Shown here in pieces: positions 1 to 52,235 of a stretch of DNA of 52,235 nucleotides. Source of the DNA: an uncultured Oscillospiraceae bacterium. GTDB taxonomy: Bacteria > Bacillota > Clostridia > Oscillospirales > Oscillospiraceae. Each line of letters opens with the position of its first letter. Position 1 is the first letter of the stretch. Both the position numbers and the translations under genes were made by a program. The notes beneath the pieces are model-generated. The model was not told the DNA's origin. It searched no databases and was given only the letters and a program-made list of their open reading frames with translations. Location: contig CANPXW010000005.1 of the NCBI GenBank assembly GCA_947587025.1, positions 1-52,235 on the forward strand. The letters are read 5' to 3'.

Positions 1-83
1 CGCGCCTTTAGGCGCCGCCAACATTATGCCCTTATAGGGCTTGTGCAGGCCACCCGCTACGCGGGTGGTCCTGACTGTATTTC
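1..83. repeat. Cluster of three small palindromes downstream of rnj
   Basis: Three hairpins lie side by side. GCGCC/GGCGC is at 2-6 and 11-15, GCCC/GGGC at 28-31 and 37-40, and a perfect 8-bp CCACCCGC/GCGGGTGG stem with a 3-nt loop at 50-68. None is followed by a clear T-run on either strand, so this is not an ordinary intrinsic terminator. It resembles the palindromic intergenic repeats common in gut Clostridia. The window edge may cut the element. Confidence 0.5.
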
Positions 84-1742
84 TCACACTTCCATGATGA
101 CCGGCAGGATCATGGGGCTGCGGCGGGTGACCTTGTAGAGATACCCGCTCAGGTTGGTCTTGACCCGGCCCTTGATCTCCGCCCAGTCGGTGATACGGGC
201 CCGCTCGCAGGACTCGATGGACTCGTACACCACCCGGCGCATCTCCTCCATCAGCTGGGCGTTGTCCTTGACGTACACGAAGCCTCTGGTGATGATCTCC
301 GGCTCGTTTATCATGCTGCCGTCCTGGCTGGACATGGTCATCACCACCACCAGCATGCCGTCCTGGGCCAGGTGCTGCCGGTCACGGAGGACGATGTTCT
401 CCACGCCCTCCTCGGTGGTGCCGTCCACCAGCACCCGCCCGGAGGGCACCTTGCCGTTTTTGCCGATCTTCTTTGCGCTCAGCTCCACCACCTCGCCCAC
501 GCCGGCGATGACAATGTTGGACGGGGCGATGCCCATCTCCTGGGCAAGCTCGGCGTGGCGGCAGAGCATCCGGTGCTCCCCGTGGACGGGGATGAAGAAC
601 TTAGGCTTTGTCAGGGCCAGCATGGTCTTCTGCTCCTGCTGGCAGGCGTGGCCGGACACGTGGATGTCGATGCTCCGGTCGTAGATGACCTCCGCACCCT
701 TCCAGAACAGCTCGTCGATGACCTTGGTGACCGTCCGCTCGTTGCCGGGGATGGCGGAGGCGGATATGATGACCCGGTCCCCCGCGCCTATCTTGACCTG
801 CCGGTGCTCGGAAAAGGCCATGCGGTACAGGGCGGACATGCTCTCGCCCTGGCTGCCGGTGGTGATGATGACCACCTTGGACGGCGGCAGGGAATTGATG
901 CGGTTCATGTCCACCAGCACGTCCTTGGGGATATTGAGATACCCCTCCTCCACCGCCAGCCTGAGCACGTTCTCCATGCTCCGGCCGGTGACGCCCACCT
1001 TGCGCTTATAGTGGGCCGCGCAGTTGACGATCTGCTGGATGCGGTGGACGTTGGAGGCGAAGGTGGTGACGATGATGCGCTTGTCGCACCCCCGGAAGAG
1101 CCGCTCCATGCTCTCCCCCACGTGCCGCTCCGACTCGGAGTAGCCCGGCCGCTCCACGTTGGTGGAGTCGCTCAAGAGGGCCAGCACGCCCTCCTTGCCC
1201 AGCTCAGCGAACCGGTGGAAGTCGAACACGCCGCCCTCGATGGGCGTCAGATCGATCTTGAAGTCGCCGGTGTGGATGACGGTGCCGATGGGCGTCTTGA
1301 CCGCCACGGCCACGCTGTCGGCTATGGAGTGGTTGACGTGCACCAGCTCGCACTCGAACACGCCCACTTTGAACCTGTCCCCCGCAGAGCAGGTGACCAG
1401 CTCCACCCTGTCCGCCAGGCCGTGCTCCTCCAGCTTCAGGCGCACCAGCCCCGCCGTCAGCCGGGTGGCGTATACCGGGCAGTCCAGCTTGCTCATCACG
1501 TAGGGCATGGCCCCGATGTGGTCCTCATGGCCGTGGGTGAGCACGATGCCCCGGATGCGGTCCTTGTTCTGCACCAGGTACGTGATGTCCGGTATCACCA
1601 CGTCGATGCCATACATGTCCTCGTCGGGAAAGCCCATTCCGCAGTCCACGACCAGGATGTCCTTTCCGTACTCGTAAACGTAAAGATTCTTGCCGATCTC
1701 GTCCAGACCGCCAAGGGCCATGATCTTCAATTTTTGTGCCAT
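84..1742 (-). CDS. rnj: Ribonuclease J
   Basis: A 552-residue metallo-beta-lactamase/beta-CASP ribonuclease, which matures and degrades mRNA and rRNA with endonuclease and 5'-3' exonuclease activity in the cytoplasm. The zinc motif HGHEDH is at residues 70-75. Downstream, HVNHSIADS and HTGDFKID supply further metal ligands, and the beta-CASP motifs FASNVHR, TTGSQGE and SGHA are all present. Length matches the family (about 555). The ATG has AAGGAG about 12 nt upstream, a rather long spacing. It is the last gene of the leftward rpe-recR-rnj run, 100 nt after recR with a hairpin between them, so it may also be expressed separately. RNase J1 and J2 paralogues cannot be told apart here. Confidence 0.96.
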   Translation of the reverse strand: MAQKLKIMALGGLDEIGKNLYVYEYGKDILVVDCGMGFPDEDMYGIDVVIPDITYLVQNKDRIRGIVLTHGHEDHIGAMPYVMSKLDCPVYATRLTAGLVRLKLEEHGLADRVELVTCSAGDRFKVGVFECELVHVNHSIADSVAVAVKTPIGTVIHTGDFKIDLTPIEGGVFDFHRFAELGKEGVLALLSDSTNVERPGYSESERHVGESMERLFRGCDKRIIVTTFASNVHRIQQIVNCAAHYKRKVGVTGRSMENVLRLAVEEGYLNIPKDVLVDMNRINSLPPSKVVIITTGSQGESMSALYRMAFSEHRQVKIGAGDRVIISASAIPGNERTVTKVIDELFWKGAEVIYDRSIDIHVSGHACQQEQKTMLALTKPKFFIPVHGEHRMLCRHAELAQEMGIAPSNIVIAGVGEVVELSAKKIGKNGKVPSGRVLVDGTTEEGVENIVLRDRQHLAQDGMLVVVMTMSSQDGSMINEPEIITRGFVYVKDNAQLMEEMRRVVYESIESCERARITDWAEIKGRVKTNLSGYLYKVTRRSPMILPVIMEV

Positions 1743-1779
1743 TGGTCGATATTTCTCCTTAAACTATGTACCAAAACGG

Positions 1780-1800
1780 CGGACAGGCGGCGCCTGTCCG
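1780..1800 (-). terminator. Hairpin between recR and rnj
   Basis: A 9-bp perfect stem (CGGACAGGC/GCCTGTCCG) with a 3-nt loop. On the minus strand it is followed by CCGTTTTGG, a weak U-run. It may be a partial terminator or attenuator after recR. Confidence 0.45.
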
Positions 1801-1842
1801 TTAAAAGCATACCCGAAACGCAGAAAAGTATTCCGCGCAAAA

Positions 1843-2442
1843 TCACATATCCCTTCTGCCCTCCAGGGCGCGCACCAGGGTGGCGTCGTCGGTGAACTCC
1901 AGGTTGGAGCCCACGGGGATGCCGTAGGCCAGCCGGGTCACCCGCACGTCGAAGGGCTTCAAAAGCCGGGCGATATACATGGCCGTGGCGTCGCCCTCTG
2001 TGTCCGGGTTGGTGGCCATGATGACCTCCTGCACGTCCCCGTCGGCCACCCGCTTGACCAGCTCCGAGATGCGGATGTCGTCCGGACCCACCCGGCTCAT
2101 GGGGGACAGCACGCCGTGCAGCACATGGTATACGCCGTTATACTCCCGGCTGCGCTCCAGGCTGGCCACGTCACGGGGCTCCGCCACCACACAGATGACG
2201 GACCTGTCCCGGCGCTCGTCGGCGCACACAGCGCACAGCTCGCCGTCCGTCAGGTTCTGGCAGACGGGGCAGGTGTGTACGGTACGCCGCGCCCGCAGGA
2301 TGGCCTCGGCAAAGGCCTCCGCCTCCCCCTCCGGCAGAGCCAGCACGTGGAAGGCCAGCCGCTGGGCGCTCTTGCGGCCGATGCCCGGCAGGGCCGCGAA
2401 GCGGTCGATCAGTTCCTCGAAGGATGTGGGAAAAAACGCCAT
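1843..2442 (-). CDS. recR: Recombination mediator protein RecR
   Basis: A 199-residue protein of the RecFOR pathway, which helps load RecA onto gapped DNA. In order it shows an N-terminal helix-hairpin-helix (LPGIGRKSAQRLAFHVL, about residues 18-34), a four-cysteine zinc finger (CPVC...CAVC, about residues 58-73) and a Toprim domain with EVIMATNPDTEGDATA. Length and architecture are standard. It starts 9 nt after the rpe stop, so the two are very likely co-transcribed. In many Firmicutes recR follows dnaX; the partner here is rpe, which is a less usual neighbour. Confidence 0.97.
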   Translation of the reverse strand: MAFFPTSFEELIDRFAALPGIGRKSAQRLAFHVLALPEGEAEAFAEAILRARRTVHTCPVCQNLTDGELCAVCADERRDRSVICVVAEPRDVASLERSREYNGVYHVLHGVLSPMSRVGPDDIRISELVKRVADGDVQEVIMATNPDTEGDATAMYIARLLKPFDVRVTRLAYGIPVGSNLEFTDDATLVRALEGRRDM

Positions 2443-2451
2443 CTCACGCCC

Positions 2452-3114
2452 TCATCTGCCCCGGAGCTGTGCCATGATGCCGGCCATGTCCTCGTGGCCG
2501 AAGATCGCAGAGCCTGCCACCAGCACATTGGCTCCCGCCGAGAGCACCACCGGCGCGGTGTGGGGGTCCACGCCGCCGTCCACCTCCAGATCGCAGTCCG
2601 GATTCACTGCGTCCAGCATCTTGCGCAGCTCGGTCACCTTGGGCATCATGTCCGCCATGAACTTCTGCCCGCCGAAGCCCGGCTCCACCGTCATCACCAG
2701 CGCCATGTCCAGCTGCCCCAGCCAGGGCTCAAGCGCCGAGGCGGGGGTCTTGGGTTTGACGGAAAGACCCGTGCGCACGCCGTTTTCACGGGTGCGCGCC
2801 AGGGCGGCGGTGATGTTCTCCGGCGTATCCGCCTCCACGTGGAAGGTCAGATGGCTGGCCCCGGCCTTGCAGAAGGCGTCCACGTACCGCACCGGCCGCT
2901 CGATCATCAGGTGTACGTCCAGAAAGGCGTCGGGGAACGCTTTGCGGATGCTCTTCACCACCGGCACACCGATGGAGATGTTGGGCACGAACAGCCCGTC
3001 CATCACGTCCACGTGGATGTACTCCGCACCGGCGGAGAGCACGGCGCCGATCTCCTCCCCCAACCGGGTGAAATCCGCCGACAGGATAGACGGCGACAGC
3101 TTTATGGATGTCAT
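2452..3114 (-). CDS. rpe: Ribulose-phosphate 3-epimerase
   Basis: Interconverts D-ribulose 5-phosphate and D-xylulose 5-phosphate in the pentose phosphate pathway. It is a 220-residue TIM barrel from the chosen start. The family opening KLSPSILSADF, the metal motif HVDVMDGLFVPN, MTVEPGFGGQ and the phosphate-binding GANVLVAGSAIF are all visible. An in-frame extension upstream to 3171 exists. I chose the ATG at 3114 because AAGG lies 8 nt before it and it gives the normal family length. It is the first gene of the leftward run with recR and rnj, and a plausible promoter lies at 3231-3260. Confidence 0.95.
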   Translation of the reverse strand: MTSIKLSPSILSADFTRLGEEIGAVLSAGAEYIHVDVMDGLFVPNISIGVPVVKSIRKAFPDAFLDVHLMIERPVRYVDAFCKAGASHLTFHVEADTPENITAALARTRENGVRTGLSVKPKTPASALEPWLGQLDMALVMTVEPGFGGQKFMADMMPKVTELRKMLDAVNPDCDLEVDGGVDPHTAPVVLSAGANVLVAGSAIFGHEDMAGIMAQLRGR

Positions 3115-3230
3115 ATTCATCACCTTGCGCATAATATGTCTCAGCCGCGCCGCGCGCGGGCTGGCTTTCATATAGAGGGGATGGGCCGGGCCAGGTGTCC
3201 CGGCCTGTCCCCAGGCTTTCCTTCCGTGCT

Positions 3231-3260
3231 AGTATAACACGTTCCTGCCAAATCAGGCAA
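3231..3260 (-). promoter_or_regulatory. Predicted sigma-A promoter for rpe-recR-rnj
   Basis: On the minus strand TTGCCT (-35, 3255-3260) and TATACT (-10, 3231-3236) are separated by 18 bp, upstream of rpe. It is divergent from the promoter at 3269-3297. Confidence 0.6.
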
Positions 3261-3268
3261 GTAGGCCC

Positions 3269-3297
3269 TTGACGATATTGGCGCTTTAGCATAAAAT
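3269..3297 (+). promoter_or_regulatory. Predicted sigma-A promoter for the xpaC-telA operon
   Basis: TTGACG (3269-3274) and TAAAAT (3292-3297) with a 17-bp spacer, about 30 bp before the xpaC start. It fits the sigma-A consensus well. Confidence 0.7.
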
Positions 3298-3327
3298 AAT
3301 AGTAACACATATGCGAGGTGTTGTCCT

Positions 3328-3993
3328 ATGCGCCAAGTCAAGCGCCGGTCCGCTCTGCCGGTCTATATCGCTGCTGCCGCCTTCGCCGTGTGGGCGCTGG
3401 TGCTGCCGCTGTATACGCTCTGGCACTTTCTGGCCGCCGCGCTGGTCACGGCGGCCGTATGGCTGACGGCGGACAGGCTCGTCAAGCCGAAGATCGAATA
3501 CGTCCCCGAGCCGGAGCCGGAGCCCGTCTCCTATGGCGCGGCGGCAGACGCCATCCTGGCCCAGGCCGCCAGCTTCAGGGATGAGACGGAAAAGCTCTCC
3601 GCCTCCGTCCCCGACCCGGCCGTGCGGGAGAAGATGGCCCGGCTCGCTGAGCTGAGCGACCGCATCGCCCAGGACGTGGTGCAGGACCCCGCCGACGCCG
3701 ACCGCATCCGCCGGTTCCAGACCTACTTTCTCCCCTCCTCCGTGGAGCTGCTGCGCGCCTACGGGCGCATGAGCGCCCCGGGCGTGGAGGGCGAGAACAT
3801 CGCCGGCGCGAAGGGCCGCATCGGGCAGATGCTGGACACGGCCATCGCCGCCTTCCAGAAGCAGCTGGACGCGCTGTATCAGAACGACGCCATGGATGTG
3901 GACGCGGAGATACGCGCCATGCAGAGCCTGCTGGACCAGGAGGGCCTGGCCGCCGGCGGCGATGGGCTGGGCGAGCTCTTGCACAAGGCGTAG
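3328..3993 (+). CDS. xpaC: XpaC-family membrane protein
   Basis: A 221-residue protein with two N-terminal membrane helices (about residues 9-28 and 33-47), a Pro/Glu spacer (EPEPEPEP), then a soluble helical domain rich in Ala, Glu and Arg. This layout and the telA neighbour fit the XpaC family, named for 5-bromo-4-chloroindolyl phosphate hydrolysis, although its biochemical role is unsettled. GAGGTG precedes the ATG. It is the first of four rightward genes (xpaC, telA, lemA-like, TPM). The Bacillus subtilis xpaC-yaaN pair has the same order. The family assignment rests on layout and context more than on a diagnostic motif. Confidence 0.78.
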   Translation: MRQVKRRSALPVYIAAAAFAVWALVLPLYTLWHFLAAALVTAAVWLTADRLVKPKIEYVPEPEPEPVSYGAAADAILAQAASFRDETEKLSASVPDPAVREKMARLAELSDRIAQDVVQDPADADRIRRFQTYFLPSSVELLRAYGRMSAPGVEGENIAGAKGRIGQMLDTAIAAFQKQLDALYQNDAMDVDAEIRAMQSLLDQEGLAAGGDGLGELLHKA

Positions 3994-4053
3994 ACCTCCC
4001 CGCAGACGAAACAGGAACCGTAAACTAAAGATATATGGGAAAGGAAAAGCATC

Positions 4054-5253
4054 ATGTCTGACGAGAAGAAATACGAGATCAACCTGACTCTGGACCCCGC
4101 TCCTGCGGCGCCTCCCGCCGCCCCCGGCGCGCCCACAGCCGCTGCGGCGGCACAGGCCGCCCCCGCTCCTGACGCCGCTGCCGCCGCGCCCGCCGAGGAG
4201 GAAGCGCCTGTGGAAAAGCTGGACATCGACTCCCTGGCCCCCGCTGAGCAGGCCGCCGTGCGGGAATTCGCCAAGAAGATCGACGTGACCGACTCCGCCC
4301 AGGTGCTGGCCTACGGCTCCGCCGCCCAGAAGAACATCGCGGACTTCTCCGCCCAGGCGCTGGAGCGTGTGCGCACCAAGGACCTGGGCCAGGTGGGCGA
4401 CATGCTCACGGACCTGGTGGGCCAGCTGCACGGCCTGAGCGCCGACACGGAGCAACCCAAGGGGCTGAAGGGTCTGTTCAAAAAGGCCACCCGCAGCCTG
4501 TCCGACCTGAAGGGCAAGTATGAAAAGGCCGAGGCCAGCGTGGACAAGATCTCCACCGCCCTGGACCAGCATTACGTGACCATCACCAAGGACATCGCCA
4601 CCCTGGACGCCATGTATGAGATGAACCAGGCGTATTTCAAGGAGCTGACCATGTACATCATCGCCGGCAAGCTCCGCTTGGAGGAACTGCGGGCCACCAC
4701 CCTGCCGGAGCTGCAGAAGAAGGCCCAGGAGACCGGCGCGCCCGAGGACGCCCAGGCCGCCAGCGACTACGCCGCCCTGCTGGGCCGGTTTGAAAAGCGC
4801 ATCCACGATCTGGAGCTGACCCGGATGATTTCCATCCAGATGGGCCCCCAGATCCGGCTGATACAGAATAACGACGCGCTCATGGCGGAGAAGATCCAGA
4901 CCGCCATCGTCAGCACCATCCCCCTGTGGAAGAGCCAGATGGTCCTGGCCATGAGCATGCAGCACTCCCAGGACGCCATGGAGGCCAGCCGCAGCGTCAG
5001 CGAGGTGACCAACGATCTGCTCAAGAAAAACGCCGCCGCGCTGCACACCGGCTCCGTGGAGGTGGCCCAGGAGGCCGAGCGCGGCATCGTGGACCTGGAG
5101 ACCCTGCAGCAGACCAGCCAGGACCTGATCGCCACCCTGGAGGACGTGCGCAAGATACAGGACGACGGCCGTGCCCGCCGGGCTCAGGCCGAGGCGGAGC
5201 TGGGCCGCATCGAGGGCCAGCTGAAAAAGAAGATGCTGGAGCTGCGCGGATAA
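4054..5253 (+). CDS. telA: TelA/YaaN-family toxic anion resistance protein
   Basis: A 399-residue soluble, largely helical protein. It opens with a low-complexity Ala/Pro segment (about residues 12-50). The TelA core follows, with FAKKIDVTDSAQVLAYGSAAQ, a conserved FKKA.RSLSDLKGKYEKAE region and the basic/aromatic QMGPQIRLIQNNDALMAEKIQ block. TelA relatives are linked to tellurite resistance and to cell-envelope stress, including tolerance of antimicrobial peptides and nisin. The exact mechanism is unknown. GGAAAGG precedes the ATG. It lies 60 nt after xpaC and 12 nt before the lemA-like gene, consistent with one operon. Confidence 0.9.
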   Translation: MSDEKKYEINLTLDPAPAAPPAAPGAPTAAAAAQAAPAPDAAAAAPAEEEAPVEKLDIDSLAPAEQAAVREFAKKIDVTDSAQVLAYGSAAQKNIADFSAQALERVRTKDLGQVGDMLTDLVGQLHGLSADTEQPKGLKGLFKKATRSLSDLKGKYEKAEASVDKISTALDQHYVTITKDIATLDAMYEMNQAYFKELTMYIIAGKLRLEELRATTLPELQKKAQETGAPEDAQAASDYAALLGRFEKRIHDLELTRMISIQMGPQIRLIQNNDALMAEKIQTAIVSTIPLWKSQMVLAMSMQHSQDAMEASRSVSEVTNDLLKKNAAALHTGSVEVAQEAERGIVDLETLQQTSQDLIATLEDVRKIQDDGRARRAQAEAELGRIEGQLKKKMLELRG

Positions 5254-5265
5254 GGGGGACTTCCC

Positions 5266-5838
5266 TTGCTGGACTTTTTCAAAAAACGCTCTGTGGCCAT
5301 CGGCGTGTTCGTGCTGGTGGTCCTGGTGTTCAGCCTCATCGGCAGCCGGCTGAGCCTGGACCGGGCCTGCCGCAAGGCGGAGGCCGCCTTCTTCGACGCG
5401 GATCTGCTGGACGCGAAGGACTACTATACCTGCCCCGGCGACCAGCTGGAGCACTGCGTGGATTACGCCACCCGGCTGCTGACCGTCATCGGCATGGACG
5501 GTGTCTGGTCCGACGCCTACGAGGCGCTGGTACAGGCCCGGCTGGGGCTCATGGACGCGCTGGACGCGAAGAACATACCCGACGCGGCCGCAGCAAACCA
5601 GGCTTTGGCGGAGGCCGTGGCCCAGGTGGAGGCCGTCAGGGCCTCCGGCGCGGACCTGCCCGCCAGCTACGACGACTTTGACGAGATCGTCGCCGGCTTT
5701 GAGGGGGCCCAAGCAGTGCTGGACGCCCCCGCCTACAACGAGCACCTCCTGGCCTTTCGGGAGGACGTGCTGGGCGCGTTCCCCGCCAACATTCTGGGGC
5801 GTCTGCTGGGCGTGAAGGCCCCGGAGACCTTTCCTTGA
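5266..5838 (+). CDS. LemA-like membrane-anchored protein
   Basis: A 190-residue protein starting with TTG, supported by AAGGGGGA with 6 nt spacing. It has one N-terminal membrane helix (about residues 9-25) and an otherwise helical, acidic body. The C-terminal stretch AYNEHLLAFREDVLGAFPAN with GRLLGVKAPETF matches the typical LemA ending (YN...FP.N..a...g....F). The N-terminal half is divergent and lacks a clean LemA repeat. LemA proteins often pair with TPM-domain proteins, and a TPM gene follows directly. Its stop TGA overlaps the SD region of that gene. The cellular role is unknown. The family call is moderate. Confidence 0.65.
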   Translation: MLDFFKKRSVAIGVFVLVVLVFSLIGSRLSLDRACRKAEAAFFDADLLDAKDYYTCPGDQLEHCVDYATRLLTVIGMDGVWSDAYEALVQARLGLMDALDAKNIPDAAAANQALAEAVAQVEAVRASGADLPASYDDFDEIVAGFEGAQAVLDAPAYNEHLLAFREDVLGAFPANILGRLLGVKAPETFP

Positions 5839-5847
5839 GGTGATACT

Positions 5848-6822
5848 GTGAAAGCTTTTCGATATGCGCTGGCCCTGCTGCTGGCCTGCTCGCTGCTGAC
5901 CGCCCCCGTCCTGGCGGATATAGAGCCCGGCACGGGCAGCGCCTTCTATGTGCAGGACACAGCCGACGTGCTGTCGGCCGAGACGGAGCAGACAGTGGCG
6001 GACTATAACGCCGTGCTGGAAAACGACTGCGCCGGCGCGCAGCTGGTGGTGGTCACGATGGACTATCTGCGCGGCGATACCGATGTGGAGGCCGCCCGCC
6101 TGATGAACAGCTGGGGCGTGGGCGATGGCGATGAAGCCAACGGCATGCTCCTGCTGCTGGTGGCCAACGAGCACCGTGGGTGGCTGGCCATCGGCGCGGG
6201 CATCGACGGCAGCTTCACCGCCGACAAGGCCGACGAGTACATGGAGGACTATTTCTGGCCCGACGTGGACCGGGACCGTTTCGACGACACAGTGCGGAAG
6301 CTCGCCGGCGAGCTGTACGACTGGTATCTGGACTACTACGGCGTGGATGAGGCGGCAGACGCCGGCTACACCGGCTACGTCCCCGCGCCGGTCACCGCCC
6401 CGCAGCCCCGCCCGGCCGGCGGCATGTTCCGTGGCATCTTTACCATCCTTCTTATCCTGCTGCTGTTGTGGATCGTGGGCGCAGCCAGCCGATTCACCCG
6501 TATGCGCAGCTGGGGCTACGGCGGCGGATTCTGGCCCCTGCTCTGGTTCGGCGCGGGCCGGCGCTACAGGAGCTATCGCAATCAATTCCGGCCTCAGCCG
6601 CCTCCCCCGCCTCCCGGCAGGCCCGGACCGGGCCCCGGCTTTTTCAGCGGCGGCGCGCGCCGTCCGCCCAGAGGCGGCGGCTTCGGCGGCTCCACCCGTG
6701 GCATCGGCGGAGGACGCTCCTCCAGCAGCTTCCGCTCTTCCGGCAGTTTCCGCTCCTCGGGCGGCTTCCGTGGTTCCGGCGGCGGTGGTCACTCCGGCGG
6801 ACGCGGCGCCGGCAGAAGATAA
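5848..6822 (+). CDS. TPM-domain (YgcG-like) secreted membrane protein
   Basis: A 324-residue protein with a GTG start preceded by GAGGTGAT. It has a signal peptide (about residues 1-23, ending VLA), then a TPM domain (about 28-160) containing YVQDTADVLS, QLVVVTMDYLRG and GMLLLLVANEHRGWLAIGAGID. A membrane helix follows at about 195-215. The C-terminal tail (about 250-324) is very rich in Gly, Ser and Arg. This is the classic YgcG layout. TPM domains are linked to phosphatase activity in plants and to membrane protein quality control in bacteria. It is the last gene of the xpaC operon. Confidence 0.86.
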   Translation: MKAFRYALALLLACSLLTAPVLADIEPGTGSAFYVQDTADVLSAETEQTVADYNAVLENDCAGAQLVVVTMDYLRGDTDVEAARLMNSWGVGDGDEANGMLLLLVANEHRGWLAIGAGIDGSFTADKADEYMEDYFWPDVDRDRFDDTVRKLAGELYDWYLDYYGVDEAADAGYTGYVPAPVTAPQPRPAGGMFRGIFTILLILLLLWIVGAASRFTRMRSWGYGGGFWPLLWFGAGRRYRSYRNQFRPQPPPPPPGRPGPGPGFFSGGARRPPRGGGFGGSTRGIGGGRSSSSFRSSGSFRSSGGFRGSGGGGHSGGRGAGRR

Positions 6823-6931
6823 ATTATATAACGATTATACAAATACCCCGGGGCGGCTGATGGCAGATTGTCCGTATCCTGATTAAAATCATTTACTTCA
6901 CCGCCCCAGTGAGGTAGTTTCAAGGTTTTCT

Positions 6932-7639
6932 ATGCGTAAACGTATTTTTGAAATCATTGAGGCTGCATCCGCAGGCGATCGCGCCAGCACTATATACGAC
7001 ATTTGTATGATGGGTGTCATTATCGGCAGTCTTATTCCATTGGCATTTAAGCAGTCTTATCCCGCTTTTGATTTCATCAATGTCATCTCTTCATACATCT
7101 TTATCGCAGACTATCTGCTTCGGCTGTTCACATCAGACCTGAAATTAAAGCGCGGTGCACTTTCTTTTTTTCTATACCCGTTCACGCCCATGGCTATTAT
7201 CGACTTAGTGGCGATTCTCCCTTCTTTCACTCCGCTCTTTTCCAGCTTGAGGCTCATGAAGCTATTTCGGCTGCTTCGCAGTTTTCGTGCCTTCCGCTCA
7301 TTTAAGCTATTTCGCTACGCAAAGAGTGTCCAAATTATCGTAAGCGTAATAAAAGCACAAAAAGGCCCCTTGCTGGCCGTGTGTTCCCTTGCCGTTGGGT
7401 ACGTGCTCATTGCCGCTCTAATCATCTTCAACGTAGAACCCAATACCTTCAACAATTTCTTCGAGGCAATTTACTGGGCAACAGTCAGTCTTACAACGAT
7501 GGGATACGGTGACATCTATCCGGTTTCTACTGCTGGTCGCATTGTGACAATGGTTTCATCTTTTGTTGGTATTGCGATCGTGGCACTTCCCGCCAGCATC
7601 ATTACTGCCGGGTACATGAATCAGATTAATAAGAAATAA
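6932..7639 (+). CDS. Voltage-gated potassium channel subunit
   Basis: A 235-residue six-helix ion channel. The arginine-rich S4 sensor is visible at about residues 107-130 (RLMKLFRLLRSFRAFRSFK). The K+ selectivity filter TTMGYGD is at 188-194, followed by an S6 helix. There is no C-terminal RCK domain. It belongs to the short Kv-type prokaryotic channels. AAGG precedes the ATG at 6 nt. The gene is clearly richer in A/T than its neighbours and stands alone between the TPM gene and the tRNA block, so acquisition from elsewhere is plausible. A GGGGCGG/CCGCCCC pair brackets the 5' flank (about 6850-6908), with a very long loop. Confidence 0.93.
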   Translation: MRKRIFEIIEAASAGDRASTIYDICMMGVIIGSLIPLAFKQSYPAFDFINVISSYIFIADYLLRLFTSDLKLKRGALSFFLYPFTPMAIIDLVAILPSFTPLFSSLRLMKLFRLLRSFRAFRSFKLFRYAKSVQIIVSVIKAQKGPLLAVCSLAVGYVLIAALIIFNVEPNTFNNFFEAIYWATVSLTTMGYGDIYPVSTAGRIVTMVSSFVGIAIVALPASIITAGYMNQINKK

Positions 7640-7683
7640 AAAATACCGCCCCGTTTTGCAAGACGGAAGCGGCATAATATCGC

Positions 7684-7829
7684 TGGCCCCCAAAGGGCAC
7701 GCCTGCCCTTTGGGGAAAGGAGGAGGGACTCGAACCAAATCAAACCGCCGCCCTCCGGGCGGCACCTTATTGCCGGGCCCCCACGCGGCACGCTTGTCGC
7801 GTGGGGGAAAGGAAAAAGGACCCAGACCG
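7684..7829. repeat. Two divergent copies of a hairpin-bearing repeat
   Basis: Two units of about 57 bp, starting near 7684 and 7773, align as GGCCCCCA, a variable stem, GGCACGC, a variable stem, TGGGGGAAAGGA, then GGAC..GAACC-like sequence. Each carries a long hairpin: a 12-bp stem at 7688-7715 and a 13-bp stem at 7778-7807. Between them is a 7-bp GCCGCCC/GGGCGGC hairpin at 7747-7763. Stem sequences differ between copies but pairing is kept, which suggests a palindromic mobile-type repeat. The first unit contains GACTCGAACC, the complement of a tRNA T-arm. Confidence 0.6.
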
Positions 7830-7872
7830 ATGAATTGGGAGCTGCTTTGCAGCTCCCAATCATCTTCTGGGT
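7820..7872 (-). terminator. Terminator of the tRNA operon
   Basis: A long stem built from three nested pairings: 7 bp (7820-7826 with 7866-7872), 5 bp (7829-7833 with 7860-7864) and 11 bp (7835-7845 with 7849-7859, loop of 3). On the minus strand it is followed by CCTTTTTCC. It lies just downstream of tRNA-Glu. The plus-strand flank also has TTCTTTT, so it may work both ways. Confidence 0.75.
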
Positions 7873-7885
7873 TCTTTTGACGCCG

Positions 7886-7960
7886 TGGTGACCCGTACGG
7901 GACTCGAACCCATGTTACCGCCGTGAAAGGGCGGTGTCTTAACCACTTGACCAACGGGCC
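7886..7960 (-). tRNA. tRNA-Glu (TTC)
   Basis: A 75-nt gene including the encoded CCA. The acceptor stem GGCCCGT pairs with ACGGGTC (one G-T). The anticodon loop reads CTTTCAC with TTC, and the T-arm contains GGTTCGAGTCC. It is the third gene of the leftward Met-Val-Glu tRNA operon. Confidence 0.95.
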
Positions 7961-7967
7961 AAAAAAA

Positions 7968-8044
7968 TGGTGGAGACTGCGCGACTCGAACGCGCGACCT
8001 CATGCGTGTGAAGCATGCGCTCTAACCTGCTGAGCTAAGCCTCC
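7968..8044 (-). tRNA. tRNA-Val (CAC)
   Basis: 77 nt with encoded CCA. The acceptor stem GGAGGCT pairs with AGTCTCC. The anticodon stem CATGC/GCATG encloses TTCACAC, giving CAC, which reads GUG. The T-arm has CGTTCGAGTCG. It is the second gene of the tRNA operon, 7 nt upstream of tRNA-Glu. Confidence 0.93.
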
Positions 8045-8074
8045 ATATGACCGGGAGAGACGATGTCCCTCCCG

Positions 8075-8151
8075 TGGTAGCGGCGACTGGATTTGAACCG
8101 GTGACACCGCGGGTATGAACCGCGTGCTCTAGCCAACTGAGCTACGCCGCC
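8075..8151 (-). tRNA. tRNA-Met (CAT), elongator type
   Basis: 77 nt with encoded CCA. It opens GGCGGCGTAGCTCAG, the elongator Met type of Firmicutes; an initiator would lack this opening. The anticodon stem CGCGG/CCGCG encloses TTCATAC. It is the first gene of the tRNA operon, about 14 nt after the -10 element. A lysidine-modified tRNA-Ile(CAU) cannot be wholly excluded by sequence alone. Confidence 0.92.
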
Positions 8152-9698
8152 GAACAGCAATAGGGATTATACAGGATTACAGCCCGGTTGTCAAGAGCTT
8201 CCGGCAGAAAAGAATGGGTTTTTATACCCGCCTTCAGTGCCGTCGCCGCAAGGGGCCGCCCCTCGCCGGCGAGGGCCAGCTGCGCCGCGAATCCCACAGT
8301 GCCGGCCGGCGCGCCGGACGGACGCGGGCAGGCCAAGGCTACGCCCGTCAGCAGGCCGCGCCTGGCGCTGAGCTGGCCGTCATCCACCATGGACGCCTCG
8401 TCCTCCTCCGGCACAGGCTCCTCTTCCTCCGCCGGCTCGGGGGCTGGCGTCAGGGGGAACAGCCGCCGGTCGAAGTCCTCGTCCGTATCTTCGGACGCGG
8501 CGTCGGCCTCTATTGCTGCCTCGCTCTCCGGCACGGCCTCTGTCTCGTCCTCCGGAAGGGTCTCTATCTCATCGTTCGGAAGGGCCTCTTCCTCGGTCTC
8601 CGGCTCTTCGACGGCCTCGGTATCCGCCTGGTCGACAGGCGCCAGCGGGAACAGTCCACGCTGCCGCCGCGCGTCCAACTCCGGCTCGGAGGCCGCGCCG
8701 ATCGACCCGTCCGCCTCCGGCAGCGCGGGACCATGGCCGATGGGAAGGTCGGCCGTCACCGGCTCGGCGGCATATGTACCAGGCTCCAGGATGGCGTCGG
8801 ATGCCGTCAACGTGAGAGAGCCGTCCTCATTCTCCGTCAGGGCGGCATACACAGTCGCGCCCTCCTCTACCGCAAGGCGCTCCACCTGGGCGCCGCTCTC
8901 CACGGCCCAGACCGCGCCGGCCTCGACGGTCACGCGGATGGGCCCGCTGAGCTGCTTCGTATCCCCGAACAGCATCGCGCCGTGGCCAACGGTAACGGAG
9001 AGGGTACTGTCGCTGTCGTTGATGAAGCTGCCCTGATAGGAGCCGTTCTCATAGCAAAGCTGCACGTCGCCCGCGTTCGCGCCCAGGTCGGCCAGCACGC
9101 CGATGTCGCTGTGCAGGCGGGCGTTGCAGAACCGGAAGCTGCCGCTGCCGGCGCCGCACAGAAGCACGGCCTGACGGCAGTCGAAGCTCGCGCCGTCCTC
9201 CACCAGCACGCCGCCGGTGACGTCACCGTTGAGGAAAATGCCCTCGTCGCAGTCCACGGCGGTGGGCCTGCAGCCGCCCCAGACGATGCCGGAGGCGGCC
9301 CCGCGTTCATCATAAAGCGGCAGCGAGCCGTTGGAGGAGCCAAAATAGACGCTGTCGGCGCCGTCGATGACCGCGCCGCAGCTGGCGCCGCTGATCTGCG
9401 CGCCGTAATAATAACCGCTCCCGCCATGGATATACATACCGCTGTCTACGCCGGCGGCCGTATAGTCCACCATGGTCACCGTGCCGTGCGCGGCGCCGGC
9501 GCTGGCGACGGTATACACCGCACCGGAAGGAGCGGCGGCCGGGGTATCCACCGGGGCCATGGGATCGACCTCGGCCGGCGAATCCTCCGCCTCGGGCGTC
9601 TGGGTCGGCTCGCCCTCCGCCGCAGCGCAGACTGCCAAGGCCGCCAGCAGGGCGGCCGTCATGGCGCATATGATCAAAAGCCGGATCGCTCTTTTCAT
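8142..9698 (-). CDS. Secreted acidic protein of unknown function
   Basis: 518 residues. AAAGGAG precedes the ATG. A signal peptide spans about residues 1-28 (MKRAIRLLIICAMTAALLAA... ending AAAE), followed by a Pro/Glu linker. The next part (about 55-300) is Gly/Ser/Asp-rich with short repeating turns like a beta-solenoid. A strongly acidic region (about 330-460) contains related motifs RGLFPLAP and RRLFPLTP, each followed by Glu/Pro-rich stretches, and a third RRGLL. I see no sortase motif and no C-terminal anchor. The frame runs through the tRNA promoter and ends 10 nt inside tRNA-Met, so the last 15 or so residues may not be ancestral. I do not recognise the family. Confidence 0.7.
   Translation of the reverse strand: MKRAIRLLIICAMTAALLAALAVCAAAEGEPTQTPEAEDSPAEVDPMAPVDTPAAAPSGAVYTVASAGAAHGTVTMVDYTAAGVDSGMYIHGGSGYYYGAQISGASCGAVIDGADSVYFGSSNGSLPLYDERGAASGIVWGGCRPTAVDCDEGIFLNGDVTGGVLVEDGASFDCRQAVLLCGAGSGSFRFCNARLHSDIGVLADLGANAGDVQLCYENGSYQGSFINDSDSTLSVTVGHGAMLFGDTKQLSGPIRVTVEAGAVWAVESGAQVERLAVEEGATVYAALTENEDGSLTLTASDAILEPGTYAAEPVTADLPIGHGPALPEADGSIGAASEPELDARRQRGLFPLAPVDQADTEAVEEPETEEEALPNDEIETLPEDETEAVPESEAAIEADAASEDTDEDFDRRLFPLTPAPEPAEEEEPVPEEDEASMVDDGQLSARRGLLTGVALACPRPSGAPAGTVGFAAQLALAGEGRPLAATALKAGIKTHSFLPEALDNRAVILYNPYCCSAA
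8166..8194 (-). promoter_or_regulatory. Consensus promoter of the tRNA operon
   Basis: On the minus strand a perfect TTGACA (8189-8194) and perfect TATAAT (8166-8171) are 17 bp apart, ending about 14 nt before tRNA-Met. It lies inside the 3' end of the upstream secreted-protein frame. Confidence 0.9.
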
Positions 9699-9933
9699 GG
9701 TCTTCTCCTTTCCAGGATACAGAGATACATATATATCATAAGATAAAATCGCCGGCGTTTCAACCCAAAAACGGGCGAATGGGAAATATTTTTCTCACTT
9801 TTCCGCAAAAAAGCGCCCTAATGATGAATATCAGGGGCGTCGAACAGAATATTCACAGTTTGTTCAACACAAATCCCGGCGGTTGGGGTATTCTTATAGG
9901 TACGAAATAGATCACTTCTGTAAGGTGGGACGC

Positions 9934-10344
9934 ATGAATCTCAGGCAGCGAATCCAACAGTTCATGTACGGGCGCTATGGCTATGACCAGCTGGGACGGT
10001 CGCTGATCGTCGCGGCGCTGGTCTGCATGGTGCTGGGCCTGTTCGTGCCCAGGGCGGTGTATCCGCTGTTCCTGGCGCTGCAGTACGCCGCGCTGATCTT
10101 CTGCATATTCCGGGTCCTGTCCCGAAACGTGTACAAGCGCCGGCAGGAAAACGCCTGGTATATGCAAAAGGAGCAGACGTTCCGCCAGTGGCTCCGCTCG
10201 CTGAAGGACCGCTGGCAGCAGAGAAAGGACTACAAGTTCTTCCGCTGCCCCTCCTGCCACGCCCTGCTCCGGGTGCCCAGAGGCAAGGGAAAGCTGGTGC
10301 TCACCTGCCGCAAGTGCGGCAACCGCTTTGAGCGCAAGACATGA
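9934..10344 (+). CDS. Small membrane protein with zinc ribbon
   Basis: 136 residues from the chosen ATG. The frame is open to 9883, but AAGG sits 8 nt before 9934. Two membrane helices lie at about residues 25-65 (SLIVAALVCMVLGLFVP and LFLALQYAALIFCIF). A basic helix follows, then a C-terminal four-cysteine zinc ribbon (CPSCHALLRVPRGKGKLVLTC with RKCG, about 108-131). Its stop overlaps the start of the J-domain gene (ATGA), so the two proteins are probably made together. The function is unknown. The ribbon could bind protein or nucleic acid at the membrane face. Confidence 0.82.
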   Translation: MNLRQRIQQFMYGRYGYDQLGRSLIVAALVCMVLGLFVPRAVYPLFLALQYAALIFCIFRVLSRNVYKRRQENAWYMQKEQTFRQWLRSLKDRWQQRKDYKFFRCPSCHALLRVPRGKGKLVLTCRKCGNRFERKT

Positions 10345-10784
10345 ATCCCTACGACGTTTTGGGCGTATCCCCCAGCGCGTCGGATGAGGACGTCGCCAAG
10401 GCCTACAGGCGTCTGGCGAAGAAATACCACCCGGACTTGCACCCCGGCGACAGTGCCGCCGCCGAGCAGATGGGGCGCGTCAACCGGGCCTATGACGACA
10501 TCAAGGCCATGCGCCAGCGGGGCGCGGGCCCCGACATGGGCGGTCAGGGGCCGGCCTACGAGGACCCGTTCGGTCCCTTCTACACCGACCGGACCTACTA
10601 TTGGACCTATCGCCCCAGGCGCTTTCCCATCGGGGTATTCATCGGCGTGCTGGTGGTGCTGTTTTTGGTGCGGCTGCTGGTGAGCCTGCTCTTCGGCGGC
10701 TTCGGCGTGCCCTATCAGACCGTTCCCGGCTACGGCGCTGTGCCGTACTATTATTACTCTCAGGCGTCCCCATACGGGGACTAA
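10341..10784 (+). CDS. Membrane-anchored J-domain protein
   Basis: 147 residues. The N-terminal J-domain (residues 1-60) opens MNPYDVLGVSPSASDEDVAKAYRRLAKKYHPD and contains the HPD triad needed to stimulate DnaK. A linker and one membrane helix (about 93-117) follow, then a short Tyr-rich tail. There is no Gly/Phe or zinc domain, so this is a class III J-protein that would recruit Hsp70 to the membrane. The start overlaps the previous stop (ATGA), which indicates translational coupling with the zinc-ribbon protein. A terminator follows the stop within a few bases. Confidence 0.9.
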   Translation: MNPYDVLGVSPSASDEDVAKAYRRLAKKYHPDLHPGDSAAAEQMGRVNRAYDDIKAMRQRGAGPDMGGQGPAYEDPFGPFYTDRTYYWTYRPRRFPIGVFIGVLVVLFLVRLLVSLLFGGFGVPYQTVPGYGAVPYYYYSQASPYGD

Positions 10785-10787
10785 GGA

Positions 10788-10816
10788 AAAAGCGCTTGCT
10801 TTACGCAAGCGCTTTT
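10788..10816. terminator. Bidirectional intrinsic terminator
   Basis: A 12-bp perfect stem (AAAAGCGCTTGC with GCAAGCGCTTTT, loop TTTAC) has T-rich tracts on both strands. It sits between the convergent J-domain gene and the LysR gene and probably ends both. Confidence 0.9.
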
Positions 10817-10820
10817 CGTT

Positions 10821-11693
10821 TTATTCCTCCAGCCCCATGTCCCGGAGCAGATAGCTGACGAATTTGTTCACGGCGATGGAGTTCTGCTCCCGCTTGAGCC
10901 ACGCCACGCCAAGGCGGCGGTAACAGGCCGGCTCCGCCGGACAGACGTACAGCGAATAGGGCGAGCGCTGGAGCACCAGTTCCGGCAGCAGGGTCACGCC
11001 CAGGCCGCTCTCCACCATGCTCATGACGGTGTAATCATCCTTCACCGTGTACTGCCGCTTGGGCCGCAGGCCGGCCCGCTGGAACATCTTCTCCACGATC
11101 TGGCTGTAGCCGGATTCCAGCAGTACGAAGGTCTCGTTGGCCAGGTCGTTGAGCCGCAGCTGCTTTCCCGCCAGGGGATGATCCGCCGGCAGGACGATGT
11201 TCATCCGATCTGCCAGCAGCTCCCGGAAGTAGAATTCATCCTCCGGCGGCTTGGTCATGAAGCCGATGTCCACCATGCCGTTGCGCAGCCAGTCGCATAT
11301 CTGCAGCATGTCACCCTGCAGCAGCTCGAAGCCGATGTTGGGATAGGCGTCCCGGAACTTTTTCAGATACGGCGGCAGCCACTGGCAGGACAAGCTGGTG
11401 AAGATACCGATGCGTATCAGGCCGGCGTTCATGTTCTGCAGCTCCAGGGACTTTTCAAACACGCTGCGCTCGCCGCCCACGATCTGGCGCATGCTGGGCA
11501 GCAGATACTCCCCCTCCGCCGTCAGGCGCACGCCGCTCTTGTTGCGGGCCAGCAGGGTCACGCCCAGGTCCGTCTCCAGCGCCCGCACCATCTGGCTCAC
11601 CGCCGACTGGGTGCAGCCGAAAAACGCCGCCGTCCGGGTCAGGCTCTTCGTCTCGACGATCTTCAAGAAAACTTCAAATCGGGATGTTCGCAC
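10821..11693 (-). CDS. LysR-family transcriptional regulator
   Basis: About 290 residues. The N-terminal winged helix-turn-helix (RFEVFLKIVETKSLTRTAAF, then TQSAVSQMVRALETDLGVTL) is classic LysR, followed by a substrate-binding effector domain with IRIGIFTSLS, DIGFMTKPPEDEF and ESGLGVTLLPELVL. I prefer the GTG at 11693, with GAGGTG 6 nt upstream, over the in-frame GTG at 11702. It is divergent from two spore coat genes across a very AT-rich 187-bp gap. LysR proteins often regulate a divergent neighbour, but spore coat genes would be an unusual target. The effector is unknown. Confidence 0.93.
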   Translation of the reverse strand: MRTSRFEVFLKIVETKSLTRTAAFFGCTQSAVSQMVRALETDLGVTLLARNKSGVRLTAEGEYLLPSMRQIVGGERSVFEKSLELQNMNAGLIRIGIFTSLSCQWLPPYLKKFRDAYPNIGFELLQGDMLQICDWLRNGMVDIGFMTKPPEDEFYFRELLADRMNIVLPADHPLAGKQLRLNDLANETFVLLESGYSQIVEKMFQRAGLRPKRQYTVKDDYTVMSMVESGLGVTLLPELVLQRSPYSLYVCPAEPACYRRLGVAWLKREQNSIAVNKFVSYLLRDMGLEE

Positions 11694-11880
11694 GTCGCAC
11701 ACCTCATTAGACGCTCTAATTCAGATTTTCACATTTTCTTAATAAAATATGATTTATTATATACTCTTGAATGCAATCAAACAAGTGTTTTTTACGATTT
11801 TCTTAAAAAATTTTTGATTTTTTATGTTTTTGGCATAGTCGTGCTCTTTGGGGAGATACTTTTTCCGAGGTGATTGATGA

Positions 11881-12054
11881 ATGACGACCAAAGAACTGCT
11901 CTATGTGGACGACGCGCTCTCCCACGCCATGTTCCTGGTCACCCAGTGCCAGGACGCGGCCAACGCCCTGCAGGACCCCAGCCTGAAGCTGCAGGCCCAG
12001 CAGATGGCGGACCGCCACCGTCAGCTGTATCAGAAGTTTTACGATCTCGTGTAA
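11881..12054 (+). CDS. Small spore-coat-associated protein
   Basis: A 57-residue ORF beginning MTTKELLYVDDALSHAMFLV and ending RQLYQKFYDLV. GAGGTGAT at 11867-11874 precedes the ATG. It is helical and Gln/Ala-rich, resembling the small protein that often precedes CotF-like coat genes in Clostridia. It lies 12 nt before the CotF-like gene and shares its direction. Expression during sporulation is inferred from that neighbour; no sporulation promoter could be assigned with confidence in the AT-rich upstream gap. Confidence 0.8.
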   Translation: MTTKELLYVDDALSHAMFLVTQCQDAANALQDPSLKLQAQQMADRHRQLYQKFYDLV

Positions 12055-12066
12055 GGAGGCAGAAAA

Positions 12067-12315
12067 ATGGACGACAAGTGCATCATGGAAAACCTGCTGC
12101 TCACCACCAAGGGCGTCATCGACCTGTATATGCACGGGGCGATAGAGTCCTCCACCGCCAACGTGCATCAGACCTTCTCCAGCGCCTTTGACGACACCCT
12201 GTCCATGCAGGACTGCATCTACAAGCAGATGGCCGGCAAGGGCTGGTACCAGATGGACAGCGCTCCCCAGCAGCAGCTGCAGCAGACCAAGCAGAAGTAC
12301 GCTCCCACCTGCTGA
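12067..12315 (+). CDS. CotF-family spore coat protein
   Basis: 82 residues. The core ENLLLTTKGVIDLYMHGAIE, STANVHQTFSSAFDDTL and QDCIYKQMAGKGWY is the CotF domain with ferritin-like helices. AAGGAGG lies 8 nt before the ATG. CotF-like proteins are small components of the endospore coat. It is the last gene of the pair, and a strong terminator follows at 12332-12358. Its presence supports a spore-forming lineage or ancestry. Confidence 0.93.
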   Translation: MDDKCIMENLLLTTKGVIDLYMHGAIESSTANVHQTFSSAFDDTLSMQDCIYKQMAGKGWYQMDSAPQQQLQQTKQKYAPTC

Positions 12316-12331
12316 CGCCGTTTGAAAGCGT

Positions 12332-12358
12332 GAACTCCGGGGCACGTCCCCGGAGTTC
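12332..12358 (+). terminator. Intrinsic terminator of the coat gene pair
   Basis: An 11-bp perfect stem (GAACTCCGGGG with CCCCGGAGTTC) and 5-nt loop, followed by CTATCTCGTTTT. It also faces the convergent hydrolase gene ending at 12379. Confidence 0.75.
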
Positions 12359-12378
12359 CTATCTCGTTTTGCCGCGCG

Positions 12379-13185
12379 TCAGGCCGTCAGGAAATCCAGC
12401 ACGCGGGCGCAGAAGTCACGGGACGCCTCCTCGCACACAGAGTGGCCCAGCCCGTCGTACATATAAAGCTGGCAGCCCAGCTTCTCCGCCATCTCCTCCG
12501 AAGCCCGGCCGGAGACGATGCGGTCCTCCCTGCCGCCCACCACCAGCACGGGGCAGCGTATCTGTCCAAGCCGGTCATAGGTGTCGCAGCCGCCGCAGGC
12601 GGCCGCCAGCGTCCGGAACCGCTCCAGGTCCACCGTCCCGCCGTTTTTGGCGGACAGCAGCGGGAACATGTGCCCGAACCGCTTCAGATAGGCGTCTGAA
12701 TATGTGCTCTCCATCACCAGACGGGCCACCGCAGTCTGGTCGCCCCGCCCCGCCTGCTCCGTCCACTGGCGGGCGACCGCGCGGAAGGTATCGTTCGACC
12801 GGGACAGTGTGACGGCCAGCACCAGCCTGCGCACCAGTTCCGGCCGTGCCAGGGTCAGATATTGGGCGATCATCCCGCCCAGGGATACGCCCAGCACATC
12901 CACCTGGCCGAGCCCCAGCGTCTCGATGGCCCGCGCTGTGTCCTCCGCCAGGGCCGGCAGATCGCAGGGCTCCGGCAGCGGCCTTTTGAAGTCAGGGATA
13001 CATATCTCATACGTCTCCGCCAGCGGGGCATACATATGGGCCAGCGCGCGGGCGCTCTCGGCCACGCTCCGCAGGCTCAGGCCCGGCAGGACGAGCAGCT
13101 TCCTCTCCCCCTGGCCGAAGCGAACGCAGTCCATCGACGCCCCGTCCAGGTCCAGGACCTGGGTCTTTACCGGCAGCGCGCTCAC
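12379..13185 (-). CDS. Alpha/beta-hydrolase
   Basis: 268 residues with the alpha/beta-hydrolase fold. The nucleophile elbow is GVSLGG (Ser near residue 99), the acid is in VVGGREDRIV, and the catalytic His is in YDGLGHSVCEEA. The substrate cannot be predicted. It overlaps proA by 4 nt (ATGA), which makes it the third gene of proB-proA. The coupling implies co-expression with proline synthesis, but no role there is known. It could be an esterase or lactonase. Confidence 0.88.
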   Translation of the reverse strand: MSALPVKTQVLDLDGASMDCVRFGQGERKLLVLPGLSLRSVAESARALAHMYAPLAETYEICIPDFKRPLPEPCDLPALAEDTARAIETLGLGQVDVLGVSLGGMIAQYLTLARPELVRRLVLAVTLSRSNDTFRAVARQWTEQAGRGDQTAVARLVMESTYSDAYLKRFGHMFPLLSAKNGGTVDLERFRTLAAACGGCDTYDRLGQIRCPVLVVGGREDRIVSGRASEEMAEKLGCQLYMYDGLGHSVCEEASRDFCARVLDFLTA

Positions 13186-14438
13186 CGGGTCTGTCCGTCG
13201 CCCCGGACGACGTACTTATAGCCGCACAGCTCCGCCAGGCCCATGGGCCCCCGGGCGTGGAGCTTCTGGGTGGAGATGCCCATCTCGCAGCCCAGACCGA
13301 ACTCGCCCCCGTCGGTGAACCGGGTGGAGGCGTTCACGTACACCGCCGCGCTGTCCACCTCCGCCGTGAACCGGGCAGCGGCGGTCTCGTCCTCGGTGAC
13401 GATGGCGTCGCTGTGGCCGGTGGAATGGGCGGCGATGTGCCCGATGGCGGCGTCCACATCGTCCACCACAGCCACCGCCAGGATATAGTCGAGAAACTCC
13501 GTATCGAAGTCCCGCTCACCCGCCGGCGTACCGGGGATGATGGCGGCGGCCGCCGCGTCCAGGCGCAGCTGCACCGGCGTCTTCCCTGCGGCGGCCCGGT
13601 CGTCCACCAGCCGCTTTTTCAGCATGGGCAGGAACTGTCCCACCACGGCACGGTGCACCAGCAGCACCTCCTCGGCGTTGCACACGCTGGGACGGCTGGT
13701 CTTGGCGTTCTCCACGATGTTCAGGGCCTTGGCAAGGTCCGCCGACGCGTCCACGTACACGTGGCAGATGCCGGTGCCGGTCTGGATACAGGGCACGGTG
13801 GCGTTGTCCACGCAGGCCCGGATGAGCCCCGCGCCGCCACGGGGGATGAGCAGGTCGATAAGGCCGCTGGCTGTCATCAGCTCATTGGCGCTGGCCCTGG
13901 AAGTATCCTGCACCAGGTTCACCGTCTCCGCCGGCAAGCCCGCCCGGACAACGCCCTCCCGGAGGGCCTGGGTGATGGCGTCGCAGCTGCGCCAGGACTC
14001 CTTGCCGCCCCGGAGCACGCACACATTGCCGCTCATCAGCGCCAAGGCCGCCGCGTCGCTGGTCACGTTGGGCCTGCTCTCATAGATGATGGCCACCACG
14101 CCCAGGGGCACGCTCACCCGCTGGATGCGCAGGCCGTTGGGCCGCTCCACCTGGCTGAGCACCCGGCCTACCGGGTCCGGCAGGGCCGCCACCTGGCGCA
14201 CGCCGTCGGCCATGGCCGCGATGCGCCCCTCGTCCAAGTATAGCCGGTCCAGCATCACCTCCGACATGGCCCCCTTCGCCGCCGCCATATCCTGGGCGTT
14301 GGCCGCCAATATGTCGGCCGTGTGCTCCAAAAGACAGTCGGCCATGGCCTGCAGCGCGGCGGCCTTGCGCTCCGTCCCGGCGCCGGCCAGAGCCGCCTTG
14401 GCGCTCTGGGCCGCCAAAAGCATCTCGCGGGTCGTCAT
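13182..14438 (-). CDS. proA: Gamma-glutamyl phosphate reductase
   Basis: 418 residues of the aldehyde dehydrogenase superfamily. It reduces gamma-glutamyl phosphate with NADPH to glutamate semialdehyde, the second step of proline synthesis. The conserved regions RPNVTSDAAAL, VLRGGKES, LIPRGGAGLI and SRPSVCNAEEVLL (with the catalytic Cys) are present, along with the C-terminal GPMGLAELCGYKYVVRGDGQ. Length is normal. It overlaps proB and the hydrolase by 4 nt each, so all three are translationally coupled. Confidence 0.97.
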   Translation of the reverse strand: MTTREMLLAAQSAKAALAGAGTERKAAALQAMADCLLEHTADILAANAQDMAAAKGAMSEVMLDRLYLDEGRIAAMADGVRQVAALPDPVGRVLSQVERPNGLRIQRVSVPLGVVAIIYESRPNVTSDAAALALMSGNVCVLRGGKESWRSCDAITQALREGVVRAGLPAETVNLVQDTSRASANELMTASGLIDLLIPRGGAGLIRACVDNATVPCIQTGTGICHVYVDASADLAKALNIVENAKTSRPSVCNAEEVLLVHRAVVGQFLPMLKKRLVDDRAAAGKTPVQLRLDAAAAAIIPGTPAGERDFDTEFLDYILAVAVVDDVDAAIGHIAAHSTGHSDAIVTEDETAAARFTAEVDSAAVYVNASTRFTDGGEFGLGCEMGISTQKLHARGPMGLAELCGYKYVVRGDGQTR

Positions 14439-15214
14439 TTTCCTTCCCCCTTCTTCACCAGAAAGCGGGTGCCTCTCCCCCCGCCGTCCAGGATGTCGTA
14501 AAGATTCTCCAGGTGCGCGCCGTTGGCGATGACCATCTCGATGCCCGCCTGCTGGGTCATTTTGGCCGCCTTCAGCTTGGTGGCCATGCCGCCCACCGCC
14601 AAGGAGCTTGCGCTGTCCGAGGCCATGGCCTCCAGTTCGGGGCTCACGCCCTCTACCCGGTCGATGAACCGGGCACGGGGGTCCCTGTGCGGGTCGGCGG
14701 TATAGAGCCCGTCGATGTCGCTCAAAAGCACCAGCAGATCCGCGCCGATGGTGCAGGCCACGATGGCCCCCAGGGTGTCGTTGTCCCCCACGGCGATCTC
14801 ATCGGTGGACACGGTGTCGTTCTCGTTGATGATGGGCAGCGCCCCCAGCTCCAGCAGCCTGCTGACGGTGTTCTGAAAGTGCACCCGCCGCTTTTCATCC
14901 GCCACGTCGCTTCCGGTGAGCAGGATCTGGGCCACCACGTGGTTATACTCGGAAAACAGCTTGTCGTAGGTGTACATCAGCTCGCACTGGCCCACAGCGG
15001 CCGCCGCCTGCTTGCCGGGCATGTCCTCCGGCCGGCTGGCAAGCCCCAGCTTCCCCACGCCCATGGCGATGGCCCCGGAGGATACCAGCACCACCCGGTG
15101 CCCGGCGTTTTTCAGATCACTGAGCACCTTCACCAGCTGCTCTATGTGCCGGATGTTCAGGTGCCCTGTGGCGTGGGTGATGTTGGAGGTGCCTATCTTT
15201 ATCACGACTGTCAT
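14435..15214 (-). CDS. proB: Glutamate 5-kinase (short form without PUA domain)
   Basis: 259 residues. It phosphorylates glutamate at the gamma-carboxyl, the first step of proline synthesis. The amino-acid kinase motifs VVIKIGTSN, VLVSSGAIAMG, INENDTVS and GGMATKLKAA are visible. The C-terminal PUA domain found in long ProB proteins (about 370 residues) is absent, a known variant. An upstream in-frame extension to 15445 exists, but AGGGGGC before the ATG at 15214 and the family N-terminus fix the start. A promoter lies only about 36 bp upstream, leaving no room for a leader such as a T-box. Confidence 0.96.
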   Translation of the reverse strand: MTVVIKIGTSNITHATGHLNIRHIEQLVKVLSDLKNAGHRVVLVSSGAIAMGVGKLGLASRPEDMPGKQAAAAVGQCELMYTYDKLFSEYNHVVAQILLTGSDVADEKRRVHFQNTVSRLLELGALPIINENDTVSTDEIAVGDNDTLGAIVACTIGADLLVLLSDIDGLYTADPHRDPRARFIDRVEGVSPELEAMASDSASSLAVGGMATKLKAAKMTQQAGIEMVIANGAHLENLYDILDGGGRGTRFLVKKGEGK

Positions 15215-15249
15215 ATCTTTTGCCCCCTGGTATACGGATGCTTTGGCAC

Positions 15250-15278
15250 AGTATAGCACCATTCGTCCCGTGGTGCAA
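15250..15278 (-). promoter_or_regulatory. Predicted sigma-A promoter of proB-proA
   Basis: On the minus strand TTGCAC (15273-15278) and TATACT (15250-15255) have a 17-bp spacer. The start of transcription would fall near 15243, about 30 nt before proB. Confidence 0.75.
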
Positions 15279-15404
15279 TAAAAAGCGGAGCCGTTCGGGT
15301 GGGTCGTCCGCGAACTCGCGATCGGACTGGTAGTACACCTACTGGGTACGCCGTATCTCCACGCGCACGGACCCCCGCAGCTTGGCGTCCAGTCACGCAG
15401 CGTC

Positions 15405-15433
15405 TGGACTTTCCAGGCCGGATACGGTATAAT
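15405..15433 (+). promoter_or_regulatory. Predicted sigma-A promoter of the PfkB kinase gene
   Basis: TGGACT (15405-15410) and a perfect TATAAT (15428-15433) have a 17-bp spacer, 35 bp before the kinase start. It is divergent from the proB promoter. Confidence 0.7.
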
Positions 15434-15468
15434 CGCATCGCACATCTGCCCGGAAAGGAGCGGTACCC

Positions 15469-16386
15469 ATGAGCGACTGGCCGCAGGTGGTGGCCGTGGG
15501 CCACAACTGCATGGATCATCTCTGCACGGTGGAGGCGTATCCCCCGGAGGACGGCTCTACTCATATCACCGACATGGTGTCCGCCGGCGGCGGAGCGGCG
15601 GCCACGGCCGCTGTGGCGGCCGCCCGGCTGGGCGCCAGCGCTGCGGTGGTGGGTATGCTGGGCGGCGACGCGCTGGGCAGCACCATCCGCGCGCTGCTGG
15701 CGCAGGAGGGTGTGGATACCCGCTTTCTCCGCACCGTGGCCGGCGGACGGTCCTCGGACTCCTACATCATGGTGGACCCCCGACACGGCACCCGCACCAA
15801 GTTCCCCTACCCCGACGATCTGCCGCCCATCCCCTGGGACGAGGCGCAGACAGCGGCGGTGGAGCACGCCCGCGTGCTGCATCTGGACGGCACCCGCTAC
15901 GACAACGCCCTGGCCGCCGCGTCCATCGCCCAAAGTGCCGGCGTGCCGATCTCGCTGGACGGCTGCCACATGCAGCCGGACAACGCCAAAAACCGGGCTT
16001 TGGCCAGCATGTGCAGCATCCTTATCATGAATTACCGCTACCCGGTGGAGGTCACCGGCATAGACGACTACGAAAAGGCGCTGCTGGAGATGGCCTCCTG
16101 GGGCCCAAAGGTGGTCGTCGGCACCCAGGGCGAACGCGGCTGTCTGGCGGTGCTGGACGGGACGGTGCGCCGCTTTCCCGCCTATCCCGTGAAGGTGACG
16201 GACTCCACCGGCGCAGGGGACGTGTTCCACGGCGCGTTTCTGGCGGCCTGGCTGCGTGGCATGGATACGGAGCGGTGCATCCGCTTCGCCTCCGCCGCCG
16301 CTGCCCTCAAGTGTGAGAAAATGGGCGGCCGCGCCGGCATCCCCACCTTCGAGGCCGCTCTGGCCCTCATGGAGCGATATAGCTGA
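15469..16386 (+). CDS. PfkB-family sugar kinase
   Basis: 305 residues of the ribokinase/PfkB fold. The first signature region is AGGGAAATAAVAAARLG, and the second is DSTGAGDVFHGAF (about residues 245-257), which holds the catalytic Asp and the anion hole. It phosphorylates a sugar or nucleoside; the substrate is not evident. AAAGGAG precedes the ATG at a good distance. It stands alone, with its own promoter and a strong terminator. Ribokinase, fructokinase and 2-keto-3-deoxygluconate kinase are all possible. Confidence 0.9.
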   Translation: MSDWPQVVAVGHNCMDHLCTVEAYPPEDGSTHITDMVSAGGGAAATAAVAAARLGASAAVVGMLGGDALGSTIRALLAQEGVDTRFLRTVAGGRSSDSYIMVDPRHGTRTKFPYPDDLPPIPWDEAQTAAVEHARVLHLDGTRYDNALAAASIAQSAGVPISLDGCHMQPDNAKNRALASMCSILIMNYRYPVEVTGIDDYEKALLEMASWGPKVVVGTQGERGCLAVLDGTVRRFPAYPVKVTDSTGAGDVFHGAFLAAWLRGMDTERCIRFASAAAALKCEKMGGRAGIPTFEAALALMERYS

Positions 16387-16402
16387 CCGAAGCGGATATG
16401 AC

Positions 16403-16447
16403 AAAAAGCGCCCCCATCCCGCCGCTTTACGGGATGAGGGCGTTTTT
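16403..16447 (+). terminator. Intrinsic terminator after the PfkB kinase
   Basis: A long stem of about 15 bp with one mismatch (arm with GCGCCC..CATCCCG pairing with CGGGATG.GGGCG), loop CCGCTTTA region, followed by TTTTT. The A-run on the other arm could make it work leftward too. Confidence 0.8.
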
Positions 16448-16455
16448 GGTGGCGC

Positions 16456-16629
16456 TCACTGATCTTCTCTCTGGTCTTGCTCTTGCCCCGCGTCGACGCA
16501 TCCCTTGTCTCCGCCCAGACGCCAGGACCCGCTCTTCATCGCGGCGATATGCTCCTTGAACAACATGATCCCCCGGTCCGGGGCACACGCCGTTCTCTTT
16601 CCTTGCTCCAACTGCCGTTCATTCATCAT
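16456..16629 (-). CDS. Small ORF of unknown function downstream of the glycan locus
   Basis: 57 residues beginning MMNERQLEQGKRTACAPDRG and ending DAGQEQDQREDQ; hydrophilic, with no membrane segment. GGGGGAG precedes two adjacent ATG codons. A TATAAT-like box (about 16698-16703, minus strand) lies in the AT-rich upstream gap, so it may have its own promoter. Coding-like codon use and a good ribosome site argue for a real gene. I do not recognise the family. It sits between the last glycan gene and the convergent kinase terminator. Confidence 0.5.
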   Translation of the reverse strand: MMNERQLEQGKRTACAPDRGIMLFKEHIAAMKSGSWRLGGDKGCVDAGQEQDQREDQ

Positions 16630-16824
16630 AACTCCCCCTTTGACTGTAACGACGCAGTTAGTCAGCTTACAAAGGCCATGATCAGAGTTAGTTTATATTC
16701 TATTATAAGGCCATTTTCAGGGAAACGCATTAATAATTTGTGAATTTTTGATAATTTTTACTAATATATTATTCTCCATCCCTCTCATTGGGCTAAAGTA
16801 AGACGATCGGCGGGGCCATAGTGC
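16630..16824. other. AT-rich gap at the left edge of the glycan locus
   Basis: About 195 bp, markedly AT-rich compared with both sides. I see a possible promoter for the small ORF, but no convincing terminator for the long leftward operon and no repeat or attachment site. Confidence 0.4.
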
Positions 16825-18393
16825 TCAGAATCCCTCATAGATAAACGCGGCGGCATCATAGCCGGGACCATATATCCCGAACAGGATCACGGCAAAGATC
16901 CCCGCCAGATACACGGCCCACCGCAGGACGATATATTGCCTGGCAACGAGCCGTCGCACATTCGTCCGCTCCTGCATACTCTCCACGATCATGAGAAAAA
17001 CGATCGACAGCAGAGCCAGCAAGAAGTTTCGCCTGTTCAGCCCATGCGCATAGAGCGATTCATCCCAAAATATCCACGGGTTAAAGTACCACGTCTGTCT
17101 CACCGCATGCAGCGCGCCGCGCAGCCCGCCCGCCAGTATGGGCAGCAATCCGGCCGCATACAGGCCGAATGTCCGCAGCGTCTGGATGCAGTGCCACGCT
17201 CTGCGCTCCGTATCGATGTGCAGCAGCTTGGCCAAGGCACGATACTGCGCCTCGAACAGCGTAGAGCAGATGATCATAAAGCCCCAATAAAGGCCCCAGA
17301 CGACGTAATTCATCCCCGTGCCGTGCCAGATGCCCGTCAACAGCCATACCGTCCCCAGAGGGATGACTGTCATGACCACCCTGCCGCCATTCGGTCCGAA
17401 GCGCTTGCTGGCCTTACGGCGCAGCTTTCGCGTCAGGGACGAGGTCGTCACAGGCACATATACATAGTCCTTGAACCAATTGCCAAGCGTGATGTGCCAG
17501 CGTCTCCAGAACTCTGCGGCGGAGCGGGAGAAAAACGGGCGCTTAAAGTTTGTCTCCAGCTGTATCCCCAGGACCTCTGACGCACCCTCCACGATGTCCA
17601 TGCACCCGGAGAAATCGGTGTAGGCCTGGAACGCGCCCAAGACCAGTGCGACCAGGAAGATCATCCCCGCGTTTTCACCGATATGCCCGAACACGTCGTT
17701 GACGAATATCGCGAGCCGGTCCGCGATGACCAGCTTTTTGAAATAGCCCCAAAGCATCAACTGCAGGCCCATACACAGACGGTCATAGCTGGGCGTCGTG
17801 AGCATATCAAACTGCGGGAGCAGCTTTTCGTAGCGGGAGATCGGCCCGGAAATGATATGCGGGAAATAGATCATGCACAGCAGGAGCCTGGGATAGCTGT
17901 GTTCCGGCTCTATCTTCCGCCAATATACATCCAGCAGATACCCCGCCGACGAAAATGTGTAATAGGAGACGCCCAGCGGTACGATCACGTCCAGCGCCAG
18001 GGAGCTGCCTGCGGTCCGGTTGACGATCGACAGCACTCTGCCGGTAAACTTACAGCAGCATAAGACGCCAAAGCACACGACCAGCGCCAGCCAGAGGACA
18101 CGGCGGCTCTTCTTTGTATACGTTTGCCGAAGCTGTTTTTTCTCCTCCGGTGACGGCTTTTGTTCCTGGCAGACCCTGTCAAAGGTCCGATAGATCATCT
18201 CTATCCTTCGGCAGGCCGCATACACCACGGCCGACGTTCCCAGAACAAATGCCAGCTTTTCCCACCCGCTGGTCGCGTAAAAGATAACGCTGAAAACGAG
18301 AAGCGTTTTCCATTTATGCCGGTTTGGCGTAAGTACAAAGACGAGCAGCAGGCAGGGGAAAAAGACAAAGAAAGAAGCAGAAATATAGTTCAA
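16825..18393 (-). CDS. MBOAT-family membrane O-acyltransferase (AlgI/DltB-like)
   Basis: 522 residues with many membrane helices. The MBOAT core includes VPLGVSYYTFSSAGYLLDVYW, YFPHIISGPISRY, WRRWHITLGNWFKDYVYVP (His300) and TGIWHGTGMNYVVWG (His357, the expected catalytic His). Such proteins move acyl groups across the membrane onto polysaccharides or teichoic acids. The neighbours are an SGNH-like protein, a carrier protein and an adenylation enzyme, as in Dlt systems (DltB role) and alginate acetylation (AlgI role). It is the last gene of the leftward locus, 10 nt after the SGNH-like gene. Confidence 0.93.
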   Translation of the reverse strand: MNYISASFFVFFPCLLLVFVLTPNRHKWKTLLVFSVIFYATSGWEKLAFVLGTSAVVYAACRRIEMIYRTFDRVCQEQKPSPEEKKQLRQTYTKKSRRVLWLALVVCFGVLCCCKFTGRVLSIVNRTAGSSLALDVIVPLGVSYYTFSSAGYLLDVYWRKIEPEHSYPRLLLCMIYFPHIISGPISRYEKLLPQFDMLTTPSYDRLCMGLQLMLWGYFKKLVIADRLAIFVNDVFGHIGENAGMIFLVALVLGAFQAYTDFSGCMDIVEGASEVLGIQLETNFKRPFFSRSAAEFWRRWHITLGNWFKDYVYVPVTTSSLTRKLRRKASKRFGPNGGRVVMTVIPLGTVWLLTGIWHGTGMNYVVWGLYWGFMIICSTLFEAQYRALAKLLHIDTERRAWHCIQTLRTFGLYAAGLLPILAGGLRGALHAVRQTWYFNPWIFWDESLYAHGLNRRNFLLALLSIVFLMIVESMQERTNVRRLVARQYIVLRWAVYLAGIFAVILFGIYGPGYDAAAFIYEGF

Positions 18394-18403
18394 TTTATCC
18401 GTC

Positions 18404-19735
18404 TCACCCTTCCTGTGCCGTCACTTCCACACTGACGCCGATATAATCGTATCGCCCCCAGCACACATCGTTCCCATCCGCTCGATAGCCGATCACTGTA
18501 TACGTGTATGTCCCATCCTCCTGCGGCTCATCCGTGTAGCACAGAACGTCGGCTCCGACCGTTGCCAGAGGCGCCCACGCGCCGTCCGACTTGCGGTAGA
18601 TGCGATAGCCATCCGCGCCGTCCACGCCGCCCCAGGACAGTTCCACCTTCGTCTCATCTGCCTCCGGCTCCGCCAGCTCCGGCGCGGCAAGCGCGGCATC
18701 CCTCGGCTCTCCGTCCCACTCCACATCCAGCACATACGGCGCCACCACATCGGCATAATTCTCATACGCTTCGTCCCAGTCCGCATAGGCCGGATCTCCG
18801 CGTTTATCGGTAAAGCCGTAGTGCTCGCTAAGGTAAGCGCTCAAATACGCTGAAATCTTCAGCGCGCCGTGGATATTGGCATGTCCTGTATCATAATAAT
18901 CCTGCTGCATATCCAGGCCAAACTCCTCCCGGAGGGAGGCCTGGTCAAGAAATGGGAAACCCCAGGACTGGCAAAGATCCTTGATGTAGTTCCTCTGAGC
19001 GGCTTTCTCTTCCACCAGCGCGGCTACTGGCCCGACAAACAGGACGTTTATATCCTCCTGTTTACAGTATGACAGCAGATCCAAAAGGCTGTTATTCAAT
19101 GCCGGCGGCAGCTCCTCCCGCTCTTCGACGACGCGCACATCCTGTGAGATATCCTTGACTGTTTTCAGGAACAATGATTTATCGCTGCACGTTTTGTCGA
19201 CAACCAATTCATAGCGAAAATCGTTCTTCTTAAGGTTATTCCAGCGGGAATGGTACCGGATCATCGGCAGATACAGCTCGGCCCTGCTGCCCATCGGGAT
19301 ATCGCCCACTTCGCACAGCTCATGTATCAGCTTCAGCTTGGCATACGACAGCGGCATGTAGTCAGTCAGCTTATGTATTTTCTCTATCGTCGGCATAGAT
19401 GGCGTTCCTGTAAAGACGATAAAAAGAGCGTTCGGCTGTTTTCTCCTTGCCTCCTCAATGATGCCCTTCGCGGCCGCCAGTGGCTGGGAATTTGTAGTAT
19501 AGTCCCAGACTGCGACGCCGCTCCTTCCCCACACTATCGGGGAAACACAGGTCGTGAATGCACCACTGGAGCCAATGTATACCGCGTCCAAGGAATCGGC
19601 CGGCTCCTCATAGAACCCTGCCACGTACTGGTAATCCAAATACTCCGGTGCCGTGACCAGTTTGCTCGCCACGGCGAACAGTACGAGGAAGACAACGATG
19701 AATCCCGCTGCCTTTGCGATGTTTTTCCTTCGCAT
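18404..19735 (-). CDS. SGNH/DltD-like extracytoplasmic protein with C-terminal Fn3-like domain
   Basis: 443 residues. One N-terminal membrane anchor (about residues 10-26) is followed by an SGNH-type core: a nucleophile motif YIGSSGAF (Ser56/57) and a late DTGHANIHG (Asp282, His285/289) that fits the Asp-x-x-His block. The C-terminal part (about 355-440) has ELSWGGVDGADGYRIYRKS and YTYTVIGYRADG, typical of a fibronectin type III domain and uncommon in DltD/AlgJ partners. It probably acts outside the cell with the MBOAT in transferring the acyl group. The exact acceptor is unknown. It starts 8 nt after the carrier protein gene. Confidence 0.8.
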   Translation of the reverse strand: MRRKNIAKAAGFIVVFLVLFAVASKLVTAPEYLDYQYVAGFYEEPADSLDAVYIGSSGAFTTCVSPIVWGRSGVAVWDYTTNSQPLAAAKGIIEEARRKQPNALFIVFTGTPSMPTIEKIHKLTDYMPLSYAKLKLIHELCEVGDIPMGSRAELYLPMIRYHSRWNNLKKNDFRYELVVDKTCSDKSLFLKTVKDISQDVRVVEEREELPPALNNSLLDLLSYCKQEDINVLFVGPVAALVEEKAAQRNYIKDLCQSWGFPFLDQASLREEFGLDMQQDYYDTGHANIHGALKISAYLSAYLSEHYGFTDKRGDPAYADWDEAYENYADVVAPYVLDVEWDGEPRDAALAAPELAEPEADETKVELSWGGVDGADGYRIYRKSDGAWAPLATVGADVLCYTDEPQEDGTYTYTVIGYRADGNDVCWGRYDYIGVSVEVTAQEG

Positions 19736-19743
19736 GCTCTTGC

Positions 19744-19977
19744 TTACGCGGCGCTGACGATCCTTTTGATCAGCGCGATGATGCGGTCCTTATTGCCAAA
19801 GTTCTCCTCCGTCACCTCCGCAGCGTCGATCTCGATGTCGAATTCGTCCTCCAGCTTGCCGATCATGTCGATAAGCTCAAAAGAGTCGATGATCTCGTCG
19901 GCCACCATATTGGGCCCGGTGTAGGTCAAAATGTCCTCGTTCACGTCTTCCAGGATGGCAATGATCTTTTCTTCCAT
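19744..19977 (-). CDS. Acyl/aminoacyl carrier protein (DltC-like)
   Basis: 77 residues from ATG at 19977, with AAAGGAG 9 nt upstream. An in-frame TTG two codons earlier is possible but badly spaced. It is acidic and helical, with the phosphopantetheine site in EIIDSFELIDMI (Ser32). It would carry the group activated by the adenylation enzyme at 22181-23707 and pass it to the MBOAT system. DltC-like and general ACP roles cannot be separated by sequence. The context favours a dedicated decoration carrier. Confidence 0.9.
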   Translation of the reverse strand: MEEKIIAILEDVNEDILTYTGPNMVADEIIDSFELIDMIGKLEDEFDIEIDAAEVTEENFGNKDRIIALIKRIVSAA

Positions 19978-20020
19978 TTTCAATATCTCCTTTGCGTCGA
20001 TCTGTTTGGTATCATCGTTA

Positions 20021-20620
20021 TTATTTCATACGCCGCATCAGGCGCAGCCGTTCCTCTGCTTCCAGGCTCTCCGCCATGCGGCGTATACCGTCCACATCCC
20101 TCTCATGGATACGTCTGCATGGCGCGCCCACATATACGCCGCCCGGCGGCGTTGACTTATTGATGAGGCTGCACGCTCCAAAGGAGCAGCCCTCGCCCAG
20201 ACGCACTCCCGGCAGTACCACGCTCTGCGTGGCGATCAGCACATGTTTTTCCAAAATCACAGAACTCTCGGAAACATTCCTGAAGCGCGGCGGCACCGTA
20301 GGGTTGTTCATATACGGGCCCAAATAGTCGTCCGTCTGGCTGTAAAACGACACATGCGAGGATATGCCGCAATAGTCGCCGAAAACGATCTCCGAACCCT
20401 CCGAGCTGTAGACCTCACAATGGGAGCTGAGATGCACGTGATCGCCGATCGTGATATTTCCGTTCATGATGGTGAACGCGTCGATGAGCACATTGCTCCC
20501 GATCGAGATGGTCTCCGGTGAGAATATCCTGGCGTCCCGGCTGATGAGGACCCGTTCACCCAGTGCCCGGAACCCCATCTGCCGCAATTCCCGGGCAGAG
20601 CAATAGGAATTATACCTCAC
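20021..20620 (-). CDS. Left-handed beta-helix acyltransferase
   Basis: 199 residues from the GTG at 20620, which gives the family opening RYNSYCSARELRQMGF and has GGGGG 7 nt upstream. A longer frame to 20701 exists but reads through a GC hairpin. Hexapeptide-type repeats run from about residue 35 to 165 (ISIGSNVLID, ITIGDHVHLS, VILEKHVLIA, VRLGEGCSFG), as in sugar O- or N-acetyltransferases of the galactoside/maltose acetyltransferase fold. It probably acetylates a glycan precursor. Depending on the G-tract length at 20693-20699, it could be uncoupled, coupled or fused to the formyltransferase. Confidence 0.88.
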   Translation of the reverse strand: MRYNSYCSARELRQMGFRALGERVLISRDARIFSPETISIGSNVLIDAFTIMNGNITIGDHVHLSSHCEVYSSEGSEIVFGDYCGISSHVSFYSQTDDYLGPYMNNPTVPPRFRNVSESSVILEKHVLIATQSVVLPGVRLGEGCSFGACSLINKSTPPGGVYVGAPCRRIHERDVDGIRRMAESLEAEERLRLMRRMK

Positions 20621-20672
20621 GCGGCAGCCCCCTCTCTCCAAAGGAGCGCCGCCCGGCGGCGTCCGCATGTTC

Positions 20673-21587
20673 TTATGTGCTGGGAGCAGATACCCCCCCA
20701 TCTTGTCCCCCGCTCTTTCTGTACCGTATGGTCAACATATTTTCCCCTTTCATAGGCAAATACAGCCGTTCGTTCTCTTCATCCGTCCTTGGCCGGTCTA
20801 TACCGCCGGCAGACGTTTTCCCATACCGCAAGACCTCCAGCTCGCTCCCGTCCTCCAGTCGTATCCTGGCAGCGGGGAATATGCCGTTCTTCCCATAGTC
20901 CAGCGCCCGCAGCAGACGGTATATGTCCTCCGCCGGCTCCGTGATCGAACATCTGCCCCCGCCGGGGACCTCATAGGAATAAAATATCTTCCGTTTTCCC
21001 TCCGGCACAGGCTGCGGCGTTCCCGCGATATGCCGCTGCAGCAGCTGCTCATAAAAAGCTTGAAATGCCTCATAGGCCAGCGCCATAATATCCCGTGTCA
21101 GCTCGTAGGCCTTCACATCCTCTGTCAGCCGGGTCTCCCGCTGGGCAATGATCGCGCCGCTGTCCACCGATTCGGCCACATAGTGCCACGTAGGACCGCT
21201 GACCGGTTCCCGCAGATAGATCGCCCAGCTGGGGGCATTCCGTCCGGGGAGCTTTGGCAAAAGCGCGTTGTGGAAATTGATGATCTCCAAGTTCTTTTTT
21301 TGGACCACCGCACCGGGAAACAGATAGTGATTGCCCGCGCTGACGACAAGGGTCGGCCCCTCCAGCGCCAGCAGCCGTTCGGTCAGTTCCGCCTTGTCGG
21401 TGATCTGCTCATACGGCACGTCGACCTGTGCGCAGACTGCCCGCATTCTGGATATAGCCCCGATCTCATGCTCTATGAATCGGACGCGGTACCCATATTT
21501 CTCCCGCAGTTCTGTCACATGCCGCAGCACATCGCCGGCGATCTTACCACAGCCGATCACAACGACCAGCTCAAATCTGCTCTGCAT
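20673..21587 (-). CDS. Formyltransferase-family protein
   Basis: 304 residues. The N-terminal formyltransferase fold contains VVSAGNHYLFPG, then NFHNALLPKLPGRNAPSWAI with the Asn/His pair used for 10-formyl-tetrahydrofolate chemistry, and a later VDSGAIIAQR. Relatives include methionyl-tRNA formyltransferase and sugar N-formyltransferases. Within this locus it probably formylates an amino sugar or the aminoacyl group of the decoration. AGGAGAAGG precedes the ATG. The last codons run through a G7 tract and stop shortly after, so the C-terminal tail depends on tract length. Confidence 0.88.
   Translation of the reverse strand: MQSRFELVVVIGCGKIAGDVLRHVTELREKYGYRVRFIEHEIGAISRMRAVCAQVDVPYEQITDKAELTERLLALEGPTLVVSAGNHYLFPGAVVQKKNLEIINFHNALLPKLPGRNAPSWAIYLREPVSGPTWHYVAESVDSGAIIAQRETRLTEDVKAYELTRDIMALAYEAFQAFYEQLLQRHIAGTPQPVPEGKRKIFYSYEVPGGGRCSITEPAEDIYRLLRALDYGKNGIFPAARIRLEDGSELEVLRYGKTSAGGIDRPRTDEENERLYLPMKGENMLTIRYRKSGGQDGGVSAPST
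20693..20699 (-). repeat. Poly-G tract (G7) at the 3' end of the formyltransferase gene
   Basis: Seven C on the plus strand, G7 in the coding strand, in the codons after GAT. Present state: stop at 20673, 52 nt before the next start. With G8 the frame would stay open and end as GTGA on the acyltransferase start. With G6 the two genes would be one open frame. Confidence 0.85.
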
Positions 21588-21662
21588 ATCCTTCTCCTCT
21601 CAAACAAGATCGTTTCTGTCATTGATCGAGAGTGTCCGGTCTCAGCTGAGCAACGGGCAAAT

Positions 21663-22156
21663 TCATCCCGCCGGTGTGACCTTCTTCATCATCAGCTTCT
21701 CGGAGATTCCCCTGCGGAACAGCCCGTCTATCGCTGCCAGTTCAACGTAGCCCCGCTTCCGGTAGAACGCCTCCGCCGCGCTGTTAAAGCTGCCGACCGT
21801 GAGAAAAGCCTTTGTCCTGATGCGGTTTCGGCCTTTTGCCAGCACGTCCTGCTCAAAGAAATCCATCAGTCCCGTTCCAAGGCCTGCACCGCGCATATCC
21901 TCTCGCACCGCGATCATATGCAGATACGGAAAGGAGTGGAACATGCCTTCCAGCTGATACCAGATAACTCCCAATACTTCAGGCTTTGAAGTTACCCCCC
22001 CCGAGTGTTCATAAACACCTCGTCGGTCATCCAGCCTTTGCGCAGTTCTTCCTCCAGCAGCTCTTGGCGCGGATAATAGTTCCTTCCCAGCGCAGACGCA
22101 AACAGGATGTCCGCACACTGCGCCAGACAGTGTTCTTCCATTTTTACGATAGGCAT
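21663..22156 (-). pseudogene. GNAT acetyltransferase, frameshifted at a G8 tract (possibly phase-off)
   Basis: The reading frame from ATG 22156 (GGAGG 7 nt upstream) gives MPIVKMEEHCLAQCADILFA and on to FMNTRGG, then stops at 21992 after 54 residues. The rest of a GNAT domain continues in the next frame (SKPEVLGVIWYQLEGM, IAVREDMRGAGLGTGL, AFYRKRGYVELAAIDGLFR). The break falls exactly at a run of eight G (21995-22002). Nine or six G would restore a protein of about 164 residues. The acetyl-CoA motif RGAGLGTG is intact, so decay is not evident. This is either a switched-off contingency gene or a homopolymer read error. The acceptor is unknown. Confidence 0.82.
21995..22002 (-). repeat. Poly-G tract (G8) inside the GNAT gene
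   Basis: Eight C on the plus strand. Current length puts the downstream GNAT half out of frame; G9 or G6 would restore it. Confidence 0.9.
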
Positions 22157-22180
22157 TCCAGTACCTCCCAGCCCCGCAGA

Positions 22181-23707
22181 TCAGCCGATGTGCTCCTGGC
22201 GGAGCTTTACCCGGTCGATCTTGCCGTTGGCGTTCAGGGGCAATTTATCCGCGCAGATCACCTTGCCAGGCAGCATATAATCTGGGATAAGCTCTTTCAG
22301 CCGCTCGTTGATCTCGCTCCTAGTGAAGTTCCCTTCCACGAACAACACGATTTTGCTGCGCTTATCGTCGTAGAGGCAGCAGCACACCGACACGCCCTCC
22401 AGCGAGGAAACCGCCGTCTCTATCTCGCCCAATTCGATCCTGTGACCCATGTGCTTGATCTGAAAATCCTTCCTGGACAGATAGATGATCTCTCCCCGGT
22501 CATTGTATTTGACCAGGTCGCCCGTGCGGTATATCTTTTCTTCATACGCTGTCTGCAGCGGGTTCTGGACGAACGCGGACGCGGTCTTTTCCGGGTTGTT
22601 GTAATAGCCGACCGCCAGGCAGGTCCCCCGAACGCACAGCTCGCCCACCTTCTCCGTCTCCGTCACCAAAGCGTCCTGTTCATCCAGGACCAGTATCTCT
22701 GTGTTGCGCATGGGCCGGCCGATGGGCAGCGGCTCGTCGTCAGAAAACTCCCGGTCCACGATGTAATAGGTGCAGGCGTCCGTGATCTCCGTGGGACCGT
22801 ACAGATTGGCATATACCATATCCGGCAGATACTGCCGCCAGATATTCAGCTGTTTGTTGGGCATGACCTCTCCGCAGAACAGCACCCGCTTCAGCGTGTG
22901 GGACACGTCTACGTTCCGAAACGCCTTCAGCTTCGATACCATGATCATGGCCGACGGTACCCAGAAGATCGTGGTGATACGCTCGTCCACCAAATATTGC
23001 AGCAGCTTCACCGGCTGGGCAAACAGCTCCGACGGGATGATGTGTACCGCCGCGCCGGTCTTCACTGCGGAATAGATGTCCAGGATGGAATTGTCAAAAT
23101 AGAACGGCGCCTGATTGCCAAAGGAGTCGTCGGCCGTGATGGAAAACGTCTCCGTCACCCAATCAATATAGTCGATGACGCCCCGGTGGGTGATGGCGAC
23201 GCCCTTGGGCGTGCCGGTAGAGCCGGAGGTGAACAGCACGTATAAAAGGTCCGTGTCCAGGATACGGTCGGCAAAGTCCTTGGCCTGTCCGTCGCTCACC
23301 GTCTCACCGCATATGTCCTCAAAACGCAGGACCGGTCCGGTATACTCCACCGTCTTGCCTTCCCCGATATTCTCCTGCAGCGCCGATGTGGTGATCAGCA
23401 GCGCCGGCTGGAGCGTCTGCACGATCTTCTCCACACGTGCGGCGGGCATATCCGTGGCTATGGGACTGTAAAAGTTGCCGCTGTATGCGACGCCCATATA
23501 GGCGGCCAGCATGTCGGCAGATTTTTCCATATATACCGCTACCGGCCGCTTGCTTCGAGGCAGTTTTTCCTTCAGACAGGCGGCGATAGACAGCGCTGTC
23601 CGACGCAGCTCAGCCCAGGTATAGCTGCGGTCCTTATCCGCGAACGCCAAGCGCTCCGGGTATTCCCCGGCGGTCGACTCCAGCCATTGAACGATGCTGT
23701 TTTGCAT
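22181..23707 (-). CDS. Amino-acid adenylation enzyme (DltA-like)
   Basis: 508 residues of the ANL adenylation superfamily, single A-domain. The motifs are LFTSGSTGTPKGV (about 159-170), NLYGPTE (301-307), YRTGDLVKYNDRGEI, and NANGKIDR near the C-terminus with the catalytic Lys. It should activate a carboxylic or amino acid with ATP and load it on the carrier protein at 19744-19977. Length and organisation match D-alanine-carrier protein ligase, but the specificity code was not resolved, so another amino acid is possible. GGAGGAG precedes the ATG. It is the first gene of the decoration module. Confidence 0.9.
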   Translation of the reverse strand: MQNSIVQWLESTAGEYPERLAFADKDRSYTWAELRRTALSIAACLKEKLPRSKRPVAVYMEKSADMLAAYMGVAYSGNFYSPIATDMPAARVEKIVQTLQPALLITTSALQENIGEGKTVEYTGPVLRFEDICGETVSDGQAKDFADRILDTDLLYVLFTSGSTGTPKGVAITHRGVIDYIDWVTETFSITADDSFGNQAPFYFDNSILDIYSAVKTGAAVHIIPSELFAQPVKLLQYLVDERITTIFWVPSAMIMVSKLKAFRNVDVSHTLKRVLFCGEVMPNKQLNIWRQYLPDMVYANLYGPTEITDACTYYIVDREFSDDEPLPIGRPMRNTEILVLDEQDALVTETEKVGELCVRGTCLAVGYYNNPEKTASAFVQNPLQTAYEEKIYRTGDLVKYNDRGEIIYLSRKDFQIKHMGHRIELGEIETAVSSLEGVSVCCCLYDDKRSKIVLFVEGNFTRSEINERLKELIPDYMLPGKVICADKLPLNANGKIDRVKLRQEHIG

Positions 23708-23736
23708 ATTTTTCTCCTCCGTCTATTAACGCTCAT

Positions 23737-23761
23737 CATGCTGTTACGATGTAACAGCATG
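23737..23761. repeat. Perfect 11-bp palindrome between the HAD and adenylation genes
   Basis: Arms CATGCTGTTAC and GTAACAGCATG with a 3-nt loop, in the 89-bp gap. There is no T-run on the minus strand, so it is not a clear terminator. It may be an mRNA processing or stability element separating the CMP and decoration modules. Confidence 0.55.
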
Positions 23762-23796
23762 AACTGGGGCGCCCCAGTTTGCCGGAGCACTGCCTG

Positions 23797-24453
23797 TCAG
23801 GCTCGTGGTCCGGTCGTCAAGTGCTCTTCCACCTGTATGCAGTTGTCCGCCAGGGGGAACGACGCCGGTGCCATGCTCCTCTTGAATCCGAATCCATAGG
23901 TGACACCGATAAATCCGACGCCGGCCTGTGCGGCCGCGTTCCGATCTGAGTCGGTGTCCCCCACCATGACGCATCCGGCTGGCTCCGCTACCCCGGTCCG
24001 TGCCATGCAGGCCCTGATCAGGTCCGCTTTCGTCAGCCTGCCCGCAAAGTCGCTCCCCGCGATATGATCGAACAGCTCCGTGAAGGAGAAGTGCTCCAGC
24101 AGCATCCTCGTGTAGTCCTCCCGCTTGTTCGTAGCGACCCCGGTCTTGATACCGCGCGCTCTGCACCAGCGGAGCAGATCATAGATGCCATCGTAAGGCA
24201 CCGCATCCAGCAGATACAGCTGCTTGTACGCGTTCCGCCACTCATTCGCCAGCTCCATCGCGCGCTCCGAGGATAGGGAGAAGTGCTTTTTATAGGATTC
24301 CTGTATCGGCGGGCCGATGAAGCTGCGTTTTTCCTCCTCGCTCAGCGCCGGCAGCCGGTATCGGGCAGAGATATGATCGAGGGCGCGGAATACGCCTTTG
24401 GACGTATCCAGCAGCGTGCCGTCAAGGTCGAAAAAAACCGCTTCATAGCCCAT
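23797..24453 (-). CDS. HAD-superfamily phosphatase
   Basis: 218 residues. Motif I is FFDLDGTLLD (Asp9/Asp11), motif II is TGVATNK, the motif III Lys lies near GRLTKADL, and motif IV is VMVGDTDSDRNAA. It is of the phosphoglycolate phosphatase type with a helical cap. It follows the aldolase gene by 5 nt, with its ribosome site inside that gene's end. By analogy with KdsC, it could dephosphorylate the aldolase product before CMP activation. That pathway role is inferred from order only. Confidence 0.88.
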   Translation of the reverse strand: MGYEAVFFDLDGTLLDTSKGVFRALDHISARYRLPALSEEEKRSFIGPPIQESYKKHFSLSSERAMELANEWRNAYKQLYLLDAVPYDGIYDLLRWCRARGIKTGVATNKREDYTRMLLEHFSFTELFDHIAGSDFAGRLTKADLIRACMARTGVAEPAGCVMVGDTDSDRNAAAQAGVGFIGVTYGFGFKRSMAPASFPLADNCIQVEEHLTTGPRA

Positions 24454-24458
24454 GTTCT

Positions 24459-26048
24459 TCAGCTCTCCTCATACTGTGAGCGCGTCAAAAAGTCCAAATG
24501 TATCTTCTCCTGCAGCTGGCTGACAGCCGCCTTGACCGCCTGATTGTTCTTCCAGGACTCGCTCTCGAAATCCCATCGGTCATCGAAATAATTGCGCCCG
24601 CTGGGAACGAATCCGTCAAATCCGGCCAGAAACACCTCTTTCAGGCCTATCCGGACAAGGGCGTTGATGAACATCAGCGTCCCGTTATCAGAGATCCTCT
24701 CGTCGTCTGTCAGCAGGCTGGAATAGTTCAGGCTGATGCCGACCGGAAGCGTGGTAGGGTCGATATTCGACGTCGCGATCACTGTGGCGGAAACAGGGTG
24801 TTTTCTCGCCTGCGAGGCTATCTGGCTGTAGCGCTTATGATTGCTGACGAACACTGCGTCCAATGGATACCTGTCGATCAGATGATGGATACCGGCAATA
24901 AAGGGACGGCGTTGCCGGATAAATGCCTCTATCTTCCCGCTCTCCGTCAGAAGGCTGTTGCCCGGCGCCAGGATGAGCACCGGCTTGTCGCCGATGGCTT
25001 CCCGCAGCCGGAGAAGTCCCCCGGCGTCGTCGATGCACTTTTCCTGATACTCGCGATAGAGCTGGACGATATACTGCTCGTCATAGTGCGTTTTCTTATC
25101 GGGCGCTATCCTGGCCAATATCTCATTGATCGATCGCATCGACAGCGTTTTCTTATCCTGCAGGAAAGAGACATACTTATGGTGACAGTAGTTCGACGCG
25201 GCAAGATAATACTTCAGAGAATAGCCCCAGCGGTTCTTATTGAGCTCTTTTTCGATATATGTGTCCGCGATCTCCAGGATCTGCCCGACATCATACTTCC
25301 CGCCCATATTGCTGTTGATATACTGCACGATCAGTTCGGTCGGCGCGTTGCCCGCGCCCTTTCCCATACCCATCACGGAGCAGTCTATGATCATATCGCG
25401 CTGGGTGAACTGTTCGATGAGCTCGATCGCGTTGGAGTAAGCAAGCTGAAAATTGTTGTGAGAATGGTAGCCAAGTACGATCTCCGGGTCCAGCGCCGCG
25501 TCCATCAGGGAGTAATACCGGATAAGATCGCGCTTGTTCATAAAGCCGTACGTATCCACGATGCACACGGCAAACGGCTCCAGCGCGTTGGCCGCGTGTA
25601 CCAGCCGCAGAACGTCGTCGGGCGTATAGTCCATGAACGACACCGGCTGGAGCGAGACGAAGTACCCCCTCTGCTTGATGTGCCGGCAGAACTCTATCGC
25701 CTCCGCAAGCTGTTCCCGCTTGAACGTGACGCGGATGCCGTCCAGGACAGACTCCTCGCACGGTCCGATGCGCTCAAGCGCGCAGCTGCCATAGTCGATG
25801 ATCGCGACCAGGCTCGAACGCTTGTCCCCCTTGGGCTGTATCACGCCGCCGATGGAACGGGTGTCGGGAAACTGCGTCTCGTTTATATCGAACGTGACAT
25901 AGTCGCGCAGATAGCCGACCTCGATTATATCGACGCCCGCGAAATCCAATCGCTCATAAATATTGGTTATGCAGTCCTCTCCAAACTTCCAGTCGTTCAC
26001 AAAGCCGCCGTCGCGGAGAGTGCAGTCCAGCAGATAAACTCTTTTCAT
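24459..26048 (-). CDS. DRE-TIM aldolase fused to a DUF115/GT42-like domain
   Basis: 529 residues. The N-terminal half (about 1-290) is an HMG-CoA lyase-like TIM barrel: LLDCTLRDGGFVNDW, GYHSHNNFQLA with metal-binding His, and GMGKGAGNAPTELI. The C-terminal half (about 340-529) begins PVLILAPGNSLL and includes DAVFVSNHKRYS and NGTLMFINALVRIGLKEVFLAGFDGF. That pattern resembles the GNGPSL...G..EIYL.G.D layout of DUF115 and GT42 CMP-sugar transferases. The barrel would make or break a C-C bond, probably with a keto acid. The stop overlaps the start side of the upstream cytidylyltransferase (4 nt). The second domain's role is inferred. Confidence 0.8.
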   Translation of the reverse strand: MKRVYLLDCTLRDGGFVNDWKFGEDCITNIYERLDFAGVDIIEVGYLRDYVTFDINETQFPDTRSIGGVIQPKGDKRSSLVAIIDYGSCALERIGPCEESVLDGIRVTFKREQLAEAIEFCRHIKQRGYFVSLQPVSFMDYTPDDVLRLVHAANALEPFAVCIVDTYGFMNKRDLIRYYSLMDAALDPEIVLGYHSHNNFQLAYSNAIELIEQFTQRDMIIDCSVMGMGKGAGNAPTELIVQYINSNMGGKYDVGQILEIADTYIEKELNKNRWGYSLKYYLAASNYCHHKYVSFLQDKKTLSMRSINEILARIAPDKKTHYDEQYIVQLYREYQEKCIDDAGGLLRLREAIGDKPVLILAPGNSLLTESGKIEAFIRQRRPFIAGIHHLIDRYPLDAVFVSNHKRYSQIASQARKHPVSATVIATSNIDPTTLPVGISLNYSSLLTDDERISDNGTLMFINALVRIGLKEVFLAGFDGFVPSGRNYFDDRWDFESESWKNNQAVKAAVSQLQEKIHLDFLTRSQYEES

Positions 26049-26800
26049 CCCGCTGTCGCCCTGCCTTCCGCCTGAAGACGCTGGCCAATGAGCAGCCGGA
26101 CCTTTTCCAGATCGTTCTGCGTATCGACCGAAAGTGCGTTCGAGTCCACCAGAGTAAAGTGCATCCGGATGCCGTTCTCCATGAATCGGAGGATGGCGAT
26201 GTCCTCGATGCGCTCCAGCCGGCCGGCGGGCGTGTTGACAAAGAACTCCAACGCCGCCTTGTTATAACATTCGATACCTACGATCTTTCTGTAGGAGAAA
26301 AGGACCGTTTTGTACGGGAACGGGATGGGACTGCGCGACAAAAAGATACACTCGCCGTTATCATTCGCGGCGATCTTGATATTCCCCGGATCGACCACCT
26401 CCGCCGGGTCGGTGAACTGGCGCATCAGCGCCCGCGCCACATACCGCTGCCCGTCGATGCTCTCCGGGATCACTGCTCCGATGACTTCGCTCTTGATCAG
26501 CGGCTCGTCCCCGCAGATCACGGTATACAGATCGGCGTCGATCTTGCCGCTCACCTCATATATACGGTTCAGGTGGGTGGGATTGTCCTTTGAGGTCATC
26601 ACATACGGGATGTCCTGCTGTTTGCAGACAGACCCGATGCGCTCGTCGTCCGTGGCGACGTATACTTCCTCCAGCTGTTCGACCTTTTTTGCCTGCTGGT
26701 ACACCCACCAGACCATGGGCTTGCCGCAAATGTCTGCCAGCGGCTTACCGGGCAGGCGGCTCGACTGGTACCGAGCCGGTATCACACCGATGACCTTCAT
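26045..26800 (-). CDS. KdsB-like cytidylyltransferase, copy 1
   Basis: 251 residues. The N-terminal nucleotide-binding motif VIGVIPARYQSSRLPGKPL and the VICGDEPLI block mark the 3-deoxy-manno-octulosonate cytidylyltransferase family, which makes CMP-activated 3-deoxy-2-keto acids from CTP. No other Kdo genes are seen in the window and the host looks Gram-positive, so the substrate is probably another keto acid. It overlaps the aldolase gene by 4 nt, a strong sign that the two act on one pathway. The first 36 residues are very close to the copy at 29248-29985 and the rest is more diverged. Confidence 0.88.
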   Translation of the reverse strand: MKVIGVIPARYQSSRLPGKPLADICGKPMVWWVYQQAKKVEQLEEVYVATDDERIGSVCKQQDIPYVMTSKDNPTHLNRIYEVSGKIDADLYTVICGDEPLIKSEVIGAVIPESIDGQRYVARALMRQFTDPAEVVDPGNIKIAANDNGECIFLSRSPIPFPYKTVLFSYRKIVGIECYNKAALEFFVNTPAGRLERIEDIAILRFMENGIRMHFTLVDSNALSVDTQNDLEKVRLLIGQRLQAEGRATAG

Positions 26801-26839
26801 GCCGCCACCGCCTTTCCGGCGGCGGCACGAGCCGTCAGT

Positions 26840-28528
26840 TCAAGAATGTACCCCCCCCGCGCCTACGCCGGGCACAGCGTTCCTATCCATCTCCATACCG
26901 ATCTCTCCTCCATTCGGATCATTATCGTTCCCCGCAAAGCGGGAAGGCGTCACGAATACGATCTGCTCGCGGTGAACGCGCGTCTGCATATAGTCCCGCA
27001 GCATCTCCCCGATCTCCCGGTTCAGCTCTGCCGGGTCCTCGTGGGTGATGGCGATCTCCATCTCGCTGTCCACATAGTTGTTATCCGCTCTCTTGGGCTG
27101 ATAGCCGTCCAAGCCGGCGATGCCGATCGGACCGGACCCGAGCTGGTCCAATAGTCGCAGGAGCATGATCGTGGAATTGTCCACATGCATGAACCCGCAT
27201 TTGATCAGCCTCTGGAAGCACACAACGTCGTCCGTCTCGCTCTCGGTGACGAGGTTCGACGTCAATATCTTTTTGACTTTTCCGAAGCTCTCCTTGCCGG
27301 ACCAATAGCTGTACCGGCGTGCGTTGCTCATATAGAGATAATCAATGGGGATAGACTCCGGGATAAAGTTGATCGCGATGACGACAGGATCGTGGGCACG
27401 GACATGCTCCTCCACCAGCCGCCGATGCTCCGAGACCGATCTGCCGGGCGCGATCACGAGCACAGGTCTGCCGCCCAGCGCCTTTTTCAGCCGTGCCATG
27501 CTCTGGCTGTCGTCTATCTCCGAGCGCAGATACTCCATGTATGTATCTTCCAGCAGGCCGTAATCGTAGCGCTTTCTCTGCTCTGCGCCGATCTTGTTGA
27601 GGATGTAGCGCATATCCTTGGAACGGATGCTGTTTTTCTGCTTCAGGTATGCGATGTTGTTGACGTGCGCCCCATAGCAGCCGGCAATAAAGAAAGGCGT
27701 CGAATAGCCCCATTCGCAGCGCGTGCGGATATTGGGCATATAATCGTCTATCATATCCAGCACCGCATCGATGTCATACGTGTACCCGAGCTTGTCGGCC
27801 ATGTACTGCATCACCAGCTCTGTCGGGGTGTTCCCCGCGCCGCGACCCATCCCCGAGATCGTGGCGTCCACCACCACTTCCCGCTTCCCGTAGGCCAGGC
27901 GCAGGAACTCCTGGGACAGAGCGCTGGACATCTGCAGATTGTTATGGGAATGGAAGCCGATCCTGCACCCCGGCGTCAGGTTGTGGTCGATCAGGCTGAA
28001 GACCCTGTGCAGATCGTCGGTATACATGGAACCGAACGTATCCACGATGGAAAAGCAATAGGGCTCTATCGCGTTGATCTGATCAATGAACTCGATGAGC
28101 TCCCCGTCCGTGTAGCCCAGGATGTCCACCGGCTGCACGAAGAGCTTGTAGCCCTTCTCCTTGATCTGCCGGCAGGCCTGGAGCGCGCCGTGACGCTCGT
28201 GTTTGAAAAAGCACTCCCGCACCGCGTCGAAGGACCGGCCCGTATACGGGTCCAGAGAGGACAGCGAATACCGGCTGTAGTCCGCCAGAACGGTAAACAT
28301 GCTCCTGCCCCGGTCGCGGGGGATGAACTTTTCCGCGTCGCGGCTGTTATTGAAGACCGTCTTTCCTTCTCCCATCCCCTCGTCCTGCAAAAAACCGATC
28401 TCGATAAGGTCGGTCCTTGCGGCGACGAGGCCGCGGATGATGCCGTTGATCGTCACGTCCCCGAACTTTTTGTCCACCAGGTACGCGCCGTCCCGCAGCG
28501 TACAATCCAACAGCTTTGCATATTGCAT
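26840..28528 (-). CDS. Second DRE-TIM aldolase with DUF115/GT42-like domain
   Basis: 562 residues, paralogue of the gene at 24459-26048. Barrel motifs are LLDCTLRDGAYLVDKKFGD, GFHSHNNLQMS and GMGRGAGNTPTELV. The C-terminal domain starts PVLVIAPGRSV and contains IDYLYMSNARRYSYW and PIGIAGLDGYQ. Homology to the first copy ends near IVFVTPSRF. Beyond it is a low-complexity tail ending GVGAGGVHS that crosses a G8 tract. With G7 the tail would continue and end as ATGA on the next gene's start. It forms a pair with the cytidylyltransferase at 28540-29196, 11 nt upstream in the operon. Confidence 0.8.
   Translation of the reverse strand: MQYAKLLDCTLRDGAYLVDKKFGDVTINGIIRGLVAARTDLIEIGFLQDEGMGEGKTVFNNSRDAEKFIPRDRGRSMFTVLADYSRYSLSSLDPYTGRSFDAVRECFFKHERHGALQACRQIKEKGYKLFVQPVDILGYTDGELIEFIDQINAIEPYCFSIVDTFGSMYTDDLHRVFSLIDHNLTPGCRIGFHSHNNLQMSSALSQEFLRLAYGKREVVVDATISGMGRGAGNTPTELVMQYMADKLGYTYDIDAVLDMIDDYMPNIRTRCEWGYSTPFFIAGCYGAHVNNIAYLKQKNSIRSKDMRYILNKIGAEQRKRYDYGLLEDTYMEYLRSEIDDSQSMARLKKALGGRPVLVIAPGRSVSEHRRLVEEHVRAHDPVVIAINFIPESIPIDYLYMSNARRYSYWSGKESFGKVKKILTSNLVTESETDDVVCFQRLIKCGFMHVDNSTIMLLRLLDQLGSGPIGIAGLDGYQPKRADNNYVDSEMEIAITHEDPAELNREIGEMLRDYMQTRVHREQIVFVTPSRFAGNDNDPNGGEIGMEMDRNAVPGVGAGGVHS
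26851..26858 (-). repeat. Poly-G tract (G8) at the 3' end of the second aldolase gene
   Basis: Eight C on the plus strand. With G8 the frame stops at 26840, 39 nt before the next gene. With G7 it would read on for 16 more codons to an ATGA overlap with the cytidylyltransferase start at 26800. Confidence 0.88.
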
Positions 28529-28539
28529 GGCAATATCTC

Positions 28540-29196
28540 CTATTTTCTTATCATCCTCATATAGACAGCGTTCGCTATCTCGAAATCCTCAGGCTGATCG
28601 ATGTCTATGCACTCGGGTCCCTGCACCTCCACGATACAGGGCTTCAATCCCACCCGCCTGCGCAGACGCACAAAGACCTCGCGCGTAAATACATACGCCG
28701 CCGATACCTCGCTGTAGAGCGGGTCCAGATCCTGCGTGCGCGGGATGTCGTCCGGCCGGAAATTCATCGGCTGCCGCTGCCACGTCCACAGCAGGCGCTG
28801 GATACGCTCGCCTGTGAACGCAGAATCATACGCGCCGCTCTGCACCGCCTCGACGCACTGTTCGATGTGCTCCCGCGTCACGAACGGCGCCGTGCAGTGG
28901 CAAACGGCATATATGTCCGCATCCACCCTCTTCATAAACTGCTCGATGATATGCTGCGGCGTCGCCTCTTGGGTGTCCAGAAACGCCGGACGCTGCAAGT
29001 AAGTCACGCCGGGGACCAGATACCTCTCTATCTGCGGGTCGCTGCAAAAGACGTAGAGTTCATCAAAACGCCGCACCTCTACCAGTGTCCGCAAAAAATG
29101 GGTTATCAGGGCGGTGCCGTCGTCAAATGCGCGGGTGTTCTTCCCCGGCAGGCGCTGGTTGTTCAGCTTGACCGGCACAAAGGCCACCGTCTTCAT
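28540..29196 (-). CDS. Acylneuraminate-type cytidylyltransferase
   Basis: 218 residues of the NeuA/CMP-sugar synthetase fold. It has FVPVKLNNQRLPGKNTRAF in place of the classic N-terminal motif, then ELYVFCSDP, CHCTAPFV and a C-terminal CIDIDQPEDFEIA, which holds the conserved acidic residues. It should transfer CMP to a sugar acid or related compound. It lies just upstream in the operon of the second aldolase. No NeuB-type synthase is present, so sialic acid is not the likely product. The ATG can form an ATGA overlap with the preceding gene if the tract at 29263-29270 has seven G. Confidence 0.85.
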   Translation of the reverse strand: MKTVAFVPVKLNNQRLPGKNTRAFDDGTALITHFLRTLVEVRRFDELYVFCSDPQIERYLVPGVTYLQRPAFLDTQEATPQHIIEQFMKRVDADIYAVCHCTAPFVTREHIEQCVEAVQSGAYDSAFTGERIQRLLWTWQRQPMNFRPDDIPRTQDLDPLYSEVSAAYVFTREVFVRLRRRVGLKPCIVEVQGPECIDIDQPEDFEIANAVYMRMIRK

Positions 29197-29247
29197 GCCG
29201 CAGCGCCCCTTCCCGCGCGCACGGAAAGCTGTGGGAAGAACAGCAGT

Positions 29248-29985
29248 TTATTTCTTCTTATACCCCCCCCGGAGCCTTCTGACCACTTCCTCAATATGCT
29301 CCGGCAGATCTACGCCGATACTTTCGCAACGTGTCTCGCCTACTCGCACCGGGATGCCGTTATACAGCGCGCGCAGCGGCTCGATCGCCTCGCCCAATTC
29401 CAGTTCCGGCTGGGGCAGTCGATGGAACCTAAGGAGCATCTGCCTCGTGTACGCATATATCCCCACGTGACGGTACGTCTTTGCCAGAACGCCGTCTTTT
29501 ATATTGGACGGTATCACGGAGCGGGAAAAGTAGAGCGCGTTCCCCCGCGCGTCGGTCACTACCTTCACGGTACTGGCCGCGCGGATGAGTTCCGGGTCGG
29601 AGATCTCCGTTTTCAGCGTACCGAAGCATACTTCCCCATCCCTGAACAGAGCTGCCACCTCGCTTATCATGCGCGGGTCGATCAGCGGCTCGTCGCCCTG
29701 GATATTGATATACAGATCGCCGTCCGTCTTTTCCGCAGCCTCCGCCACGCGGTCGCTGCCTGTGGGATGACTGCTGGACGTCATGAGTACGCGCATACCA
29801 TACCGGTGACAGGCAGCCTCTATGCGCTCGTCATCCGTTGCCACGTAGACCTCATCCAGCTCCGGCGCTTTCAGACACTGCTGATAGACCCACCAGATCA
29901 TCGGCTTGCCGCAAATATCCGCCAGCGGCTTGCCGGGGAATCTGGAGGAACTGAACCTGGCCGGGATGACTCCTATGGTCTTCAC
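29248..29985 (-). CDS. KdsB-like cytidylyltransferase, copy 2
   Basis: 245 residues from GTG at 29985, chosen because AGGAGG lies 6 nt upstream and the protein then starts KTIGVIPARFSSSRFPGKPL. It has the complete KdsB set: SSSHPTGSDRVAEA, NIQGDEPLI, YFSRSVIPSNI, HVGIYAYTRQ and ELGEAIEPLRAL, making it the more canonical of the two copies. It would form CMP-3-deoxy-2-ulosonic acid. The end (RLRGGYKKK) runs through a G8 tract. With G7 it would extend 21 codons to an ATGA overlap with the next gene. Confidence 0.9.
   Translation of the reverse strand: MKTIGVIPARFSSSRFPGKPLADICGKPMIWWVYQQCLKAPELDEVYVATDDERIEAACHRYGMRVLMTSSSHPTGSDRVAEAAEKTDGDLYINIQGDEPLIDPRMISEVAALFRDGEVCFGTLKTEISDPELIRAASTVKVVTDARGNALYFSRSVIPSNIKDGVLAKTYRHVGIYAYTRQMLLRFHRLPQPELELGEAIEPLRALYNGIPVRVGETRCESIGVDLPEHIEEVVRRLRGGYKKK
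29263..29270 (-). repeat. Poly-G tract (G8) at the 3' end of kdsB-like copy 2
   Basis: Eight C on the plus strand, 5 codons before the stop. G7 opens the frame as far as an ATGA overlap at 29196; G9 gives an immediate stop. Confidence 0.88.
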
Positions 29986-30001
29986 CGTATCCCTCCTGTT
30001 T

Positions 30002-30841
30002 TTAAAACTTGACCTCGAACGCCCCATGTCCCGTGCGCTCTTCTTTCGGCGGAGGCGTCATATAGTCGCCGTAAAGCTGCGTCAGCACCTTGTCCCATTG
30101 GCCCGGCGCACGGTAATACTTGCCGTTGTACAGTACCTGCGTCGCCGGCTCATACCATGCCTTCGGCATCGTCTGCTTCAAAAAGTGGTAGTGGCTGCCC
30201 CAGCTCACGAAATAGTTGGTGTCACGGTCCGCCCACCGCTGTATCAGCTTGTCCGTCCACTTGCGCAGCGTTTCCAGAGAAAACGGCAGGAGCACCACGT
30301 GCATCACTTTTCCCTTGGGGCCCCGGTTGGCCACGCTGCGCAGCCCCTTGTTCGCGACGCATTTTTTCATGAACCTGACGGCCGCGCCGTGCAGCCTGTA
30401 GCCTATGCCCTGCTTGTCGGGCGCATTATCCAGGGGAAATATATCCAGCCAAAGCTCTTTATACTTCGCGTCCCTGTCCATCACGATCTGTGACAGATAC
30501 ACGGTCCCTCTCTTCATGAGCCGCAGGATAAAGATGGAAAAGTTCGGGTCCGTCTCGGAGCAGACGATATGATAGGGCCCGTCATCCGTCCGGCCCAGCA
30601 TGATCTGCTTCAATCTCTCACAGTCCTCCCTGGGCATGCACACGTCCACGTCGTCGTCCCAGGGGATAGGGCCGTTATGCCGCACGGCCCCCAGCAGCGT
30701 GCCCGCTATGACGTAATAACGCAGTCCATTTTCCTGGCAGATCTGCGCCAGCGCGTCCATGAGCTCCTGGCCGCAGCGGTGGATCTGTTCCATCTGCTCG
30801 GCGGAGATACTGCTCGTCCCGTTGTTTTTGTTTTTTGCCAT
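30002..30841 (-). CDS. LicD-family phosphotransferase, copy 1
   Basis: 279 residues from the ATG at 30841; the frame is open to 30880 through a TTG. The LicD nucleotidyltransferase-fold motif AGTLLGAVRHNGPIPWDDDVDVCMPR is strong, with the metal Asp residues. LWLDIFPLDNAP follows, then QTMPKAWYEPATQVLYNGKY. LicD proteins move a phosphorylated group (phosphocholine or an alditol/sugar phosphate) from a CDP or CMP donor to a glycan. With TagD-like and GDPD-like genes nearby, a glycerol-phosphate-type decoration is likely. The 3' part is nearly identical in DNA to copy 2. Confidence 0.9.
   Translation of the reverse strand: MAKNKNNGTSSISAEQMEQIHRCGQELMDALAQICQENGLRYYVIAGTLLGAVRHNGPIPWDDDVDVCMPREDCERLKQIMLGRTDDGPYHIVCSETDPNFSIFILRLMKRGTVYLSQIVMDRDAKYKELWLDIFPLDNAPDKQGIGYRLHGAAVRFMKKCVANKGLRSVANRGPKGKVMHVVLLPFSLETLRKWTDKLIQRWADRDTNYFVSWGSHYHFLKQTMPKAWYEPATQVLYNGKYYRAPGQWDKVLTQLYGDYMTPPPKEERTGHGAFEVKF
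30054..30097 (+). repeat. 44-bp direct repeat, copy in licD 1
   Basis: Identical over 44 bp to 30968-31011 in the second licD gene, in the same orientation and 914 bp apart. It lies in the 3' coding part of both genes and could support recombination between them. Confidence 0.85.
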
Positions 30842-30915
30842 GAAGACATCCCATCGGAGCTTTCGTCTTCCTCCTGGCAATTCCCGGACGGCAGGCCTCT
30901 CGCCGGACTACAGAT

Positions 30916-31743
30916 TCACAGATCTATCTCCAGTGGCATGGGCTTTTCCCGCTCATTCTCCGGCGGGGGCGTCATATAGTCGCCGTAAAGCTGCGTCAGC
31001 ACCTTGTCCCACTGACCGGGGGCGCGGTAATGCTTCCCGCCATACAGCACCGTCGTCGCCGGCTCATACCACGCCTTCGGCATCGTCTGCTTCAGGAAGG
31101 GGTAGTGGCTTGTCCAGCTGACGTAATACTCGCACGCCTCGCCGTAATCCGTGCGGATCAGCCTCTCCAGGCGCGCCCGCATCCGCTCATAGGAAAATGG
31201 CCTGAGCAGTGCGTGGACCAGCTTGCCTCTCCAGCTGAAACCTGCCGTGGTGATGCTGCTCTTGTTGGCGGTCAGCCGCTTTGCCATCAAGATCCGTTTC
31301 CCGTGCAGCCGGAACCGGGCGTCAGACGGTCCGGGCGAATCATCCAGGGGGAATATATCGAGCCAAAGCTCGTGAAAGTCCGAATTCCTTTCTTTGTAAG
31401 ATCGAAGTGTCGCGGTCGTTCCTCTTTTGAAGAACTTTACAATCGTTGTAGGGAAGGTCGGATCGTTCTTAAAGCAGCGGACGCTGAATACCCCCCCCGA
31501 CTCTGCCAGGACGGTCTCTATGAACTTATCGCAGTCCTTCCGGGGCATGCACACATCCACGTCATTGTCCCAGGGAATAGGGCCGTTGTGCCGCACCGCC
31601 CCCAAAAGGGTACCGGCTATGACATAGTAGCAGAGCCCGTGTTCCTCGCAGATCTTGACGAACACATCCAGCATCTGCTGTCCTGCCTGGTGGAGCTGTT
31701 CGAGCTCGCTGTCAGTCAGCTGTGTGTTTTGCACTTTTTTCAT
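30916..31743 (-). CDS. LicD-family phosphotransferase, copy 2
   Basis: 275 residues. It has the same LicD signature AGTLLGAVRHNGPIPWDNDVD (Asn in place of the second Asp of copy 1), LWLDIFPLDDSP, and a C-terminal block nearly identical to copy 1. The middle parts differ, suggesting different acceptors or donors. A G8 tract at 31491-31498 encodes the SGGV portion (about residues 82-85). It is in frame now, so a one-base slip would truncate the protein to under 100 residues. It lies between the TagD-like gene (23 nt gap) and copy 1. Confidence 0.9.
   Translation of the reverse strand: MKKVQNTQLTDSELEQLHQAGQQMLDVFVKICEEHGLCYYVIAGTLLGAVRHNGPIPWDNDVDVCMPRKDCDKFIETVLAESGGVFSVRCFKNDPTFPTTIVKFFKRGTTATLRSYKERNSDFHELWLDIFPLDDSPGPSDARFRLHGKRILMAKRLTANKSSITTAGFSWRGKLVHALLRPFSYERMRARLERLIRTDYGEACEYYVSWTSHYPFLKQTMPKAWYEPATTVLYGGKHYRAPGQWDKVLTQLYGDYMTPPPENEREKPMPLEIDL
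30968..31011 (+). repeat. 44-bp direct repeat, copy in licD 2
   Basis: Second copy of the exact repeat at 30054-30097. Confidence 0.85.
31491..31498 (-). repeat. Poly-G tract (G8) inside licD copy 2
   Basis: Eight C on the plus strand, within the first third of the gene. It is in frame at the current length; G7 or G9 would switch the gene off. Confidence 0.9.
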
Positions 31744-31766
31744 ATCGTTCTCCTTCTGAGATCATT

Positions 31767-32189
31767 TCATGTATCCTTCTGCAGCGCCTGGCGCAGCATC
31801 GTGGAGGATATACCGTCTGTGTGCGGGAGGAACACCACCTGGACGCCCACCTTTTCAAATTGCTCTACATACCCGTTGTAGAGCTCGCTGTCCTTCCACT
31901 CATCCCCATGGAACATCACGTCGAAAGGGTGCTGCTCCCACATGGCCATCTTATCCATGCTCGTCTGCGGGACCGCCATGTCCACGTAACGGATGGCCCG
32001 GACGATCTCTATCCGCTGCTCAAAGGGGATAAGCGGCGTCTTGTGCTTATATTCCCGCACCAGCTCGTCCGTGCTGACGCCCACCATCAAAAACTCGCAC
32101 CGCTCCTTCGCCCTGCGAAGGATGTTCAGGTGGCCTATGTGGAACATGTCGTACACACCGGACGTATAGCCGATCTTGAATTTTTCCAT
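31767..32189 (-). CDS. TagD-like glycerol-phosphate cytidylyltransferase
   Basis: 140 residues. The nucleotidyltransferase motif YTSGVYDMFHIGHLNILRRA holds the HIGH signature, and the late GISSTMLR is the second family motif. Length is that of TagD (about 130). Family members form CDP-glycerol from CTP and glycerol 3-phosphate; related enzymes use other alditol phosphates or choline phosphate. It would supply the donor for one of the two LicD proteins downstream. It sits between the GDPD-like gene (33 nt) and licD 2 (23 nt). Confidence 0.88.
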   Translation of the reverse strand: MEKFKIGYTSGVYDMFHIGHLNILRRAKERCEFLMVGVSTDELVREYKHKTPLIPFEQRIEIVRAIRYVDMAVPQTSMDKMAMWEQHPFDVMFHGDEWKDSELYNGYVEQFEKVGVQVVFLPHTDGISSTMLRQALQKDT

Positions 32190-32222
32190 GCCGATACCTC
32201 TTATTTATGCCTGCCCACACGC

Positions 32223-33128
32223 CTACAGGTCCCTGATCTCTTCGCCATACGGCGTCATGAGCATATCCGCGCCGCAGTAGCGCCACCAATGCACGCGGGC
32301 GGCATCCTTGTTCCACACGCATCCGATGATCTTGATCCCATACTCGTGCAGTATATCGCAGTAGTCTTTCCGCTCAAAGACAGGTCTTGAGACCGTGACG
32401 ACATTGACCCCGCACCGGTTCAGTTCCTTTGCCAGCGACCGGGGGTGCAAATGCAGCCTGCATCGGAAAACGATGGACGGGAACGGGAACTCCTCCATGG
32501 CTTTGTGCAGAAAATCGAAGGAATACACGTGCAGGATGTAACGCTTTTTTATCTCCGGGTCCACCGCGTCCGTCACGCTGAACAGCTCCCTGTACATTGT
32601 CCGCACGTCGTCGTCATAGCGCTGGTCCACGGACTTGACCGATATGATGAACCTGGCGTCCTTATACTGCCGCGCCAGCTCCACGAATCGCTCCAGCGTC
32701 AGGGGCGTATACTTTCCCAGCGGCTTTGCCTGCTCGAACTCTTCCTTGGACAGCACCCGCCCCGCTTCATATGGCCTTCCTGGCAGGGACTGCTCGAAAC
32801 GCTCCCAATCGTGCAGCAGTATCGTCTTTCTGTCCCGGGTCAAACTCAGGTCGAGCTCGAATACCCGGCTCCCGGTCTGATAGTGATACTCGAACGCCTC
32901 TTTGCATTCCAGCAGATATGATCCATCCAACAGCCCCATACCATGACAAATGGCAGGACCTCCCTCGCACCACGAGTCGTCTGAGTGATACCGGCGCGAA
33001 GGCCCTTCCTGCTCCATGAGCATGCGGTAGTTCTCGCTGAGGAGCTGATACATCTCCTCCTTCTGCGCCCTCCGCGCGCGCAGATTGAACCATTTTCTCT
33101 TAAACCAGCCGACCGAACTGTTTCCCAT
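32223..33128 (-). CDS. Glycerophosphodiester phosphodiesterase-like protein
   Basis: 301 residues. A basic N-terminal helix of about 25 residues is followed by a GDPD-type barrel: AICHGMGLLDG, a glutamate/aspartate pair in RVFELDLSLTRDRKTILLHDWE (metal and catalytic His), FIISVKSV, and a C-terminal IIGCVWNKDAAR with GADMLMTPY. There is no signal peptide, so it probably acts in the cytoplasm. GDPDs split glycerophosphodiesters into glycerol 3-phosphate and an alcohol. Here it may supply glycerol 3-phosphate to the TagD-like enzyme or trim a phosphodiester on the glycan. The role is inferred from context. Confidence 0.8.
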   Translation of the reverse strand: MGNSSVGWFKRKWFNLRARRAQKEEMYQLLSENYRMLMEQEGPSRRYHSDDSWCEGGPAICHGMGLLDGSYLLECKEAFEYHYQTGSRVFELDLSLTRDRKTILLHDWERFEQSLPGRPYEAGRVLSKEEFEQAKPLGKYTPLTLERFVELARQYKDARFIISVKSVDQRYDDDVRTMYRELFSVTDAVDPEIKKRYILHVYSFDFLHKAMEEFPFPSIVFRCRLHLHPRSLAKELNRCGVNVVTVSRPVFERKDYCDILHEYGIKIIGCVWNKDAARVHWWRYCGADMLMTPYGEEIRDL

Positions 33129-33144
33129 ATTTTCTCCTTCGCTT

Positions 33145-34614
33145 TTATGATTCCCCGCGCCGTATCGCCCGCCACAGACCGTTTACACGGGCCATGAGTT
33201 CTCTGCGCTTCAGCAGCGCCACGGCCACAGCCGCCAGCAGCAGGCCGTACCGGACCCAAAAGTGTCCGTACAGCGCCATGACAGCGAACATCGCCGCGAT
33301 GCACCCGCCGGTCAGCACGACGATCTTTTTCAGTTCAAATGTCCTGCCCACGTTCATCTTCCGCAGCAGCCGAACCGCCATGGCCCCATGGAAGACCATG
33401 TTGGCCAGGTAACAGATCAGCGTCGTATACGCCGCTGCCAGATAGCCGTACTGCGGTATGGCGATCGCGTTGAGTATCACGTTCAGCACCGCAGAAAGCA
33501 CGCTGGACACGGCGATCATTCTGTTTTTTTCGTAATAGAATTCGGCGTTTATGAACGTCTGCGTCAGCCAGACCAGCATCACGCCGATCGTCACCGGCGG
33601 TATGACGTAGATGGCCTGCGAATACTCGGCCGAGGCAAACACCTTCATCAGCTCCGGTGCCATGAATATCAGCAGCATATGGAAGGCCGCGACCATGAGC
33701 ATGAGCAGGCTGCCTGTCTTGGCCACCCGTTCGTGCTCGCCGCGCTGCATCTTCTGGAACTGCCACGGGATGTAGCTGCTGTTGACCGCCTGGTTGACGA
33801 TGGCGATAGCCGTCGCCGCAGAGTAAGCCACGCTGTATATCCCGGCGGCGCTGGCGCTGTCCAGCCGCTCGATCATGATCCTATCGGCCTGGTTAAGGAT
33901 GTTCTGGGACAGATAATACGGTATCAGCGGTATATTGAACCGCAGCGCGAAGCTCCAGTATTCCCGGACGTACAGGCTCCGGCTCTTTCGGAAGATCGAC
34001 GCCCACGCCACCAGTCCGACCATCGCAGCCGGCAGCACATAGCCCAATATCGCGCCCATGGCCTTGTCGCCGCCAACGTGCCGGAGATGCTCTATGAACC
34101 CGATCTTCAGCACCGGCGTCGCCAGCGCCGTGAAAACCGTGCATATGACGATCAGGCGGTATTTGAACTCGTAGCGGTTCTCCCGGAACCACAGGTCTAT
34201 CGCGCCCTGGCCGTACATCCATACGATCAGCAGCAGACACGCCGTCCTCCCCAGGCCCGTATGCGCCGTCACCCAGTTCTGCGCGCCCAGCAGTATGCCC
34301 AGGCACACCGTGGTCAGCAGTATCATCAGTCCCGCGACAGACGAGGTATAGCGGCGTCTGTCCGCGTCGTACCGCTTCATGCCCACATAGTATCCGTTGG
34401 CGTACAGCGACAGTGTCCCGAATATGATGAAGATGTTGCCGTATGAGACAAAAACGCTGTACCGGCCATACTCCGCCGTCGTGAGCATCCTGGTGATGAT
34501 CGGCACCGTCAGCATCACGATCGCTTTCTGCACCGCGCTGCATACGAACGACCAGAACGACACTTTTGCCGCCACCGGGATATGTCGGTACCTATCCGCC
34601 AGTCTTTTGATCAT
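33145..34614 (-). CDS. Wzx-type oligosaccharide flippase
   Basis: 489 residues with about 12-14 membrane helices. The family opening SFVCSAVQKAIVMLTVPIITRMLTTAEYGRYSVF and the central LRFNIPLIPYYLSQNILNQADRIMI are typical of MOP-superfamily polysaccharide exporters. It moves lipid-linked repeat units to the outer membrane face. With the EpsG-like polymerase it makes this a Wzx/Wzy-type locus. It overlaps the DUF115-like gene by 4 nt (ATGA). Confidence 0.95.
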   Translation of the reverse strand: MIKRLADRYRHIPVAAKVSFWSFVCSAVQKAIVMLTVPIITRMLTTAEYGRYSVFVSYGNIFIIFGTLSLYANGYYVGMKRYDADRRRYTSSVAGLMILLTTVCLGILLGAQNWVTAHTGLGRTACLLLIVWMYGQGAIDLWFRENRYEFKYRLIVICTVFTALATPVLKIGFIEHLRHVGGDKAMGAILGYVLPAAMVGLVAWASIFRKSRSLYVREYWSFALRFNIPLIPYYLSQNILNQADRIMIERLDSASAAGIYSVAYSAATAIAIVNQAVNSSYIPWQFQKMQRGEHERVAKTGSLLMLMVAAFHMLLIFMAPELMKVFASAEYSQAIYVIPPVTIGVMLVWLTQTFINAEFYYEKNRMIAVSSVLSAVLNVILNAIAIPQYGYLAAAYTTLICYLANMVFHGAMAVRLLRKMNVGRTFELKKIVVLTGGCIAAMFAVMALYGHFWVRYGLLLAAVAVALLKRRELMARVNGLWRAIRRGES

Positions 34615-35435
34615 TGGAAAAGGCTGTCAAGATCGACCCGCTCGAACACTTCCAGCTTCCCTCCACGAGTGGCGTTGAACACTTTCACGCCATGCCCGTC
34701 ACAGTATGCCTTCGCCGACTCATAGGCCAGCGTCGCTTTCCCCTGATTGAACGGGAACAGTGTCGTATAACCCGAACTGAAATGGTCTGGCACGTCTTGC
34801 CGCACGATGTTGCCGCTCTCATCTACGGACACCGCATAGTTGTGGTCGACGCCCAGCAGATATATCTCCGAAAAGCCCATGTAAACCGCCAGCTGCAAAC
34901 ACATATAGGTGACGGTCATCGGTGAATATATGCAGTCGCTCGCATCGGCTGAAAACGGCAGCAACCCGGTAGTATTACCGATTCCCTTCATTCTCACATA
35001 GCAGGAACTATTCACAGCGGTGCCTTTCCGGTTCAGATCGATACACGTGAACATCTGGCAGGATATTTTATTCTCTATGTCATCTTTTATTCTAGAAAGC
35101 AGCTTCAGATCGGATACACAGTAATAGCTGGGCCGCCAGTCGGTCTTTGCGAAAATATCATATATCTGATTCACGCCGAAACAGACCTCTTCTTTCAACA
35201 TGGACAGGTCCTCCGGCGTCAGGCTCGGGCCATTTCCTATGATGAAGCACCGCTCCCCCCTATGTTTGTCCCGGTACCCCTCTAGGACCGCCGCAGTCGA
35301 GTTCAGGAGTCTCCGGTTCGCCGGCGCATACCGTGCGGCGTACGCCGCCTCACGGAGCGGCTTGAGCGTCGCCCTGTAAACAGGACGTAATCTCTCTTTT
35401 AGTTTTATCCATTGTTGGTTATAATTCAGGTCCAT
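34611..35435 (-). CDS. DUF115/GT42-like glycan transferase candidate
   Basis: 274 residues from ATG 35435, with AAGGAG 7 nt upstream; the ATG at 35441 is too close to it. The N-terminal part is helical and basic. The core begins RCFIIGNGPSLTPEDLSML and includes FGVNQIYDIF, YYCVSDLKLL, PMTVTYMCLQLAVYMGFSEIYLLGVDHNYA. That order matches DUF115/MptE-like proteins and the CMP-sialic-acid transferases of GT42 (Cst-II). It may attach one of the CMP-activated compounds made in this locus. The transferase role is inferred; no enzymatic family was confirmed. Confidence 0.72.
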   Translation of the reverse strand: MDLNYNQQWIKLKERLRPVYRATLKPLREAAYAARYAPANRRLLNSTAAVLEGYRDKHRGERCFIIGNGPSLTPEDLSMLKEEVCFGVNQIYDIFAKTDWRPSYYCVSDLKLLSRIKDDIENKISCQMFTCIDLNRKGTAVNSSCYVRMKGIGNTTGLLPFSADASDCIYSPMTVTYMCLQLAVYMGFSEIYLLGVDHNYAVSVDESGNIVRQDVPDHFSSGYTTLFPFNQGKATLAYESAKAYCDGHGVKVFNATRGGKLEVFERVDLDSLFQ

Positions 35436-35498
35436 TTCCATTCTCCTTACTGTATTGCGCCGTCAGCTATCATCCTGTCATCTGCTCATAGCGCTCGG

Positions 35499-36620
35499 TC
35501 ACATGCCGGTCCCTGTGATAAAAAACACCGTATACGGGTTCATCCTTAGAGCATAGGCTGCTGCCAAGAGGGCAAAAAAGCCTATCGTGAGCAGCTGTAT
35601 CATTTCTCCGTTCACTCCAAGCACCCGCAAACCGACACGCGGGAACATCTCTTTCTGAGCATATGTTCCCTTCCCTGACAACAGCCTGTCGAGTATAAGC
35701 GGGACCAGCACCACCACATATACATAAAAGAACATCGACAAGCGGTAAGCTACGATCGTATGTTCCGAAAAGAGCACCAACAACGCTGCTGCAAAAAACA
35801 CGCAATTTGTCATAAAGTTCTCGAGCTTGGAGGGTTTCACGAATACCCACTTCGCTAGGAAAAACAGCCCGATCATGAGCAGCAGCCTCGGGTCCCATAG
35901 CTTGAAAGGATAGGCATATACGCTGCTGGCATATTGCCAGTATTTTTTATAAAAATAATCCGCACCCATGCTGTCAAGCGTAAACAAAGCGAGCCGATCG
36001 ATCCCCACGACTTTTACGAACAGCGCTTCCGCAAACAGTACGATTAACCCAATATACTTGTCGACGCGGACGTGATATAGCGGGAGGAGAAGCACGCAGA
36101 TCAGCGCTGTTGTGTGGAAAAGCGCGGCGGCGATCAGCGCGAGAAAATAGCCCACATAGTTTTTCTCTGTGATATACATGCCGCACAGTGTCGTTATCCC
36201 TATCGCCACCGCGCTCCGGGCAGTCTGCATATCGAATGGAAAGAAGAACTGGAAATATACCAGTAACGAGAGGAGCCATCTGCCGGACAGCTTTCTGATC
36301 ATCGCGCCCAGACACATCAAACCAATGAAATTCATTGCCATTACCTTGAATTGCGGATAAAGATGCAGTCTGTTGACGATCAGCGCGAGAATACAATAGC
36401 CGGGCTCCATGCCTGTATCATTTCGGAATACATCCGCGAGCGTCAAAATATCCTGCCCCCGCCTGATATATGTAGCATAATCAAGATCATTGCTTCTGCA
36501 GCCAGCAAAGGCAATCATCAACAGGAGCACGAGCCAGAATTTCTGTTTGGGGCAGTTATATCTTCCGAGTTTGAAATTAAACAAGGAAACTATAAAAATC
36601 AAAACAAAATATGGCCACAT
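35499..36620 (-). CDS. EpsG/Wzy-like polysaccharide polymerase
   Basis: 373 residues with about 10-12 membrane helices. The opening FVLIFIVSLFNFKLG, the FAGCRSNDLDYATYIRRG loop, and the helix FDMQTARSAVAIGITTLCGMYI fit the EpsG family. Its probable job is to polymerise repeat units outside the membrane. Codon use is more AT-rich than the surrounding genes, as is usual for Wzy genes. Confidence 0.87.
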   Translation of the reverse strand: MWPYFVLIFIVSLFNFKLGRYNCPKQKFWLVLLLMIAFAGCRSNDLDYATYIRRGQDILTLADVFRNDTGMEPGYCILALIVNRLHLYPQFKVMAMNFIGLMCLGAMIRKLSGRWLLSLLVYFQFFFPFDMQTARSAVAIGITTLCGMYITEKNYVGYFLALIAAALFHTTALICVLLLPLYHVRVDKYIGLIVLFAEALFVKVVGIDRLALFTLDSMGADYFYKKYWQYASSVYAYPFKLWDPRLLLMIGLFFLAKWVFVKPSKLENFMTNCVFFAAALLVLFSEHTIVAYRLSMFFYVYVVVLVPLILDRLLSGKGTYAQKEMFPRVGLRVLGVNGEMIQLLTIGFFALLAAAYALRMNPYTVFFITGTGM

Positions 36621-36690
36621 TAATCATTACCTGACGCTAATCATCCCGCAGACGATGTACCGCTCTTCTCTCTTTCATTCGCATAAACGT

Positions 36691-37830
36691 TCAAGCATTT
36701 GCTCTGCAACTGCCGCTCAATCCCTTATATTCACTCTGCAACAGTTCTTTCATAGCAGACCACTGATACTTCGACAAATATAATTTCCTGGCTTTTGCAC
36801 CCATTTCACTGCGCAGTACGCTATCATCGAGCAACGCAGTCAGGGCTTCATAAAACGCTTTGACGTCGTAGTCTATTACGACGCCAATGCCGTTTTCCTC
36901 TACGATCTTATCTATCCCAGTTCCCCGGCACACGATGACCGGCTTTCCCAGTGCCAGTGCTTCATAAAATTTATTTGGGGCACAAAGCCGATGTATCCTG
37001 AGCGTTGGCTCGTAGATTGCTGACAGCACTGCGGTCTTGGCTTCCAAGTCAAGCACATCCGCATATTTCAGCGCCCCGAAGTATGCGAAACGTTCGCACT
37101 GTCCTGCCAGCTTTTCCGCTTGATCAGCATAGACACCATATCCGCCAAAAGCCATACGCATTCGGCTGTGCTGCGGATAGTCTTCCAATATCTCCCCGAT
37201 CAATCGTTTTTCTGTCAATGTCCCACAATATACATAATCATACTCATTCTCAGCGCGTGGCACTTCCTGTATATCCGGAGAATTGCATATCACAATTACT
37301 CTTTTCGGCCTCGCATTTTTTATCTGCTCCCGGCGTTCCTCCGTACATATGATCGTAACATCCGATGCGTCGACGACTTTTGTCTCTATATAATCGGCAA
37401 GCGCTTTCAGCATCTGCGGCATAGTATGCGCGTCGACATAGTAATCAAAAATATCATACACAAGTTTTATTTTGTTTTTCACACAGTATCTCCACGCGCA
37501 AATACCGCAGTCCAAATCGCAGGCGTGCACGATGAAAATACCTTCTGTGCGGTCCAGCTGCCTCCGCAACCAGCGGAACCAACCGATTAGTTTGGAGATA
37601 TTCCGCATCCCGATTCCCTTGCTTGCTTCGGCCTCATAGAACACGAACTCAACCGTTTCTGTGTCACCAAAGACATCGCCACATCTTATCTCAGCCATGC
37701 CATCTCTGTTCCACGCAAAGACTTTGACACGGTATCCCACTTCCACCAAGGCCATGATCTCCTTCGTTGCCCGCGAATCGTCATAAATATTTGACGCTCT
37801 GATATAGGCAACTTTTCCATCAGTCATCAT
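36691..37830 (-). CDS. Glycosyltransferase family 4-like protein
   Basis: 379 residues with two Rossmann-like halves (GT-B). N-terminal VAYIRASNIYDDSRATKEIMAL and FIVHACDLDCGICAWRYC, then a second domain with RIHRLCAPNKFYEALALGKPVIVCRGTGIDKIVEENGIGVV, the nucleotide-sugar binding E..A.GKPVI element. It adds a sugar to the lipid-linked unit. Donor and acceptor are not predictable. The gene is more AT-rich than most of the window. Confidence 0.88.
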   Translation of the reverse strand: MMTDGKVAYIRASNIYDDSRATKEIMALVEVGYRVKVFAWNRDGMAEIRCGDVFGDTETVEFVFYEAEASKGIGMRNISKLIGWFRWLRRQLDRTEGIFIVHACDLDCGICAWRYCVKNKIKLVYDIFDYYVDAHTMPQMLKALADYIETKVVDASDVTIICTEERREQIKNARPKRVIVICNSPDIQEVPRAENEYDYVYCGTLTEKRLIGEILEDYPQHSRMRMAFGGYGVYADQAEKLAGQCERFAYFGALKYADVLDLEAKTAVLSAIYEPTLRIHRLCAPNKFYEALALGKPVIVCRGTGIDKIVEENGIGVVIDYDVKAFYEALTALLDDSVLRSEMGAKARKLYLSKYQWSAMKELLQSEYKGLSGSCRANA

Positions 37831-37892
37831 CCTGTTTTTACCTTTTTGCTTTCCTATCGGCTGTCATGAGCCGGAATCTTTATCCTCGCCTC

Positions 37893-39143
37893 TCAGTCCC
37901 GTCTGAACAGATCTCTCGTATAGACCTTGTCCCACACGTCGTCCAGGCTGGGGTCGTAGCGATTGGCAAGGATGGCCTGGCTCTCCGCCTTGAACCGCTC
38001 CAGGTCGTTCACCACCGCGCTGCCGAAAAACGTGCTTCCATCCTCCAACGTCGGCTCGTACACGATCACCGTCGCGCCCTTCGCCTTGATGCGCTTCATC
38101 ACGCCCTGGATGCTGCTCTGCCGGAAGTTGTCCGAGTTCGACTTCATCGTCAGCCGGTATACCCCGATCACGCACCGCCGCTCCTCGCCGGCGCTGTAAT
38201 CGCCGCGGTTGTAGTAATCGTAGTACCCTGCCATCCGCAGCACCCGGTCTGCGATAAAGTCCTTCCTCGTCCGGTTGCTCTCCACGATCGCCTGGATGAG
38301 GTTCTCCGGCACGTCACGGTAGTTTGCCAGCAGCTGCTTGGTATCCTTCGGCAGGCAGTACCCGCCATAGCCGAAGCTCGGGTTGTTGTAATGGTCCCCG
38401 ATGCGCGGGTCCAGACACACGCCGTGGATGATCTGCGCCGTATCCAGCCCCTTCATCTCCGCGTATGTGTCCAGCTCGTTGAAAAAGCTCACCCGCAGCG
38501 CCAGGTATGTATTGGCGAACAGCTTCACCGCTTCCGCTTCCGTGAAGCCCATCACCATGGTGGGCACCTCTTCCTTCAGCGCCCCCTCCTTCAGCAGCGC
38601 CGCGAACTCCTCTGCCGCCCGCACCAGCCGCTGGTCCTTCATATCCGTCCCTACGATGATGCGGCTGGGATAGAGGTTGTCGTACAGCGCCCTGCTCTCC
38701 CGCAGAAATTCCGGGCTGAACAGGATGTTCCTGCTCCCCGTTCTGGCACGCACCGCCTCCGTATACCCCACCGGGATGGTGGACTTGATGACGATGATCG
38801 CCTCCGGCGCGTACTCCATCACCTGCTCTATCACCGTGTCCACCGCCGAGGTGTCGAAGTAATTCTTGCTCGAATCGTAGTTCGTGGGCGTGGCGATGAT
38901 CACCAGCCCTGCGCCCGTATAGGCCTCTTTCGCGTCCGTGGTCACCGTCAGGTCCAGCGCCTTCGTCGCCAGATACTCCTCTATCTCTCTATCCTGGATA
39001 GGGGACTTCTTTTCCCTGTTGAGCTTGTCCGCCTTGGCCGGCGTCAGGCACGTGGCATACACATGATGCCGCTGTGCCAGCAGCACCGCCAGACTCAGCC
39101 CCACATAGCCGATGCCCGCTACCGCGATCTTCTTGTTGGTCAT
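37893..39143 (-). CDS. UDP-glucose/GDP-mannose dehydrogenase family protein
   Basis: 416 residues. The NAD-binding [20 protein letters not shown], the middle [16 protein letters not shown] and [24 protein letters not shown], and the catalytic Cys in [14 protein letters not shown] are all present. It oxidises a UDP-sugar to a uronic acid, most likely UDP-glucose to UDP-glucuronate, which suggests an acidic polysaccharide. UDP-GlcNAc/GalNAc-type substrates remain possible. Confidence 0.93.
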
Positions 39144-39185
39144 CGTAACTGTACCTTTCCCTGCTGACCGCCCATGGCCGTCACA

Positions 39186-40088
39186 TCATCTGTTTTTCTC
39201 CGGCAGCTTCATCCATGCGCCCACGGTCCTGCCGAACTCCGGCGGTCTGAACGTCTCCAGGCCGGCGCCATGGTACAGGGTCAGCTCTCCGAAATATATC
39301 CGGTCGCGTATGCTGTAAAAGTCCACCCGTATATGCGGGTACCCCTTCGCCAGCTCAGCGGCCAGAGTCAGCATCTCCTCTAATTTCTGCGGCGCCGGTA
39401 TCTCGCGGGCAGGGTCGTTCGGATAGTCTATCTCCGCATCTACGAAACGCCATTGCGGTGTATACAGATTCCGTTTGTGGTCTGAAAATCGGTCATAATC
39501 GACCTGGATGAGCCTGGGGACGCCATCGAAAGTGAAGACCTTATAGTCTTTCAGCTCCCTGCCGGACTCATCCGTCATATACTGCTCCGCGATGATGCGC
39601 GGCGGCACGTCCTTATATGCCCATTCCCGCACTATATCGTAATAGTTGCGGCGAAGGCATTTTTCCAGCTTCCGCCTGGCCGCCTCTCTGTCCAGCTTGC
39701 TCTTATCCTTCACGATGACCAATCCGCCCGAATCGTGCGTACATTTCAGAACGAATTGGTCGGGGAGCCCATCCAGATCGATCTGGTCAAAATGCTCCCA
39801 GACTCCCAATGTAGGAATGATATACTGGCTGCCGATGCGCTCTTCCACCCATTGTTTCGCGGCATACTTGTCCACCATGACCGTATACTCCGGCCGTCTG
39901 TCATATAACTTCATCCATTGCAGCTTTTCGTTATATGTCTGCGGATCGTCCAGGTCCAGCCGCTCGCCGGTGCGCAGGCGATAGATAAATCTGAGATACT
40001 GCTCATCATTCAGGAAGCCCAGCGGCATTCTTTTTGCCACACCCGCAAAAAAACGCCGGGGCTCTCTGACATATGCCGTCCATTTCAT
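39186..40088 (-). CDS. TupA-like ATP-grasp glycan protein
   Basis: 300 residues from ATG 40088; the frame is open to 40253 but the family N-terminus lies near KWTAYVREP. The ribosome site is weak (AAAAGAG). Motifs include TYNEKLQWMKLYDR, MVDKYAAKQWVEERIG, FVLKCTHDSGGLVIVKDKS and YPHIRVDFYSIRDRIYFGELTLYHGAGLETFRP, all typical of TupA-like ATP-grasp proteins found in capsule loci. Members have been described as glycosyltransferases or ligases of teichuronopeptide type. A ligase adding an amino acid to a uronic acid would fit the dehydrogenase next door, but is unproven. Confidence 0.88.
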   Translation of the reverse strand: MKWTAYVREPRRFFAGVAKRMPLGFLNDEQYLRFIYRLRTGERLDLDDPQTYNEKLQWMKLYDRRPEYTVMVDKYAAKQWVEERIGSQYIIPTLGVWEHFDQIDLDGLPDQFVLKCTHDSGGLVIVKDKSKLDREAARRKLEKCLRRNYYDIVREWAYKDVPPRIIAEQYMTDESGRELKDYKVFTFDGVPRLIQVDYDRFSDHKRNLYTPQWRFVDAEIDYPNDPAREIPAPQKLEEMLTLAAELAKGYPHIRVDFYSIRDRIYFGELTLYHGAGLETFRPPEFGRTVGAWMKLPEKNR

Positions 40089-40104
40089 AATACAAAGGCT
40101 CTTT

Positions 40105-41463
40105 TCATGGCGTTGTGACCGTCTGCTCTTCCACGTGTCCCGCCCAGCCGGGCGCGGCTCTCCACACGGGATACTTCTGCCACGCGATCTCCGCCAGCTT
40201 CTCCGGCGCTCCGCCGTCCACGCTGCATCGTATATCCTCATATGTCCCGTCAAATAACGGGTACTTTTTTATCCCGAACGCGTTTTTCAGATGCGGCAGT
40301 TTTTGGTAGTCAAAGCGCATCAGCCTGGCGCACACGGCGTCCACCGCGACCGGGTTCTCTCCGACGATCAGGCACCCGCAGTCCACCTTCTCGGGGTCCA
40401 GCGGGCCGTTCCCCTCTCCTCCATAGATAGCGTCCACGATCGCGATATACTTTTTTCTGCTGGAAAGCCGATCGTCCTTCAACGTCCCGCCCGGCTTCCC
40501 GTACAGCAATATCTTGTTCAGGTCCAGTATCGTTCTCCACAGCGTATCGTTCCCATACCACGCGCCGTTGCGGATCGTTTTCTGGTTGTCTCCGCATACC
40601 AAGACTGCCGCTTTCTTGAGCGGCACCAGCAGCGGCGCCAAAAAGCCGAACCGGTACGCCAGCTTTTTCGCGCGATTGGCCAGCACACTTTCTGTGCTGG
40701 CTTTTTTCGTCTCTGCCGCAAACTCGTCGCCGCCGTTGAGCGGAGTGCCCAGCGTATGGTGCGGCAGCAGATTCTTGTCCGTATTGATCCCGACGAGATT
40801 CTTCAGGCAGCAGGTGATGCCCGCTTTTTTATGGCTCTTCAGCTTGGGCATGTTGATAAACACATCCGCCGCTATGATGCTGGCGGAGACGCTGTAGCGG
40901 TTGTTGGAACCGTTGTGCGCCGCGTTGGTCCGCTCAATGTCATAATCTGCGCCATAAAGCGCGTTGCCGTGGTTATCCTTGCCGTAAAACTCGCTGGCAT
41001 CGTCCCGCAGATCGAACATCTCTTTTCCCGCCGGATCGCCGGGAAGCTCCCGCCTCTTGAGCGTTACGTGATTCTTCGATTGCAGCCACTCCTCGTCCCG
41101 CAGATCGACGATCTCGAACCGGACTTCATGCGCGGCACATATCCTCTCCCATTCGCTCACCGGCATATGCGCGAGGATCGCGTCAAATGACGACGCAGTC
41201 ATCGGCCCATCTATCAGGATGATCTTGCCCTTGCCCGCCAGTATCGGCGCCAGCGCCGCTATGACTGCAGTGATGCATGCGGGATGCGTGATGACAAAGT
41301 CCCATTCCTCGTCACGCTCACGGTGCTCTTGTACAAAGTTCGGCTTTATGGCCACGGTGTCATCTGCCCGCACCACGTCCAGAACGCCGCTTGCCATGAC
41401 GGACGCTTTGATCTTGTCCGCATCATATTCAAGACCATTGTAGAGGTATACTCTTTGTTCCAT
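40105..41463 (-). CDS. DUF362-domain protein
   Basis: 452 residues. TVAIKPNFVQEH, GKIILIDGP, ADVFINMPKLKSHKKAGITCCLKNLVGI and the C-terminal GENPVAVDAVCARLM mark the DUF362 family. The 4Fe-4S ferredoxin motifs carried by many relatives are absent. Family members occur in surface-glycan loci of Firmicutes and elsewhere, with unknown chemistry. It starts 29 nt after the GT2 gene. Confidence 0.85.
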   Translation of the reverse strand: MEQRVYLYNGLEYDADKIKASVMASGVLDVVRADDTVAIKPNFVQEHRERDEEWDFVITHPACITAVIAALAPILAGKGKIILIDGPMTASSFDAILAHMPVSEWERICAAHEVRFEIVDLRDEEWLQSKNHVTLKRRELPGDPAGKEMFDLRDDASEFYGKDNHGNALYGADYDIERTNAAHNGSNNRYSVSASIIAADVFINMPKLKSHKKAGITCCLKNLVGINTDKNLLPHHTLGTPLNGGDEFAAETKKASTESVLANRAKKLAYRFGFLAPLLVPLKKAAVLVCGDNQKTIRNGAWYGNDTLWRTILDLNKILLYGKPGGTLKDDRLSSRKKYIAIVDAIYGGEGNGPLDPEKVDCGCLIVGENPVAVDAVCARLMRFDYQKLPHLKNAFGIKKYPLFDGTYEDIRCSVDGGAPEKLAEIAWQKYPVWRAAPGWAGHVEEQTVTTP

Positions 41464-41492
41464 CTCGCCGGTATCTCACTTATTTCGTCTTG

Positions 41493-42287
41493 TCATTTCT
41501 CCCGCACACACAAGCCGAGCCCGGTCCCCTTGATGACCGCCCAGCAGCACATATACCAGCAGCTGCGGAAAAGCCCCAGCTTTTCGATGTCGTGATACAG
41601 CTCCCACTGGTATTTGATGAGCTTCAGCTTGTTGTGGCTCGTCGAACCTTCTCTCACGCGGTAACATGCCAGCACCTCCGGCATCCCCGCGCAATACCCG
41701 GCGTCCTTCACCACCCGCAGCCACAGCGCAAAATCATTGCGTTTTTTTATCAGCGGCACCTCATATTTTCCCAGCGCCCGCTGGTCGTACATCACCGTAA
41801 GGTTGCCGATGGGGCACGACAGCCGCAGCATTTTTCCGCGATCCGTCTTTTCCGGCGGTATGAGCACCTTATGCAGGCTGTTGCCCGCCTCGTCCATCTG
41901 TTCGTACGCCGTGCAGGAAAAAGACGCTCCCTTTTCCTCCATGAACCGGATCTGCTTCTCCAGCTTCTCCGGCAGCCATATATCGTCGCTGTCCAGAAAC
42001 GCCACGTACCGCCCGCGCGCACGCCGTATCGCCTCCGTCCGCGCCACGCTCGGACCGCCGTTGGCGTCCAGTCGTGTGTAATGGATCGACGGATACTCCT
42101 CTATATACGGCCTTATCACCTCATACGTGTCGTCCGTACTGCAGTCGTCTACGATCTCTAGCTCCCATTCGCTCACCGTCTGCGCGATCACTGACCGGAT
42201 AGACGCCTCTATGAACCGCCCGCAGTTATATGTCGGCATCACTACTGATACCAACGGCTCATGTTTCTCTTCTCCTGCAAAACCCAT
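41493..42287 (-). CDS. Glycosyltransferase family 2 protein
   Basis: 264 residues of GT-A fold: VSVVMPTYNCGRFIEASIRSV at the N-terminus, IVDDCSTDDT, the metal-binding DSDD in AFLDSDDIW, and KRNDFALWLRV later. No membrane helices are obvious. It transfers a sugar to the growing repeat unit. It starts 3 nt after the priming transferase gene, so it may act second in assembly. Confidence 0.93.
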   Translation of the reverse strand: MGFAGEEKHEPLVSVVMPTYNCGRFIEASIRSVIAQTVSEWELEIVDDCSTDDTYEVIRPYIEEYPSIHYTRLDANGGPSVARTEAIRRARGRYVAFLDSDDIWLPEKLEKQIRFMEEKGASFSCTAYEQMDEAGNSLHKVLIPPEKTDRGKMLRLSCPIGNLTVMYDQRALGKYEVPLIKKRNDFALWLRVVKDAGYCAGMPEVLACYRVREGSTSHNKLKLIKYQWELYHDIEKLGLFRSCWYMCCWAVIKGTGLGLCVREK

Positions 42288-42290
42288 CAG

Positions 42291-42950
42291 TCAGTTTTCT
42301 TCCCGTTCGCTCTTTTCTCTCGGCAGATGTGCGCCTTCTTTTACATCCTTGCGCAGCAGGACCTTCTTCAGCGTGATCCAGAATATCTTCCAGTCTGTCG
42401 CGAAGCTCACATGCTCCAGGTACTCCCGGTCATACGCCGCCTTTTCCTCGTCCGGCACCAGGTCCCGGCCGTTCACCTGCGCCCAGCCCGTCAGGCCCGG
42501 CCGCAACTGGTATACTCCCATCGCCTTCCGCAGCGCGTGCACCGTCTCCTCCTGCGGGATCAGCGGTCGCGGCCCGATCAGGCTCATCTTTCCCGTCAGC
42601 ACCTGCAGCAGCTGCGGCAGCTCGTCCAGACTCGTATTGCGCAGCACCCGACCCACTCGCGTGATATACTCCTCGCTGTCGGCAAAACGGCCCGCCGCCA
42701 CATACTGCGGCGCGCTGCTCTTCATGCTCCGGAATTTCGTCAGCGTGAACGGCTCCCCGTCCTTGCCTATCCGCTGGTGCCGGAACAGCACCGGCTCCTT
42801 CATGCTGCTCAGCTTGATCACGCACGCGATCAGGAGCATCGGTATCGCCAATACCACTAAGGACAAAAGCGCCAGCACAAAATCCGCGCCGTACTTCACC
42901 TTCAGATACCGCCGCTGGCGCGCCGTCAACGTATACGCCCGCATCTTCAC
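42291..42950 (-). CDS. Polyprenyl-phosphate sugar phosphotransferase (PglC/WcaJ-like)
   Basis: 219 residues. One N-terminal reentrant membrane helix (about 25-48), then the small-PGT motifs RHQRIGKDGEPFTLTKFRSM, RNTSLDELPQLLQVLTGKMSLIGPRPLIP and RPGLTGWAQVNGRD. It transfers a sugar-1-phosphate to undecaprenyl phosphate, starting repeat-unit synthesis. The start is GTG at 42950 or ATG at 42944. It overlaps the previous PGT as GTGA in the current tract state. Two PGTs in tandem suggest alternative starting sugars. Confidence 0.92.
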   Translation of the reverse strand: MKMRAYTLTARQRRYLKVKYGADFVLALLSLVVLAIPMLLIACVIKLSSMKEPVLFRHQRIGKDGEPFTLTKFRSMKSSAPQYVAAGRFADSEEYITRVGRVLRNTSLDELPQLLQVLTGKMSLIGPRPLIPQEETVHALRKAMGVYQLRPGLTGWAQVNGRDLVPDEEKAAYDREYLEHVSFATDWKIFWITLKKVLLRKDVKEGAHLPREKSEREEN

Positions 42951-43690
42951 GCCGCCCCCTTACATACCCGTGCCGGGGCACGACAGCAAGAGAAAGCATC
43001 CGTCAGTAGGAAGAACCCCCCCCGCAGCACTACGCCTATCGTTTTAAACAGTATCTTTACGTCCGTCCATACCGACCGGCTCTTGATATATTCCACGTCG
43101 TAGCGCACCTTCTCCTCCGGACGCAGAAAATACCCGCCGTTGATCTGCGCCAGGCCCGTCAGGCCCGGCTTCACCTTCAGCCGCTCACTGAACCCGTGGA
43201 TATACGTCTCGAACTCGTCGTAGAACACCTTCCGCTCCGGGCGCGGGCCCACGAAGCTCATGTCGCCCTTCAGGATGTTCCACAGCTGCGGCAGCTCGTC
43301 CAGCCGCATCTTCCGCAGGAACGCTCCCACCTTCGTGATACGCGCGTCATCGTCTCCTCGGGACCACTGCGCCCCGTCCTTCTCCGCGTCGAGCTGCATC
43401 GTGCGGAATTTCGTCATCCGGAAGGGTTTTCCATTCTTCCCCAGCCGCTCTTGGGTAAACAGCGGCCCTCCCTCCGACGTGGCGCTCACCACCAAGGCGA
43501 TCACCACCATCGGGACGAGCAGCACCACCAGCGCCAAAGCGGACGCCGCGATGTCGAACGTCCTCTTGACGGCGCTGTATACCGGCTTGTCCCCTATATC
43601 ACCCAACGGCTCGACGTAATGCTCCCCTGTCTTTTCGTAGGGCAGTATCACCGCCGCGCTCCGGGTCTGTTCTCTCTTCTCTCTTCCCAT
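42947..43690 (-). CDS. Polyprenyl-phosphate sugar phosphotransferase, first copy
   Basis: 247 residues. Same small-PGT class: YSAVKRTFDIAASALALVVLLVPMV (membrane helix), FTQERLGKNGKPFRMTKFRTM, RKMRLDELPQLWNILKGDMSFVGPRPE and KPGLTGLAQINGGY. Typical relatives end just after VVLRG. Here the frame runs on through a G8 tract for about 25 extra residues to a GTGA overlap with the next PGT. With G7 it would stop soon after the tract (VVLRGGSSY), at the usual family length but uncoupled. Confidence 0.92.
   Translation of the reverse strand: MGREKREQTRSAAVILPYEKTGEHYVEPLGDIGDKPVYSAVKRTFDIAASALALVVLLVPMVVIALVVSATSEGGPLFTQERLGKNGKPFRMTKFRTMQLDAEKDGAQWSRGDDDARITKVGAFLRKMRLDELPQLWNILKGDMSFVGPRPERKVFYDEFETYIHGFSERLKVKPGLTGLAQINGGYFLRPEEKVRYDVEYIKSRSVWTDVKILFKTIGVVLRGGFFLLTDAFSCCRAPARVCKGAA
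43016..43023 (-). repeat. Poly-G tract (G8) at the 3' end of the first PGT gene
   Basis: Eight C on the plus strand. Current state is the coupled one (GTGA at 42950). G7 gives a stop a few codons later and uncouples the next gene. Confidence 0.88.
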
Positions 43691-43746
43691 CTCTTCCGCT
43701 GTTCCGCCTGTCTCTTGCCGTTATTTCAGAGCAGAGCTCGCAACTC

Positions 43747-45678
43747 TCATGCGCTCGTGTAAGAACTCTGCTCCATATTTTGCCGGACACATCTGTCCCG
43801 ATACGTCCAGCGCATCCCTATGGTGTCCAGCCTTGCGATCTGCTCCGCCGTCAAAGGACGCTGGCGGCTCCTGCCCTGCCTCGTCTGGCGCAGATTCCGT
43901 ATCCACGCGCCAAGGTTGAAACCGGTGTCCGTTTTATATTCCGCCGGCACCAGCAGGTCCCCATGCTCCCGGTAGTACCGCAGCGCCTCCAGGTAGTTCT
44001 GCTCCCATCGCACGCTGTGTACATCCCACTGCATCCCGATCTCATTCAATCTCTGGATGCGCACCGGCGTCAGCACCGTCCGCTTCTCGCCGTTCTGGTA
44101 TTGGTCCCGCAGATTGCTTATCCATTTCCCCAGCTTGAAGCCATCTTCTGTCTCATACTTCACCGGCACCAGCAGATCGCCGTGCTCACGGTAATACGCC
44201 TCGGCATATCGGAAATTGCGCTCCCACGCCGCCTCCAGGCGGTTTTCCCATACCATCCCGACGCTGTCCAGCTTCGCGATCTGCTCCGGCGTCAGCCGTC
44301 CGGCCTGCCGGCCAGAACGCACCAGCCGCTGGGTCGTGATCCACGAGCCAAGACACAGCCCGTTAGACACGTACTTCTTCGGCACCCGCAGATGCCCATG
44401 CTCGGCATAGAACGCGCTGGCCGCCTGATAATACTGCTCCCATGTGCCCGTCAGGCTGTTGTGCAGCGCCCGGAACAGCTCGCGGCAATCCCGTATCTGT
44501 TCGATCACCTCAAACCGCTCCGTCACGATCTGGCCGCCTTCGCCGGACAGATACATCCGCTGGATGGCCGTTGCCATCTCCTCCTGCAGCGCGCTGATGC
44601 TCAGCAGATTCTCAACGTTGTTCACCACGTCCAGTATCAGCGGCGTCGCCGTGTCCCCCGCTGTCAGCGCGCGGCCTATCTGCTGCTTGTAGATCGTGGG
44701 CGACACTGTCGGCCGGAACAGTATGACGCCCGACACACCGGGCACATGCACCCCTTCATTGAGCATGTCCACACAGAACAGCAGCTTCAAATGCTCGCTC
44801 TCGTCCGCCTTGAACGAGGCAAAAGCCTTACTGGTGCCGGGGTCATCCGAATACACCGTATAGCAGTGCGGCCGCGCATCTACGCCGCCGAACCACTCCG
44901 GCACATGGCCGCGCATCTGCCGCATGTGCTCCACGCTGGCACAGAAAACGATGTATTTCCCGTTCCTGTCGGTCATGTGCTTTTGGAAGATGACGTCCAG
45001 GCCGTCCGCCTGCTCCAGGGCCCTGCGCAGCGCATCCAGATACTTCTGGGCGTTGTCGCGTACGCCCCTGCTCTTCGCCCTGTCTATCCGCTGCTGCCAC
45101 ATTTCCAGGTCTTGCTGGTACTTGAACACCGTCGTCACATACTTCGGTGCCGGCAGGATGCCCCGAACGATGGCCTCGCCCAGGCTCATCTCGCTGGCCA
45201 CGTCTCCGCCGAACAGCTCCTCCGCCATATCGCGCTGGTTGTCTAGATACCGCACGCTCGTCGCTGACAGCCCCAGCACCTTCGCCGCAGGGCAGGCCGC
45301 AAGGAGCCTGTCCACGCCTGCGCCCCATATCTGGGCTCCGCACCGGTGGAACTCGTCCAGGATGATGTAGTCCGGCTGAAGCTGCTCCATCTCCTTCTCG
45401 TCCATAAGCATCAGTCGGGCGTATGTGTAAAACCGTATCGCATCGCCGGGAAAAGCCGGCTCACTACGGCGTAGGTTTTCTATCTGCGTCTTGAAGATAT
45501 GCTCGCTGGGCGAAAGCCACAGGAACCGCGCGTACGGCTCGTCCTCCACCAGCCGAAAGGCGATAAAGCTCTTTCCAGTGCCCGTGGGATGGATGACCGC
45601 CGCCCGACCCTTCTGCCCCAGAAGGCGCCGCACAGCCGCATATGCTGTTCTGTTGTGCGCGTACAGCTCTACGCTCAT
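43747..45678 (-). CDS. DEAD/DEAH helicase with three helicase-associated repeats
   Basis: 643 residues. Helicase core: Walker A HPTGTGKS (30-37), DEFH (108-111), LGLSATS, then the second RecA-like domain with NEGVHVPGVSG and QQIGRALTAG. Three C-terminal helicase-associated (HA) repeats begin near 432, 506 and 576, each with W...Y..A..YY.EHGDLLVP..Y and LG.WI..LR. It is the first gene after the invertible promoter, with GAGG 7 nt before the ATG. HA helicases are recurrent at such loci in Clostridia, but their function is unknown. Control of the long transcript is a possibility. Confidence 0.9.
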   Translation of the reverse strand: MSVELYAHNRTAYAAVRRLLGQKGRAAVIHPTGTGKSFIAFRLVEDEPYARFLWLSPSEHIFKTQIENLRRSEPAFPGDAIRFYTYARLMLMDEKEMEQLQPDYIILDEFHRCGAQIWGAGVDRLLAACPAAKVLGLSATSVRYLDNQRDMAEELFGGDVASEMSLGEAIVRGILPAPKYVTTVFKYQQDLEMWQQRIDRAKSRGVRDNAQKYLDALRRALEQADGLDVIFQKHMTDRNGKYIVFCASVEHMRQMRGHVPEWFGGVDARPHCYTVYSDDPGTSKAFASFKADESEHLKLLFCVDMLNEGVHVPGVSGVILFRPTVSPTIYKQQIGRALTAGDTATPLILDVVNNVENLLSISALQEEMATAIQRMYLSGEGGQIVTERFEVIEQIRDCRELFRALHNSLTGTWEQYYQAASAFYAEHGHLRVPKKYVSNGLCLGSWITTQRLVRSGRQAGRLTPEQIAKLDSVGMVWENRLEAAWERNFRYAEAYYREHGDLLVPVKYETEDGFKLGKWISNLRDQYQNGEKRTVLTPVRIQRLNEIGMQWDVHSVRWEQNYLEALRYYREHGDLLVPAEYKTDTGFNLGAWIRNLRQTRQGRSRQRPLTAEQIARLDTIGMRWTYRDRCVRQNMEQSSYTSA

Positions 45679-45696
45679 CCCGCATCCTCGTTTCTC

Positions 45697-45724
45697 TCAC
45701 CACATAATCCGCATTATGTGGTGA
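45697..45724. repeat. Left inverted site of the promoter switch
   Basis: A 12-bp palindromic arm pair (TCACCACATAAT and ATTATGTGGTGA) around the asymmetric core CCGC. It is the reverse complement of the right site over 27 bp, as expected for tyrosine-recombinase crossover sites placed in inverted orientation. Confidence 0.93.
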
Positions 45725-45757
45725 CAAAGGGAAAATGATCAGCCCATATTCTTTCGT

Positions 45758-45786
45758 ATTATATCCTGTTTTGGTATTGTTGTCAA
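45758..45786 (-). promoter_or_regulatory. Perfect sigma-A promoter of the glycan locus
   Basis: On the minus strand TTGACA (45781-45786) and TATAAT (45758-45763) with a 17-bp spacer. The transcript would start near 45751, cross the left inverted site and enter the helicase gene at 45678. Confidence 0.93.
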
Positions 45787-45922
45787 CAATATAGAGCAAG
45801 GGCGCGCAACAAAGAACCACTATATTTTTTACATTTTGTACAATGGAATAACAAGATTTAGTGATGAGCGCATGTAAATATGGGCGCTCATGTACTATTG
45901 CGTCTAAATGCGTCTTTTCTAG

Positions 45923-45950
45923 TCCGGTGCTGAAAGGCACCGGATCTTTT
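45923..45950 (+). terminator. Terminator inside the invertible segment
   Basis: An 8-bp stem (TCCGGTGC with GCACCGGA), 6-nt loop, followed by TCTTTTA on the plus strand. In the inverted state it would lie between the recombinase gene and the locus and stop leftward transcription. Confidence 0.7.
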
Positions 45951-45969
45951 ATGTCTGTTTTCGACTTTT

Positions 45970-45996
45970 CTCACCACATAATGCGGATTATGTGGT
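45970..45996. repeat. Right inverted site of the promoter switch
   Basis: Same palindrome with core GCGG, i.e. the reverse complement of the left site. It ends about 5 bp from the recombinase stop codon. Confidence 0.93.
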
Positions 45997-46001
45997 GTTT
46001 T

Positions 46002-46835
46002 TTACAGCAGCAGTGGCAGATGCTCTATCTGCCGCTGCTGTTCTTCTCCTGTCCGGGCGGTGTAGATGCGCGTGGTGTCGATGCTGGCGTGTCCCAGGAC
46101 GTCCGCCAGACGCACGATGTCCTTGTAGGTCTTATAATATGTCCGGGCAAACAGATGGCGCAGATTGTGCGGATATACCTTTGTGCTCACCACCCGCGCC
46201 ATATGGCCCAAGCGCTTCATCATCTTCCATATGTTGCTCCTATCCAGCGGCCGCCCTGTCCGCGTGACGAATACCGGCCCGCTGCGGATCCCCTGCCGTT
46301 TACAGTAGCTAACGAGCTCCCTGCACAGCTTTTTGGGCAGCAGGACCGTTCGGACCCGCCCTTTATTGCGTATCTCCGCCCGGCCGCGCCGCAGAATATC
46401 CACCGTTATCGCCCGCACCTCGCTGACTCGTATGCCTGTGGCGCAGATCGTCTGCAGCAGCATCTCCATCCTCTCGTTCCCCTGCTTCTTCGCCGCTGAT
46501 ACCATCCGCTCATATTCCCGCCGCGTCAGTTCCTTCTCCTGTCCGCGAAACGCGCTGCGGGGGGCCTTCAGATACCGCAGGCGCCAAACGGGCTGCCCCA
46601 TATACGTCAGAAAACTGTTCACCGCCGCCAGCATGGAGTTGACGCTACTGACAGCATATCCCCGCTGCAAATGCTCCTTGAACGCGATGAGCGTGGTCTT
46701 GTCCTCTATCACCCCGCCGCAGAACACCGCCAGCACGCCTACATCGTGCATATACTTGGCCACTGTCGCCGCCGCACACTCCCGCTCCTCCAAATGCACA
46801 CGAAACGCCTCTATCTCTTCTTTTCCTATCCGCAT
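46002..46835 (-). CDS. Tyrosine recombinase (candidate invertase of the switch)
   Basis: 277 residues. The N-terminal SAM-like DNA-binding part (about 1-95) is followed by the catalytic domain with the complete set R136 (GIRVSEVR), K158 (RNKGRVRTV), H223 and R226 (HNLRHLFA), H249 (LGHAS) and Y258 (RIYTART). Size is like XerC/D and Bacteroides or Clostridium promoter invertases. Its stop directly abuts the right inverted site, so it very likely acts there. A very strong ribosome site (GAAAGGAGG) lies 8 nt before the ATG but is part of a stable hairpin at 46842-46876. Confidence 0.95.
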   Translation of the reverse strand: MRIGKEEIEAFRVHLEERECAAATVAKYMHDVGVLAVFCGGVIEDKTTLIAFKEHLQRGYAVSSVNSMLAAVNSFLTYMGQPVWRLRYLKAPRSAFRGQEKELTRREYERMVSAAKKQGNERMEMLLQTICATGIRVSEVRAITVDILRRGRAEIRNKGRVRTVLLPKKLCRELVSYCKRQGIRSGPVFVTRTGRPLDRSNIWKMMKRLGHMARVVSTKVYPHNLRHLFARTYYKTYKDIVRLADVLGHASIDTTRIYTARTGEEQQRQIEHLPLLL

Positions 46836-46841
46836 AGCAAA

Positions 46842-46876
46842 ACCCTCCTTTCGTCCATTCTACACGAAAGGAGGGT
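46842..46876 (-). terminator. Hairpin ending the deacetylase transcript and masking the recombinase ribosome site
   Basis: A 13-bp perfect stem (46842-46854 with 46864-46876, 9-nt loop) followed on the minus strand by TTTTGC. The downstream arm contains the AAAGGAGGG ribosome site of the recombinase. It can therefore both stop read-through from the deacetylase gene and hide the ribosome site in transcripts that pass. Confidence 0.8.
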
Positions 46877-46908
46877 CCTTTTCTCACAGAGATATTTCTT
46901 ATCCCATC

Positions 46909-47685
46909 TTATGCGGCATTCCTGGCGATCATACGGCCAGTGCTGTCGATGTCGTGCTCCCCGGAGAGAAGCAGCTGGCCCACCGGCACGATCTCATAGC
47001 CCTCGCTGAGCAGATACTCGATGATGCCCGGCAGCGCCTCCGGCGTATACTTGCCCGCGTTGTGGAACAGCACGATGCTCCCCGGTGCGACCTTGGACGT
47101 GACCCGCTTGTATATCTCGTCCGCGCTCAGGTCCTTCCAGTCCAGCGAATCCACGTCCCACTGGATGGGCTGGACGCCCATGTTCTCTATCGTGGTGATG
47201 ACCTGGTCGTCGTACTCCCCGTAGGGGCAGCGGAACAGCTTCACCTCGCCGCCGGTGATGGCCTCGATCTTGCCGGAGCACAAGCTCACCTCGTCGATGA
47301 TCTGCTTTTCCGACAGCTTCGCCATGTGGGGATGGTCGTCCGAGTGGTTGCCGATCTCCATACCGGCGTCCGCCAGCGCCTTCACGCTCTCCGGGTACTT
47401 ATCCACCCACTGCCCCACCAGAAAAAAGGTGGCCTTCACGCCGTATTTATTGAGCGTATCGATGAGCGTCTGCGTGGCCTCATTACCCCATGCCGCATCG
47501 AAGGTGAGGCTGACGGCCTTGTTGTCCCGCTGCACGCAGTAGACGGGCAGCTGTTTGGCCGAGGCGGACACGCCCACGATGGACGGGCTGTTCACCACCC
47601 AGAATATAGCCGCCACCGCAAGCGCCAGGCCGATCGGGCCCAGCAGCTTGCGGTGTTTCATAAGTATGGACTTGAGCTTGTTCAC
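46909..47685 (-). CDS. NodB-type polysaccharide deacetylase
   Basis: 258 residues from GTG at 47685, with GGGGG 8 nt upstream; an ATG ten codons earlier has no room for a ribosome site. One N-terminal membrane anchor (about 12-32) is followed by the NodB domain: SLTFDAAWGNE (metal Asp), GNHSDDHPHM (metal His pair), FRCPYGEYDDQVI, and a late IVLFHNAGKYTPEALPGII. It probably removes acetyl groups from peptidoglycan or another glycan outside the membrane. The TFDAAWGNE form resembles sporulation-type PdaB enzymes. It is separated from the switch by a terminator. Confidence 0.92.
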   Translation of the reverse strand: MNKLKSILMKHRKLLGPIGLALAVAAIFWVVNSPSIVGVSASAKQLPVYCVQRDNKAVSLTFDAAWGNEATQTLIDTLNKYGVKATFFLVGQWVDKYPESVKALADAGMEIGNHSDDHPHMAKLSEKQIIDEVSLCSGKIEAITGGEVKLFRCPYGEYDDQVITTIENMGVQPIQWDVDSLDWKDLSADEIYKRVTSKVAPGSIVLFHNAGKYTPEALPGIIEYLLSEGYEIVPVGQLLLSGEHDIDSTGRMIARNAA

Positions 47686-47749
47686 TGGACATACCCCCGA
47701 TAGATTTTGGTACATCCTATGTGACAGTTCGGCACGTTATGTGCCAGGC

Positions 47750-48766
47750 TCACTCTATCTCGCTGAGTTTGACAGGGCGGCCCTCCTTCATGGACTTGGT
47801 GGCTGCCGCAGCGATGAGCACGGGGTACAGTCCGTCCTCGCCGGTGACCTGGGGTTGCTCGCCGTTCAATATCGCCTGGGCGAAGGCCCGCTGCTCGGCG
47901 GCGAAGGCGCCGGTATAGCGGTCCCACATGATCTTGTAGCAGGTGCCGGACACGGTGCCGTCCTCGCCGTAGAACACGGCGTTGTTGGGGGTGTCGTTGC
48001 CGTCCATGACGGCCCCCTTGGAGCCGAACACCTCCACCCGCTGGTCATAGCCGTACACGGCCCGGCGGCTGTTGTCGATCACGCCCAGCGCGCCGTTGGC
48101 GAACTTGAGGGTGACCACGGCGGTATCCACATCGCCGGCCTCACCGATGGCCGGGTCCACCAGCACCGCGCCGCTGGCGAACACCTCCGTCACCTCGGAG
48201 CCGGCCAGGAACCGGGCCATGTCGAAGTCGTGTATCATCATGTCGTAGAAGATGCCGCCGGAGACCTTCACGTACTCGATGGTGGGAGGGGCCGGGTCCC
48301 GGGAGCTGATCTTCACCAGGTTCACGTCGCCGATCCTGCCGGCCCGGACGGCCTCGTATACCGCCCGGTGGTCGTGGTCGAACCGGCGGTTGAAGCCGAT
48401 CTGGAGCTTCACGCCGGCCTTTCTGCACTCGTCGATGACCGCGTGCACCCGCTCCAGCCGGTAGTCGATGGGCTTTTCACAGAACACGTCCTTGCCCGCC
48501 CGGGCGGCGCGGATGGTGTACTCCGCATGCAGGTCCGTGGGCGAGCAGACGACGACCGCCTGTATATCCGGGTCGTTCAGCACGTCCTCCGGGTCGTTGG
48601 AGATGTACGGGATACGCAGGCGCTGGAGGAATTCCACGGTCTCCTCGCTCATATAGGGGTCCGCGATGCGCTTGATCTCCATCTCGGGAACGAACTTGGT
48701 GATGTTCTCCGCGTGGACCTTGCCGATACGGCCCGCGCCGATGATGCCGACGGTAACTGTTTTCAT
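47750..48766 (-). CDS. Gfo/Idh/MocA oxidoreductase (inositol 2-dehydrogenase-like)
   Basis: 338 residues. NAD motif GIIGAGRIGKVHAENI, the active-site Lys in CEKPIDYR (E97-K98-P99), and GGIFYDMMIHDFDMARFL with catalytic Asp and His near 175-180. The close fit to IolG suggests oxidation of myo-inositol or a related cyclitol or sugar by NAD. It follows the isomerase-like gene by 18 nt, so both probably act on one sugar-derived substrate. Other Iol genes are not in the window, so the substrate stays open. Confidence 0.9.
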   Translation of the reverse strand: MKTVTVGIIGAGRIGKVHAENITKFVPEMEIKRIADPYMSEETVEFLQRLRIPYISNDPEDVLNDPDIQAVVVCSPTDLHAEYTIRAARAGKDVFCEKPIDYRLERVHAVIDECRKAGVKLQIGFNRRFDHDHRAVYEAVRAGRIGDVNLVKISSRDPAPPTIEYVKVSGGIFYDMMIHDFDMARFLAGSEVTEVFASGAVLVDPAIGEAGDVDTAVVTLKFANGALGVIDNSRRAVYGYDQRVEVFGSKGAVMDGNDTPNNAVFYGEDGTVSGTCYKIMWDRYTGAFAAEQRAFAQAILNGEQPQVTGEDGLYPVLIAAAATKSMKEGRPVKLSEIE

Positions 48767-48784
48767 AGCCTTTTTCCTTTCTGG

Positions 48785-49567
48785 TCAGTAAGTCAACACA
48801 GCCTTGACCGCTTCCGCAGTGGAGGTCTTGGGGATGAACTCAAAGCCGATGAGGCCCTTATAACCTATCTCCTCCAGGCAGGCGAACACGCTGTGGTAGT
48901 TGATCTCGCCGGTGCCGGGCTCATGCCGGCCGGGGGCGTCCGCCACGTGGATGTGGCCGAACTGGTCCCCATAAGCGCGGATGTTGTCGCAGATGGAGCC
49001 CTCGTTCAGCTGCATGTGATATACATCGTACAGCACCTTCACCATGGGCGAGCCCACCATCCGGGTCAGCTCCGCCGCCATGCGGGTGGTGGCAAGGTAG
49101 GTCCCCATATGGTCGGTGGTGATGTTCAGCGGCTCCAGATTCATGGCTATACCGGCATCCTCGGCTATCTTGGCGCATTCCAGGAGCGTGCCGTACATGG
49201 TGCACAGCTTCACCGTGTCGGAAAGCTCCGGGTAGGCGCACAGCACCCGGCCGTTATCCATGCCGTTGGAGTGGATGGTGACGCTGCGGGCGCCCAGCTT
49301 TTTTGCCGTGGCCACGGACTTTTTCAGGTAGTCCAGGTAGTCCTTCTTCTGGGCCGGGTCGATGAGGGAAAGCTCCGCGTCTCCGTTGAAGCCGGAGATG
49401 CCCACCCCGGCGGCGTCTGCGGCGGCCTTCACCGCGTCCAGATCCTTGTCCGTCCAGCCCCAGAACTCCACGAAGTCGAAGCCGTCGTTCTTCGCCGCCT
49501 GGAACCGGTCCAGAAACGGCAGCTCCGTGTACATAGGCTCGATGCAGGCCGACTTTTGAAACTTCAT
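48785..49567 (-). CDS. TIM-barrel isomerase (hydroxypyruvate isomerase/IolE-like)
   Basis: 260 residues of the xylose isomerase-like barrel superfamily. DFVEFWGWTDKDL, SVTIHSNGMD, MNLEPLNI (metal Glu), VLYDVYHMQLNEG, HIHVADAPGRHEPGTGEINY and IGFEFIPKTS form the usual metal-binding set of hydroxypyruvate isomerase relatives. It is the first gene of a pair with the oxidoreductase, behind a promoter at 49609-49638. Possible substrates are hydroxypyruvate, keto-inositols or ketoses. Confidence 0.88.
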   Translation of the reverse strand: MKFQKSACIEPMYTELPFLDRFQAAKNDGFDFVEFWGWTDKDLDAVKAAADAAGVGISGFNGDAELSLIDPAQKKDYLDYLKKSVATAKKLGARSVTIHSNGMDNGRVLCAYPELSDTVKLCTMYGTLLECAKIAEDAGIAMNLEPLNITTDHMGTYLATTRMAAELTRMVGSPMVKVLYDVYHMQLNEGSICDNIRAYGDQFGHIHVADAPGRHEPGTGEINYHSVFACLEEIGYKGLIGFEFIPKTSTAEAVKAVLTY

Positions 49568-49608
49568 TTTGCGCCCTCCTTGTCGGTATTTACGTGGTTT
49601 TTTCTTCC

Positions 49609-49638
49609 ATCATAGCAGGCCGGCCCGTGTCCTGTCAA
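49609..49638 (-). promoter_or_regulatory. Predicted promoter of the isomerase-oxidoreductase pair
   Basis: On the minus strand TTGACA (49633-49638) and TATGAT (49609-49614), 18-bp spacer, 42 bp before the isomerase start. Confidence 0.75.
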
Positions 49639-49663
49639 GCGGCGGTCGCGGCCGGCACCGCGC

Positions 49664-49692
49664 TTGTTTTCAGCGGGCGGCCGTGCTATACT
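49664..49692 (+). promoter_or_regulatory. Predicted promoter of the hydroxyacid dehydrogenase gene
   Basis: TTGTTT (49664-49669) and TATACT (49687-49692) with a 17-bp spacer, divergent from the isomerase promoter. Confidence 0.65.
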
Positions 49693-49727
49693 GAAACCAA
49701 CGAAAAGACGAAAGGATGACCGACGCC

Positions 49728-50696
49728 ATGGCAAGAGATATTTGCGTGTGCCTGGATTTTCTCACCGACGCCCACAAGGCCCAGATAGAGCGGACCGCCC
49801 GCTCCGGCGGCATGAACGTGCGGTTTTTCACCACCGCCCAGCTGGACGAGGCCGCCGCCTTCGGCCGCACCGCCGAGGTGCTCTATTCCTGCGTGCCCAA
49901 ACTGTTCAAACAGTGCAAGGAGCTGAAATGGTACTGCTGCGCCTTTGCGGGGGTGGACGTGTACTGCAAGGACCCCTCCCTGTTCCCCAACGAGCACTGC
50001 CAGCTGACCAACTCCAACGTCTACGGGCTGACCATCGCCGAGCATGTGGTCATGACGGCGCTGATGCTCCTGCGGCGGATGCCGGCGTACAGCCGCCAGG
50101 CCTTTGCGCACCAGTGGGGCAAGGCCATGCCCATCCGCTCCATCCACGGGCTGGAGCTGGTGATGCTGGGCACGGGTCAGATCGGCCGATGCGTGGCCCA
50201 GCGGATGCGCGCTCTGGGCGCGGCAAAGGTCATCGGCGTTAATCGCAGCGGCCGGCCTGCAGAGGATTTCGACGAGGTATACCCCATCGAAAAGCTGGAC
50301 GGGCTGCTTCCCTCCACGGAAATGCTGGTCATGGCGGTGCCCGGCACGGACGAGACCGCCCATATCCTCAGCCGGGAGCGCATCGCCCTGCTGCCGGAGA
50401 GCGCCTGCGTCATCAACGTGGGCCGGGGCACGGCGGTGGACCAAGCCGCCCTCATGGAGGCCCTCAACGCCGGCAGGCTGGCCGGCGCGGCCCTGGATGT
50501 GTTCACGCCGGAGCCCTTGCCCGCAGACCATCCCATGTGGGAGACGAAAAACCTGATCATCACGCCCCACATCGCCGGCAGCACCTCCCTGCCCTACACC
50601 TGCGACAGGAACGTGGACAGCTTCTGCGAGGACCTGGAAAACTACATCGCCGGCCGGCCCCTGGCCCACCTGGTGGACCGGACGCTGGGGTATTGA
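49728..50696 (+). CDS. D-2-hydroxyacid dehydrogenase
   Basis: 322 residues from ATG 49728; an ATG at 49716 overlaps the AAAGG ribosome site itself. The NAD-binding loop MLGTGQIGRCVAQRM, catalytic Arg in INVGRGTAVD, Glu in VFTPEPLP and His in ITPHIAGS complete the family set. It interconverts a D-2-hydroxyacid and its 2-keto acid with NAD(P). The exact substrate (glyoxylate/hydroxypyruvate, phosphoglycerate, lactate-like acids) is not clear. The divergent hydroxypyruvate-isomerase-like gene makes a hydroxypyruvate link attractive. It is monocistronic with a terminator behind it. Confidence 0.92.
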   Translation: MARDICVCLDFLTDAHKAQIERTARSGGMNVRFFTTAQLDEAAAFGRTAEVLYSCVPKLFKQCKELKWYCCAFAGVDVYCKDPSLFPNEHCQLTNSNVYGLTIAEHVVMTALMLLRRMPAYSRQAFAHQWGKAMPIRSIHGLELVMLGTGQIGRCVAQRMRALGAAKVIGVNRSGRPAEDFDEVYPIEKLDGLLPSTEMLVMAVPGTDETAHILSRERIALLPESACVINVGRGTAVDQAALMEALNAGRLAGAALDVFTPEPLPADHPMWETKNLIITPHIAGSTSLPYTCDRNVDSFCEDLENYIAGRPLAHLVDRTLGY

Positions 50697-50739
50697 CATA
50701 TTATCCGGCTCCCTCGTCAGGGGGCCATTCAACAAGGAA

Positions 50740-50771
50740 GGGCCTGGACTTTGCGTCCAGGCCCATTTTTT
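50740..50771 (+). terminator. Intrinsic terminator of the hydroxyacid dehydrogenase gene
   Basis: A 10-bp perfect stem GGGCCTGGAC/GTCCAGGCCC with a TTTGC loop and six T after it. It reaches into the pyrB stop codon, which lies on the opposite strand. Confidence 0.9.
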
Positions 50772-51849
50772 ATTCCCTCTCCGCCACGGCGTCGCACCAG
50801 GCGCAGCGGACGACGCCGTCGCCGGCACGATAGAACGTCTGGGGCAGCTCCTGCTCCGTCTGGCAGATGCACCGGCGGTTGTGGCAGCGCCAGCCGCTGG
50901 GCCCGTCGGCGGGGAGACTTGCCTGGGGCGCGGGGTCCTTCGCCGCGTCCAGCAGCTTCAAAATGAGGGCCATGCGCATGTACTTGCCGTTGAGGGCCTG
51001 CCGGAAATAGGCCGCCCGTGGGTCGGCGTCCACCGCCACGGCGATCTCGTTGACACGGGGCAGCGGGTGCAGCACGGCCATGTCCGCCTTGGCCCCGGCC
51101 ATCAGCGCCGGGGTGAGCACGTAGCTGTCCTTGAGCCGCTCGTACTGGGCCGGGTCGGCAAACCGCTCCCGCTGGATGCGGGTCATGTAGAGGATGTCCA
51201 GCTGGGGGATGGCTCCGTCCAGGTCGGCGGTCTCGGTGTAGGGGATGCCCTGCTCGTCCATGGCGCGGAGCACATAGTCGGGCATGCGCAGCTCCTCTGG
51301 GGATATGAGCACGAACCGGGTCCCCTCGTACCGGCTCATGGCCCCCACCAGGGAGTGGACCGTCCGGCCGTATTTCAGATCGCCGCACACCCCGATGGTC
51401 AGGTGGTCGAACCGGCCCATCTCCCGCCGGATGGTCAGCAGGTCCGCCAGGGTCTGGGTGGGGTGGCAGTGGCCGCCATCCCCGCCGTTGATGACGGGGA
51501 TGGACGCGTTCAGGGCCGCCACCAGCGCCGCCCCGTCCCTCGGGTGGCGCATGGCGATGATGTCGGCGTAGCAGCTGACGATCTTGGCCGTGTCCGCCAC
51601 ACTCTCCCCCTTGGACGCGGAGGAGCTGGCCGCCTCGGAAAAGCCTATCACATGGCCGCCCAGCTCGTACATGGCCGCCTCGAAGCTCAGCCGTGTGCGG
51701 GTGGAGGGCTCGAAAAAGAGGGTCGCCAGCTTCTTGCCCTCGCAGGCGCGGGCATACTTCTCCGGGTGGTCGATGATGTCCAGGGCCGTGTCCGTGAGCC
51801 CGTCCAGCTCCTGCACGGACAGGTCCAGGATGTCGATAAGGCTCCTCAT
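50770..51849 (-). CDS. pyrB: Aspartate carbamoyltransferase with C-terminal zinc-type motif
   Basis: 359 residues. The catalytic chain (about 1-307) has the carbamoyl-phosphate motif [12 protein letters not shown] (residues 45-56), the SASKGES loop, [17 protein letters not shown] and HPLPRVNEI. It condenses carbamoyl phosphate with aspartate, the committed step of pyrimidine synthesis. The final 50 residues add CHNRRCIC and RCAWC (Cys322, 327, 329, 349, 352), close to the zinc motif of the regulatory chain PyrI. The allosteric nucleotide-binding part of PyrI is missing. Its start overlaps pyrE by 4 nt (ATGA). Confidence 0.95.
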
Positions 51850-52235
51850 TTTCCGCCCTCCATCCAGCTCTCGTCGGAGGGGTCGTTGCGGAAGGCGATG
51901 AGCCGGGCCACGTCCTCGGGCCGGATATAGCCCTCCTCGGCCGCCACGCGGGCGATCTCGTCAAAGTCGGTGAGGGAGACGTTTTGCACATTGGCCGCCG
52001 CCAGCCGGTCCAGGCCCTTGCGCATGCCGTAGGTGAAGATGCTCACCACGCCCAGCACCTCCGCGCCGGCCTGGCGCAGCACGTCCACCACCTCCAGCAC
52101 GCTGCCGGCGGTGGAGATCAGGTCCTCCACTACGACCACCTTCTGGCCCGGCTCCAGCGCGCCCTCGATCTGGTTTTTCCGGCCGTGGTCCTTGGCCCCG
52201 GAGCGCACGTAGCCCATGGGCAGGCCCATGATGTG
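51846..52235 (-). CDS. pyrE: Orotate phosphoribosyltransferase (5' end outside the window)
   Basis: Partial; the last 129 or so residues are present and the start lies beyond the window edge. The PRPP-binding signature [17 protein letters not shown] and the upstream [17 protein letters not shown] with catalytic Lys residues identify it. It makes orotidine monophosphate from orotate and PRPP. The 4-nt overlap with pyrB shows a pyrE-pyrB operon, so more pyrimidine genes may follow outside the window. Confidence 0.95.

Follow-up and report, generated by a model that had tools for sequence, protein, structure and literature searches.

In the fim switch of Escherichia coli, a promoter lies in a short DNA segment that is inverted by an adjacent tyrosine recombinase (FimB or FimE), and a terminator acts in a phase-dependent manner. 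The best-known phase-variable capsules are those of Bacteroides. In Bacteroides fragilis the role of master invertase falls to Mpi, a serine recombinase that works at a distance (PMC5903667), and the UpxY proteins of Bacteroides are antiterminators (PMC5903667, PMC11892184). For the cwpV gene of Clostridioides difficile, the promoter is located outside of the inverted DNA (PMC2784873, which also mentions the E. coli switch), and the recombinase RecV acts on several distant switches (PMC2784873, PMC5903667). A study of the hCom2 gut community links tyrosine invertase group 35 to inverton group 139, of whose 33 members 32 come from Clostridia; its main text does not contain the word helicase, and we saw no core code described there (PMC11892184). 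The cps1 capsule locus of Akkermansia is under the control of an inverton, and the word recombinase is absent from the available text of that report (PMC13343947).

The window analyzed here, a stretch of 52,235 nucleotides, is contig C5 of an uncultured Oscillospiraceae genome (2.32 Mb in 154 contigs, 80% complete). We estimate a probability of about 90% that it encodes an invertible promoter, linked to its own recombinase, that phase-varies a glycan locus. The adjacent tyrosine recombinase would bind the 12-bp arms of two sites and exchange strands within the asymmetric core. The two cores match in the inverted sense only, so the segment would be flipped and not deleted. In the ON orientation a consensus promoter is predicted to read a gene for a helicase with HA repeats and to continue through the 29-kb locus. 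In the OFF orientation the promoter would be turned toward the recombinase gene, at its 3′ end; a terminator within the segment would then point at the locus and should insulate it by stopping read-through. The features are listed in Table 1.

Table 1. Features of the switch, the glycan locus and its outer flank in the window.
Feature	Position	Strand	Remarks
Left recombination site	45697-45724		28-bp palindrome, 12-bp arms; core CCGC at 45709-45712
Invertible segment	45725-45970		246 bp between sites
Promoter TTGACA-17-TATAAT	45758-45786	minus	12/12; points left, into locus; ON as assembled
Terminator-like hairpin inside segment	45922-45945	plus	opposed to promoter; faces locus if OFF
Right recombination site	45971-45997		palindrome, inverted relative to left; core GCGG at 45983-45986
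Tyrosine recombinase, 277 aa	46002-46835	minus	PF00589, 4.6e-24; presumed invertase of the switch
Polysaccharide deacetylase, outer flank	46909-47715	minus	marks same chromosomal position in G024 and G013
SF2 helicase, three HA repeats	43747-45678	minus	first gene under switch
Initiating sugar transferase (Bac_transf)	42947-43690	minus	starts 57 bp behind helicase stop
Second initiating sugar transferase (Bac_transf)	42291-42950	minus
Remaining glycan locus	16825-42287	minus
Terminator-like hairpin, 14 pairs	16409-16442	minus	far end of locus

The inverted sites flank the promoter, and the anatomy agrees closely with the original prediction. Two sites had been described as exact reverse complements; this is correct over 27 bp (45698-45724 and 45971-45997), and the right site had been placed one base off. 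Their palindromic structure, with 12-bp arms around a directional 4-bp core, the perfect promoter in the 246 bp between them and the recombinase gene next to the switch, which ends 4 bp from the right site, were likewise found as described. The sites follow the pattern ACCACATAAT-N4-ATTATGTGGT, with the arms flanking the core. The pair is the only exact inverted repeat of at least 14 bp within 1 kb in the whole window; the longest inverted repeat in each of 30 first-order Markov windows was 12 to 15 bp. In the ON transcript (45671-45752, minus strand), the recombination site folds into a very stable hairpin closely upstream of the helicase start, which may have an effect on translation or RNA stability. 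A search of Rfam with positions 45500-46200 gave no match at the gathering score.

The recombinase gene has an intact reading frame. R136, K158, H223, R226, H249, and Y258 are invariant in the 14 sequences aligned, and R-K-H-x-x-R-H-Y is the residue set of tyrosine recombinases. The protein does not reach the curated NCBIfam cut-offs for XerA, XerC, or XerD proper (the best is XerA, with 127 bits against 220).

The prediction of a 29-kb glycan locus downstream of the switch holds, with glycan genes spread across 16825-43690. Behind the two initiating sugar transferases, the locus encodes glycosyltransferases, a TupA-type ATP-grasp protein, a UDP-sugar dehydrogenase, an EpsG-like protein, a flippase, LicD proteins, nucleotidylyltransferases, an AMP-binding enzyme and, at the far end, an MBOAT acyltransferase. 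We infer that the orientation of the segment sets transcription of the whole locus. The switch could instead mainly control the helicase, with the glycan genes under other, unrecognized promoters. The helicase is the nearest gene, unrelated single genes follow the switch in other units of the family, and terminator-like sites within the region, with the two strands counted together, exceed chance (19 versus 10.8 and 17 versus 9.7 expected from shuffles). Given this excess, a single transcript of ~29 kb is a prediction only. However, the first sugar transferase gene closely follows the helicase stop, no other promoter-like site on the locus strand scores above 10/12, and helicase and glycan genes recur together behind switches, so we consider control of mainly the helicase unlikely.

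The recombinase belongs to a multi-copy family. Matches occur in 29 of 60 genomes, including the source genome (E 1e-30), with up to 15 in one genome (G013), some of them partial. A search of contigs for relatives yielded at least 580 confirmed matches, of which 80 were kept; among the matches listed, the closest named relatives are rabbit-gut Oscillospiraceae and Ruminiclostridium metagenome-assembled genomes, which makes a similar origin probable for the window. The best phage match to the recombinase is 42%. From 201 open reading frames at these loci we removed 41 scoring under 250 bits and merged 13 duplicates, giving a set of 147. An inverted pair scoring at least 15 is located just behind the recombinase gene in 101 of the 147. 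The first gene behind the switch was picked for 93 units, and 74 were scanned, each cut at 600 aa. The HA helicase is the commonest (nine by the HA model, ten by ResIII), followed by surface repeat proteins (LRR, List_Bact, SLH), GGDEF/EAL proteins, and others.

Within the genus, the site pattern with one mismatch is present in 8 of 35 genomes, and a reversed-pattern control gave none. The sites had been expected to be conserved where the recombinase is present. Of the eight genomes, source genome included, whose recombinase is at least 67% identical, seven have the sites, as does one of the other 27, G004. The G007 genome has a 67% identical recombinase and no site, and in G030 the 67% match is interrupted by a stop codon.

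Comparison with related genomes had been suggested as a way to find the flipped segment. We compared six locus pairs, five of which were chosen since earlier scans hinted at inversion, and found the segment inverted between collinear flanks in five of the six. A second switch of the source genome (L012, contig C43) and L185 of G025 align in the plus orientation over the flank (97.6%) and in the minus orientation over the segment (99.65% over 287 bp). The segment is also inverted between L178 and L163, with the right flank at 98.3% plus, and between L131 and L142 and between L130 and L134 (both in G013), again with collinear flanks. The fifth case is the window itself against its orthologue L051 in a sister species (G024), with flanks at 76% plus and 91 bp at 72.5% minus (E 2e-7). 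This locus occupies the same chromosomal position, as its deacetylase, helicase and sugar transferase are 87.5, 81, and 75% identical to those of the window, and its perfect promoter points away from the locus. In the sixth comparison, the segments of L047 and L185 share one orientation. Both orientations between collinear flanks are thus seen among related loci and between the window and its orthologue, not within one strain, and the shortness of the inverted match to the orthologue, only 91 bp, counts against the proposed switch.

We expect that the copy in the window still flips. A locked relic, formerly invertible and now fixed ON in the source species, would fit the single orientation in the assembly, and a pair of sites without a recombinase does exist: in G004 (L248, contig C103, ~1283-1584), two sites have reverse-complementary cores, the 5 kb read at that locus contain no family recombinase, and this is probably a switch that lost its recombinase. 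The intact recombinase frame with all invariant residues, the sites exact over 27 bp and the perfect promoter make such a relic improbable here.

The promoter direction was determined for all 101 units. It points away from the downstream gene in 66, toward it in 18, and is unclear in 17; among units with a promoter score of at least 11 and a clear direction, the numbers are 47 and 11. In assemblies of the family, the promoter more often faces away from the downstream locus than toward it. Six contigs (those of L162, L159, L073, L094, L046, and L187) stop no more than ~60 bp past the recombinase gene; that of L012 ends exactly where the second repeat ends. Such ends are what one would expect of assemblers that broke off at mixed orientations or repeats.

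Tyrosine recombinase sites have arms for binding and a core that provides homology and direction. For the 125 of the 147 recombinases whose loci extend at least 450 bp past the gene, some of them near-duplicates, we searched up to 600 bp of downstream sequence for the arms, whatever the core. Two sites were found at 77 loci, three at seven, one at 13, and none that we could recognize at 28; the last two groups count against the proposed switch. Cores are exactly reverse-complementary in all 91 site pairs at least 120 bp apart and are identical and direct in all seven pairs closer than 120 bp. At seven loci (L051, L011, L033, L069, L173, L113, and L099), extra site copies with identical cores are spaced 33 to 63 bp apart as direct repeats; they would permit deletion or a shifted breakpoint.

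For a comparison of the cores we took the 101 units, set aside 12 that did not fit the half-site model and six with identical site pairs, and retained 83 distinct pairs. These have 52 distinct cores. Left and right sites never differ from −3 to +3, the six central positions, while up to 28 of 83 pairs differ at a position in the arms. No core is self-complementary (0 of 83, with ~5.2 expected at random, p 0.0047), so both partner sites share an identical, non-palindromic overlap. Different cores are present in 59 of 61 pairs of loci within the same genome. The recombinases of the two pairs that share a core are 92 and 97% identical, and pairs with recombinases up to 91% identical already differ. 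This count hides recent copies, as identical site pairs were collapsed beforehand (three in G021, two in G033, and two in G013). The core differs even at the same chromosomal position in three species: CCGC (G000), CTAC (G024), and GTTC (G013, placed by the deacetylase). We rejected the idea that the same core means the same locus, as L182 has the CCGC core of the window and its segment does not align (scores of 21 and 22 versus 21 for shuffled sequence).

The conserved arms with mostly locus-private cores look like a homology code that should separate most switches of a genome. As the matched cores are private, most switches within one genome are predicted not to recombine with each other. 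Three switches in G021 (L161, L163, and L164) have 100% identical segments and the same sites, and could recombine mutually and reshuffle the genes behind them.

The matched cores bear on whether the palindromes are only terminators or attenuator hairpins, with no inversion. With six T behind it, the right site is scored as a terminator, and there is the strong hairpin in the leader, but a terminator does not need a matched, non-palindromic core. Here the paired cores are always reverse complements while the arms drift, segments are inverted between collinear flanks, and the sites are found beside recombinases. We regard the hairpin-only explanation as highly improbable. As in the window, a terminator opposes the promoter in 11 of 46 distinct segments whose promoter is clear, against an expectation of 0.75 from shuffles, and thus is not universal; one in the same direction is present in two of the 46 (1.0 expected).

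Tyrosine recombinases often integrate elements and this family is multi-copy, but attachment sites of an integrating element are a scarcely credible explanation for inverted sites ~140 to 380 bp apart with, in most loci, a promoter between them, and the exact site pattern has no match in viral contigs. A prophage or island was also considered and rejected, as Pfam annotation of 40 window proteins points to a glycan locus, with phage structural families absent.

The original prediction did not mention that the first gene under the switch encodes a helicase. Related helicases are present in 10 of 60 near genomes and in 5 of 291 genomes of the class (the source genome is in both sets). We tallied 21 helicase loci with a gene start and upstream DNA, counting near-identical G013 contigs once and leaving out second tandem copies, two genes without the N-terminus and one 30% match. 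Fourteen of these are behind a site pair and a tyrosine recombinase, three have just an inverted pair, weak in one case, and four have neither (L193, L226 with 575 bp of upstream sequence available, L227, and L228). Three of the 14 (L230, L231, and L232, all in G208) have a second type of switch, with segments of 1262 to 1441 bp and sites of the form TTAAGT-N5-ACTTAA, in which the arms are constant and the cores are AACAT, ATCTA, and AACGA. These segments enclose another recombinase gene, which is on the minus strand in one segment and on the plus strand in the other two, and all three switches precede an HA helicase and a sugar transferase. The helicase is found repeatedly as the leading gene of glycan loci, under no fewer than two unrelated types of switch.

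A sugar transferase gene lies within 6 kb behind the helicase at 10 of the 12 loci with at least 6 kb of downstream sequence. One exception, L050, has the helicase followed by DegT, LicD, and epimerase genes; downstream of L228, no glycan family was detected in three of five open reading frames scanned. Conversely, 12 of 24 Bac_transf genes, in six genomes, are no more than 3.5 kb behind such a helicase. The best plasmid match to the helicase is 54%. Two Ruminococcus albus 7 plasmids encode HA helicases near glycan genes (L237 and L238), one of which adjoins two site-specific integrases, and pRUMAL01 has tandem helicases; there is no convincing site pair by the two plasmid helicases examined.

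The helicase is possibly a defense or DNA repair protein, but PADLOC returned no full-length match to a defense family, only partial matches over the motor (best 8.5e-17). Six of the seven genomes searched have exactly one NusG-domain protein each, and the seventh, an incomplete metagenome-assembled genome, yielded none. With at most one NusG per genome, no UpxY- or LoaP-type paralogue is seen in these genomes, most of which are incomplete. We infer a role for the helicase in operon-length transcription or in hierarchy. Tentatively, and at less than even odds, it may be a new kind of locus-bound transcription factor. It would be produced only in the ON state and would either drive RNA polymerase through its own 29-kb operon or set the rank of that operon among rivals, and so may stand in for UpxY or LoaP in genomes that yielded no NusG paralogue; the number and sequence of the HA repeats might confer locus specificity. 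If this is true, most glycan loci would carry, with their private 4-bp cores, an insulated switch and a dedicated motor.

Invertons of this kind are already known; the core code, the helicase at the head of the locus and the terminator opposed to the promoter go beyond the original prediction. In the open-access literature we found no account of a helicase in phase-variable capsule loci, nor of variable inverton cores. The helicase is associated with glycan loci under two or more types of switch; it is unstudied and a candidate factor for operon-length transcription. The switches form a multi-copy family in gut Clostridia, and their conserved arms with mostly private cores amount to a natural set of compatible recombination sites. 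They raise the question of how a change in one core comes to be matched in its partner.

The switch in the window is probably of the same kind as inverton group 139 with invertase group 35: both are from Clostridia that are gut commensals, and both have a tyrosine-type recombinase beside the inverton (PMC11892184). Like fim, it has a promoter inside a short inverted segment, an adjacent tyrosine recombinase and a phase-dependent terminator; it differs in having one recombinase per switch, glycan cargo and a terminator of the intrinsic type inside the segment. The original prediction likened the layout to known phase-variable promoters, naming Bacteroides capsule loci and C. difficile switches. 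An inverton with its own tyrosine recombinase is strongly supported, and the two named examples fit less well. The cwpV and RecV system shares with the window Clostridia as host, a recombinase of the XerC/D type, a short inverted segment, and surface cargo, whereas in the window the promoter is inside the segment, not outside the inverted DNA, and the recombinase is adjacent (PMC2784873, PMC5903667). The capsule loci of B. fragilis are a loose parallel only. They too begin with a switch, followed by a long capsule locus with a non-enzymatic first gene (PMC5903667, PMC11892184), but the window has an adjacent tyrosine recombinase in place of the distant serine invertase Mpi, and an unrelated helicase in place of UpxY. 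The cps1 locus of Akkermansia is likewise switched by an inverton, in another phylum and with another inverted repeat motif (PMC13343947).
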